Source: Daphnia pulex (Eukaryota; Arthropoda; Branchiopoda; Diplostraca; Daphniidae). Taken from it: a stretch of DNA of 64,000 bases. This document shows positions 1-64,000 of this stretch, in pieces (the stretch's first letter is position 1; each line of letters opens with the position of its first letter). The stretch lies in NCBI RefSeq assembly GCF_021134715.1, contig NC_060019.1, positions 11,236,001 through 11,300,000 of the forward strand. Direction: 5' to 3'. Made by a program: the position numbers and the translations under genes. The notes under the pieces are model-generated. The model had not been told where the DNA came from. It worked only from the letters and a program-made list of their open reading frames with translations, and did not search any database.

Positions 1-2657
1 GAGATGTTTTATTCATCTAAAATGTAGAAAGACATCTATGTTTCCTTACATAGGTATGAGCCGGTAGTGCAGCTATTTTAAATAAACGATAAAATCAGTT
101 TGAAAATGTCCGAGCTTGGAGTCAAGGTCAACTTGTTTGGCTGAATTCCCAGCGAAAGCGGATAGACGCGCATAGAGCGTGCTACATAGTACTATATATG
201 GTATTTGCCAAGTGGCTCAAACCGTGTCTGTTCTTATAAGGTGTGATGGCGCCTCTCCTTTCCTTCGATGTTGCTTGATGCGCGTGCAATATTGGACCAG
301 CAGAGAGCCTTCTGTTTGCAATTGTTGATTATTGGACGAATGTTTTAGACTTGAGTCTTGATTGCAATTCAATACAGGGTAACATTCAAGGGGATTCGTG
401 AATCGCCTTAGTTTTCAAAAATATATTGTCCGACAGAAGGTTACAAGGTGAAGCTGGACTAAGCACTACACATCGTTCACCGTGCTGCTTAGAAAACCTG
501 TTGCTGCATGATTAAATACGTTTTCCTCTTGTAATTTAATTGTTTATGATTGGCGGAATTTTTTGAATGCTTCAACACGACAGAGTATTTAGTAACTAAT
601 CATATTATTTTTGATCCATGAGACCCCTTTTAATTTGATTGGCCAATACGGTAATGCTGATTCATTTTTACATGCACAAGCCAAAAATAAACGCACTAAA
701 ATAGGCTCTATAGTATGGGAATTATAAATAGCAAATGAGAATGCATTTTATTGATGCTATTATTTATATCTAAATTATTAGTTCATGTTTGTTCGTTTTT
801 TTCGGAAATTTTGTTGTTGCAAAATTTGTGAAAATTAACTAGTTTAAAAAATTGGACACACAATTTTCTTTCCCTATCAATTTGTAAATGATAAACTCAT
901 ATGCCGGGCTGAAATGAATCCAACGAGGATCCATCCAAACGAATCAGCCCGGTCTATTTCGAGGGCGACCTTGAATATAAGACTGTCTAGTCGACTGTTT
1001 AGTATATAGAGAGATGCCCGTTTATCCGGAGGCGAAATACGGAGGTTCAATAAAAACAGCTATTTAATCGATATCAAACTAGACGTAATCTTTATTATTT
1101 TTTACCAAGGATAGGGAAACACGATTCAGGTAAAATTGAATTTCGATATTGTTGGAAATTTTTAAGATAACTAGAATTTGTTTTAGTTGGAATAAAAAAA
1201 TCAAAAAGTATTATGGAAAAGTCCGGGAAAAGTGTACGTGGACAGTTAACAGGGATCCTTGGAAAGGCGTGATCAAGGATCTTGTTATAGGCTTCGTGAC
1301 GTGACTTGTACAACCCGGTACAACAATCTCACGTTGTTCATTCAGGTCAAGATTTATCGTGTTTCGGTCAACTAGTTCAACAAATTAACAATGTGTTACG
1401 AATTAATAAGTACATAAAAATGGGAAATAATGTAAGCCGAAATCATTGTAATTTGTAAGGTAGGAAACGTTGTTTAAAATAAAGAATGTAACTTTCAATA
1501 TTAAAACAAATAAAATAAAAACAAATACGAAAGCGACAGTCATAATGGTTAAACATTGCACATTATTATTTTTGCTTTATATTACAGCCTACACAATCTG
1601 TTTACTGTTTAATTAAGACTAAATATTCTTTTTTGTCAACACTCATATTTGTTGATAGTTTTCGTCATAACTTGGGGAAGCTTAATTAAATTAAGTATTA
1701 TTCAACAGAGTAGCTTTTCCAGCTTCTAGCGCTTATTATTCTTTTTTTATTAGCAAACATGGTATGTGTACAGAAATGAGCAATCGTCATTCTCCGTTTT
1801 CCGTTTGAATTCAACACAAATCGAGAATGATCTCATATTTTTCTTGAAAATGAAATGTCTTTTGGTTTCTCTTGTGAAACTCACGCGGCCGCTCACGGCC
1901 ACTGCCCATTTATATAATTAAGCGCCGAAAATCATTCTATATATATTCAATCAGCACTCAAGTTATATAAGCCCAGTCAACCCAGATGTATACACAATTA
2001 GTCCACTACTGAAAATTTCCTCTAAAATAAAATAAAAAAAAAGAAAATATTTACACAATCTAAATAAGACGAAAGGCGCAAGAAGAGGAGAGCTATGCTG
2101 TATCTCGAAAAGGAGTTGCTTGAACTTGGACGCGGGCAGCAGCACCTCGGCACAAGCCCGAAGGGGCTTTTGAGAGTTTTTTTTTTCTCGTCTAAGCCAA
2201 ACCATTTCTGAACACCAGCACACACAGAACAGGTTGATGATGCTTCAAGAAGCAGGTTGGAGCGCTGACTAACATTCAGTTGCTGGTCTGCATCAACCGT
2301 GCTTGGTCACGCATGCTCAAGGTGCCACGGACGACCACGGAGGAAAAAAAAAAGGAGTTTTTGGTTATTTTTTTTATCCCGAGTGTGTATAGCCGCTGTA
2401 TGACTCGTTTTTGCTTTAACGACGCTGAGTCATCAGAAGAAAAGGCAGTTTGCCAGTAGAAGATTCATCGCTATATTTCTCTTTCTCTCTCCGTTAGTTT
2501 GTGCTGCTGTTGAATTGTAGTGCAGCCTCAATCAGTTGTTGTTTGGTGTGTTTTGTATATTGGTCGTATTGGATTAAATCGGTCAACATCTATTCGCGCA
2601 TTCAATGATCGAACCAAATCAAAGGATCTGCTGGGAGTGGCCAGAGGCGATCGGAGT
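1..2657. other. Intergenic region and 5' leader of the DRAK-like kinase
   Basis: I see no supportable coding gene here; the open frames are short and low in complexity. The DNA is AT-rich. A 10-bp inverted repeat (GCCGGGCTGA with TCAGCCCGGT) lies at about 903-953. The last few hundred bases, including a CT-rich stretch near 2,475-2,500, probably belong to the promoter and leader of the kinase gene, since the reading frame ahead of its ATG at 2,658 has no upstream ATG. No TATA box or initiator can be assigned with confidence. Confidence 0.5.
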
Positions 2658-5600
2658 ATGAAAAGCCGTACCGGGTCATCCAACGGCCCAGGTGCTGGTG
2701 CTGGTGGTACTGCATCTCCGGCTACTTCCGGCTCAAGTGTTGGGATTAACGTTAACTCACCTACGATGGAACGTAATGGAGGAGGGAGTGGTGGTGGTGG
2801 TGGCGGAGGTGGCCGTTCCCGGCTTCATCACAAGCGACGACCAGGTCATCGGCGCAACACCCAGCACAGTGTGGCCACCGTCGAGCCCATTTGCGACATG
2901 CGCAAAGTCGTGAATGGTGTCGTCACCGTCGATCAGGATAAATTGAACAAACTCGTCCAGACCGACCCGATTGACTTGCATTACGCCGTGGAAGAAGAGC
3001 CGTTCGCCAGGTTTGAATAATAATAATAATACCTTTAACAATAATAATAATAATCAGCTTGAAGAAGAAACTCTTAAAATAATAAAAATAAGGCCATAGC
3101 AAGGGCAAAGAGATCCGCTTTGGTGTTTCCTGATGGTGGAATGTGTTGGAATCACCAAAAAAAGAATTCGGTTGTTCGTTTTTCTGCGAAGCCGCGCAGC
3201 AGCATAGTTGGCTAAGGATATAATGTTTTCTTTCCTATCTTGGATGGGTTTTACACATCAAAAAGTCTACGAATGAAAGAAAGATGATCGGGCTCCCTTA
3301 AGCACAAGCCTCATGGTCACAGCAGCCAGCCAGCAGAGTAGCATATAGGAAAGTTGGGAAACGAGCCATTCCTTGGGTCTGGTCTGCTGGACTGCTGGCA
3401 GCAGCAACAGACTCTGATGCTTGTGTATGTTTTTCCACCTTTTTTCTCTTCTTCCCTTTTTCATCACAGAGTTCTCCTCTCTTCCATTTCCTTGGTTTAT
3501 TGCCTAAATAGTTGTGTGGCAAACCTGCTATAGCTGCTAGCTGCCTCTCTCGCTCTCTTGCTCGGTCGTTAGTTCAATGGCCTTCGCCCATATTTGGCCA
3601 TCTTTTTTTTTCCTCTCTTATATTTTCTTTCCAGCTAGCTAGCCGGGCTCCTCAGGGCCAGCATCATCACTTGTCCCTCCATCCCGGGCACAAGAGGAGT
3701 GGGGGTATAGCTTGCGCTGCGTATGGTTATATTATCACTCCCTCAGCTCTTCTGGCTTTGGCTTGAATACGAAGGAGGCTATATAGCGCCAGCAGTTGCC
3801 AGTCTTCTCTCAGCACAATAAAAGGCAATGCGCCGAGATTTTTTAAAATTTATTTGAGAATAATAATTCAAGTTTCCAACAATTCTTTGTGGCCATAGTT
3901 GATTGTTGAATTCGGTTTCTTTTATTTTGTGACTCACACCAATTTCGTCGTTTGCATTTATAGGCGACATGTATGTTATAAAGCGTAGAGTTTGAGCGCA
4001 TATCACACAGCAACATTAGAAAGGAAGTAACGATCAACTCTCATTATTTTTATACCAGAAATGACAATTAAATGTGTATACACCTTCGCGCCATCTATGG
4101 GTACGTCCTGAAGAAGCCTGAGGTGCAAAGCAACCTAAAGTGCTCACCAAAGACTCGGGCAGATTATTATATAATTATTTTAAATGCGTGTGCTGTTTGA
4201 AAAATTCGAAATTTCAAGAATGCGAAATAATAATTCACTTTTATTTGTGCAAAAGGTTGAAGTCAACGACACGTAACTATGACTGTATCCGCCTTTGGAA
4301 TAAATCTGATTTTTACAGACAAATCTTTAATTAAAAAAAAAATCTGTATTCAAATTAAATTTTTGATTATATATACTTGACCAGAGAAAAGAGCAGATGA
4401 GAAAAATTGTACTTATATACGGCCGATTTCTAATGCGCAGTAGCATGATACTTCCTGCTTGTAGGTTTTCCGGGTCGCATATCTTTTGTACATACTGTAT
4501 AAGAACTCATTCCCACCAGCATTTAATTAATAACAGCAAAGACAAAATCTCTAGGCACTTTTGTTTCCTTAATTCGGCCGTGCGTCGCCGTTTAATCCAA
4601 TAATGTGTGGTCGGTTTTAATTAGGCCAAGTTCAGTGGCTATAATAAGTAATTTCACGAAACACACACAATTTCACATAACAATGACGCCCTGCGTGTTA
4701 TTACGATTCACGCAAACACACACAAAAATACACTATATAGACTAGGATAAAAAAGAGTGCTGGTTTTTGGCCTGCTGCTATTTGTGGTTAAGCAGTAATT
4801 AGTTAGGCATGCAGAGTCCAATTGAAATAGAAAATACATGTATATAAAAGACTCTGATAAGGTTGTTTTATACGGAATATGGACAATTGTACATCATGCC
4901 TAATGAGTGTGATTTAGATTAACCCGTTTGGTTGCTTGAATTTTGTTTAAATTAAAACTGGCATACAAATTTTTAAAAAGAATAATAACGCACAATAATC
5001 ATTCTTTTTTTACACCATCTTGCTTCAGGGAAGAGAGCAGATTTTTAGGAAATAGAGTTAAGCTATCGAAATTCCATGGGAATGGGAATGTGAATGATAC
5101 TTTTCTCACAATTAACAGGTAGACCAACGGGCCAAGCCCACCCGTACCAAAAGTGGTGTTTGATTGGGAGTTGCCAGATCGCGATTTTCTATTGTACCGC
5201 TTTTATAAGAGAAGTGCATATTCGCTCTGCAGACAAAATCATTTTGGGCTAAAACGGTTTCTGTTTGGTTCAACAAAATGCTTGTTGAACTTGAAGCTCC
5301 TCGGAAAACTATGTGCTTATCTTATTTCCAATACGCTTAAGACAGTTAGATGATAGGTTGCGCATCACAAGATTCACAACTGACGAGATCGAGATCGACT
5401 TGAGAAAGAAAATGAGTGAGTGTATAATATAATACCAGTACATGTTTCAAAATCTAGCATACCAGCAGAAGAAACTATCTCACTATGATTACAGGCTAGA
5501 AGTATTGACCCTTATAGTTCTAACTATGATTTTTTTAAATCTGAGATCCTGCTTGAAATATAATGTTTAATTTCGAACACAAATAAACTAAGCAGTGAAT

Positions 5601-8600
5601 GAAGAACTACAGAACTAATAGTGACTGGTATAAAGACTGAGCAACAGGACAACATCTCAATAATAGCAGCGGTCAAAACACGCAGGTGATAGATCCCAAA
5701 ATCTGATTCTGTTGTTCAGTACACATAATAATCTTGATGTTCCTTTGGACTCCAACTGATGACAAAGCATGTAACACTTCTTGGAATGGCAGCTGCTGAC
5801 AGACTACGATGTAAAACCTTATAAAATTCCCTTTTTGTCAGTTTGTCTCTTGTTCAAATAATCTAAAGCCTTTCATATAGAAAAAAAAAACATTTTTCAG
5901 AAAATCCAAACAACAAAAATTGACTAAAATGCGCACGAACGTGGTTGTGCTTACTATAATTACGCGGAATTTGTCTTGCCTGCTATAAACGAAAATAAAT
6001 AAAATTTGGATATCGCGAGAGAAATATTAAATATGCTCGCAAAAACATTAAGTGCGCACAGGGCGAAATGTATATACATCGTTTTGTATTACGCAACATC
6101 TTTTGCGCATAAAATTACAAAAATGCCTGCCCATAAAATTGTCTATAAAATTGTCGCAGAAAAATCGTTGGCTCGGTAGTGGTGTTAATATGCAACTAAA
6201 CGAGTCCTATGGTGTGGTTTCACTCGTGTTAGTGAGTTCGCGTGCAAGGAAATATAATAATAATTTCGAAAGGGAAAATTTACTTTTCTTTCAGAAAAAT
6301 TCTGGGCAAGTTAATACGCGGGGTTCTATAAAAGTGACTTTGAAGTAATAGTGATACTAGTGACATTACCTAGAGAGCTGTGACGCTCTTATCTGTTTCC
6401 TTACGAATTTTGAACGCGCGCGTAATTTTTTAATTGTCTACTTTAGCATCTATAGTGGGATATTGAGGTGTATTTTACTGCTGTGTTATTTTCAACCAAT
6501 ATATTTGTTTAACTCATACGATTATGAGGTAATTTGATACTTTGATCATTTTTATTGGTTTATTAAAGATATTTTGAATTTTTTTAGTGGTTTATTCGCT
6601 ACGGTTCGGAAATGCCGCCATCGGACTACTGGGGTAGAGTATGCAGCTAAATATGCGTCAAAGATACGTTATGGACAAGACTGTACAACTGAAATACTTC
6701 ACGAGATTGCTCTTATGTCACTCTGCACGACCAATCCTCGCATCATCCACTTAATCGACGTCTTTGATACACCAACCCACATGATTCTCGTCATGGAGTA
6801 GTAAGTTCAGTTTATTTACATCTATACATCTCATGCGATTTTTGTTTTAGATCGTTTTTTTATTTTGCTTCCGTGACTACTAATTTATGTCTTTAGAGCA
6901 TATCATTTTAACTGGAGGAGGGTGGGTGTTCAGTATAAAAGTAAAGACCTGCGGGTTTCATGCAAATTTTTCCGTTGACAAAAAAACTTGTTGTTACGAA
7001 CTAGTTTATGCTTTAATTATCACGATCCGTTCAGCGAGAACTTGCGATCAAACCGCTTTTATCGTTAGGGGAACGGGTCGATTTTTGGTTTTGATTGACA
7101 CTTAGTATGAAAAGAAAAGTGTCGTCTGCTTCTGTTTTGTTTCAAAAATGAGCGAGACGAAGTTATCGGAAGTTATTAAAGATAAAAAGCAAACCGGAAT
7201 GATGTTTAAAATTCAGCTGGTTGGAGGTAAAATTCAAGTTGAAATGTATAATGCTAAGGTATGTTTTAAATGTTTCAAGTCAATCTTGAAAGTGTTAATT
7301 TGCAAAAAACTTCTTGGTAAAAACAACATCTCCTATTTGCTCTTTGCTTTTAGAGATTGAATTCAAACATTTTTAATCTTCAAAAAGGTTCATGAAAGGT
7401 TCCTTCAAGTAGTTTTGTTCAGGTCTATTGACGGTTAAGATACCATAGGATAAGATATTTCTGTTTTCACAAGGAGTCTTCCACTCAAGTTTTACGTTTA
7501 ACTCTCTAAATAAGAATTCTGTACAAAATAAACCCTCCTCTTCTTTGGACTCGTAGAATGGCAGACTCCTTGTTAAAAAGCTTATTGATTTATAGTTTTC
7601 GTGCATAGTGTTTCTCATGATTTGTTGAGCAGTTTTTCGTGATAGAACCAACCAGCAGTTGCTTTAAATCCAACTTGGAAAGTAATATTATCCTTTATTG
7701 AAACAAAGTGCACCTGGTGGCGACCTTCAAACACTCATGGACGACGATATGGTGCCTTATGAACGAGACGCCGTCAAGTTTGTCCGCCAAGTTTTAGAAG
7801 GCCTTCTTTTCCTCCACGAGCGTAACATGGCTCACTTGGATATCAAGGTGAAAATTTCTTTACTCCTGAGCCTTATTTCCACCACATTTCCTTTATTTTT
7901 GAGGTACTTTTTTCGATCTGGCTACCATATACAACAAGGTAGTTAAAGTTTGCCAAGAAAGCCAGTTTAGTTCTTTATTCGTTCGCTCACTATTCTGTAA
8001 AAGGTAGGCAAAACATGCTATATTTGGAAACGAGAAACGTTTGACCAAAATTAGTCAATCAAGGACGGTACACTGGTTAAGGCCTTTTGTTTCTGGCACT
8101 TCCAATCCTAATATATTTGTTTTCTTTACAAAACATTTCCGTGATTTCCATTGCAATCTATGACTTCGTAGACATGCAGCCATGAATTTTCGTTTCTTTG
8201 AGCCATGTTTTTAACACGGCCCTTAAAGGAGGGAAAGGGAATGCACCTAATGAAGCGAACGGTGGCGTAACGCTTTAGGGTAACTCATACAAAAAAAAAT
8301 CAAAGACAAAATAATTGTAAATCGTCTTTAAAAATGTTTTAAAAAATGAAAAATCTAGCCCTCGCCAAACAACAGATATTTAAGTATTTCTGAGACACGC
8401 GGTGCCATCAGATTGCACTAAAAAATGGGGTTTAATTATTTTTACGACTTTTATCGGCAACTTGGTACAGAGTCCCCGACGTAAAATAATAATTGTCTTT
8501 CCATTATTATTACATGGCCGTGAATAGCTGCAAAACGTACTACTGATGGGTACCTTTCCAGATTGCGATGTCAAACTGTGTGATCTGGAGATATCCAGAG

Positions 8601-11600
8601 TTATCGTTGCCGGGCAAGAAGTTCGCGAATTACTGGGCACCCCTGATTATGTTTGTAAGTTCGATTCCATAACAGATGAAATTACCATTCCAACTAATTT
8701 GTTTTAAAAATTATTTTCTCATTATGCCAGCTCCGGAAATTCTCCATTACGAACCCATCACGTTATCTGCAGATATTTGGTAGATATAATTACATGAATA
8801 CTCTTTTTTATATTAAACCTAACCTGACAATTCATTCAATTCGAATTTAAAACTTATTTAATAGGTCTGTTGGAGTAATGGCCTATGTTTTACTGACTGG
8901 CTTCACGCCCTTTGGCGGCGATACCGACCAAGAGACTTTCCAAAATATCTGTCACGGACAACTGGATTTTCCTGATGAGCTTTTTGAGGACATTTCTCCT
9001 CAAGCTGAAGACTTTATTCGAAAAACACTATCCAGAGAACCAAGGTATTCGGGAACTATATGTTTTTAGGCGTAAAATCGAAGGATTAAGAATTTCGCAT
9101 ATTTTTGTGTCAAATACGTATTAGCAATTCAACGATATTCTTAAGATGCTCATCCACAGCGTTTTAGTTAAATAAGATTTGTTTTCCACATAGAAAATAA
9201 TCATTTAAAACAACTAATCAAACAATACTATTACAGCTGTCGACCTACGGTGAAGGAATGCTTGAAACATCCGTGGTTGACGCCCTGGAAACATGTGGCA
9301 AGTCATCAAAGGGAGACAATTTCGTCGGAAAGTCAAAGAAAAAATTCAGCTTTACACAATTGCCCGACGGGAGCTGCGACGCTCGCCTGTCCGCGTTCCG
9401 CCGCCTCGATAAACGGTCACGGTTCATCACCGTCGATGACTGCGCGCTCACTCCTGCGCGCCATGTCCAAATCACGCGAGGTGCTTTACGAAAGAGTTGC
9501 AGCCTCTAATCTACGCAAGAGCACCTCTAAATCACGCGAGCGTCTATGTGAAATGAGATTAAGTGTGTCGCGTTCAAGAGATCATCTTTGTGATGAGCTT
9601 CAATCTAGTTCTGCCCAATCTTTGGAGCGCATTCACTCATTGCGCAACCTCTCAAAGTCACACGAGGTCCTCAGTCTCTTGAACCAACAAAGTTCGACCA
9701 TTTCCCTGGCGGACACTTCAAGTCTTTTCAATATTCTGCCATCAACCCAATCGCTAGAATGTTTCACAAGTCCGATTCTGGATCGCGATAAACATTTGGA
9801 AATGACATCCAACCCAATTTCCGCCAAGGTGATTGCGGCGGCGGGGGAAAGTAACACTTTTGTCGACGAGCTTTTAGAATTAAATAAAGTTTTATCGGAG
9901 AGCACAGAAACGTTGTGCGAGGAAACGGGGGCAGCCACACTGTTGGATGTGATGGACGAAGTGACACCTTCCAATTCTCGGTCAGTGACTCCAACGGAAG
10001 AGCTTGATCCTGATACTCAAAAGGCCCAAGATGCTGTTCCAGAAGCTCAATCGGCCGATTGCAAAGAGAAAGAAATGGATGAAAATTCGAACGCATCACT
10101 TCAACTACAGCCGGATGAGGTGGTGAAGTTTGAATCTCTTGTCACTCGTGCGGACGCCGTTGCTTCTTCATTAAAACGCCTCAGTTCAAGCGGTCCACCG
10201 TCTTCGAAAATTTTACCTTCCGATTCTATTTCGCCAGCATTGGGAAAATCTGTTTGGAATTGGCCTATTCCCAGCACTAGCTTAACCGAAGGAGGAGGAG
10301 CAACTTGTTCGACTAGTAAGTCTCATCCCGTGAGCCCCATCAGTGTCTCTCCGGGTCCTTCCGCATCACAAAAGAACTCACCATCCCCTCCGTCTTTCAA
10401 TCTAAAAGACCCACAACCTTCTACTAGTCCTTTGTCAACCGATGAATCATTGGCCGTGGTACTTCGGTCTGATGCAGCGTGTACAGATCCCCCCCAGAAT
10501 CCTCCTTCCGCAGTAGTGAAAACTACTGATCCAGCAGCTACAATGACACCCGCTAGAATGAGTGCAACGTCAATCGACACAGCTTCGCTATCCGACAGTC
10601 AGCGTCAATTGCTGACGTCGTGTTTAAATCGAAGAAGAGCTTCGTGGGCATGCGGATCGAGGCAAGAAGATGTTTCGGCAATGATCAATAATACTACTTC
10701 CGTTTCTATGAGCAAACAGCCTGAAACTAAATTATCAGTTAGCGAATTAATCACAAGTTTTAATAAGTGTAAGAAGACCGATAGTACAACCAGTGCAGCA
10801 CCACCAGTTATTCCAAGTACCGGCCCGATTAAACCAAGTAATGTCAAGAAAATGGCGGTTGGATCCATTTTCCACCAGGATTCAGCTGTGTCACATCCTG
10901 CGTCGACATCTAGTGGAAAAGTTATCAGTGAAAAGGAAAAGACGGTTTTCAAGCCGGTGTCCACCTCTATTCAGGTTTTCCAGAAAAATCTATTGACAAC
11001 ACCCGCGACAACTCCAACAGGTTTACTAATGGGAACTGTTCAACGGAATATTGAAGCTTCAACTAGACCCAGATCATCATGGGAAATTCGGGCTCTTCCA
11101 CGATTGCCAGAAGATACAGTCTGCAGTCCTGCACCTCAAGAAGAAGAAGAAGAAGGGCCAGCAATCACATCAGCCGCATCAGAAAGTGGAGTCACTAATA
11201 GTTCAGAAGATAAATTGATCGAGGATTCCAAGGAGAAAACTATAACTGCGCCAGAAGAGGACTATGGACTTCGATCTGGTTCTGTCTCTAGTGATACTGG
11301 CTGTAGTTCGAGCAGTGACCTGAGCGATCGGTCAAGTGACGAGGGCTTGGATGGCAATCGAGAACCTCGACGTAAAAAGACAAGTGGGCGTGAATGTGGG
11401 AACGGATCAGAGCCAGAAGCCGATTTGATCGAAGGAGCACTTACCGGTCCACCAGCCAGCTGGACAGGACGACCGCGTTCATTTAGCGTTCAGTCTGAGA
11501 TATCCTTACTGGCCCAGCCGTGGAATCGAGTTTGCGTTGGATCTGTGGCGCGCGCTTTCGAAAAATTTGGAACTAAAGTTGACGGAGACACTTCTAGTAG

Positions 11601-11673
11601 TAACACCACCCCACCATCAACGAGTAACACACACAGGTCTCGACGTCAATCGACACCCGGGCCATTCAAATGA
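2658..11673 (+). CDS. Drak: DRAK/STK17-like death-associated Ser/Thr protein kinase, seven exons, long Ser-rich tail
   Basis: Coding exons 2658-3010, 6588-6800, 7709-7847, 8528-8654, 8731-8779, 8865-9044 and 9237-11673 join in phase to about 1,165 residues. The Gly-rich N-terminus (1-110) leads into a kinase domain (about 113-372). I see EPFAS-GLFATVRKC (nucleotide loop), EYAAK (ATP lysine), EILHE (helix C glutamate), HLDIK (catalytic loop), GTPDYVSPE (activation segment) and DIWSVGVMAYVLLTGFTPFGG. The PFA-x-G-x-FATV loop and the HLD catalytic triad are typical of insect Drak, a DAPK-family kinase that phosphorylates myosin light chain. Two oddities: the DFG motif reads DLE, and the usual Pro-Gln-Asn after the catalytic loop reads Leu-Gln-Asn. 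The last exon adds about 800 residues of Ser/Thr-rich, probably disordered tail, much longer than vertebrate STK17A/B. Four imperfect S-K/R-S-R/H-E/D-x-L motifs follow the kinase at about residues 431-500. The start is the first ATG in the open frame. Confidence 0.9.
3011..6587 (+). other. Intron 1 of the DRAK-like gene (3.6 kb)
   Basis: This large intron separates the Gly-rich N-terminal exon from the kinase domain. The donor follows CGCCAG at 3010 and the acceptor is TTTTTAG at 6587. No extra exon is needed, because the sequences on either side join in phase within the nucleotide-binding loop. A CTCF-like GCGCCATCTATGG site lies at 4,088-4,100. I find no nested gene on either strand. Confidence 0.6.
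6934..7395 (+). other. Possible small nested transcription unit in DRAK intron 2
   Basis: Within intron 2 of the kinase gene (6801-7708) lies a TATAAAA box (6934-6940). It is followed 208 bp later by an ATG (7148) in a short open frame starting MSETKLSEVIKDKKQTG. A good donor (AAG|GTATGT, 7258/7259) and a pyrimidine-rich acceptor (TTTGCTTTTAG, ending 7353) would join two exons, 7148-7258 and 7354-7395, into a 50-residue basic peptide. I do not recognise it. It could equally be chance or a decayed mobile element. Confidence 0.2.
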
Positions 11674-12477
11674 GAATATACAAAACGTCATCCTATTCTT
11701 GTAGTTGTCGTTATCTTTTGTACCTTTTCACAACATATTTAGAATTAAAAACATTTAAATGAAATCATAAATAAGTGTGGATGAACTTCACTAGCTAGGC
11801 ATGTCTAACCCCACATCCTTCCCTCACAAGCCACACAAGTCCGTATTACTTTTGGAGAGAGCGATGGCCCCCTTTTTTTAAGCAAATTTCCATGTTTTCT
11901 GTACTCCACATGACTGCCAATGGCTTGTTGAACCAGCTCTAAAAATGTTGATGGAAAATTGTTACGCCTTGTCGGTCTTGATCAATATATGATTGTGAAT
12001 AGATCTGCCAATCTTCTTTATGTTTTATTCTGATCGCGGGAAGTCAATTGAATATTGTAAGGTTTTCATTTAAAATTTAACATTTCCCTTTTTGAAGCCT
12101 TAGAATTGGGTGTTTTGAGTTTTTTTCAACTGTGGTTTAGACTGTATTAATCAAATAATTTGGAAAGTTCTAATGGTTAATTTGAAGTAAAAAATTAATA
12201 AAGACGAAATATAATTACAAAAAATTAAAATAGCTTATATTTAATAAAAAATAGCCCTTCAGGTAAACCTTGTTAAAACAAAAAACAGGTATCTGAAAAT
12301 TCAAATTCATCCCCATTTCAAATTGAACATGATTGCATGTCTAGTTAACAACGTTACCGATAGATGTCTTTCTTACAGGTTTCTGCAGGGGCCAAGAGAT
12401 GCCTCCTTCTCAAATGGGAAAATGGTGGGAAAAAATGGTGGAAAACAACAAAAGATAAAAGTGTGCTTTGTGTAAAC
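11674..12477. other. 3' region of the kinase gene and spacer before the giant inverted repeat
   Basis: This AT-rich stretch follows the kinase stop codon. An AATAAA-type signal lies near 12,195, so the 3' UTR could run to about 12.2 kb. No coding gene is supported. The left border of the giant inverted repeat is taken at about 12,478, where similarity to the far side (25,888) begins. Confidence 0.5.
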
Positions 12478-12720
12478 GTGGATTCATTAATTTTCTTAAA
12501 ACTGTGTCATTAGGTGAGGTAAACCAATTAACTAGGAAGAGTATCAGACATATTTATTTCTGTATTTCGTAGCCAGGGGATGGGTGGAAAAAGTTTATCA
12601 GACAGAATGATTGTCGTTCGCAGTCGTTCGGCTGGATCTGTGTCAATTGGAATTCAATGGATTCGTTAACTTATTAAGTAACTAGAGCATAGAGTGCCAG
12701 AGATAATCGAAATCTCTTTG

Positions 12721-13015
12721 TATTTCCCCATGACTGCTACCAGACCATTACAATTTAGATTTCATAAAACATAGGTATTCTTGCTTATGAACCAAAGGAT
12801 CTTTTCTGAATATTGCAATTTTGGTGGTGTACCCTGCAACAGCATGTTTTTATGGCTGTTTTTACTTCGGTTTAGAAGGCAACCCAGCTAAGAGTTGGGT
12901 AGAGTTTTATTTCTCATAGGTAAATTTGTGTAAATTTGTAAATACCGTAGATGATTTCCTTGTCCCATTTCCACTTAAGAGTTTCAGTGACATTAAGAGT
13001 GTGAAGTGAACCACC
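12721..13015 (+). repeat. ~295-bp subrepeat, copy A
   Basis: This is the first of four related copies. It contains GACTGCTACCAGACCATTAC, a run reading GCAACCCAGCTAAGA, and ends near GAAGTGAACCACC. The partner in the same arm lies inverted at 18,504-18,797, so each palindrome arm is itself bounded by inverted repeats. Confidence 0.8.
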
Positions 13016-13369
13016 GGCAATGTGTATGTACATTTACCAGATCTGTACATGAAAACATATGTACATGCGTACAGATATATAATAGGAAATAATTTTATTT
13101 GTTTAATCCATATAGCCAATAATCATTTTATTCTTTGCAACAGATGCGCAAACACAAATGTTATGAATTTCGTTTTGGGGTCAATGGAGTTGGCGCTGGT
13201 TGCCGTTACTGGCGTTTTGCGACGTCTTGCTATCAGTTTGGAAGAAAAGCTCTGGATTCTAGGGAATCCTCCGAGGTAACCTTGCAGTCAACATACATGT
13301 GAGGAGTTTTCGATTCGTTAAAATTTGTGCATATCTTCGTTGTGTTTTTTGCATGCAAATCAACCTGCA

Positions 13370-13890
13370 GACAGGTCGGCCAGTTTGTCCCGACACGATG
13401 TCCTTCTCACTTGAAGGTCACGAGAAACATTACGTAAAACTGGCATGCGGTAGTGTAGAGGTTGGGTGAGAATGACACGTGTTTCATCATTATCAAAGAA
13501 GGTACAATAGCCGCAAGGATAAGCTATTTGGTTTTCTTTTTGATATTGGATGTTGTAGACCCATCCCCAGCCACGTCAACCTGCAGTCTAAGGAAAGGCC
13601 AGTTTTCCTTCAATCGAAGGTCACGGATGTCATTACATAAAACTTGTCATGCAGTGGTGTAGAGGTTGGGTGAGAATGAGACGTGTTACATCCATTTGGT
13701 TTTCTTTTTGATATTGGATGTTGTAGACCCATCCCCAGCAACGTCAACCTGCAGAAGGAAAGGCCAGTTTTCCTTCAATCGAAGGTCACGGATGTCATTA
13801 CATAAAACTTGTCATGCAGTGGTGTAGAGGTTGGGTGAGAACGGGACGTTTTGTATCATTATCAAGAAGGTAGAATAACCGCAAGGCTTG
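13370..13890 (+). repeat. Tandem ~165-200-bp repeats upstream of the decayed gene cluster
   Basis: Two well-matched units (about 13,462-13,663 and 13,664-13,828) start GTTGGGTGAGAATG and contain GATATTGGATGTTGTAGACC and GGTCACGGATGTCATTAC. A diverged partial unit lies before them and a truncated unit after. The array ends just before the TATA box at 13,914, so it occupies the promoter-proximal region. A mirrored copy occupies about 24,467-24,987. Confidence 0.8.
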
Positions 13891-13913
13891 AGAGGAGGGG
13901 TGAGAAAAAGTCG

Positions 13914-16272
13914 TATAAAAGGCGAGAGAAATGTCGACAGGTATCAGTCGAGCGAGTATCTCCGACACGGTAATAACTGCTGTGTACTATTTGCCATCAG
14001 CTGCATTCTTCATCGTATTATCAGTTCTCAATCATGGGTAAATTTTCTGTTGTTATTTGGAGTTATGTATAAATTTCTATTTTGTTTTCTCTTTGTTAAC
14101 ATGCTAGATATTTTTGCATATTAATTGTTAAAATAATTATTGTTTAGTCGTACATAAGGGCAAGGATAAGTCGACAGGGATTAGTCGAGTGAGCATCTCC
14201 GACACGGTAACAGCAACTGCAGTGCACCATGTGTCACCAACTGCATTCTTCGTCGAATTGCTAGTTTAAATCATGGGTAAAAATGTTTACATGGAAATGT
14301 GAATCGACTTATTATTTATTAACATGCAAGTTATAATGTTCAAATGATAATTTGTCTAGCAAACTATGGCCTCATGCTGCGGTTTTGTGTTGCAGCGTTG
14401 ATGGCTGGGTCGGCCACTGGTGTATCGATGTTTCCTGGGTATGGCGGATAACAAATTGCAACGCCGCCACCTTACTACACAACATACGACACGACCAGTT
14501 GCTACACCGAGGCCCCCAAGTACTGAACCAAGGCTCCAGATTATTATACCACAACTTATGCTGCCCCGAACTACTTACACCGAATCCCCGCAGTATTATT
14601 CTTCCCCTAGCTACACTACAAAAGGGTCGAGTACTACGTCGAGGCTCCCAAGTACTACATCGCCACGGCACCGGAGTACAAAAACGGTCGAACACTACAC
14701 AGAAGCAATCATGGGTAAATATGTTTTTATTTTTTCATGGAAATGTGAATCAACTCTATTATTTTTCTAATTGCAAATATGTCAGTTATTATTGCATACT
14801 AATGTTTAAATCATTTGTATAGTAACTATGGCGTTGTGCTACTGTGAGTGTTGTAACGTTGATGGCTGGATCAACCACTGGTGTGCCGATTTCTCCTGGG
14901 TATGGCGGGCATGAATAATCCGTAGCAACCGGTTATTGCACTGGGCCCCCAAATACTACACCACCAAGGGTCCGGAGTATTACACCACAACTTGTACTGC
15001 CCCGATGTTACTACGCAGAAGTTCCGAAGTATTTTTCTTCCCCGAGTTTCACTACCTTCACCACGCCGATTACTAAACAACAACGTCAACAACTACTTAC
15101 CATACGAAGGTCTCCAGTACTACGCCACAATGGCTCCTGAGTAATAAACTTCGACCTACGATGTTCCAGCTAACTATAATAATGCCCCCATGTATTATTC
15201 TGTTCCCAGCTACTACACCGAGTATCTAACTTATCACACCACTGAAGCGCCCAAGTACTGCACTACAACCTACGTTGATCCAGGTTAAACCACGAAGGCA
15301 GCGGAGTACTACACCACGAAGGCAGCGGAGTGCTACACCACGAAGGCAGCGGAGTGCTACACCACGAAGGCAGCGGAGTGCTACACCACGAAGGCAGCGG
15401 AGTGCTACACCACGAAGGCAGCGGAGTGCTACACCACGAAGGCAGCGGAGTGCTACACCACGAAGGCAGCGGAGTGCTACACCACGAAGGCAGCGGAGTG
15501 CTACACCACGAAGGCAGCGGAGTGCTACACCACGAAGGCAGCGGAGTGCTACACCACGAAGGCAGCGGAGTGCTACACCACGAAGGCAGCGGAGTGCTAC
15601 ACCACGAAGGCAGCGGAGTGCTACACCACGAAGGCAGCGGAGTGCTACACCACGAAGGCAGCGGAGTGCTACACCACGAAGGCAGCGGAGTGCTACACCA
15701 CGAAGGCAGCGGAGTGCTACACCACGAAGGCAGCGGAGTGCTACACCACGAAGGCAGCGGAGTGCTACACCACGAAGGCAGCGGAGTGCTACACCACGAA
15801 GGCAGCGGAGTGCTACACCACGAAGGCAGCGGAGTGCTACACCACGAAGGCAGCGGAGTGCTACACCACGAAGGCAGCGGAGTGCTACACCACGAAGGCA
15901 GCGGAGTGCTACACCACGAAGGCAGCGGAGTGCTACACCACGAAGGCAGCGGAGTGCTACACCACGAAGGCAGCGGAGTGCTACACCACGAAGGCAGCGG
16001 AGTGCTACACCACGAAGGCAGCGGAGTGCTACACCACGAAGGCAGCGGAGTGCTACACCACGAAGGCAGCGGAGTGCTACACCACGAAGGCAGCGGAGTG
16101 CTACACCACGAAGGCAGCGGAGTACTACACCAGTACTTACGCTAATACCATTTACTACAACGAAGCTCCGCACGCACGACTCTCCCTGAGTTACTACACC
16201 ACTAAGGCAGCCGAATATTAAACCACAAACTACGATTCCGCAAGTTTCTACAAGGAAATTTCTAAATACTAG
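13914..16272 (+). pseudogene. Decayed cluster of YTTKAAE-repeat secreted protein genes, left arm
   Basis: A TATAAAA box (13,914) is followed by two similar first exons of about 105 bp, ending ATGG|GTAA near 14,038 and 14,278. Joining ATGG to the exon at 14,360 gives a plausible signal peptide, MANYGLMLRFCVAALMAGSA, then a TAA stop at 14,449. Past the stop, fragments such as PPYYTTYDTTSCYTEAPKY continue, interrupted by a TGA and a frameshift. A third ATGG|GTAA junction near 14,710 and an exon at 14,822 repeat the pattern with a one-base deletion. A TAA (15,286-15,288) stops the frame just before the 24-bp array. After the array the frame meets TAA and then TAG (16,270-16,272). The intact family would be a secreted Tyr/Thr-rich structural protein. 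I infer multiple inactivated, partly fused paralogues. Confidence 0.65.
15289..16128 (+). repeat. 24-bp x 35 tandem array encoding TTKAAECY, left arm
   Basis: Exactly 840 bp divides into 35 units of 24 bp. In the frame of the decayed gene each unit reads Thr-Thr-Lys-Ala-Ala-Glu-Cys-Tyr. The first and last units read Tyr-Tyr (TACTAC); the 33 in between read Cys-Tyr (TGCTAC) and are otherwise identical. Such homogeneity points to recent expansion by unequal exchange or gene conversion. The unit length is a multiple of three, so every frame stays in register, and five of six frames are open. That explains the long spurious open frames seen here. Confidence 0.95.
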
Positions 16273-16838
16273 AGCCGAAATTTCTATGTGACGTTATTTA
16301 TATTTGTCGGTTATTTTTATGCTCATTGGTCACTGAGAATTAATTATTGATCTTAAAAGAGAATATATAAATTTTTAATACGGCCAATACGGGTAATTCT
16401 TTTGTAATACTTTTGTTAGTAACTTCAAGTTTGTCAACTTCGCGTCAAATGTATATTGGTGTTGGATTTCTTCAAGGCCGGTATGCTGAATTGTGAATTG
16501 TTTGTTTTATATTTTACAGGTGACTACTGCCTTATTCATACGGACATGTTCTTGTGGTTCGACGATGATATTTCAAGAATTAGTTACGAAAGACAATTGT
16601 AACTGTAGATTTTTTCAAATCTTATAAATAATGTGGAAGTGGCTGACCTTTGTAAAAATGAAATACTTTGAAGTTGAGAGAAATATATTGATACAATTCA
16701 TAAACAAAACTTGGTGTAAATTAGAAACAATGAACAAAATACTTATAAAAAGAATTGTGTTATATTGTCCCACCTCCTCCCACAATTCCTCCACATTTTA
16801 CAGTCACATACATACATACACATATACATACACATAAG

Positions 16839-17114
16839 TTAACCCATTGGCTGCCACGCCATACAACCCGTAGGTTGCTCTCTACTAATCTACGCGCCAC
16901 GTCTGAAGGATCCATGACCAAGTGGGACTTGCCATTGTTGACAAGTCCGTGCTGAAAAGGGGGAACTATGGTGCATTGCCTGAAACAGGCGCCTTGCGGC
17001 AAATTTTGGGCTTGGCGACTCTCCGACCCCGCGGCTTGTAAACCACGAGACCGAAAAGCGCGGCCCGTGCTAAGGAGCTAGGGGAAAACAAAGGCGTGGC
17101 AGACAATGGGTTAA
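16839..17114. mobile_element. TTAA-flanked piggyBac-like MITE, left arm
   Basis: A 276-bp GC-rich block starts TTAACCCATTGGCTGCCACG and ends with the reverse complement, GGCGTGGCAGACAATGGG followed by TTAA. The TTAA target duplication next to CCC...GGG termini and terminal inverted repeats of about 18 bp are hallmarks of piggyBac-type elements. It has no coding capacity, so it would depend on a transposase in trans. Confidence 0.75.
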
Positions 17115-17378
17115 CTAACACTAACACAAACATATTACCAAAAACAAATGATGATCCACGCTGACATTTTGGAGATACCGGCGACGTTTTAGTGTCCATC
17201 TTCTCGACGTTTCCTCTCATTACCTGATTAAAGAGAAAACAATTCTTATTAAGTGACATGCCAATTAAAGTAACATAATAGTCACATAATACATATAGGT
17301 TCATTGTTCTGGTTTTTTTGCTCAAAACTTTAAGGGCGCGCTTTAAATCTACCTAACAATATTGAGAACTGTTCACAG

Positions 17379-17768
17379 AACAAAGCTCACATGCTAGTCT
17401 TCAAAAAAAAATTCCGGAAGTAGACCGGAAGTAACCACAGCGCCTCAACCATTGAGCTGTCGTCAAATTAAACCACATATTCGTGATCTCCATGAAATTT
17501 GGGGTCGATTAGGTGTGTTTTAAACGAAATCCAAAATTTGGCCAAAATCGAGAATTTTCCTGAACTATAGTTCAGGAAAATTTTCGAAACCGGAAGTACG
17601 AATACGTAAAAATGATAACATGAACTTTACCACAAATTTAACGAGGATCACGAATATGTGGTTCTTTTGCTCCTCGAATGAATATTTACTGAACTACTGA
17701 CTGAAATGAGCAAACCGGAAGTAAAAAAAAAAAACTCATTATCAAAAATCTAACAAGTGAGCTTTGTT
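17379..17768. mobile_element. Short inverted-repeat element, 390 bp, left arm
   Basis: Bounded by AACAAAGCTCAC and its inverse GTGAGCTTTGTT. The inside is rich in short inverted motifs: several CCGGAAGTA boxes, the palindrome CCTGAACTATAGTTCAGG, and paired ATTCGTGAT blocks. It looks like a non-autonomous fold-back or MITE-type element. I cannot assign a superfamily. Confidence 0.5.
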
Positions 17769-17803
17769 GGAGGTATAGTTACCGACAGTTTCCACGAAAT
17801 ATT

Positions 17804-18352
17804 TCAACAAAATAACTGCCAATAAACGTTTAAAGAGATGTGCAAAGTAACAGAAACTGACGGTTTTGACAGCTTAAAATTATCGAAAAGCCATCTAGCG
17901 TTAGAAAAAAGAAACGTCCAAGTAAAACATCCGTTAGCGCGTAAGAAGGGCCTGATTTTGGAAACTATTACACAGACAGAGTCTAACGCAACTAGACTAT
18001 TAGTAGATAACCTACGAAAATAAGTCAATTGCTGGGTACCTGGGCATAATCCCGTGGTGATGACTGCAGGGGTGTAACAGCGGACGGAAGCGATCACTGA
18101 AGTGGTCCAGAAACTCGCCAAGTCGCCAGTGAAGTAAAACCAATTGTGTTTAGAAGCAGTGAAACTAGACGAGCGTGCGTCGCGAAGATAAGGATGGAGA
18201 AGAAAGTTGATGGAAGTCCCTCTTCCGTCATGGTCAGCATTGGCACAAGAATCTCCGTGCCAGGACCACACGATTCCATAAAGAAACTGCGTGCTCTGTA
18301 AAATAAAATGTTTTACATTAATAAAAATATAACAAAGAATAAAGCATTTCAA
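17804..18352 (-). other. Unassigned open frames in the palindrome arm
   Basis: A minus-strand frame of 182 codons and a plus-strand frame of 61 codons (17,838-18,023) overlap here. Both are copied without change in the right arm (19,918-20,466). A TTTTATTTTACAG acceptor precedes an exon-like stretch starting AGCACGCAG on the minus strand near 18,300. I do not recognise either product and see no conserved motif. Identity of the two copies reflects arm identity and is not evidence of coding. Confidence 0.25.
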
Positions 18353-18503
18353 TCTTTACCTAGTTTAAGAAGCACACTGATTGTTCATGATGAAAAAACC
18401 GTAAAAATGGAATTCACTGCAACCAACAGCATTACTCCACATGTTGAGATCAATTTCTGCATGCCCAAGAAAGTGTCATGAAGTATTGCAGTAGCATGTG
18501 ATA

Positions 18504-18797
18504 GGTGGTTCAGTTCACACTCTTCATGTCACTGAAACTCTAAGTGGAAATGGGACAAGGAAATTCTCTACGTTATTTACAAATTTACACAAATTTACCT
18601 ATGAGAAATAAAACTGTACCCATGTCTTAGCTGGGTTGCCTTCTAAACAGAAGTAAAAAGCCATAACAACAAACATGCTGTTGCAGGGTACGCCACCAAA
18701 ATTGCGACATTCTGAAAAAGATCCTATGGTTCAAGAATACCTATGTTACATGAAAATCTGAATTGTAATGGTCTGGTAGCAGTAATTGGAAAATACC
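18504..18797 (-). repeat. ~295-bp subrepeat, copy B (inverted)
   Basis: Reverse-complement relative of 12,721-13,015, with an estimated 85-90% identity by eye. With copy A it brackets the decayed gene cluster and short mobile elements of the left arm, like long terminal inverted repeats of a unit of about 6.1 kb. Confidence 0.8.
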
Positions 18798-19472
18798 TTA
18801 TCTCGGCAAATTTGTATTCCACTATATGTGTGCTTCAAACATGAGTTTTAGGCTTTTGACTGCATGAGGATCTAATGGATGGAAATTGACTCAGCGCTAA
18901 GTCAACTTGTTGGAATGACTGACAGGACAGTATGCATCTAGAATTTGGAGAAATAAGTTGGTACAATATAAAAATAAGGAAACTAGGATAAACTCAAGAT
19001 AAACCTACATAAGATACGAAGTTCAATTTGGTATTTGATGGACAGGAATATTAAAGTATTAATTAGCTACAATTTGTTTCGCCTTATTCGCCTCGTTTCA
19101 CGATGTAACAACAACAAAGGCGACACTAGCGACATCTAGTAATGGATTTTGAATCCTAAGTAGGTAACACGATGTGGCTAGTGTCGCCTTTGTTGTTGTT
19201 ACAGCGTGAAACGAGGCTTATATTCCTGTGATTTCATATACTAAATTGAATTTCGTAACTTATGTAGGTTTATCTTGGCATAGTTTATTCCTTATTTGTA
19301 TACTGTACCAACTTATTTCTCCAAATTCTAGATGCATACTGTCCTGTCAGTCATTCCAACAAGTTGACTTAGCGCTGAGTCAATTTCCATCGGATTAGAC
19401 CCTCATGCAGTCAAAAGCCTAAAACTCATGTTTGAAGCCCACATGTAGTGGAATACAAATTTGCCGAGATAA

Positions 19473-19766
19473 GGTATTTTCCAATTACTGCTACCAGACC
19501 ATTACAATTCAGATTTTCATGTAACATAGGTATTCTTGAACCATAGGATCTTTTTCAGAATGTCGCAATTTTGGTGGCGTACCCTGCAACAGCATGTTTG
19601 TTGTTATGGCTTTTTACTTCTGTTTAGAAGGCAACCCAGCTAAGACATAGGTACAGTTTTATTTCTCATAGGTAAATTTGTGTAAATTTGTAAATAACGT
19701 AGAGAATTTCCTTGTCCCATTTCCACTTAGAGTTTCAGTGACATGAAGAGTGTGAACTGAACCACC
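19473..19766 (+). repeat. ~295-bp subrepeat, copy C
   Basis: Mirror of copy B in the right arm and nearly identical to it. It has the same orientation as copy A. Confidence 0.8.
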
Positions 19767-20501
19767 TATCACATGCTACTGCAATACTTCATGACACTTT
19801 CTTGGGCATGCAGAAATTGATCTCAACATGTGGAGTAATGCTGTTGGTTGCAGTGAATTCCATTTTTACGGTTTTTTCATCATGAACAATCAGTGTGCTT
19901 CTTAAACTAGGTAAAGATTGAAATGCTTTATTCTTTGTTATATTTTTATTAATGTAAAACATTTTATTTTACAGAGCACGCAGTTTCTTTATGGAATCGT
20001 GTGGTCCTGGCACGGAGATTCTTGTGCCAATGCTGACCATGACGGAAGAGGGACTTCCATCAACTTTCTTCTCCATCCTTATCTTCGCGACGCACGCTCG
20101 TCTAGTTTCACTGCTTCTAAACACAATTGGTTTTACTTCACTGGCGACTTGGCGAGTTTCTGGACCACTTCAGTGATCGCTTCCGTCCGCTGTTACACCC
20201 CTGCAGTCATCACCACGGGATTATGCCCAGGTACCCAGCAATTGACTTATTTTCGTAGGTTATCTACTAATAGTCTAGTTGCGTTAGACTCTGTCTGTGT
20301 AATAGTTTCCAAAATCAGGCCCTTCTTACGCGCTAACGGATGTTTTACTTGGACGTTTCTTTTTTCTAACGCTAGATGGCTTTTCGATAATTTTAAGCTG
20401 TCAAAACCGTCAGTTTCTGTTACTTTGCACATCTCTTTAAACGTTTATTGGCAGTTATTTTGTTGAAATATTTCGTGGAAACTGTCGGTAACTATACCTC
20501 C

Positions 20502-20953
20502 AACAAAGCTCACTTGTTAGATTTTTGATAATGAGTTTTTTTTTTTTTACTTCCGGTTTGCTCATTTCAGTCAGTAGTTCAGTAAATATTCATTCGAGGA
20601 GCAAAAGAACCACATATTCGTGATCCTCGTTAAATTTGTGGTAAAGTTCATGTTATCATTTTTACGTATTCGTACTTCCGGTTTCGAAAATTTTCCTGAA
20701 CTATAGTTCAGGATTATCATTTTTACGTATTCGTACTTCCGGTTTCGAAAATTTTCCTGAACTATAGTTCAGGAAAATTCTCGATTTTGGCCAAATTTTG
20801 GATTTCGTTTAAAACACACCTAATCGACCCCAAATTTCATGGAGATCACGAATATGTGGTTTAATTTGACGACAGCTCAATGGTTGAGGCGCTGTGGTTA
20901 CTTCCGGTCTACTTCCGGAATTTTTTTTTGAAGACTAGCATGTGAGCTTTGTT
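20502..20953. mobile_element. Short inverted-repeat element, 452 bp, right arm
   Basis: Mirror of 17,379-17,768, with a 62-bp tandem duplication that includes ATTTTTACGTATTCGTACTT and CCTGAACTATAGTTCAGG. The duplication is absent from the left arm, so it arose after the arms formed or was lost from one of them. Confidence 0.55.
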
Positions 20954-21217
20954 CTGTGAACAGTTCTCAATATTGTTAGGTAGATTTAAAGCGCGCCCTT
21001 AAAGTTTTGAGCAAAAAAACCAGAACAATGAACCTATATGTATTATGTGACTATTATGTTACTTTAATTGGCATGTCACTTAATAAGAATTGTTTTCTCT
21101 TTAATCAGGTAATGAGAGGAAACGTCGAGAAGATGGACACTAAAACGTCGCCGGTATCTCCAAAATGTCAGCGTGGATCATCATTTGTTTTTGGTAATAT
21201 GTTTGTGTTAGTGTTAG

Positions 21218-21493
21218 TTAACCCATTGTCTGCCACGCCTTTGTTTTCCCCTAGCTCCTTAGCACGGGCCGCGCTTTTCGGTCTCGTGGTTTACAAGCCG
21301 CGGGGTCGGAGAGTCGCCAAGCCCAAAATTTGCCGCAAGGCGCCTGTTTCAGGCAATGCACCATAGTTCCCCCTTTTCAGCACGGACTTGTCAACAATGG
21401 CAAGTCCCACTTGGTCATGGATCCTTCAGACGTGGCGCGTAGATTAGTAGAGAGCAACCTACGGGTTGTATGGCGTGGCAGCCAATGGGTTAA
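21218..21493. mobile_element. TTAA-flanked piggyBac-like MITE, right arm
   Basis: Mirror copy of 16,839-17,114, also 276 bp between and including TTAA repeats. It was evidently carried along when the arm was duplicated. Confidence 0.75.
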
Positions 21494-22059
21494 CTTATGT
21501 GTATGTATATGTGTATGTATGTATGTGACTGTAAAATGTGGAGGAATTGTGGGAGGAGGTGGGACAATATAACACAATTCTTTTTATAAGTATTTTGTTC
21601 ATTGTTTCTAATTTACACCAAGTTTTGTTTATGAATTGTATCAATATATTTCTCTCAACTTCAAAGTATTTCATTTTTACAAAGGTCAGCCACTTCCACA
21701 TTATTTATAAGATTTGAAAAAATCTACAGTTACAATTGTCTTTCGTAACTAATTCTTGAAATATCATCGTCGAACCACAAGAACATGTCCGTATGAATAA
21801 GGCAGTAGTCACCTGTAAAATATAAAACAAACAATTCACAATTCAGCATACCGGCCTTGAAGAAATCCAACACCAATATACATTTGACGCGAAGTTGACA
21901 AACTTGAAGTTACTAACAAAAGTATTACAAAAGAATTACCCGTATTGGCCGTATTAAAAATTTATATATTCTCTTTTAAGATCAATAATTAATTCTCAGT
22001 GACCAATGAGCATAAAAATAACCGACAAATATAAATAACGTCACATAGAAATTTCGGCT

Positions 22060-24443
22060 CTAGTATTTAGAAATTTCCTTGTAGAAACTTGCGGAATCGT
22101 AGTTTGTGGTTTAATATTCGGCTGCCTTAGTGGTGTAGTAACTCAGGGAGAGTCGTGCGTGCGGAGCTTCGTTGTAGTAAATGGTATTAGCGTAAGTACT
22201 GGTGTAGCACTCCGCTGCCTTCGTGGTGTAGCACTCCGCTGCCTTCGTGGTGTAGCACTCCGCTGCCTTCGTGGTGTAGCACTCCGCTGCCTTCGTGGTG
22301 TAGCACTCCGCTGCCTTCGTGGTGTAGCACTCCGCTGCCTTCGTGGTGTAGCACTCCGCTGCCTTCGTGGTGTAGCACTCCGCTGCCTTCGTGGTGTAGC
22401 ACTCCGCTGCCTTCGTGGTGTAGCACTCCGCTGCCTTCGTGGTGTAGCACTCCGCTGCCTTCGTGGTGTAGCACTCCGCTGCCTTCGTGGTGTAGCACTC
22501 CGCTGCCTTCGTGGTGTAGCACTCCGCTGCCTTCGTGGTGTAGCACTCCGCTGCCTTCGTGGTGTAGCACTCCGCTGCCTTCGTGGTGTAGCACTCCGCT
22601 GCCTTCGTGGTGTAGCACTCCGCTGCCTTCGTGGTGTAGCACTCCGCTGCCTTCGTGGTGTAGCACTCCGCTGCCTTCGTGGTGTAGCACTCCGCTGCCT
22701 TCGTGGTGTAGCACTCCGCTGCCTTCGTGGTGTAGCACTCCGCTGCCTTCGTGGTGTAGCACTCCGCTGCCTTCGTGGTGTAGCACTCCGCTGCCTTCGT
22801 GGTGTAGCACTCCGCTGCCTTCGTGGTGTAGCACTCCGCTGCCTTCGTGGTGTAGCACTCCGCTGCCTTCGTGGTGTAGCACTCCGCTGCCTTCGTGGTG
22901 TAGCACTCCGCTGCCTTCGTGGTGTAGCACTCCGCTGCCTTCGTGGTGTAGCACTCCGCTGCCTTCGTGGTGTAGCACTCCGCTGCCTTCGTGGTGTAGC
23001 ACTCCGCTGCCTTCGTGGTGTAGCACTCCGCTGCCTTCGTGGTGTAGTACTCCGCTGCCTTCGTGGTTTAACCTGGATCAACGTAGGTTGTAGTGCAGTA
23101 CTTGGGCGCTTCAGTGGTGTGATAAGTTAGATACTCGGTGTAGTAGCTGGGAACAGAATAATACATGGGGGCATTATTATAGTTAGCTGGAACATCGTAG
23201 GTCGAAGTTTATTACTCAGGAGCCATTGTGGCGTAGTACTGGAGACCTTCGTATGGTAAGTAGTTGTTGACGTTGTTGTTTAGTAATCGGCGTGGTGAAG
23301 GTAGTGAAACTCGGGGAAGAAAAATACTTCGGAACTTCTGCGTAGTAACATCGGGGCAGTACAAGTTGTGGTGTAATACTCCGGACCCTTGGTGGTGTAG
23401 TATTTGGGGGCCCAGTGCAATAACCGGTTGCTACGGATTATTCATGCCCGCCATACCCAGGAGAAATCGGCACACCAGTGGTTGATCCAGCCATCAACGT
23501 TACAACACTCACAGTAGCACAACGCCATAGTTACTATACAAATGATTTAAACATTAGTATGCAATAATAACTGACATATTTGCAATTAGAAAAATAATAG
23601 AGTTGATTCACATTTCCATGAAAAAATAAAAACATATTTACCCATGATTGCTTCTGTGTAGTGTTCGACCGTTTTTGTACTCCGGTGCCGTGGCGATGTA
23701 GTACTTGGGAGCCTCGACGTAGTACTCGACCCTTTTGTAGTGTAGCTAGGGGAAGAATAATACTGCGGGGATTCGGTGTAAGTAGTTCGGGGCAGCATAA
23801 GTTGTGGTATAATAATCTGGAGCCTTGGTTCAGTACTTGGGGGCCTCGGTGTAGCAACTGGTCGTGTCGTATGTTGTGTAGTAAGGTGGCGGCGTTGCAA
23901 TTTGTTATCCGCCATACCCAGGAAACATCGATACACCAGTGGCCGACCCAGCCATCAACGCTGCAACACAAAACCGCAGCATGAGGCCATAGTTTGCTAG
24001 ACAAATTATCATTTGAACATTATAACTTGCATGTTAATAAATAATAAGTCGATTCACATTTCCATGTAAACATTTTTACCCATGATTTAAACTAGCAATT
24101 CGACGAAGAATGCAGTTGGTGACACATGGTGCACTGCAGTTGCTGTTACCGTGTCGGAGATGCTCACTCGACTAATCCCTGTCGACTTATCCTTGCCCTT
24201 ATGTACGACTAAACAATAATTATTTTAACAATTAATATGCAAAAATATCTAGCATGTTAACAAAGAGAAAACAAAATAGAAATTTATACATAACTCCAAA
24301 TAACAACAGAAAATTTACCCATGATTGAGAACTGATAATACGATGAAGAATGCAGCTGATGGCAAATAGTACACAGCAGTTATTACCGTGTCGGAGATAC
24401 TCGCTCGACTGATACCTGTCGACATTTCTCTCGCCTTTTATAC
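22060..24443 (-). pseudogene. Decayed cluster of YTTKAAE-repeat secreted protein genes, right arm
   Basis: Mirror of the left-arm cluster, read on the minus strand from the TATA box at 24,437-24,443 to the TAG at 22,060-22,062. It carries the same duplicated first exons, signal peptide exon with early stop, frameshifts and stops flanking the array. The lesions are shared, so the cluster was already broken before the arms duplicated, or the arms have been kept alike by conversion since. Confidence 0.65.
22203..23066 (-). repeat. 24-bp x 36 tandem array encoding TTKAAECY, right arm
   Basis: 864 bp, exactly 36 units, one more than the left arm. Only the 5'-most unit on the minus strand keeps Tyr-Tyr; the 3'-most reads Cys-Tyr, unlike the left arm, where both end units are Tyr-Tyr. 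The arms have therefore diverged in both copy number and unit type. Confidence 0.95.
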
Positions 24444-24466
24444 GACTTTTTCTCACCCCTCCTCTC

Positions 24467-24987
24467 AAGCCTTGCGGTTATTCTACCTTCTTGATAATGA
24501 TACAAAACGTCCCGTTCTCACCCAACCTCTACACCACTGCATGACAAGTTTTATGTAATGACATCCGTGACCTTCGATTGAAGGAAAACTGGCCTTTCCT
24601 TCTGCAGGTTGACGTTGCTGGGGATGGGTCTACAACATCCAATATCAAAAAGAAAACCAAATGGATGTAACACGTCTCATTCTCACCCAACCTCTACACC
24701 ACTGCATGACAAGTTTTATGTAATGACATCCGTGACCTTCGATTGAAGGAAAACTGGCCTTTCCTTAGACTGCAGGTTGACGTGGCTGGGGATGGGTCTA
24801 CAACATCCAATATCAAAAAGAAAACCAAATAGCTTATCCTTGCGGCTATTGTACCTTCTTTGATAATGATGAAACACGTGTCATTCTCACCCAACCTCTA
24901 CACTACCGCATGCCAGTTTTACGTAATGTTTCTCGTGACCTTCAAGTGAGAAGGACATCGTGTCGGGACAAACTGGCCGACCTGTCT
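24467..24987 (-). repeat. Tandem ~165-200-bp repeats, right-arm copy
   Basis: Mirror image of 13,370-13,890 in the right palindrome arm, with the same unit order and apparent sequence. Confidence 0.8.
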
Positions 24988-25340
24988 GCAGGTTGATTTG
25001 CATGCAAAAAACACAACGAAGATATGCACAAATTTTAACGAATCGAAAACTCCTCACATGTATGTTGACTGCAAGGTTACCTCGGAGGATTCCCTAGAAT
25101 CCAGAGCTTTTCTTCCAAACTGATAGCAAGACGTCGCAAAACGCCAGTAACGGCAACCAGCGCCAACTCCATTGACCCCAAAACGAAATTCATAACATTT
25201 GTGTTTGCGCATCTGTTGCAAAGAATAAAATGATTATTGGCTATATGGATTAAACAAATAAAATTATTTCCTATTATATATCTGTACGCATGTACATATG
25301 TTTTCATGTACAGATCTGGTAAATGTACATACACATTGCC

Positions 25341-25635
25341 GGTGGTTCACTTCACACTCTTAATGTCACTGAAACTCTTAAGTGGAAATGGGGCAAGGAA
25401 ATCATCTACGGTATTTACAAATTTACACAAATTTACCTATGAGAAATAAAACTCTACCCAACTCTTAGCTGGGTTGCCTTCTAAACCGAAGTAAAAACAG
25501 CCATAAAAACATGCTGTTGCAGGGTACACCACCAAAATTGCAATATTCAGAAAAGATCCTTTGGTTCATAAGCAAGAATACCTATGTTTTATGAAATCTA
25601 AATTGTAATGGTCTGGTAGCAGTCATGGGGAAATA
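25341..25635 (-). repeat. ~295-bp subrepeat, copy D (inverted)
   Basis: Mirror of copy A in the right arm and nearly identical to it. It closes the inner inverted-repeat unit of the right arm. Confidence 0.8.
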
Positions 25636-25888
25636 CAAAGAGATTTCGATTATCTCTGGCACTCTATGCTCTAGTTACTTAATAAGTTAACGAATCCATT
25701 GAATTCCAATTGACACAGATCCAGCCGAACCTGCCGAACGACTGCGAACGACAATCATTCTGTCTGATAAACTTTTTCCACCCATCCCCTGGCTAAGAAA
25801 TACAGAAATAAATATGTCTGATACTCTTCATAGTTAATTGGTTTACCTCACCTAATGACACAGTTTTAAGAAAATTAATGAATCCATG

Positions 25889-26723
25889 TCCACGGTTGTT
25901 TGTAACGGCAATGCAGGAATCACCTGCCTCAGATATTATAGCTTATGATAATCAGGGGTTGCTAAAACTCACTTAATATTACCTGTGGAAGATGTTGAAT
26001 GAGGATTAAAAGCTATCAATTTCAACTTTTTTCTCCGAAGAATCTGAAACATGTAACCCAAAACTGGATCGTCTTCCATTAATTTAACACCAGCATTGGC
26101 ATCTTCACTGTCATTCCGTCAACACTGATATTTTGATTCCTGATCTTAAGTGTAGTCCATGCCAATTCCTCATGTAGACTGGAGGTTGGAATTCATTTTT
26201 ATTTTAGGCCAACATTGTGTCTGGCACTTCACATAGATAGGGTCACTGAATGTTTGAGTTGCTTCATAAAGTACTTGTTCTAAATAGCTGGATTCTTCAC
26301 GAGCAGAGGTAACTCTAACAGTCCCACTGTACTGAAAAGTTTAGACTTGCTGTGTTGCATTGGAGCTACGTGGTGGAGAGAATTTGACCTAATAAAAACA
26401 AACAGAAGAAATCTTCTTGAATCACTATTTATTTAGCAAGGGAAATTGAAAATCCAATGCAGCCAAACAATCCATGCATGCCTCACTTCTTACACCAAAT
26501 ATGTGATCCACTGTGATCTAGGATCTAGGTATGTACATGGGCTTTTCAAACATTTCCTTTGACTGACTTGAATTTACTTTGTTTCAACCACGTTATGAGA
26601 TAACGTACAACGTACGTTAACTCATGGATAACACAGGTAAGGCAATCGAGAAACAAAAGCAAACTATTGCGTGAACGGACTCATTTGCTTACCAAAATCA
26701 AATAATTCAAAACAATGGTAAAA
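25889..26723. other. Spacer between the giant palindrome and the fold-back element
   Basis: No supportable gene or RNA. Short exon-like stretches can be imagined on either strand, but none holds a frame with recognisable content. A small palindrome (AACGTAC / GTACGTT) lies near 26,605-26,620. Confidence 0.4.
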
Positions 26724-28717
26724 TCTATTGCACTCCGGAGTCCGGAGCGCTCTAGTGTCAAAAGTGGCTATTGCACTCCGGAGTCCGGAGTCCTCTAGCG
26801 TCAAAAGTGGCTATTGCACTCCGGAATGGAAATATGTAGTACTTTCATTTGGCGACCGATGGCATTCTGTTTCTGTGTTTTGAAATTTGAATGGTTTAGA
26901 TTTGAATTCTTTGGAAATTCAAATAAAATGTATTTATAACAATCAAATATATTTGAATATCACTAATAAATAAAAATAGTCAGTGTATAAAAAGAACTTT
27001 TATTTCGTTATCGTTAACTTAGCTAGAGTACAATGTCCAACATTGAATCAGTACCTTAAAATTCAAATTGTAAATATAGTTAAGTGTCTTGCAACAGGAA
27101 TAAAGTAGAATTTATAAAAATTTTAATTCAGGGTGATATTTCTTATTAACCATTTCAATTTCTCGCTCTATTTGCTCAGTGTAAGGATTTATACACGTTA
27201 TAAACGCACATAGTGAGTCACCCTTTGTCGCCCCTTACTTGCCTGAAAGTCGAGCCGGAGTTCTCAGAACGGGGCTTCGAGGGGTTCTTAATCTTTGTGA
27301 CCTTTAAACGCATCGACCAGCAACTCACTATTTCTGCTGATTGATTCACACGTAACGTGGGATTCAGCTATATTATACAGAGATCATTAAATTCAAAGTA
27401 ATAATTTAGATTGTTAAACACGCTATAAACACACGACATAGTGAGTCACCCTCTGTCGCCCCCCTACTTGCCTGAAGGTCGAGCCGGAGTTCTCAGAACG
27501 GGGCTTCGAGGGGTTCTTTGTGACCTTCAAACGCATTGACCAGCAACTCACTATTTCTGCTGATTGACACGTAACGTGTGATTCAGCTGATTTCACGCTA
27601 TAAACCATGCAATGCCCGTGTCTCTTATTCCAATAAACTAACAGCTAAACACGTCTTTCATATCTTGAAACAAAACAATACAAAACTAAGTTAACATGCA
27701 ATTGCAGTTTACTTTATTATAGTGAGAATATCAAAAGACATTTTAACTGAATTGTGAGTGCGAAAAAATACTTGGTATTTTCGTGTTCAGTTTCACTCGG
27801 TGCTTTGTCATCACATGAATGAACTGACAATGAAAAAGTAATTGATTTAAGAGGGGAAAGAATTGGCACATGGTGCGGCGTCAATCAAAGATCCTTTAAG
27901 AGCGGAATATGGAAGCGCCTTGTCCTTTGATGATGGGTTGCTTTAGGTTCCAACGCCGCGGAGATAATCATAAACAAAGTTAACCACTCCTCTTTTTGAC
28001 TACCAGTATTTTCCTATTTTGTAACATCTATCTCCCCTCGACGATGACGAATGGTTCTGTCACGAATGTAAAAAATAAATACCTTATTATGTAGTCTCAT
28101 GTATACACACCCAGAATTGAACTTATTATGTGAAATATATTGTGTTAAATTTGAGTAGAAAGTAAACCTACTGTTTTTGTTTATACACACTCAACTTCTT
28201 TCATTATTAAATGATATCGAGGAACATTCTTCTTATGTGATATAAAGTCATGATCAGGTCGTAAACGTAAAGAAATAGCGAAAACCCCTAATCCTGCAAA
28301 CCTTAAAACTTTTATAGATGAAATAAGTAAAATCTCACTTTTCAAACATGATACATTTTTTTTCAAAATGTCAAACACTAATTTCTTGAAGCCATCAGGT
28401 TTGTTTTTCATTTGGGGAAATCTCAAAAACTCATCACATGCTGTTGACCTGTTGTACGATATTGTAACAAAGGTGAAACCACAGATCAGTGCATAACTCC
28501 CTCTTCTTTCACACTATAATTGAAGCTTGAATGAAAGACAGACTCTGAACTCAGGCTGAATGGTATTTATGTTAAACACAGAATCAGTCGTTATTTGCCA
28601 TTCGTCGCCATAAATTTCCGGAGTGCAATAGCCACTTTTGACGCTAGAGGACTCCGGACTCCGGATTGCAATAGCCACTTATGACACTAGAGCGCTCCGG
28701 ACCCCGGAGTGCAATAG
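26724..28717. mobile_element. ~2-kb fold-back element with doubled terminal inverted repeats
   Basis: Each end consists of two tandem units of about 50 bp built from CTATTGCACTCCGGAGTCCG and a TCTAGYGTCAAAAGTGG tail. The left pair lies at about 26,724-26,828 and the inverted right pair at about 28,615-28,717. The interior is AT-rich and non-coding apart from two GC-rich direct repeats (27,196-27,605). This layout fits a non-autonomous fold-back DNA transposon. No transposase remnant is visible and I did not find a clear target-site duplication. Confidence 0.65.
27196..27605 (+). repeat. Direct repeat (two ~180-bp copies) inside the fold-back element
   Basis: The copies lie at about 27,196-27,370 and 27,420-27,605. 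Both run from ATAAAC...ATAGTGAGTCACC through AGTCGAGCCGGAGTTCTCAG-like sequence (GTCGAGCCGGAGTTCTCAGA in full match) and GGGGCTTCGAGGGGTTCTT to ACTCACTATTTCTGCTGATT. Each copy has inverted ends (ATAGTGAGT with ACTCACTAT) and so could fold on itself. They are GC-rich against an AT-rich surround. Confidence 0.75.
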
Positions 28718-29126
28718 GCGTGACCCAAAACAATATCCTGACATGGCCTACTTGACTTCTAGGCCGGCGTCCGACTGTTCGAGCTATCCCTTAGTGTAAC
28801 TTTTTACACCCCCATGACCCCATCCCAACCCAGCCCGGTACACAGCACATCTAGCGGGTGCGAAAAAAGTTTTCTCAGCCCAGAAGGAGCCAGGACCAGA
28901 AAGACAAAGACCAGCAGAGAAGAGAACTACTAAGTATAGGGTAATCTAAGATTTAAAATTTTACTACAAGCAGTGACTGAAAAAAAAAGATTACCCCTTC
29001 CTTTAGATACATTGAATGTCTGGAAACATGTTTAATTCACGTACGATTGATGGTTTGCATGTATCAACCACAAAGATGAGACATTGTTACAAAATTCAAT
29101 TTCAAATATAAAAACAGTGCCACAAC
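28718..29126. other. Spacer downstream of MFAP1
   Basis: No gene seen. The part next to 29,126 is presumably the 3' UTR of the minus-strand MFAP1 gene. Confidence 0.4.
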
Positions 29127-30827
29127 TCAAGTACCCGAGTTATTGTTCTTCTTCAAAGCAGGCCTTTCGAACACTTGTTTTACTCCACCAGCATGCTGTG
29201 TGTAGAATTTCAAATTCTGAGCAGTATGCGTGGCCCACGGTGCGTCGGCTTGTGATGTATCTTGATCCACCAAATGTGTGTATTTGGTTCGACCACTGCG
29301 ACCGAAATTCTTAACTTGCATCACTTTAGGCAGAACAGTCTTATCGAAGTGATCTTCAAGAGTTGGCACAGCAAAATCGCGTTTGAAAACTTCCTTGTCT
29401 TCGTCCTGTTAGAGTAAGAGTTTAAATTATTTTTAAAATCCCAAATATCTTTAAAAGCTGAACTTACGAGGTAAAAGGCACCGCGATGATAGTATTTCTG
29501 TAGGAACTTATATTTGCCCTTTGGTGCCTTGTTTGTGACTTCCTTTGGATTGTTCTTGAATTCCAGTCGCCGTTCTTCTTCGGTCATATTACGGATACGT
29601 TCAATTTCTTGTCGTTCTCTTTCTTCTGCCTCTCTTTCATCTCGGTCACGCTTATTGCGTTTAAGTTCACGTAATTTCCAGGTCTCGTATTCGAGTTCTT
29701 CATCCTCGGCATCCGTCAACACCGACAAGATTCCTGATTCAAGGTCTTTTTCGTCTTTGGCTTGCATTTCTTTTCTGACTTCTTCTTCAACAACCTGTTT
29801 AATAGATTTTTAATGCTTTTTTAGTTCAAAAAGTGTATAAATTTAAAAATGGTTTACCTTTAAGGTATAGCGGCGACGTTCTTCGGCAAGCTTTTTAGCT
29901 TCAAGTTCCATAAGCTTTTGTTTTTGCAATTCCTTTTCCTTCTCAGCTATGGTTATACGTTCTTTCTTGCTAACGAAGATGGGCTTCAGTCTTGGACCCG
30001 TTTCTTCCTCAGAATCTAGGATAAAAAACACAACAGATTTAGAGTCTTGTTCACATCAAGGGACTTTTATTTCAAACCTGTATATTCTTCATATTCTGAA
30101 GCTTCGTCATCTTCATCTTCCTCACTTTCCTTCTCCTCCTCTCTTGCCAACAACTCCTACAACAAAATTTGCAATTGAATTGAATTGATCAATGATCATA
30201 CTACAAAGTATATTAACTTACTTCTTCTTGCTGTTTAATAACAGCCTTCTGACGTGCAATCATTCTTCTGCGCTCAATGTCATCTTCATCAAGATCTTCT
30301 GCCTCATCCTCTTCTTCACTTGATTCCCATCTTCGGGCATTTTTGCTAAAACTTACTTCTTCACTTTCTAAATGAGGTGTTACTTCATCTTCTTCTGTTC
30401 CAATAATTTCAGGCTCATGGATATGACGATGCCTTTCAATTCTATGGTCGTCAACTTCACGATTTAAAAGACGTTTTAATCTTCTGTCACTGTGAGCAGT
30501 AAGTGGAAGATCTGGGGTTTCGTCCCATTCTTTTTCAGGACTACAATTTAATCAAATTTTTTAAATATACAAGCATATAAATACATATCTACAATCAATA
30601 ATTTAATACCTTTCTTCTACTGGTCTTCCTCTTGCCTGCTTTCTTGGTCTGATAAACTCTTCTTCATCACTATCATCTGAAGATGAATGTGTAGTAGCGT
30701 AGTCTGGTCGTTTGCCTGATACGTAACGATTGACTTTAACTTTTTGCATAGATATCTCCCCTTTGTCATTTTTCACAGGGATAGCACCCGCGGTTGAAAG
30801 GATAGGGACCACTTTGGATGACGACAT
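29127..30827 (-). CDS. Mfap1: Microfibrillar-associated protein 1 (spliceosomal MFAP1)
   Basis: Exons on the minus strand, in order: 30827-30610, 30540-30222, 30156-30078, 30015-29858, 29794-29468, 29405-29127. They join in phase to 459 residues, close to the 439 of the human protein. The N-terminus includes a Lys/Arg-rich [14 protein letters not shown] stretch. The middle is highly acidic ([23 protein letters not shown]) and rich in Glu/Lys/Arg coiled coil. The conserved C-terminal half contains [52 protein letters not shown] and the terminal Gly-Gly-Val segment. MFAP1 is a nuclear component of the spliceosomal B complex that works with PRP38. The start is the ATG of [14 protein letters not shown]. 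All five introns are short (about 62-71 bp). Confidence 0.95.
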
Positions 30828-33355
30828 TTTCACAAAAAATTGTCTTAATCTTAATACGGAACGACCATATACACGCGTTTGTTGTCTGAATTTTCACTCA
30901 ATGTTTTTTTCGTTGCCATTGCATACTCTATTCAGGGCCAGTGGGCCACTCATCGGATCACCAGAGTGCAGAGTCCTCTGTTGGCGAATGAAATTGAAGA
31001 CGACTACTGCGCCATCTAAGAACTTAAATTGAAATAAAGAATGACGTGACTTTTGCCGTCTCCTATGGCACGTAATATTGTATGACATGTTATTGCAGAC
31101 TGTGACCAGTACCCAGCAATTGATGTTGCTGTAATCCACTGAAAATCTGATTATGCTGCTTCTAGGCAACACAATGCAAACACGATAGTTTTATCTGAGT
31201 TTTATTAGCTGATAGCAGGATCAGGATAAAGAGGCCGTGACCAAAATCCATGGAGACCTTTCGCCAAGTTCTATCCAGGGATTGGCAACCGTGAGGAATC
31301 TCGTTTACCTTGAAGTGCCTAAGAATCACGAAATAAATCTGAGAAAATTAATGTCGGAATTTAGGAATTTGGACCTCATTATGACGTTACAATAAATCAC
31401 TCATTTATTGTATATAGCAACTACCTACTTACTACTTACTTTGTAGGAAATTACTTATGTCGTAGCTAGATTTTACACATCGCACTATTTGATCGCAATG
31501 GCGGTGGTTTTACGAGTTTCAGCTTATTATCAACTGTTTCGAAACACCAAAGTATTCAAAGCTCCGCATGACTTCGTGCAGTTTTCACCGGATCGTCGAA
31601 GATATTGAACTCAAGGACATCGATTAGACACACACTTCAAAATTTACCTCACGCTATATTCCACTAAATATATCCGCTCGAAAGTTTAACCGAATATTTT
31701 TGGTGGTTCTACCGCTTTTTTTTTATCGTCATAGCATAATAATGTGCGGTTTCGAAATTCTACTTCGATGTCTCCATTTTATTTCTTAATAAATAACTGT
31801 TTTGTACTGTAATAAAAGAAAGGAGCTAAAATAAATCTTTCCAGGCAACAAGCACTAGTGTGCTTATTTATAGAAAAATACCTAACCAGTAATAAGTATT
31901 GTGGGAGAAAAGCAAATCTTTTGAGTAGTCAAGTACACATGTGTCCGAAAAGCAACAACAAGAAATAACAATCCATCAAAAAAACGTCATAACATGGTGG
32001 CGGTGACTGTATAGAAACACTATGTACAAACCATGAACATATTTATGGTGAATATGCTTCTTTTGGAAAAAAAACAAAAGACTACGGCTAGCGGCTTACA
32101 TGGTGAAATGTTTCAGTTGTAAAATGAGTAATTCAGCTTCCTTAAATGCACTTTGATAGCCGAGACAACCTGTTAGCTGTTGCTGCGGGGGGTTAAGGGA
32201 GGAGATAGGGATCCGGCTTGAGGCATTTTGTCGACTTCCGGCAACCTAAAAAGAAAAATGTGTTCATGAATTTCAACTTTTCTTTCGTAATCTTGACGCC
32301 AGAGACCGCTACTTAAATTGAAATTATAGACGTCGCTACTAAACACTTGCCGTATTGCCGATCAAATTTTTAGAAATGTTAGAAACTGCTAAATAAATTT
32401 TCCCCTTTCGAACCAATGAATCCTGCATTAAAAATTATAATAAAATAATTTATCACTCGTTGTTTCAATAATACATTTTAAAGATGTGGGAGGGAACACG
32501 TTGACGGTTAGGGAATGGTTTTGAAATCGAATCAAATCGAAGCTTGGGTGGGCGGATCAGAAGGTGGGCAGAAAAGGGGACACTGGCTGTCAGTGTTGGA
32601 ATTCCATCTGCTCAATTACACTGGTGTGTGTATGTCATTCCTCTCGTTATTCCACTTGAATAAGTGTAATAATAGAAATAATTGATTAGTTGAGTGGAAT
32701 GTGTTAAAGTCTGAAATAGCTAGTTGTTTTCAGACGCCGCCGTCACCAAAATTGGAAGAAGGAAAAAAAAGCCATCTGGTGAGATGCAAGGAGTACTATT
32801 CTGTCTGTTCATTACATTGGAAGGCCCGAGTTTTTTGGATCTTCTGAAGACTTGCAAAGATATCGGGAAGACCGGGTCGGGTGTTTGGGCGGCTAACTGA
32901 AGTGACAGGTGCCTTTTTATCTGAAGAAGCAAAGAAACTATTTATTTTCGCCTGTTTCCAACGCCTTCCATCGATTTCTTAGTGCTCACATCAAAAACAA
33001 AATAGTGTTTGTGCAAATAACGACTCCGGTTCATAGGAATGCCTTCGAAAATACTTCCATATTACAGCTAAAATTCCAGTAAACGTCATTGTTGAGTCTA
33101 CATTAAAGTAAGTGGAAAACCTGATCTGATAATAGTATGTTAGCTAGTATGCTGTAAATGACTGAGCAAAGTCTGTTTATTTTTTTCTGATAACAACTTT
33201 TGCCACAAATGTCACTGAAAAGTTACCAAACTAGTTTGACACTTCAGTTCTACAGATGTGGATAAACTATATGGCTGTGGCTGACAGGGTCATTTTGTTG
33301 CTTGAAATAAAGTTCTTTTCTTGTAAAACAGCTTGTTAGTGAGCTGATTAGGAGA
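30828..33355. other. Intergenic region between MFAP1 and ARF6
   Basis: Divergent upstream regions of MFAP1 (-) and ARF6 (+). A CTCF-like GCGCCATCTA lies at 31,009-31,018, about 180 bp upstream of the MFAP1 start. No protein-coding gene is supported. The part after about 32,700 may contain a non-coding first exon of ARF6, for example one ending at the GACAG|GTGCC donor near 32,908, but I cannot prove it. Confidence 0.45.
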
Positions 33356-34109
<754 letters not shown>

Positions 34110-35171
34110 TGAATCATTCGTTCAAGTGCTGTGTATAACAAAATTCAACAAGGTCGTGGGGCGTAGAGGAAAGATTTAGGAAACAAATAACTAAGACTAT
34201 ATGATTGAAGATGGCATCTCACTGCAATAGTGTGTTGCCAAAGTGCGCTATGGCATCAAATAATCAATACCGTACCGGACGCGAGGGCAGCCCACAGTTA
34301 ATTTGAAACAAAACAAAAATATTGTGGGGTCTGTTCTCACGAAGCCCACAACACGAGCTCTTCCAAAATTGTTGTGCTGAATGAAAAAAAAAAAAAAACT
34401 TGACGACGACGACAAATCCTCCTCCTCTTCTGTTTCAAACTTTGGGTTGTATTGCATAAATTTGCATCCGTTTGATTCCCGCGTCCGTTTATGTTTTACT
34501 CTTTTCATAATCGATTGTTTCTCCCATCCCCTGTTATGTGTAAGTTTTGCTCCTAAAATTTTCAACCATTCCCCATATCCCTCGAGTTCGGCCTCCACCA
34601 TCTCTTTTCCGGTCCCCCCTATTTTAATCCCTTTTTTACTCAATTGCATTAGAATGTTGAATCTAGCCCACAGTGTGTAGATGTATGATGAATGCGCGGT
34701 AAAAATTTTTTTGCTTGTACCTAAGTAAATATAATTACATAATTTGTTCCAGTTTTTATTTTACCGAATGCCGGACTTGCTAAACTCCCTTTTGATTACT
34801 CGGTCGTCCTCTGAAAAACAAAAATAACAGTCGCGACTTCTTGACACTGCCTCTAATACATGGATCTATGACATGTTGAAAGTTGATTTTCTAGGTCATT
34901 TGTCGAACGTTAACACCGCCTGATCAAACAAGAATTAGGGCGAGTCATTTGCAGGATGCACGGGTTTTCGAATCGCCTTTTTCGAAAACTCCGTTATCCA
35001 ACTGGCCATCCGTTGTCCTCATTTTCAAATTCAACCATTCTCTTGTCAATAAAAGAAAAGGGCGCTCCTCTATTAATGTGTGTCCGGTAGTAGTAGTAAC
35101 CAGACAATATAACCCTTCAGGGACAATTTGTGGTGTAGTATATTGTGAGCAAGCATATGGTGTCCAATGTC
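34110..35171. other. Convergent 3' region of ARF6 and CCDC174
   Basis: Probably the 3' UTR of ARF6 (from the left) and of CCDC174 (from the right). A poly-A run at about 34,384-34,398 is followed by a Ser/Asp-like low-complexity stretch that creates spurious open frames on both strands. No separate gene seen. Confidence 0.5.
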
Positions 35172-38100
35172 TTATTGAGAAAAATCCCACTTGGGACGAG
35201 TCGCTCCTTTCGCTGGTGACGAGTTGTCATCACCAGCATTTTTCCGTTGGTTGATACCTACACTGAATGACTGTGATACATCCGTCCGGTGGCTAGACAC
35301 GCCTCTTCGTGCTGACGAGTTGTTGTAATAGTCCATGGAGGAGGGTGGTGCAATTTCAGCTCCTCGACTTGGCACTGATCGCCATCTAGATGAAGGCTCT
35401 GCTACGTGGGGTTCGTCCGTCTCCCCAGGAGGCATTAAATCATCGTCGTTTTCTTCTTCTTCTTCAACGACGTCTTTTTTCCCATCATATCTATTGGGAG
35501 GCGATGGCTGTACGCCAGACCTGCTGGGAAATTGCATCTGCTTCATGAAAGCCAATCCAGAAATAATAGAATCCTCGCTGATCACTGGCTCCGTTTTTAT
35601 AATTGGATCTTGATGCTTAGCGAACTTCCTCGGCCTTGACGTATCGGTACTCTCCGTGAAAGCGGAAGGAGGTGCAAATTCTTCCTTTCGTTCCTCCCGT
35701 TTCTTCTCGACCCAGCTGCTCTGAGTCATAACTAGAGAATTCGATGAAACAAGAGAACCGTAACATAATCTACTCGTTAAAAAAGAGACTCAGATAAACA
35801 CATTAGTACCAGGTTTCTTGGGGACACCTTCTTTGCCAAAATCCCAAGGTCTGATTTTGGCAGATTGAGGCAATCCTCGAGCTGCCGACTTTCTCAAGTT
35901 ATCTTCCGCTTCCTTTGCGCTGTCAGTAGTGGGCGGGGCTTCAGGCTCCGGAGGTGTGGGCAGACGTTTAGGATGTTCTTCTGCAAATACAAGCAGACAA
36001 ATAAACAAATTACAGTCATTTTAGACGCCCATCAATCTCACACTTCTTATACTCAAAGGAGGTAAGCCCAATTTTTGCCGTTTGCGATCCCGAACTTTCT
36101 TTAATCGCGCCTCCAACGCTGATTGTTTATCTGCTGATGTTTGAGTTGTCTGTGCTCGGGCCGCCTCCGTCAATTTTCGAATTCTTTCCAGCTCCTCCAT
36201 CTGCTTTGCACGTTCCTCTTCATCCTTGGAAAACGAGTAAAAACCCACGCCATGCTGTCGAGCCTCTGCACGCACACACAGAGAGAAACAACAACAGAAA
36301 TGCCATTAATTACACACCGCCAAATTCTGCATGCCACTAACAAATCCAAGAGCCGTTAGCGTAGTCAGTACGTAACGAATTGAAAGTGGCTATTCAAATT
36401 TACAAAACAATCGAGCCTGGTGGTAAACAATGAAACGGCGTTTCCGCTACGGACAAGCATTACTTTCAATTTTCATGCCGGAAAACGATGGAACGGAATA
36501 TAGAGAGAAAGAAAAGAACATTCCAACAGCCATTTTCCCCATTCTTAATTAGAAGGATATGGGCGGGAGCTATGTACACCCGATATCTTCCACCCAACGC
36601 TTTTGTGTGCTGGCTAACAAAAGGAGAGAGAAAAACACAAAATTCCCCCCCTCAACAGACGTTGCTGCCACAATTATCCTCTCATTCTTTTGTCACCGCC
36701 AATTAAGCTCGATTGACAGTGGTGGGCGTCAGTCGACGGAAGGTATTACGTTAGAGATAAAACTGCACTGGAAACCCTATCCATTATGCAAACCACGGAA
36801 GAATCCTGAACTACAAAGAGTGAGGGGGACGTGAGAGCATTCGAATCGATCGGGCAACAAAGGTGAGAGAGGAAAAAAAATCCCTCTAAAGGTGAAAATG
36901 GATGGAGATGCGCATTCTGCCTCCTCAAATCGTGACGCACTCGTGCGCTTATTCAGGAGCCATCTATTCATGATGGTGTCTTCCAGATGTTTTCCGTCAA
37001 ACACAAGAAAGAAAAGAATAACACGCTGCAACCGGTTGTTGTCAACAATCGCCCGACTATATGCAAAGCGTACTGGATAATCACGAACGACGGAGAGGCG
37101 GCTACCAATGGAGAGAACCTTAGTTGTCTCAGCTGCTGCTCAGCTGCACAGAACAGGTATAGATGCGACAGAGGACGGATCGTCAACCGAGCCACTGTGC
37201 CAGCCCAAGTTAAACAAAGAAAATATATAAATGGTTATGGGATTCTTCAGAGTCTGCCTGTTCTTCCTCGTCGCCACCATCACTTTGTGCATCACAAGAC
37301 AAGGCAAGTGAATTCGATTCGCTTAGTTTATCCTTGAACGAACGTCCGGTCCTTGGTATTAAACGTGTTTTCAACTCCCTACTCGGTTGACATTAAGAGT
37401 CACGTCGCTGACCCACCACCCACCCACTCCTTATTCCTACTCCTCTTCGTTCCTCCCGCGTCATAAAAACGGGTTTAAAGAAACAAGGGATGGCATTTCT
37501 TTCTCCACAGAAGGTCACACACAACTGATTTGGGAGGTTTGATTAAAAACTATCGTTTTTTGTGTGTGTGACAGCTTTTGCGTTGGAATGCGCCGTGTGC
37601 CTGCCATCCGACGAGGATGCCTCTATCGCTAAAGAGATACGTCGACTTTTTCCCGAAGACGAGTCCACTTTGATCGGTTGTAGCCAGTCCAACGCAACGG
37701 ACGAGAGCGCCATTGTAAAAACTTGCCCGCCTGAAAGTTCTAGCTGCCATATCCAAAAAACCAGTAAGTTTACATCTACGTAATGAATTCAATTCCTAAT
37801 TTGTCTAAGTCTGAAATACGACCTGTTTTCACTATTTTCTCTATCAAGATTTAAAAAAAAACTGTATAAAAAGGAAACATTCCGAGTAGACAGTGCCAAT
37901 TATTAATATGTCATGCCATGGCGGGAGTCTGCTACATTTGGGGAAATCAAAAGATACATATCAATTAGACAATTGGAAAAATTTGATTGGTGACCTTTTT
38001 GGTTAAAATCACGATTTTTTAGAAGAATGGATTGCCAAGACCTGTTCCAGAATTTCAGTTGACGACTGTAAAACAGCCAATCGGGTGAAGTACTGCTACT

Positions 38101-39535
38101 GCAAAGCTGACCGATGCAACATGCAAAATTTTACCGTTTCCACAACAACAACAACCGTCGCGACGACTGTGGAAACAATCGAAACTACAACGAGTGCTGC
38201 ACCGAGCAGCACTACTACCCCGGCAGTTGATAAACTACACCACACGACATCGCGACTCAGGCCGATGGATTCAACGAGAAAGTCAAATTCATCCATAAGA
38301 AAATCGGACCACTGGCTAATATTATCATGCCTACTTATGCTTATCTTTCGATTGCAAAACAAACTTAATTTTACCGACAAATTGTACAAATGATGGTTAA
38401 ACAGTTAAATTCAATCAAATGCTTCTCACAATCATAACGCTATAATAACTTAATGTTGTTACCACAACAAATGCGGAATACGGAATACAGACCTAATTTT
38501 TAAATATCAGTTTTTCGATTTGTTTGTTTTCCATGAAAAAAATAAATCGGAATGATCCTACCTTGATAGAGGATGTCTTGGTAGTGGACCTTGGATTTAT
38601 CCCTATTTTTCTCTTCCTCTTCTTCCCACACTTGTCTCTGACGTTTTCGGGCTTCTTCGTCTAAGGACAGTATGCTTGGCTCTTCATTGCTGACTTGTAC
38701 ACTAGCTGCAACAAAATTCCCATACGACACAGATGTTGTTGAAGCAACTGGTTGTTTGTTTAGTTCTGCATCTTGCTTTTGAAAAACTGTAAGATCTTTT
38801 TTTAAGCATCTTCTAGTTCTCCCAAATGAGTCTACATAGTCAACCCTGCAAGAAAATCCTATTAATGGAGAATTATTTTTTAAATGCTTTCTAAAAGTAC
38901 CATTCCTCCTCAGGGTTGGTGGTGGCATATTCTTCCTCTCCAGCAGCCTCATCATCGGATGAAGAACTTTCTCTTCTTGGCGTTTTGCTATGTTTTGAAC
39001 TCTGTGCTCGTTTCTCTTTGATGGTGTTTTCAACAACTTTTTGTTGAAAATCTACAAGAAAAACAGACTGATCTTCAGAAATTGTGTCCTCTTGTAAAAG
39101 TGCTTTGTCTCTCGAAAGTCTTTCATACAATTTTGCTTTCTCCTCCAGTATAAGTCGTGACTAGAAATAAATAGCACGATTTACTCACAATTTTTAAAAA
39201 TGAAGGTTTAACTAGTAAAGTTTACCTTGTCTAAAGTTGGCTGATCTTCTGCTATCTGTTCTTCATCACGTTTGGCTCTTAGTTCCACACCACTGTTTTG
39301 TTTTAAAACCACCTTTTTAGTTGGGCGATTTCTGATAGTCTTAAAACCGTCGGTTTTTACCTTTTGAACTTGACTTTGCTTGTTCAATAATTCAGCTTTC
39401 AATGCAACCAGCTACAAAGTAAACCAATATGTATACTAGAATCCTTTCGAAACAAAAGTAGAATGCCTGAAAAAAACTTACTGAACTCGATGATATTTCA
39501 ATCTTTTTGGGACCTTTTTTAATTTCAGAATCCAT
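35172..39535 (-). CDS. Ccdc174: CCDC174-like coiled-coil protein, seven exons
   Basis: Minus-strand exons: 39535-39482, 39411-39226, 39160-38901, 38845-38562, 36265-36053, 35980-35810, 35731-35172. Together they encode 575 residues. Recognisable CCDC174 blocks are SSSLVALKAELLNKQSQVQK near the start, [20 protein letters not shown] across the exon 3/4 join, QEARQHGVGFYSFSKDEEER across the 2.3-kb intron 4, and the Lys/Arg-rich ALEARLKKVRDRKRQK helix. The tail contains SSWVEKKREERKEEFAPPSAF and ends PKWDFSQ. The human protein (about 467 residues) is nuclear and linked to the exon-junction complex. An alternative exon 5 donor a few codons downstream (AGAA|GTGTGA) would keep phase. Intron 4 hosts a gene in the opposite orientation (37,231-38,393). 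Confidence 0.88.
36266..37230. other. CCDC174 intron 4, upstream part; promoter region of the nested Ly6-like gene
   Basis: No independent coding gene is supported. An AAATATATAAATGG stretch directly precedes the nested gene's ATG. Its true promoter and any 5' non-coding exon could lie anywhere in this interval. Confidence 0.4.
37231..38393 (+). CDS. Ly6/uPAR-like three-finger secreted or membrane-anchored protein, nested in a CCDC174 intron
   Basis: Three exons (37231-37303, 37575-37763, 38023-38393) give 210 residues. A signal peptide (MVMGFFRVCLFFLVATITLC) ends near AFA. It is followed by LECAVC, the start of a Ly6/uPAR module, and by cysteines in ...GCSQSN..., ...TCPPESSSCHI..., ...KTCSRISVDDC... 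and ...KYCYCKADRCN. That last C-x-C-(x)4-C-N ending is typical of three-finger domains. A Thr-rich mucin-like stalk and a hydrophobic C-terminal stretch (WLILSCLLMLIFRL) suggest a membrane or GPI anchor. Intron 1 must use a GC donor (CAAG|GCAAGTG) to hold frame; every GT alternative nearby breaks it. The gene lies antisense within CCDC174 intron 4. Insect relatives modulate receptors and septate junctions, but I cannot name an orthologue. Confidence 0.8.
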
Positions 39536-39624
39536 GATTAATACTTCGAACGTTTAAAAACACAGATATGAGAAATCCAAATTTACTGAAAACGTTCCAC
39601 ACGTTAGTGACATTTGTTGTGGTA

Positions 39625-39960
39625 TCAGAAGCGCCATCTACATTCCGACAAAGTTACTGTATTTAAATGATTATCTTTAAATAAGAAAAAAATCGACCAA
39701 TTTCTGCGATTTTTGTCCTCAACCGTGCTCGTCCTTCCTCCAAAATAAAAAATTACACCAATCACACCTTTAGTCCTGTTAAGCCTAAGGGATGTAGCAA
39801 CAAACATGTGGTCAATCGTTATGGCGGTTTTTGGACATTGTGAAATGTAAAACTGAGTGAAGTTGTCGTTAAGCGACATTTCTTCTGAGTCATTTCTACT
39901 GAGGCAGTTACCAAGTACTCGAATCTCGTGAACTAACGACCTTGACAACCCAACTGGCAT
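39625..39960 (-). CDS. Possible small gene or upstream ORF (111 aa), unrecognised
   Basis: An ATG at 39,960 (MPVGLSRSLVHEIRVLGNCL) opens 111 codons ending at 39,625. The sequence is of ordinary complexity, but I recognise no family. It lies on the same strand as CCDC174, only 89 bases ahead of that gene's ATG, and next to the start of the plus-strand gene at 40,088-40,494. It might be a separate gene, the first cistron of a shared transcript, a 5' UTR frame, or chance. Similarity to other crustaceans would be needed to accept it. Confidence 0.25.
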   Translation of the reverse strand: MPVGLSRSLVHEIRVLGNCLSRNDSEEMSLNDNFTQFYISQCPKTAITIDHMFVATSLRLNRTKGVIGVIFYFGGRTSTVEDKNRRNWSIFFLFKDNHLNTVTLSECRWRF

Positions 39961-40493
39961 CTTTTCCAAGTGTTTGTTTAGATATCAGTATACAAAAGTT
40001 ACGAGCCAAAGTTCCTTTATGCTTCGAACCTAGACGGCAGAAGTATTATTCTTTCGTCCTCGTCCTGCTTTTTTAAATTCTAACAAAATGGATACTAGAA
40101 AACACAGTACAGCTGGTTTACCTCAGTCTGCTGAGCTCATGGTAGCATGCAGCTTCCCAAGTAAGTGAATGTTTGATTCTTTCATGTGATAGAGAAAGCC
40201 TCTATATGGGTTGTTGTTGGTTGTATACACGCAACAGCGACTTATTACGTCGAACTTTATATCTTTAAAAGGTTCTTCAGCTCTTGCCTTAGTGTCACCA
40301 CGAATGGCGAAACTCTGCGCCACGATTGAACATGCGCTCAGTTCCATCCCAGTAATAAGAGAGAACCCAAATTTAACAACAACACTGTTATCCTCGCCAT
40401 ACCGAATTTCTTATGGAATGCTGAAGTATAATGTCAATATATAATTAATTCCTTTTTCTACTGCATATAAGATTGAATTTGTATCGCAGCGCC

Positions 40494-41906
40494 ATGACCA
40501 ATCTAACCAAACGACTCATAGCAAATCCTCTTCAAGTGGTGACAGACTATTATGGATCTAGGGAAAGTATCGTGTCCCGTATTTCTGAACTAATAGGCAA
40601 CTTGAGGTTTTCTCTTTCAACTGTAAGCGGACTGACGTGATTCGTTGAACATATTTTAATTTGTATTATTTCTCCAAATTATTTGTCTTCAGATAAGCAG
40701 AAAGCGGGACGAGCCGTGTACCCTTATGCATTTAAATCAATTAGCTAATCAGTTGCAGCAGTTAGCAGAGAACGTCGCTAATCTCCAAGAAACCAATGAA
40801 GAATCCAAGGCAAAGTCCCAACAAGAGAATTTGCTGGCGGAAGTAGGCGACATGAAGGGTTATCTAGAATTACTGGTAATAGACGTTTGTTTTATGTTTT
40901 TTAACCAGGGTAACCATTTTCAATTGATGTTTTATTCAAAGTACCAACAGCTTAAACAGGAAGAGCTAAAGAAAATTCAGATTGAAGAGGAAAATTGCGT
41001 TTTGCGACAGTCGATTGGGAAGTATTCGATGATTGACAGCCAGACAAGTTGGGACATCTCTGTTAAACGAGAAGCGGATGGAATCAGTGACAAATTAAGC
41101 AATTTCTACAGCAGTTTGAGCCATTCAGCTCAACTCAGCACAGCCTGCCTAGTAAAATGTCAACCCTTCTTAACACAAAACACGCTAAACCAAATTTAAA
41201 TCTGAAAAATTGATTGAAATTTCCAGGAATCGAAAGATAAAAATCCCCCTGCCATCGTTGAAACTTCTATGGATGAATTTCGTTTAAAAATAAGCTACTT
41301 GTATCAAGAAGGCAGCATTGCTTGGGCAAGGCCACCCAAAAACGGAGACACCGTCGTTTTTACTTTTCACCAGCCAGTTCTATTAAAAAGGTCAGATTTA
41401 TAGGGAGCAAGTTTCTTTATCGATTTTCTTATTTCAAGGTTTAACAGGTTTAACGTTCTGTTCTTGTTTAGGTTTAAAATAGGAACCGGTCATTACGAAT
41501 ACCCTACAAACAAGTTGAGCGATGCCACGGTTGAAATTCTACTGATGTCGTCGGACATCGAGATAAAAAATCTGGTCGTCACATCAGATGACTATCTAGT
41601 CGTTGGTATGAAGCGATTTACGTTTGAATAGATCCCTTAATTTATACTTCGCTTTATGGTAGGAAAATTTGATGAGTCAGGTTTGGCAGAGGGAAATATT
41701 GACTGGCATACTTTAGGAACTGTTCAACGCTTACGTGTTAACATTCATTCTAATCATCAAAACTGGGTCGTAATGAGTGAGGTAATCCTGAAAATAATTT
41801 TCTGTACAAACCAATTTCATATTTTGGATTTTTGTAGTTGTCACTTGAAACAGTTCCTCTAATGGGCGAAAATATTGGATCGGAAGAAGATTTTGAAAGT
41901 TGGTGA
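40494..41906 (+). CDS. MGAT4 C-terminal (lectin-like) domain protein without a GT54 catalytic domain
   Basis: Exons 40494-40622, 40693-40875, 40942-41151, 41227-41390, 41472-41605, 41663-41781 and 41838-41906 join to 335 residues. Residues 1-174 are mostly predicted coiled coil (LANQLQQLAENVANLQETNEE; QLKQEELKKIQIEEENC). From about 175 the protein matches the C-terminal domain of MGAT4 beta-1,4-GlcNAc-transferases: NPPAIVETSM, SIAWARPPKNGDTVVFTF, IGTGHYEYPTNKLSDATVEI, VGKFDESGLAEGNIDW, LRVNIHSNHQNWVVMSEL. That domain binds glycans in MGAT4A. The catalytic GT54 domain, transmembrane anchor and signal peptide are all missing, and too little upstream DNA (about 950 bp to CCDC174) exists to hold them. 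An upstream exon starting at 40,088 (MDTRKHSTAGLPQSAELMVA) can be spliced in frame only through a weaker donor (40,164). With the strong donor (40,160) it would be a short upstream frame. Confidence 0.8.
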
Positions 41907-42199
41907 GACGAGTAACTTAAGATCCATATCATTACGAAACAATTGTTATCGGGTTTAACACAAGAATTTCTTCGAGAATGGTTACTACAATAATTCTTCT
42001 GAAGATTAGATAGGCACTAAAACCTTTTTGGTACAAAACTCATTGTGATTATCTTTTGGAAAATCACAAAAAATGCAATTTAATTAATGTTGAAAATATA
42101 TACACTCATTATTCAAAACATATATCGCAATAACTTCCTAGAATACGAATTACAAAATTTATATTCCTCATTTTCACTTCTGCATTCTCGGCTTACAAG
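41907..42199. other. Convergent spacer between the MGAT4-domain gene and the senataxin-like gene
   Basis: Only 293 bp separates the two stop codons, so the 3' UTRs of the convergent genes probably abut or overlap. Nothing else seen. Confidence 0.6.
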
Positions 42200-45100
42200 T
42201 TACAACTGCACGTAGTCAACAGGTTTGAGAAGAATATCATACAACATACTTCTTTGGAATTTGCTGGATACTCGATAAATGACTTGGCGTTTATCAGCGT
42301 CAATGACGAAATCTTTCAAAACCTCATTGGTCTGAAGAGTTTTAAGGTTCCCCACAATGAATAGCGACTCGATTGCTCGAGTTAATGCCACGTTCCAATG
42401 ATCGGTTAGCATTGCCAAATTCCTGTCTCTGTCCCGGACTTTGGTTTTGACACAAGAGATTATAACGACATCCATTTCGGTGCCTTGCAAATCTTGCACT
42501 AATCTCACGTCAGTTCGAGTGTAGTCAGACGGAAAACTAAAAGAAAGATTTGTTATAAAGTTTCGAAATTTAAAAAAATTAAGAGCATACAACCTTTCTC
42601 TAATGAGATGACGAATGAGAATTCGTTGCTGATCATAAAAAGTAATAATTCCTATAGTTCTGTCTACCATATTTGGAGAACAAAGCATACACTCAAGGAT
42701 TTTCAGAATCACTTCTGCCTCGGGTTGATTGACAAAATTTGATCTATCCGGAGTTTCAAGACTGTCTCGGACATCTAAAACTCTATAGAGTAAACAAATT
42801 GTTTAAATAACTGGAGAAAAGAACGTACTGTTTAACATGTCTTTATACCTGTACGCATGTAACGGACTGTTTGATTGCAATGTGGGGGACGTAAGCAATC
42901 GATTACCATAGTAATATTTTGACGTCCACTGACAGATTTCAGGAGCCATCCGATGTTGGGTACTCAATGAAAACATCGTGCGCTCATTTTCGCTGCATTC
43001 AATACTCAGATAAGAGTGAAGGCGACTAAACAAAGATTGATCTAGTCGAGATTCTCTCGCTACCTGCAAATAAGGAAGTCTTTATAAGAATGAAAAGCAA
43101 GTATGTAATAGTAAGTAACGTACCGATGAATTGAGGGTAAATGGTGAAAGTTCAACATCACCGACAAGAATGAGCTTTTTCATTCCTAAAGCCAATGGAA
43201 TCAACGTTTGAGGTTCCGTGCATAGTGAAGCGTCATCAATAATGCAGCAGAGGAATGGTCTAGGAATTTGGCCGTTACTATCGCGCTTTCGACTGTTGGC
43301 AAATTTTAAAAATAAGAACTTTAATTATTATCTGAAACAAAACGAAATGTTTGAGTCATACTCGAGGAAAATGGTTTCCATTTCAGGACTACAGCAAGCT
43401 TCCAAAGTTGTACAAATCACATCCGCCTGACAAATGATTCGACGTTTGTCATCTTCAATGATTTTTTCTATCGCCTCCTCTTGACGTTTTTTGATGTCTT
43501 GTGACATAGCAGTGGCCGTTTCAATATCGCCGTTCTTCTCATTCAATATTTCTTCTAAATCTTTAATTCGCTGAGGTGAGAGGAACTAAATAAAACCAAA
43601 TAAACTGTATTAATATAAAGTGTTTTGTAAAGGGCTTAAAAATTTAACTTTTTTACGTATACATACATCTTGATTAAGTTCTTTTATGATAGACTCTTTC
43701 TCACTCTGGAGGTGAACCAATTTCTCTTTAAGAAGATGAAGTTCCTTGCGAGAAGGATTTTCATGTTTAATACGTGATCGTAATTTGGCTAACTTATCTT
43801 CCAGTGTCGCTTCCTTCACATCAGGGTGAAGCCTGGCCCAGCTTCCCATTCGTAGAACTAAAAGTTGCATCACAATTTTTTTTGGTTTAATTTGAAAAAA
43901 AAAAAAAAAAAAAAAAAAAAACTATTTTGATAATTTTACCATTGAATTCAGAGGAGCCTTGATTAAACTTCAGTAAACGACGGGTCATTTCATCGACGGC
44001 TGCGTTTGTAGGAGCGCAATAAAGAACTTTGTTTCGAACATCGCCCATCTTGTGGCCAATTAAATGATTGATAATGTAAACAATCACGTGCGTCTTTCCA
44101 GTACCTGATAAAAACCAAATGTCAAATTAGGTTTACGTTTGATGACAGAACACTGCAAGTTATTACCTGGATATCCTTGAAGAATAGCAATCTTGGGTTC
44201 CTCACTTGACGAGATTAACATGGTTTGCCCGATTGAGTGGTAAGCATCCGTTTGCATCTGGTCCAAATATTCCATCATGAAAAGTGGATGACTGGAAGTC
44301 AGCTCGAACGCAGAAGGCCGCGGGTATAGAATGGCATTACGCAAAGGTGAAACATCAAAGGCCGCTTGGGCGTGAAATAGGTCCATACAGGTGGTAAGCG
44401 AAGCAACTTTCGCTAACGTGCAAATAATATCCTTTTTCCCAGCATAGTTCTTAATGATACGAATTACGATTTCGGCCGAAAAATTAACTTTGTTCTTCGG
44501 CACTAGACTACGGTCGAAATCTGCAAGTCTGAACTCTGTAGTTGTTTTGCAACTTTCCACAAAGCCGAACGGGTGAACGTACTCTCCAGTAGAACGAGTG
44601 AACGTGAAAACGACCAAATCATTCACTGCTGGAGCTTCTGTCTCATGCTCTAACAACAAAGCGCACTGTAAAAGAACGAAATTGTCTTCATTTGTCGATG
44701 ATTTAATCGAGCATTTCCATTCGGGACACTTTCTATCCCTTTGTTTTTGAAGGACCAACGTCGACCACATTTCGTGCAACATAAGGGGATGAAAGATATC
44801 CCTATAGGATTGCATATCACAATACTTGGTCAACACCGGCACGCAAGGCAATTGTGGAATTTCCAAGGGATAAGTTCTATCTTCATCAAGTAACGGCGGA
44901 GGTTCTTTGTTGAAAGTTTGTTGCTAAATAGGTAAAATAAAAATGAGCAGACGAAAGACATAAAGAATTTTAGGTTATACTCTTACCTCAATCCATTTGA
45001 ACTGCCACAATTTGAGCACCCGCATAAGAATTTTATTCTTGAGAGCGCGACTTAAAATTGAAATCGCAGCGGATGGCGTAGTTGGTTGATTCATTGACGA

Positions 45101-46964
45101 AGATGAAGCCTCATTTTCCCTTCTCAATCGTGGATCTCGACTACCTGATGTTATTGCTAGGCGATTCGGCTGTCTTGGGAGGTTATCTCCACGTATGTCA
45201 CGAATGCCAGGGACGTTATCCGAAAAATCAAAGCTAGTCGGTTCAGAAGAAGGCGGTGGAGTAGATCTATCACCACTGAGGTGTTTCTTCCGCTTCGGAG
45301 TAAGTTTTGTCGGAGTCTGCGCCCGTTTGTTAGGTACTTTTGCAGCAGTAATATTCACAGAATTGAGAAAGTCTTCCACCATCATTGAAGCTCGGTTGGT
45401 TGTCGTTAATTTAACCTATAAATAAATGAGCAATTAATGTCAGTTTAATTTTCCTGTTTTGTAATAATACCGGGAGTCTTGATCGGGTGGACGATTGATT
45501 TTTATCCTGAGCGGACGAAACCTCCGACTCCATTTCGGAAGAAGGCTGGGGTGTTGGTGTTTCACTGTTACTTGAACTTGATGGTGGGCGGGCAGCCGAG
45601 GAAGCAGCATCGTCGACAGGGTCAGACGTCACAGGATCAGTCGAATCCTGAGGAAACTTAACAACCTGGAACTTGCTCTTTTTCGCAGGAAGATTTGCTG
45701 TCCCATTAATGTCTGCTATTTCATCAATAGGAAGTGGGCGCTTCTGCCCGGCTCTAACGTCCTCAGTAGGTTCGGGTGTGGTCCAACTGGGATCTCTTTC
45801 AGTATAATCACAGAGTGGCTCACCATCGTCATCATCTCCAAAGTCATCATTGTTATTCAAAGATTCATTCGCGTGGCATCCAGTAAGCATTGGAATCTCT
45901 TCATCGCTTGACATGTCACTGACGTCAGTATTTTCACGAGAGTAATCTTGCTTCCTCGCAGCGACAGCGGCGACTGCTGCCGCTGCTGCAGCCTTCTCCC
46001 TTTCCAACTTTCGATATTCTTCTTCAAGGTCTGTTGGTGTAGAATAATAGGCGGAATTTGTAGCAGGCGGTGAAATATCATTTCCCAAAGCTGAATCTTC
46101 TTCTTCGTCGTCTTTACGTTCCGATGAGATCAACTGCTGCTCAGGAGAGATTCTGGGTGTTTCATTATCATCTGGAATACCGTCCGCTGTTTGGTTTTCT
46201 TCACCATTTTTAAGTGATGGAGTAGGAGATGGAGGAGGAGAGGCTCGTCCGGGAGATGGGAGACCAACAGTAGAACCAGAGTCGATAGAGCAGCGGTCAT
46301 CTTCAATTGGTTCGGAAGATGGATTAAAATCGTTCTCGTCGATAGGCTCAGATTTAATTCGTACTACTGGAACAGTACTAGGTTCTTCAGTGGTTGTATT
46401 TGCCTCACTCAAAAACCGAGTTTTCCAATCGATATTTTCTCCAATTCCAAGTTCATCTATTTCATTTTTAACATTTTCGACGTTGATGTCAATGGTTGAT
46501 TGAAGAACTTCTTCGGTGTGCACTAATTCGTTATTTGTCAGATCAGGAGGAAATGCTTCATTGGAAATATCTTCATCCATGTCATCATCACGTTCCATAA
46601 TGGGATTTGAGGTCATGCGGGGATCCCTTGCAAGATGGAAAGATTTTCTTTGAGTATCTGGCTTTTCCCTTTTGGGGAGCACCAGTGGAACATGGTGATT
46701 TGATTCAGCATAAACCATTTCAACCGTGTCTTCATTTGAAGTATTTCTTAATGGACGCCGAGTCAACGGTTGTTCTAAAGTATTGACATAACGACCAGCA
46801 GTACTAGGTACTGCATCATCTTGTTTCCTCGAAGATGAGCCTTGATTGTCTGAATCAGCATTTTTCTTTTTGGATGACTTCTGAGTTCTATTTCGCTTTC
46901 CATGAGGTTTGGATTTTGAAGCGTCATTACCATTAGAGTGTTTTGATTTTGAGTTGTTCATCAT
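42200..46964 (-). CDS. Setx: Senataxin/Sen1-like SF1B helicase, ten coding exons, atypical motifs II and III
   Basis: Minus-strand exons: 46964-45471, 45415-44987, 44923-44167, 44104-43940, 43857-43667, 43585-43362, 43292-43124, 43063-42849, 42782-42594, 42536-42200. All join in phase to 1,389 residues. The first 640 residues are acidic, Ser/Pro-rich and probably disordered. The Sen1-type fold begins with SYRDIFHPLMLHEMWSTLV. Helicase motifs follow: I GYPGTGKTHV (about 891-900), Ia YCAPTNAAVDEM, II IIDDAS (1104-1109), III LVGDVELSPF (1129-1138), IV STQHRMAPEICQW, V LQGTEMDVVIISCV, VI DHWNVALTRA. Senataxin unwinds RNA:DNA hybrids and aids transcription termination. Here the motif II glutamate is Asp and the motif III GDPxQLPP is GDVELSPF. 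The exon with the start codon begins at an acceptor (46,996), so a non-coding first exon lies upstream. ATG 46,961 is an alternative start. Confidence 0.88.
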
Positions 46965-48691
46965 TTTGAAACAACCTAAACCTGAGTTTCCAAAATCTGC
47001 AATCACATATGAAACAGTTAGATTAATTTTGACGTAAAAGTAAGAAAATATTCACAATATCACACAGAAAAGTAAAAAACGGCTTAGAGGCAACATAACC
47101 TGATTCGTAAGACACATTGACTCAAAAAATTTAATAAAAGACAAGAAGGCTTGTTTTAGTAGGTTTCTCTATTCTCTACCATCATCATTAAGAAAAGGAA
47201 ACAAAATAAAAATTGCAGAACCATTTCATAATTTAAAAATAAAAATGCTTAGATATGGTGCTTCGGCAATCTATGTGGTAATAGTTTTTAAGTACAACAT
47301 AATAACAGTTCATACTTGGAAACACAGGCTGAAGTTTTAAATTTTTTGGGTCGAGTCTTTTAAATTTCAATTAATTTCTACTTTGATTCCCGAAAGCGAA
47401 CACGATTCAACAATTACACTTAACACTGCGTGCATTCCAAACAAAAATTGGACACACGTCAGTCGAGTGAGTCGACAGAGTTAAAGCAGAATAGCAGACG
47501 ACACAAAAATTTCAAAATGTTTTGCTCGGTTAACTATTTATCGTCGTTTCTCATTTTCGATTAACATTAATTCATTTTCATTACACTTAAAAAAAAATAA
47601 TAAAGCCTTAGAAGAATTTCAAAGTGATGTCAGCAAAAATTTGTTCATAAAACTATTAATTTTATATCTTGATTTTTATTTTTTAAAATATACTTATATC
47701 AGTATAATTGGGTTTGGCAACCGGTTAGCACCTTTTCTCAAACCGGCTCTGCTCAAACTGCTCTTAAATTTGAAACAGGTCTTGGTTGCACAACCGAATA
47801 AATCTCACTTTTTAAAGGAAAAAAAAATATACCATGTCTCCTTGAAGGTTTTCGAAGAAATGGCCTTCCTTTGAAGGACATTGGTTTTCAGATATAATAG
47901 TTCTAATCAACGCATGCGATACATTACAGTTGGACACTCAGACGGGAAATCGAAATCGAAACCCATGAATTTATTATCGTAGCAGCCCATGCACTCCAAT
48001 TTCTACAGCCAATCAAAGTTTTTTTTTAAACAATAACAACTGGAAAACGTGCCCTCAAAATCAGAAATGAAAGAAACAAAATTGATACGAGAGCTTTGTG
48101 TCTCATAATTAGGCTAATAAGCGTTTCATTTATAACAGCACGCACGCTTTTTATAAAGAAATACCGTACACTATTGCAATTGATAGCCATATCAATTGCA
48201 TATAAAAATAGAAATTATTCGATGGATAAACTATAACAAATACGTAGACATCTGTCCTCTGTATAATTTAATGAATGTTGAACATTTAACCCATATTGCG
48301 TGAGCACTACATTTAACTGGTTCGATCGTTACCCAACTTTCCCAATCATTTAATATACAAAGTCCAGTATTTTCCGGATGAGTTTAGTCCATATGACGTC
48401 TAAAATAAAAACCAGATAGACCTGGTTCATAGGGTAGTGTTCTTGGTAGTGTTCGTTGCTTCGTCGTTAAGAAGAAAGATGAAAAAGGTCACGCCGTCAT
48501 GCTATCAGCATTTAGGCGGGGAAGGAGTCGGAGGGAAAGGAGCTGCTGAGTCTTATAAGAGAAACCAGTAGAGACCAAACCCAGGCGTACTACGACGCAC
48601 TGCTGTTATGGCCCATTTCCCTCCCTTTTTATTTTCAGACGATTGTTTTTTCAAGGGCCTTCCTTCTCCATCTAACACGGAGATGGGGACG
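46965..48691. other. Intergenic region upstream of the senataxin-like gene
   Basis: It should contain the non-coding first exon and promoter of the senataxin-like gene (minus strand) and, at its right end, the promoter of the small secreted-protein gene. No further coding gene seen; the open frames are AT-rich and short. Confidence 0.4.
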
Positions 48692-48698
48692 GTATAAA
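48692..48698 (+). promoter_or_regulatory. TATA box of the small secreted-protein gene
   Basis: GGTATAAAAAGG lies about 98 bp before the ATG. The transcription start would fall near 48,720, where CAGCAATCATTCG could act as initiator. A strong TATA box fits an abundantly or inducibly expressed small secreted product. Confidence 0.6.
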
Positions 48699-48789
48699 AA
48701 GGAATAGTTTCTTCGTCCAGCAATCATTCGCTCTTGCTTCTCAGCAGCATCTTCTACTACATTCCAACGTAAACGAGGACTTCCAGAAA

Positions 48790-49296
48790 ATGAACTTTAT
48801 TCGCATTGTGGTAACCATCATTTATAGTGAACTATTCACTTCTTTTATAACGAATATGTCAGCTAACTTTAATTTCATTGCAGATGTTCTTCGCCGTCTG
48901 CCTTTCTATGATCGCCGTCATCGTTGCCAATCCAACCCCGGCCGACAACGAAGGAGGTAAAATTTTGCGACTTGAAAATGTTGTTATGAGAAACTTTAGA
49001 AATTTATCGCATCAATGTTTTTTTTATTTACAGGAGTTGCTAGTGCCAGAGATCAACGTCAACGTAAGTTATTTTATTTAGTTCAAACTTCATAAAAACA
49101 AAATACTAATAATTTTCTATAAATATCGTACGTGCAGGAAAATTGTGTTTAGATTCTCAATGCTCCCACATTCGCTGGACCCGATAAACCAGTTGCCACG
49201 GAACATATAATACCGGACTATAGCCCAGTCATAAAAAGACGGCCGTTCCTTCGTATATTGAGGTTCTCCAAAAAGGAACTGTTATTGACGGGTTAA
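48790..49296 (+). CDS. Small secreted peptide precursor, alternative 3' structures possible
   Basis: Exon 1 (48790-48810, MNFIRIV) and exon 2 (48884-48956) give a clear signal peptide, MNFIRIVMFFAVCLSMIAVI, followed by VANPTPADNEG. Two ways of continuing keep frame. Preferred: exon 3 49044-49063 and exon 4 49153-49296. This yields 85 residues ending ...PEINVNILNAPTFAG...PVIKRRPFLRILRFSKKELLLTG, with dibasic sites. Alternative: exon 3 from the nearer acceptor (49034-49063) and exon 4 49138-49187. This yields 57 residues ending ...RQRKLCLDSQCSHIRWTR. The first is favoured because it uses a 47-codon open stretch in the last exon; the second because it uses the first AG after the pyrimidine tract. 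A poly-A signal (CAATAAATG) lies near 49,508. I recognise no family; a peptide hormone, antimicrobial or cuticle-associated role are all possible. Confidence 0.55.
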
Positions 49297-50250
49297 ACAC
49301 GTTTTTTTTTTTCTTTCCTATATACATGTATCTTTAAATTCATTGTTTTGTGCACCATGTCCATATATGCGATGGCTGTATGTAAATAAGCCCCAGAACA
49401 GTTAATTTTTATTCTTGTAATCGGTACGGTGTTTGGTTTACATTCACGTTTCAATATGGCGATGTTATTCTTTCACAAAACCTGTTGGATATTGTTGGGT
49501 GAATATCAATAAATGAACTATTTTACACAACTTTTGTTATATTGGAATGAATAGAGCATTTTGGAGAGGCTATAATGCGGATGTTTTTCCCCCAAAACTA
49601 TGACGTCGTTGGATGATCGCTTTCTCAATGGATGGGGGGCGATCTTCTGTTATAGCGCAAGCGACAAAACCACAAACTCTTGGCAAATATTTCCCACATT
49701 TAAGCACTTTTGTTCATTTTATGGCTCTTCGTCATCGCTTTTAAACGTTTGCGCCGTTAAATTTGAACTAGTAGTGTTATTTGGGATAACGTCTTTTAGG
49801 CTATTATAGACTCTATTGGTTCTTGATCAATTGAGCCTTCCATTAAAACCATTCATCGCAGATGTAATGTCAGTGATGGCAGTGAATTTACGCCAGCAAT
49901 TTAGCTGCTACATAGTACTATACGACTCGGCGTTTTTCCCTAGTGGAAAGCACTATCTATTTAGACAGTTTCAGACTTTCACTTACATTTATTCACATCG
50001 TAATTTTTCGAGCTGAAAAGAAACTTCACAATGTCTCTTCCCGTTTCAAAATCCAGGACACGAATTGTGTTACAGTATAGTCGGGGCTGGGAAAAAGAAG
50101 ACTGTTAGCAACAAAATACAATTCACCATAACGTTCAGTCTTCCAAAAGTGTTCATTTGAAACAAACACACAGAGCACAGCGATCGCGCAACTCAAAATT
50201 TGTCTTCAGTTTTATTGATTTAAAAATTAAGTATTTTAGTTTCCTGTGTT
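49297..50250. other. 3' UTR of the small secreted-protein gene and upstream region of PLC
   Basis: After the poly-A signal near 49,508 there is no gene I can support up to the PLC start codon. The final part (about 50,100-50,250) is presumably the 5' leader of PLC. Confidence 0.5.
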
Positions 50251-52606
50251 ATGGCTTCCTCACCAACCCAAACGGACGACCGTATGTTAAACGAAAATAT
50301 TATTTCGACTCAAGAAAAGTGCCAGATTGATTCGGAGCCTTCCAAAAGAATTCACGATGATGTCGTGATTTCATTACAACGCGGAGCTTGGTTCTTGAAC
50401 GCCCGCCCAACAGAGGGTCGACAATTGCTGTACGTTTCATTGGATCAAGATTTGGTCAAATTCCAATGCGGACCCGCAAAGGCCATCTATCTATCCGACA
50501 TCACCGACGTGCGCTACGGTTGGAAAACGGACACGTTTGGCGAAACGACCCGGAAGAAGAACGATCTGCGATGCGGTTTTCGATTGAAAGAAGATTGCTG
50601 TTTCTCCATCGTTTACGGGTCTCAAAGACACACCCTAGATTTGCAAGCCAAGGACGCGACGACTGCTCAAACGTGGGCCAACAATGCTTCTGGTTTAATC
50701 GAATCAATTCGAGCGCGGTCATCATCGCGCTCGGATAAAAGTGAGTGGCTGAAACGAGCGTTCAAAGAAGCCGACACGGATCGTTCGGGCTTCCTGAGCT
50801 TCGATGAATGCTGTCGCCTCTTGAGCAACCTCAACGTGAATCTGGAGACGCCAAAAGTCGGCAAATTGTTTCAATTGTCAAATACGAACCGTCATCGAGA
50901 GAGAGGCGAGAGCGTCCTTGATGAAAAAGAATTTCTGCACTTTTACAATCTCGTGAGCGAACGCAAAGAACTGACGACAATATTCCAAAACTGCGCTCAA
51001 GGTGATGCCAATCTTTCAGCCAACAACCTGGCGAATTTTCTAAACAAAGAACAGGAAATGAAACACGCTGATCTGGCCTACGCCCAGAGGCTGATCGAAC
51101 GACACAAATTACAGAACGCCATTCAAGAAATGACTTTGTCTGAATTTCAATCGATGATGAATTCTCCGCTTTTCGATATTTTGAAAGAAGAACATTTACA
51201 GGTGAATCAAGACATGGATCAACCGATTAGCAATTATTACATTTCCTCGTCTCACAACACTTATTTAATTGGCGATCAGCTGATGGGCGGTAGTAGCATT
51301 GAAGGTTACGTTTCCGCTTTGGAGCGTGGATGCCGATGCCTTGAACTGGGTAAGTCTTTTTTAAAAGAATCTTTTCTTTTAAAAATTAAAAATAAATAAA
51401 TATTTGAATTAATGTTTTAAAAAGACTTGTGGGATGGGCCAAACAACCAGCCGATAATCTATCACGGTCATACGAAAACTACCAAGTTGTTAGCCCGGGA
51501 GGTGTTGGCTAAAGGAATCAAACCTTTTGCGTTCAAATTCTCTCCTTTCCCGCTCATTTTGTCCGTCGAAAATCACTTATCATTCTCACAACAAACCATA
51601 TTTGCAGAAGACTTGCGTCAAATATTTGGTAACTTTCAAAAAAATAAATAATAATAATAAATGTTTTATTTTATTCAATTATTTATTTTTAAAAAAAGAA
51701 TCTGCTCTTCTGAGTGGCCCTGAGGAAGTTGGCGGAATGAAATCGTCTCTTCTTACGCCCAATCAACTCCGTGGTAAAATCATCATCAAGGCCACTGGAG
51801 CCAAAGTGTGTTCTCCCGCCTTGTTGAGTCTGCTTAACATATGTCGCTCCTATACAAACTTTGAAAAATACGAATACCACGTAAACACGAGGCATAAGAG
51901 TGCGTGTTACTGCGTCATCTCAATGTCCGAACTGGAAGCCTCAACCTACCTGAAAAAGTTGACGGCAGACGTCACGCAAAATTTCACGTGCAGAACCATG
52001 ATGCGAGTTTACCCTACCGCTACACGAATGGCGTCCAGCAATTTCAACCCGGTTCATTACTGGAATTTCGGAGTTCAAATGGCGGCCTTGAATTTTCAGA
52101 CACTCGGGAAAAATCTTGAAATTAATATCGGCCGCTTCCGCCGGAATGGCAGTTGCGGTTACGTCCTCAAACCGGATTGGCTACTCGGCAAAATTGAAAG
52201 GATACCAGCACTTTCGGGTAAACCACGTAAAACATTATTGATGCGGATCATCAGCGGTCAAAATCTTCCTAAACGTCCTGGTCAGACTAAGAAAGGACAA
52301 TTTTACGTTTCTGTGAGAATTGAAGGACATCCACTGGATTTCTACAAATTCCGGACGAATTATTTGATGAATGGCAATGGGCTCAACCCGTTTTGGAACG
52401 AGAAAACTGAAACAAAAATCTGCTTTCCTGAATTGGCAGTCATTTGTTTCAGTGTTAAATATGTCGACGCATACAAAATTAAGCAAACTGTTGGTTCGTA
52501 TTGTTTGCCGGTGGAAAGCTTGGCTCCAGGTTACCGACACGCGCCACTATCCTCTGCTGACCTAGTCTCGTCCATTTTCCTTTACGTCAAAATGATTGAT
52601 TTATAA
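50251..52606 (+). CDS. Phosphoinositide-specific phospholipase C, delta type
   Basis: Three exons (50251-51349, 51425-51628, 51699-52606) encode 736 residues, close to PLC delta (about 750). In order: PH domain (about 30-150, ISLQRGAWFLNAR...TWANNASGLI), EF hands (the first loop DTDRSGFLSFDE looks competent), catalytic X domain (about 320-470), Y domain (about 474-590) and C2 domain (about 600-736). X-domain catalytic residues are present: SSHNTY (His335), CLELD (Glu365, Asp367), YHGHT (His380) and VENH (Glu415). The Y domain has ASSNFNP, RVYP and SCGYVLKPDWLL. It cleaves PIP2 to IP3 and diacylglycerol at membranes. Oddities are a nearly absent X-Y linker and a C2 domain (GQFYVSVRIEG; KYVDAYKIKQTVGSY) lacking most of the Asp residues that bind calcium in PLC delta 1. 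Confidence 0.92.
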
Positions 52607-54184
52607 TCTGAGTTTCGATTCCAAGAAATACAACTCATTTAAAATTAATAGTTAAAAGTCATTCCACCGAAATCTGTACGGCCTAAATCAAATAGAATTA
52701 CAATAATTTATACATTTCTCAAATTGGAAAGTCTGTTTTATCTGCCTGATATTCGGTATTTTAAATAAAATGACAATTGCCGCTACACCGTTTCGACTTT
52801 CGAGTACCCATCGACACACATAACTTTAAGCCTGGGGTCTCCAATCTCCAAATTCTGTACAACAAAGCAACATGATATGAATGAAAGTGAACAGCAAATA
52901 GCGTTGAATTATAGTCTATAGTTCAGAATAGTCCTCCAAACTACTAGAACCATGATCTATTAATTTAATAGATCAGGGTTCAGCTGCACTCTAGGGATCC
53001 TTACAATTATCGTGAAGTAAAATAATAAAAAAAAGCTCAACATTTGCAGATTGGAATTGCCGGAACTCAAAAGAATGTAAACGAAGGATACAGCCGGAAA
53101 CTGTTATGTAATAGATGATGATTGTTGTATGAAACCAGTTTAAACTCCAAGAAGTGTTTATCTTTCTACAGAAAGAGACACGAACTCTATTTAAATTGCA
53201 TAGCTATATGTGCCGACCTCATCAATCAGCCTTCACCTACTTTTTTTTAGCTTTGTCATTTAAATTTAAGCATAAATATCCTCAGGAAAATATTACCGGT
53301 GAAAGTGCTATATAGGAATCCCCGCAAACTACTTTTCATTAATATTTATTTGTGAAAATGAGCTTTCAAATGAATTAATCGTAACCATAATTGGCTATGC
53401 TCCTTGTGAGCTGTGATGAAACGTTACTAAGTAATAATGTGCACAATAATGGACGAGGAGGTGCCGGTGTGGCAGATATCTCTTGGTCAAAAATAGCCTT
53501 GTTGAGTTCAAATATTTTCGAATGTGATGGTTTTCCCACAGAAAAAGTTGTGAGGTACGAAAACAAGCCTGATCTGCAGTCGTTAGACAAATGAGATTTT
53601 AAAACAAAAACGGAGAGAGAAAACAGTTGCAGTCAACAGCCTAGCTCAGGAATAAACATACTCCGTGTTGTCCGTGACTACGTAACGATTGATAATCAAC
53701 GGCGCCAAAAATTGTCCAAAAAGGGAGGAATAGAGATAAATTTGGTCCTACCTTTAGGCCTGGGAAATACAGCCAGGCATCTACGTCAGTTGCTCCATCC
53801 ATCCGCTGAAGAGTTCAATCACACCAGACGGGATAGGGTAAAAAGGGTGTCCTCGTGAATACACCCACATTCACATGGGCGTACACGAGGACATTTAAAG
53901 AAAGGGGGGGGGAGAGAGATCCGTAACTCGATAGAGTTGGCTGCCAACTCTATTGCATTCCAATGCAATGGGATGCTTTTTATCTAAATAAAAATAGAAA
54001 ATGGGTTACGAAAAAAACATTGACAGAAACAATAACAAGTCATTAAAAGTTGAAAATGAGACACTGGGTAAACCCTAATTGTTAATAAATGTGAGAATCA
54101 AAGAATTACATGTGATACACTGCATTGATGCAGGTAATGCAACATTAAAATATCTCACAGGTCAATGAAAGTAAAGGAAATCAC
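52607..54184. other. Intergenic region with several short hairpin-forming palindromes
   Basis: No gene seen. Near-perfect palindromes occur at about 52,947-52,982 (ATCTATTAA/TTTAATAGAT core with GAACC/GGTTC ends), about 53,849-53,894 (TGTCCTCGTG...CACGAGGACA) and about 53,932-53,972 (two adjacent hairpins, GAGTTGGC/GCCAACTC and ATTGCATT/AATGCAAT). Confidence 0.5.
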
Positions 54185-54460
54185 TATAGAGGTTTTTCCA
54201 TTTGGTTCGTGTAAGTAGAGGGAAAAGTCGTGCGGCTAGTCGACTAGTGCGCACCATGGCGGGGGATAGCCGAAACTTGCTGCAGACTTTGCTTGATCCA
54301 AACGATAGTCACCGTAAGGCCATGTACTGTAACCTGTCAGGCTGTCAGCAGCAAAAGTGAAACCTGTTTTTTTTCTTAAGTGTTTAAAATGACAAAAGGT
54401 TTTTGTTTCATATGTTCAACTTATGAAACAAAAATAGATCGCCGAAGTTTTTTCAAAGTG
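54185..54460 (+). repeat. Left arm of a perfect 276-bp inverted repeat
   Basis: The arm runs from TATAGAGGTTTTTCCATTTG to TTCAAAGTG and is matched, base for base as far as I can check, by the reverse complement at 54,507-54,782. The loop is 46 bp (54,461-54,506). A transcript through it would form one long perfect hairpin. No coding content. Confidence 0.9.
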
Positions 54461-54506
54461 AAATGAGTTCTTTCTCAATTGAATTACTGTTAATGTTGCA
54501 TTCTGG

Positions 54507-54782
54507 CACTTTGAAAAAACTTCGGCGATCTATTTTTGTTTCATAAGTTGAACATATGAAACAAAAACCTTTTGTCATTTTAAACACTTAAGAAAAAAAA
54601 CAGGTTTCACTTTTGCTGCTGACAGCCTGACAGGTTACAGTACATGGCCTTACGGTGACTATCGTTTGGATCAAGCAAAGTCTGCAGCAAGTTTCGGCTA
54701 TCCCCCGCCATGGTGCGCACTAGTCGACTAGCCGCACGACTTTTCCCTCTACTTACACGAACCAAATGGAAAAACCTCTATA
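54507..54782 (-). repeat. Right arm of the perfect 276-bp inverted repeat
   Basis: Reverse complement of 54,185-54,460 with equal length and no mismatch seen. Flanking sequence outside the arms is unrelated and I see no terminal target-site duplication. Confidence 0.9.
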
Positions 54783-55191
54783 ACATTTCACAAATTTGGA
54801 ACAGGATTAACTCTTCTATAGCTCCCACAATTATTCTATTTGTATTCTTAGTTTTATTTACCCGCTAAAACTTAAACAGCATGGGGTATGACGGTTATCA
54901 AAAACAAATAAATCTATAACAATAAAAATCTTGAATTTTGGTCTCTGACTTTTTCGAAATTTTGCAGACGACACTTCTACGCGCGTGAAATTAAAAAAAA
55001 AAAAAGAAAACAAAGTTTATAACTAGAAGTTTCTAATTTTACCGTTAGCTGTCATCACTAGCTGTGTCGATTTTTAAGTCGTCTGCTACACACACGTGCA
55101 TGAAGGTGGCAACTGGCAGTCTGTTTTTTGAGTTTTCAACATTTCTCTAATGTCCGTTTTTCACTGAGTGATTACGAAATTTAAACAAAAC
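54783..55191. other. Spacer upstream of the DDX51-like gene
   Basis: No gene seen; probably the promoter and 5' UTR of the helicase gene. Confidence 0.4.
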
Positions 55192-57887
55192 ATGTACTCC
55201 AATTTAGAAAACAGGTCAGTTGTGTAATACATTTTTGATTTACCCTAATTTTCGTTTAAAGTCAATTGTTGACATTAAATATCTCTTCCAACAGTGAGAT
55301 CGGTCTATCCGAAAGAGAAGCTAGGATTTTAGCTCGATTAAATGCGCGAAAGAATCGAAAACCGCCACAAGAATCGTTTCAAAATGGTCACATAGAAGCT
55401 GAAAAGAGTGTAAGTTACCAAATGTCCAAAAGTAAAAACTTAATTCCAATGATTGCAATTTCAAAATTTTTAAAAATGATCAGATAAACAATGAACAAGT
55501 CAAGAAAAAGAAGAGAAAACATTTGGCATCAGAGACAGAGATTGCCAAGGAATGTGATCTTGTTCACGCTGAAGTGACAGCAGACAAGGATAAGGAAAAT
55601 AAAACAGAAGTAGATTGCAATAATGAAGCTGTTGCAAACCCAGTCCTCAATGAAAATGAAACCGACATCAAACCGAAAAGGATTAAGAAGAAAAAGGTGA
55701 AAACTTTGCCAGAAGGAGTTGAACTGCCATCACTTGAGGAAATTAATGCTGACAATGCTGAATGCCAAGAACCATCACCCAAGAAGAAAAAGAAGAAGAA
55801 GACTGGACCAAAGCTCAAGAAAGATGAAAGCTGCATTGCAAATGATGTAGAAGAGGAAGATCCATCAGTAAGTGTTGAACCAGCAAAAAAAGAAGAAGAG
55901 CCTGCTGGAACTGGCTTTACTATTTTGGAAGAATTCAAAGGCAATAAAAATAATAAAGTTTTCAGAGTTTTGCCCACATGGCTTGCCAAACCTTCAGTAA
56001 TATCATGTGACTTGAGCAAAAATAAGATGCCAATTAAAGAGCTAAATGGACTTGACAAGTTTCTCCATGATGCTCTAAATAGAAACAAAATCGGGTTCTT
56101 TTTTCCAGGTAATTATTTTGGTTATTCAGTGTGGTGACGTTATTATTCAATTGTGGTTATTTTCAGTCCAACAGCAAGTCATTCCCTGGTTATTGGAATC
56201 CCAGCAGCAACTTTTCAGACCTTGTGACATGTGTGTTTCGGCTCCTACAGGAAGCGGTAAAACATTAGCGTTTGTCTTGCCAACAATCCAGGTATGCGTT
56301 TTTATTTTTTTCAAATTGAATAATTCGATACATTTGTTATATTTTGCTATGTTGGTCCAAGGCTTTATGGAGGCAAAGCGTCCGTAGATTGCGTTGTCTA
56401 GCTGTGCTACCTGTTCACGATCTGGCAGTTCAGGTCTATCGAGTCTACTTATCTTTCTGCGCTGGTACTAATCTGCAAGTAGCGTTGATTTCTGGACAAG
56501 CGTCATTTTATGACGAACAGCAATTACTGGTTTGATTGTGAACAGTGCTTTTCTGTCTCAATGTATTTTTAACATTCTTTTATCTTTCCAGGTTCGAAAA
56601 GGCAAAGCTGGACAGTATCTTACCAAACCGGATATTGTCGTTTGTACTCCTGGGCGATTAGTTGATCATCTTCAAAGAACTCCTGGGTTCTCGTTAAAAT
56701 CTTTGCGGTATCTCATCATTGACGAGGCTGACAGGTAAAACATAATCATAAACGTGAGAGTTTTGAACAGCGTAACAAGTGTAATTATTTCCTGTTACAG
56801 GATTATGGAAGAAGAGCACAATGATTGGTTGTTTCATGTTGAAAAAGCTATTGGCTTGTCTTCCGAGAATTTAGTTGCGCAAAAATTGAGTCGACCATGG
56901 GAAAAATACGTTCAGAAGCTGCTCTTTTCAGCCACTCTTTCGCAGGACCCTGAAAAACTGACTCGGCTCGGTCTGTTTCAGCCAAAGTTATTTACTTCAG
57001 TTGTGTCGACTGAATCAGCTGAATCTACAGACAACACTATCCAATCGCATCACTTTGTCGGAAAATTCACGACACCAGCTGAGTTAACGGAACACTTCTT
57101 CAAATGCCCACCCATGCTGAAACCACTCGCTGTGTATTGTTTGCTGAAAAAATTCAAATATCATTCGGCACTCTGTTTCACAAATTCACGCTCAGCTACC
57201 CATCGGCTTTGTGAACTTTTGAAACAGTTTGGAGACCTCAAAGTGGCCGAATGTTCATCCGAAATATCGAAAGCTCCTCGTGATAAACTCCTTAAAGATT
57301 TTTCCACCGGCAAAATTGACTTGTAAGATTTACATTCGATAGTAACTCAATATTATATTTATTTAAACAACTTTTTATCTTGTAGGCTGGTGTGTACTGA
57401 CGCAGTTTCTCGTGGTATGGATTTGGGTGTTGTGGACTGCGTTATTTCGTACGATTCTCCTAAATATGTCAAGAACTACATCCACAGAGCAGGTCGGGCA
57501 GCCCGTGCTGGAAGACCTGGAACTGCCATTACAATATTGATGGATTCTGAGGTAAACGTAAATATTTTAAAGGTGTTTCACACAATCTAATAAACTGTTT
57601 GATTATAGATGCATGGATTCAACAAACTATTGGCGATGGCTGAAAAGAAGAACGTGACACCGCTGGATATGCAAGTCGAAGAGTTTGAAACTTACGAAGA
57701 ACAGTTCCGTAAAGCTCTTGACGGTCTTAAAAACACGGTCAAAGAAGAGATCCACACCAAGATTGTACAAAATGATCGAGCAAGGCAAAAGAGAGGGTTC
57801 AATCCAAGATCCAGAACAGGCAAGGTGGTTAGCAAGAAATTTGTTAAACGCCAAGGTAAGGAGGTTATTAAACAACCGAACCAATGA
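55192..57887 (+). CDS. Ddx51: DDX51-like DEAD-box RNA helicase (ribosome biogenesis)
   Basis: Exons 55192-55214, 55295-55409, 55484-56108, 56167-56291, 56362-56529, 56592-56734, 56801-57322, 57386-57551 and 57609-57887 join in phase to 721 residues. The N-terminal 230 residues are Lys/Glu-rich with nuclear-localisation-like clusters ([18 protein letters not shown]). Helicase motifs: Q-like [21 protein letters not shown], Ia [10 protein letters not shown], Ib [49 protein letters not shown]. The long spacer between motifs II and III ([14 protein letters not shown]...) and the motif VI variant AARAG fit DDX51/Dbp6. This nucleolar ATPase helps mature 28S rRNA and release U8/U3 snoRNA. All catalytic motifs are intact. 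Confidence 0.93.
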
Positions 57888-58994
57888 TTTTGGATAATAA
57901 ATAACCAATTTGTGATTGAAGAGTGTATTTTATTTCTGAACACGCAATACATAATGCATTCAGTTTTTGTAAGGTACAACCAAAACCTCGTATTGAATAT
58001 TTCATGGATAAGGTAAAAAATTGAAAAAGGTAGATACGCTGCTGAGAGCGAGAAAACCTAGATTGGAAAAGTAATATGAAATGTAACATCATCCAACAAA
58101 ATATGAGGCCCGTAATCATTACTACATGTAAAAGGCCAACAGTATTTCTTCTCATGACATTTGCATAATTTCGTAAATCAAAGGGATTATGATGAAAAAC
58201 ACCAAAAGATATAAATATCGGGTGTAACAAAGAGCCAAGTCGTCAACAAATCGATCCGAATACATCTTCCGTTTTCGCCTCGGAAGATTTTTTAAATTGT
58301 CTTCATCAGAAGATATGGGTTGGAGGAGGGGGGGTTTGGGTGTAAGAGAGGGGGGTGTGTAAAAACAGAGTGTAAGTAACAGGCAAGCAAAAAAGACGCT
58401 ACCACGTATTGTAATATTGGCGTTTTGAATTCTCTTTCGGTTAGATCCACCTAATTTTTGCCGTCGTTGAAAAGTGGAAAAGATGGTGGCTGTCGGTTTG
58501 GTGTATAATCGGCCGGTTTAACTGCCAAGTCACCCTCATATGCGACTCTCAATGTAGATAATCATAAAATGTATGACATCTTTTTACCCACCGTATGCTC
58601 TTATAAAATCACTACTCGGTTTAATAATAGTACATTGAAGTCGACATTAGGAGATCTTGGTGCGCCACCAGCAAAAGAGAACCAAATCTGAGGGCAGAAC
58701 CAAACGATAGAGTTGATCCTTCTCTTGATGGAGAACCACGATGAGCGTCTTGACCGTATAGCTGAATAACTGGAATCGTCCATTCACCCCGAAACGAACC
58801 GCGCGACGTGAAGTAGTAGGAGGAGTACGAAGCGACGCGGCATTGAAAGATGAGGGTGACGCCAAAGATGACAGAAGACAAAAGAAGAAAAAGAAGCAAA
58901 GAAGAAAGGGAGAGGGGAAAAGGAAAGGGAGAAGGATTTCCGAGGCGATATGGGAGATGCACCCAGATCCATGGGGTCTGGGTTCCCGCCAAAC
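57888..58994. other. Convergent 3' region of DDX51-like and SAM decarboxylase genes
   Basis: Probably the two 3' UTRs. The purine-rich stretch at about 58,865-58,935 and the G-rich run near 58,320-58,360 give spurious open frames. I find no additional gene. Confidence 0.5.
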
Positions 58995-61900
58995 TCAGCT
59001 GGGAAATTTGGAATAAAGAGCGTAGGTCAGGTCGTAGTTCTTGAGATGGCAGTACTGAATGTCACGACGCTTAAATTCACTCAAAATGTCGGCGTTCAAT
59101 AAATCTTTGTGCGTATCTTCCACCACCGATGCCTGCCAATGTCCAAAGCAATGTTTAGACTTGAAAACATACCACAAATCTGATTTACTAAAATACCTTG
59201 TTTGCGAATGAAGTGACGATAAACTTGCCAGGGCGGAAAGTTTCGAGAACGCGGGCAATCACGTCCATGTAAGATGATTGCGGGATATTGCTCTCAAAAC
59301 TAACGTAAGAAAACTTGGCTTCCGGAGTAATGTGGATGGTCATATATTCGCCCTGATAAGTCGATAAAACAAAGGTCAAATTAATTTTTTCTAAATTAAA
59401 AACCCAAGAAAAACCAACGTTTTTCAGAACACCGTTCATCGAGTAGCCACAAGGATCAAACAAATAATCATCAATGGTTACATTGGGTAGAATCTTGTCG
59501 ATACCCGATTTCTAGAAAAATATAATCAATTAAACTACTGAGCACTGGAAATATTATAAAATGAAAAAATACCTGCGTAGCTTCAGCCGCGTTGGCGGAG
59601 AATTGCTTGGTGAAATTTTTCATGACTTCCGGATCCAAATCACTCATCATGATCTCTAGAGTTTGATCCGCTTCCGAAGTGCTTGAACCACGTCCACCTC
59701 CCAAACTGATGGAATAGCGTTGGGAGACATTCCTCTTGTTAAGACCCGACAGATTCATGGTACGCAAATCCAAGCTATCATCGCTGCTATCAGCTCCATC
59801 GCTACCACTATCTTCGATCCCATCGCAGCCGCCATCACTGCTGCTTCCGTCAGTCCCCTCCTCGCCATCCGAGGCTCCGAATCCATCGTCGCCATCGGCA
59901 GCGCCGGCCAGCAGGGCACTCAGTGAGTGACCGGCCGGAGAGGCGTACGGGTTGAGTGTATACAAGTACCAGCAATCGCGATTCACCGCTCCCAAACAAT
60001 AGGCCGCACCATCTGCATTTGAGAAAAACAACAAATGAGGTCATGAATAAAAGTTGCAGAAACAAATGGAAAAATGTTCTCCAACTCTATCACGTCCGAC
60101 ACAAATTTTAAGGACAATCACGACATATATCGCTTTTGTTAATCCCAATTCAGATGTAGTATCGATCCGGTTAGACGAGTTGAGCGAATGCCAAACAACA
60201 TCAATAGTCCTCGCCCTCTTTCCTGCCTTTCTTGCTGACATGCGGCGAATTCTATTCAAACAACCCCAAAAGAATTCTGGCATTGGGGAAACGATAAAAA
60301 CTAGCTGGCTGTTTGCAATTTCCATTCTTCATTCCACGTATAAATTTTTTAAAAGTCAGTTTGCTCATGTTTCAAGATCAGGTCGATACGACCGAGTTTG
60401 CTGACGCGAGGAGACACTCATGCGTGTGTGCACGCGCAATCGCGCAATCGACGCGGTTGGAACCTACGCGTGCGATCAATAGTCTAGGCAAAAATCGACT
60501 CGCACGAAAAAATAACCCAGATTCGCACGAATCGAAATTCTAAACCCCGAGCTGTTCATGGAAAAATTGTGTCGAATCATTTCATCCAGGGGCCACTCAC
60601 CGTGAAACATGGCATCCAGTAAGGCGGCCTCGTCCGCGAAAGTGCGGTGCGGTTCCTGCTGCAATTCCGGGCGCTTGTAATTTTTGCGCGAGTAGAACAA
60701 ATCCTAAGAAAAAAACAAAATGTCCGTTAATCCTTGGATTGAAAATGAGATCAGAAAACAAAACGAATGTATACCTGAACCTCGTCGTAACCGGCGTAAC
60801 GTTGGACGAGGTAAAGCAGAGATTTCAAGCAGAGCAGTGGGGTGGTAGTACCACAGGTCTTCAAGATGATTCGACGTTTCGAAACGAACATGCTGCTCTC
60901 ACTGTGCAGAAACCAAAGAAAAGCCGTGGGTTGAGCTGAAATATTCAATTTTCAGAAATATAATCCTATTTTACCTGAGCACGTAAGCGTCGATAGTATC
61001 GTTACGTGTCATGCTGATGATCTCACAGCGAACGATCTTGAGCATACTCACCCATTTTTCCCTGTAAGAAATGAAATTAAAGATAATTAAGCTACGTGTC
61101 AAACATTGCACCAAGGTCGAACACGCCCTATTCAAAGGGAAATCTTTTGCCAAAAAAGTTTCGATTTTTTTTCGTTCTATTTATATTCGATTGCTCCTCA
61201 TCAGCGGAACCATTCGTCATCAACATCCGGCACACAGCCAACCCTGCCGACTGTCAATGACGCAAAACGACGCCAGCTCTTATTGCACTAACGAACACAA
61301 CATAATATCGCGGAGTATATTTGATTATATTCAATTCAACTATACTTCCTGTGCCTGATAACTGATACTACTGTTCTTATCTAGGTTACTTTGATACATT
61401 GCGGATAACGGGATAAGAATGATATTATGCAAGACTGAATTCGATTGGAACCTAGGGCAATCATTTCCGCTCGAGCTCATTCATAGAATGTCTTACATTG
61501 TACACAATTATACAATGTTTTCAACTCTTTTCACAAAAACAAAAATAGAACATAAAATAAACATTGGAAACAGCTGATACCCTCCCCTCTCAATTGGTAG
61601 ACGGCCAAAAGGGAACGATACAAATAAGCAAGTCGGCGCTTATTATTGAATGCAATCTTATTATACTCTCCTCCTTTTTTGTATTATACGACAGGTTTGT
61701 CAATAGATTCTAGAAAAGTTAGAGCTGCCAATGCGCAGACTCGGGGCAGTGCGGTCGACCATTGATTTTAGCTGGACGTGAAAATGAAATGCCAACAATG
61801 TGTTGTTGTTTTCACTGTGATGCAATTTGAAAGGAAAAACCTCTGCTACTACTACGTCTGAATGGTGCAATAGCCTCGGTTCAAGTCACCCAGAATCGTC

Positions 61901-62885
61901 ACACAAAAATAAAGGTTGCACAGTCCAGTCTAGGAAACTTCCAAGGACAACCAGCAGAGTCCCATATAATTCAGGCCAAGGGATTGCCTACTGATGTTGT
62001 TTTGGAGAGGGGAAATGGCTTTATGGACACAAGTTAAACGTCTTTAGGTCTAGATCAAGGTCACGGCATTGGAAGACTATTTCCTGACGTTGTAAATGAT
62101 TTAATACATTTCGCTCGCTGTCGAACAAAGGAAATCACGTGCTCCTCCATAGCTGATATCGAGTCAACTCTACTATAGCCCACGTGATATGCAAATCCAA
62201 CCCCTAGCCAAAGCAGTCGGTACAAGTTTTAGACCTTTGAGCGGTTATTATATGATGGCTAGACTACTTTGTAATCGGCTGGATTTTCTTTCTTTGACGT
62301 TTAGAAAAAAAGGGGGAGTGGAAGGGAGGTTCGATCGGCTTCTAGAAGAAAAAAAAAAGGACAACAAAACCCATGGCAACAGACGAAAAATGAAACCATC
62401 CCAGACGGGGGACCTTTAAACTCTTGCTGATTGGTGAAATATTTTTTTACGAGGTCGCCAACCGGAAAGGAATGGAGACAAAAGACCGCAGGGTGAATTG
62501 GGAAAAAAAAGATGAGATTGGCAAGATAGACAAGATAACTCTCGCCAATGAACATTTTTAACACACTCAGTTGGTTGGTAAACAAAATGAACATTTTTTA
62601 GCCGGCCTTTTCAATATGTCTTGGCACTCTACTCGCCTTCCGTATAGCTTCAAACAGGCATCTATTCATAGCATTTTCGCCCTGGCACCAAAAGGACTAG
62701 TTTGCCTCTGGTCCAAAACAGAGAAGAAGAAAAAAAACACTTGACTAAACAACTAACCTGGGGACTTTGCGAAGATCGCAATGTTGGATAGCGCCATCTT
62801 TCCGAGTGAACCAGACTTCCAAAAGCTTCTCCACGCCTTCGAAATAGTGTTCTTGATGGTGGTTTTCGTTATTATCCTTCTCCAT
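58995..62885 (-). CDS. Amd1: S-adenosylmethionine decarboxylase proenzyme with an acidic insertion
   Basis: Minus-strand exons: 62885-62758, 61061-60975, 60901-60775, 60703-60601, 60012-59573, 59511-59419, 59352-59197, 59132-58995. They encode about 423 residues (human 334). Family landmarks are [13 protein letters not shown] (catalytic Glu pair), [12 protein letters not shown] (self-cleavage at Glu-Ser generating the pyruvoyl group), LKTCGTT (catalytic Cys), DPCGYSMNG (catalytic Ser) and [17 protein letters not shown] (catalytic His). It makes decarboxylated SAM for spermidine and spermine synthesis in the cytosol. Exon 5 carries an extra ~90 residues rich in Gly/Asp/Ser between WYLYTLNPY and [12 protein letters not shown]. 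The last exon could instead begin at an upstream in-frame acceptor, adding nine residues. The ATG exon starts at an acceptor near 62,936, so a non-coding exon lies upstream. Confidence 0.93.
61062..62757 (-). other. Intron 1 of the SAM decarboxylase gene (1.7 kb)
   Basis: Much longer than the other introns of this gene (64-590 bp). I see no nested gene on either strand; the open frames are short and unconvincing. Confidence 0.5.
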
Positions 62886-64000
62886 AAGGGTAGCAGTATA
62901 AGCTCCAGATGATAGATCAGAAGTGAAAATTTTTCTCTGCAATTTCTCTGATCACTGAGTTGTTTCCCCTCAAAAAGTTCAGTGATGGTGGTGGTTAAAA
63001 AAAAGAGCTGGTAAAGGGTTTGAGAGCGGTACAGAAATGTCTACTTCGCTAGGCCGTGCCGGTTAGACTGATTGTATGTCTGCTGAGGGGGTTGGTGAAA
63101 TAGAGAAACTTGCAAAAGGGGAGGAGCTTCCTGTCGCACCGCCAACCAATAGAGTGCGTACCTAGTCCAAGACCCGGCCATTTTGAATTGAAAGTATAGA
63201 AAAAAAAATCGGAAACAGGCCACAACTGCGGTGGCTATTTGTTCGCAGAAAATAACGAAATGCAAATCAGGGAATTTCCGTTGGATTTTCATGTTGCAAT
63301 CCATTGGGTTTCTTTCTCCCATTGACCACTTGTAAAAATTTCCATTTCGCCTGGATGTCACCACTTCCAGCGGTCGTTCATATTCATATGCAAATTTTTG
63401 GGAAACGATCGGGTGTCATCAATGAAAAAAAAACGAACTTTCGACTGTGTGATTTGATGACTAAAGGGCAATGTTTAACAGTCGTGGCGACTGTTTGATT
63501 CCCCGGGGATAAAATGTTTGACTCGGGTTTCTCATTTCAATATGACATGATATCGACAATCGCTAGTTTTGCCATCCCTGCTGATTCAGTGGTCAACTGT
63601 CTATTCATTCGTCTTTTTTACTTTCGTCTCTATCTTATCAATTCTGGTCAAAATCCACTTGAGTACCAAGCAAAGTTCATCAGCTGTCACGCGACACTCC
63701 AATGAACCGGTTTGCCTTTTTGTGGTAATCGGGAAAAATTCGCTTCCTGCTTTTATTACGGTTTAACGTTGTTGAAAAATAAGAATAACCAGGATTTAAA
63801 TCAACTCTTATATTGAGCCTCTTATCATCAATTGAGCAACCTTTTTAAGAGTGGAAATAGACATATATTTTTTGGCTCAGTTCAGTTTTACGACAGATGC
63901 AAATGCCGGTAGAGTATGTTGCACATAATTTGCCAAGGAACGTCATCATTTTCGATTTAGAACCACCTTTTTTCTTCTTACGGTTGAATTAGATACAGTT
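62886..64000. other. 5' region of the SAM decarboxylase gene, to window end
   Basis: Contains 5' UTR sequence to the acceptor near 62,936 and, further right, probably the non-coding first exon and promoter. No other gene could be supported before the window ends. Confidence 0.4.

Follow-up and report, generated by a model that had tools for sequence, protein, structure and literature searches.

The inverted arms of palindromes on the mammalian X and Y chromosomes are more than 99% identical through intrachromosomal gene conversion, and parts of arm, spacer and flank can swap roles between species, as described in the available part of PMC8981503. In the human Y palindrome P8, an arm end was duplicated together with its flank, in inverted orientation, onto the other side, an event that is attributed to NAHR or BIR in the available part of PMC6790999. 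Gene-bearing palindromes have also been described in the parthenogenetic animals Adineta vaga and Folsomia candida, where they are discussed along with gene conversion; the portion of this survey at hand indicates that D. pulex was not testable there, its annotation being lacking (PMC7953838). Discussion of palindromes that persist through arm-to-arm conversion has mostly centred on sex chromosomes or asexual animals.

The palindrome described here lies in a window of 64,000 nucleotides from Daphnia pulex (C3:11236001-11300000), whose coordinates are used throughout for this locus. The genome searched amounts to 133,188,837 bases in 13 contigs, which we take to be the 12 chromosomes and the mitochondrion of the KAP4 assembly. 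D. pulex is not known to have sex chromosomes. This genome contains dozens of inverted gene pairs. One of them, the C3 palindrome, is a known kind of structure, probably an arm-converting palindrome, in a new setting. A search of the literature on Daphnia by titles and beginnings of abstracts found no such palindromes, which is not proof of their absence.

Like the X and Y palindromes of mammals, as far as these are covered by the available part of PMC8981503, the Daphnia palindromes have near-identical inverted arms that appear to be kept by conversion. Unlike them, they are small and numerous, derive from one shared unit and are dispersed over several chromosomes; furthermore, stops follow the gene start at five of the six loci where one was found, and the centre is the diverged part. 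As in P8, copied flank would enlarge the palindrome, but P8 is, in the text available, a structural variant among people (PMC6790999), whereas in a single Daphnia genome several loci have flank in each of their arms, and two loci show opposite states of one flank. The palindromes of Adineta and Folsomia, unlike the Daphnia family, were found as collinear gene blocks, and the accessible part of PMC7953838 mentions no shared unit. The reading favoured here, with a probability of about 0.7, is that the members of the Daphnia family are long-lived palindromes rewritten by arm-to-arm copying that at times runs into the flank, and that their centre is ancestral at the C3 locus and at no fewer than three loci of contig C7.

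A first-pass annotation of the window had proposed a palindrome of about 13.4 kb with a spacer of about 34 bp. This structure is real: the arms extend over 12479-19136 and, inverted, 19171-25886 on both sides of the loop, and the homology between them ends at 12478/25887 (Table 1). Arms of 6.6 kb that are 98-99% alike are far beyond chance. In the main arm, the identity exceeds 99% next to a short spacer, as in the palindromes of sex chromosomes, while the centre is less alike, so that the initial picture has to be corrected there. The inverted repeats of about 295 bp seen at both ends of each arm are also genuine (about 88% identical). The expression "palindrome of palindromes" used for the block is apt in part, these repeats being the shortened terminal inverted repeats of the unit that forms the arm. 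Satellite arrays were said to be mirrored, and both arms indeed carry an array of 24-base units, but the two lengths differ by one unit. The "perfect-looking gene copies" deserve this adjective for their likeness to one another only, both being interrupted by in-frame stops. Within the arrays, the units are near-identical and open in several frames. No Rfam match above the gathering score was obtained for positions 12000-26500 of the window.

Table 1. Features of the C3 palindrome, in window coordinates.
Feature	Position	Strand	Remark
Outermost left arm, locus-specific flank inside the palindrome	12479..12719	+	2 genome matches, its own two arms
Outer terminal inverted repeat, left unit (shortened, ~295 bp)	12720..13015	+	inverted match to 18504-18796
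Repeat-protein gene copy (pseudogene), toward the centre	13909..16700 (limits approximate)	+	start-like ATGGCTGG, then in-frame stops
24-base array, ~35 units, TTKAAECY-type repeats	15289..16132	+	
Inner terminal inverted repeat copy, left unit	18504..18796	+	
Diverged innermost left arm	18966..19136	+	with the 36-base segment
Central loop, 34 bases	19137..19170	.	
Diverged innermost right arm	19171..19303	-	without the 36-base segment; clusters with an arm each of L002, L003 and L004 (C7)
Inner terminal inverted repeat copy, right unit	19474..19766	-	
61-base tandem duplication	20645..20774	-	right arm only
24-base array, right arm, ~36 units	22200..23067	-	
Mirror repeat-protein gene copy (pseudogene)	21632..24447 (limits approximate)	-	mirrored from left arm
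Outer terminal inverted repeat, right unit	25341..25636	-	
Outermost right arm	25637..25886	-	second copy of the local flank

The two C3 arms differ by indels of 9 bases (at 12625), 24 bases (one satellite unit, at 15308), 61 bases (the tandem duplication of the right arm) and 1 base (at 17722 and 18876). A 36-base segment (19054-19089) is found in the left arm only, inside its diverged innermost part (~18966-19136). Mismatches number 30 in 446 aligned bases at less than 500 bases from the centre, 1 in 1,000 between 500 and 1500 bases, 2 in 4,940 from 1500 bases out to the unit edge (main arm) and 2 in 243 in the outermost flank. An assembly fold-back artefact typically takes this shape, with a short loop between near-identical arms. 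At C3, such an artefact is hardly credible and is the least probable of the explanations considered here, since it would not produce arms that differ by these indels and by a diverged centre, and since the same architecture recurs at other loci and on other contigs, with arm-specific markers common to four loci.

Searches using the centre, the outer arm, the middle arm and a gene product as queries revealed inverted pairs on at least 9 contigs (C1, C2, C3 and C7-C12) and matches to the unit on at least 11, with unrelated flanks among the loci compared. The gene copies found number at least 103 (merged from 134 rows, out of 168 matches, some repeat rows being left out). Neighbouring copies separated by 15 kb or less form at least 34 pairs: 29 convergent, 2 divergent and 3 tandem, with equal scores (to 0.5 bit) in 19 of the 29 convergent ones. 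The probability calculated for this convergence (2e-13) is a guide only, as it assumes independent pairs at a chance of 1/4 while one C7 copy belongs to two pairs. At least eight more inverted pairs on C10, plus the C3 pair, lie outside this count. The palindromes read over their entire length are seven in number (C3, C9, C2, C12, C11 and two on C7, hereafter C7a and C7b) and measure 11-16 kb. Two more were read in part: at C9:8.731 Mb, the arms are 98.8% identical over 6.0 kb, and at C1:4.95 Mb, which represents a remoter branch of the gene family and has no C3-type centre, they are 99.5% identical over 4.1 kb, reaching the ends of the stretch. Altogether, 15 of the 22 loci examined contain inverted repeats; no inverted match was detected in the remaining seven, i.e., L013-L018 (examined from their outer ends) and L025. 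A centre of the C3 kind is present at seven more loci (L002-L007 and L010; L008 repeats L005 and L009 repeats C9).

Each arm consists of one unit of about 6.5 kb, and the two copies face inward. Each carries one member of a repeat-protein gene family, read toward the centre, whose product contains TTKAAEYY-type repeats; three peptide strings of this repeat were not found in the literature searched. At C3, the start-like sequence lies at 14401 (and also at 14862) and is soon followed by in-frame stops, which are the same in both arms. Stops common to both arms are also encountered at C2, C12, C7a and C7b, whereas at C9 the reading of the two arms diverges after the gene start; at C11, no gene start was found. 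With stops in both arms at five of the six loci that have a start (seven examined), the arms probably hold no functional genes. It could nevertheless be imagined that selection keeps the palindromes, either because conversion guards functional gene pairs or because convergent copies yield regulatory double-stranded RNA. Although the convergent layout prevails in the family and some gene copies elsewhere in the genome have long open frames devoid of stops, such a role seems quite improbable in view of the shared stops, of the discordant C9 arms and of the missing start at C11.

Among the matches listed, 12 rows start at query 321-322 (= 12720-12721) and only C3's own arms match upstream of query 321, which places the outer edge of the unit at 12720. 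The inner edge lies near 19161-19170, and several C7 copies share sequence past it. A solo unit of C7 (L051) has terminal inverted repeats of about 635-640 bp that are 85% alike. These repeats, together with the presence of the unit on so many contigs between unrelated flanks, recall a foldback or long-terminal-inverted-repeat transposable element that would have been inserted ready-made. However, no target-site duplication was visible by eye at L051, and the 14 unit ends that were aligned are ragged. Furthermore, the arms extend beyond the unit into the flank proper to each locus, the sequence shared by C7 copies oversteps the unit edge, and no Pfam match above the cut-off was obtained for six open frames of the arm (one weak match, E 0.46). 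Ready-made insertion is therefore very improbable, only the assembly artefact being more so.

The comparison of loci supports arm-to-arm copying. In the outer (13290-14460) and middle (16250-17540) segments, the arms of one locus are sisters in all seven palindromes, with 99.6-100% identity within a locus versus 79.0-94.5% between loci (5.5-21% divergence). Each arm is thus closer to its own partner than to the homologous arms of other loci, as expected from concerted evolution of the arms. In all seven palindromes, the two arms mismatch at 2.7-10.2% of positions over the innermost 500 bases. C9 (up to 15%) and, with a gap, C2 (6.6%) keep a high mismatch as far as 1.5 kb from the centre. Farther out, the values approach zero, except at the outermost ends of C3, C7a and C7b. 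The flank is more diverged than the arm at C3 (the 2 of 243 above) and C7a (8 of 504), and the outermost kilobase of C7b is far more diverged between arms. This suggests that not every copying event got to the end.

The first-pass annotation had proposed that such a structure usually needs gene conversion or a recent origin to persist. Persistence by conversion is supported by the near-identity of the outer and middle arms at seven loci out of seven, set against the divergence between these loci. Recent origin can be retained for the latest copying at C3 only, as the C3 centre shares markers with three C7 loci. Conversion is deduced here from paralogous loci within one assembly, in which the likeness of the arms could be exaggerated by polishing. 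According to the formula c = 2u/d, taken from the available part of PMC8981503, and with u = 2.30e-9 to 4.53e-9, the conversion rate needed would be c = 1.3e-6 to 4.0e-5 per generation; the value of u = 5.69e-9 given in PMC11754708 would raise c slightly. The needed rate resembles that of allelic conversion in Daphnia, for which the available part of PMC12926508 reports a value of 2.62e-5 for D. obtusa and quotes one of 6.47e-6 for D. pulex.

At some loci, the innermost 331 bases group across loci. Three C7 loci each contribute one arm to the cluster of the C3 right arm (support 71); their other arms cluster with the C3 left arm, as do L006_R and L009_L (support 84). The support of the right-type group is modest (71 in one tree, 68/90 in another). 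AU tests on the innermost part reject arm sisterhood for C3 (p 0.028), L002 (1.6e-4), L003 (5e-8) and L004 (0.014), i.e., for four of the eight loci with both arms, which were chosen after the first tree; L006_L is not in the tree. Furthermore, C3_R, L002_R and L003_L have a deletion junction in common; L004_L also lacks the 36-base segment, with a junction that did not match the pattern. Such a grouping across loci implies that a palindrome with two marked inner arms predates the parting of the four loci. In these trees and markers, a centre older than this parting is shown for C3, L002, L003 and L004 only. In the tree of the seven palindromes, the innermost arms are sisters at C2, C11, C12, C7b and C9, only one arm having been found for C7a. 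In the later tree of the innermost segment, the arms of C9 (as L009) are not sisters, and in the segment 17640-18500 the right arm of C9 is placed with L007 and L010 arms, not with its own partner.

The outermost DNA of the arms is specific to the locus at C3 and C2, and nearly so at C9. Whereas the C3 stretch matches nothing but its own two arms, the outermost 1.7 kb of the C2 arms match themselves and one 56-base stretch, and the outermost 2 kb of the C9 arms match themselves and partial relatives on C9, C12 and C2. The ends of the palindromes are younger and local. Two palindromes, at C9:8.482 and C9:8.731 Mb, have one flank in common. The first palindrome (C9:8.482 Mb) has this flank on its left, uninterrupted in the outward direction like L062, a copy of the C9 flank that lacks the unit (78-93% in pieces); a second copy of about 2.0 kb of the flank stands at the right end. 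In the second palindrome (C9:8.731 Mb), the shared flank is on the right (94%), but about 1.46 kb adjoining the unit is missing; about 3.8 kb of other non-unit DNA is present on both sides of the palindrome, and the copied arm joins the native flank via a run of T. In this one pair of loci, the flank would have been the donor at C9:8.482 and would have been overwritten at C9:8.731, where the ~3.8 kb would represent the other flank of that locus. Both states of the C9 flank are explained by copying past the unit end, not by a ready-made insert. L062 and L060 show a weak 75% match suggestive of an empty site, which was dropped because of its wrong orientation.

The local flank found in both arms, the end-joining-like junction of C9:8.731 and the innermost 331 bases that are sisters at C2, C11, C12 and C7b could also result from a separate recent inverted duplication at each locus, without continuing conversion. 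This is unlikely, though less so than the three other alternatives: all seven loci would each need such an event within ~25,000 to 780,000 generations, though their units differ by 5.5-21%, and the older inner-arm markers shared between C3 and the three C7 loci would not be accounted for.

Under arm-to-arm copying, a break or a stalled fork in one arm would be repaired by copying the other arm. The copying, which may start in the inner arm and involve break-induced replication or template-switch synthesis, would run outward, sometimes past the unit end into the flank. One side (arm and flank) would thereby become a copy of the other side, abutting the DNA farther out. The escape of the centre might be due to poor pairing near the turn or to the loss of perfectly symmetric centres. 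In yeast, inverted repeats located near a break steer repair into BIR, according to the available part of PMC6103520. A more ambitious version, to which we give somewhat less than an even chance, would make these palindromes self-rewriting loci. An ancestral, hairpin-prone centre would repeatedly start outward copying without a fixed end, one side and its flank being overwritten by the other, and a large gene family would evolve mainly in this way in this genome, at a rate comparable to ordinary clonal conversion. If so, arms would be homogenised and extended into unique DNA, one flank would be erased, and broken as well as good gene copies would be spread.

With so many replicates of one palindromic unit in a model animal whose reproduction is cyclically clonal, the start and reach of conversion, the escape of the centre and the growth of arms become countable, and such counts could be obtained from mutation-accumulation lines and sister-species genomes. 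The C9 comparison already offers two opposite states of one sequence.

Other repeated sequences were observed in the window and around some units. An almost fully self-inverted element of 598 bases (54185-54782), with no match to the unit, is present in at least 16 full-length copies in the genome, counting itself, of which 13 reach 98% or more; it looks like a foldback-type MITE that was recently active. Just to the right of the palindrome, two inverted arrays of a 43-base repeat (26725-26826 and 28616-28717) are 97% alike. An open frame of 253 residues on the minus strand adjoins a C10 unit (L024:4317-5075) and seems to resemble a retroelement polyprotein. Lastly, L051 and L052 (C7:11.316 and 11.376 Mb) are inverted units located about 54 kb apart that are still about 96.5% identical, which suggests that exchange may also act over long spacers.
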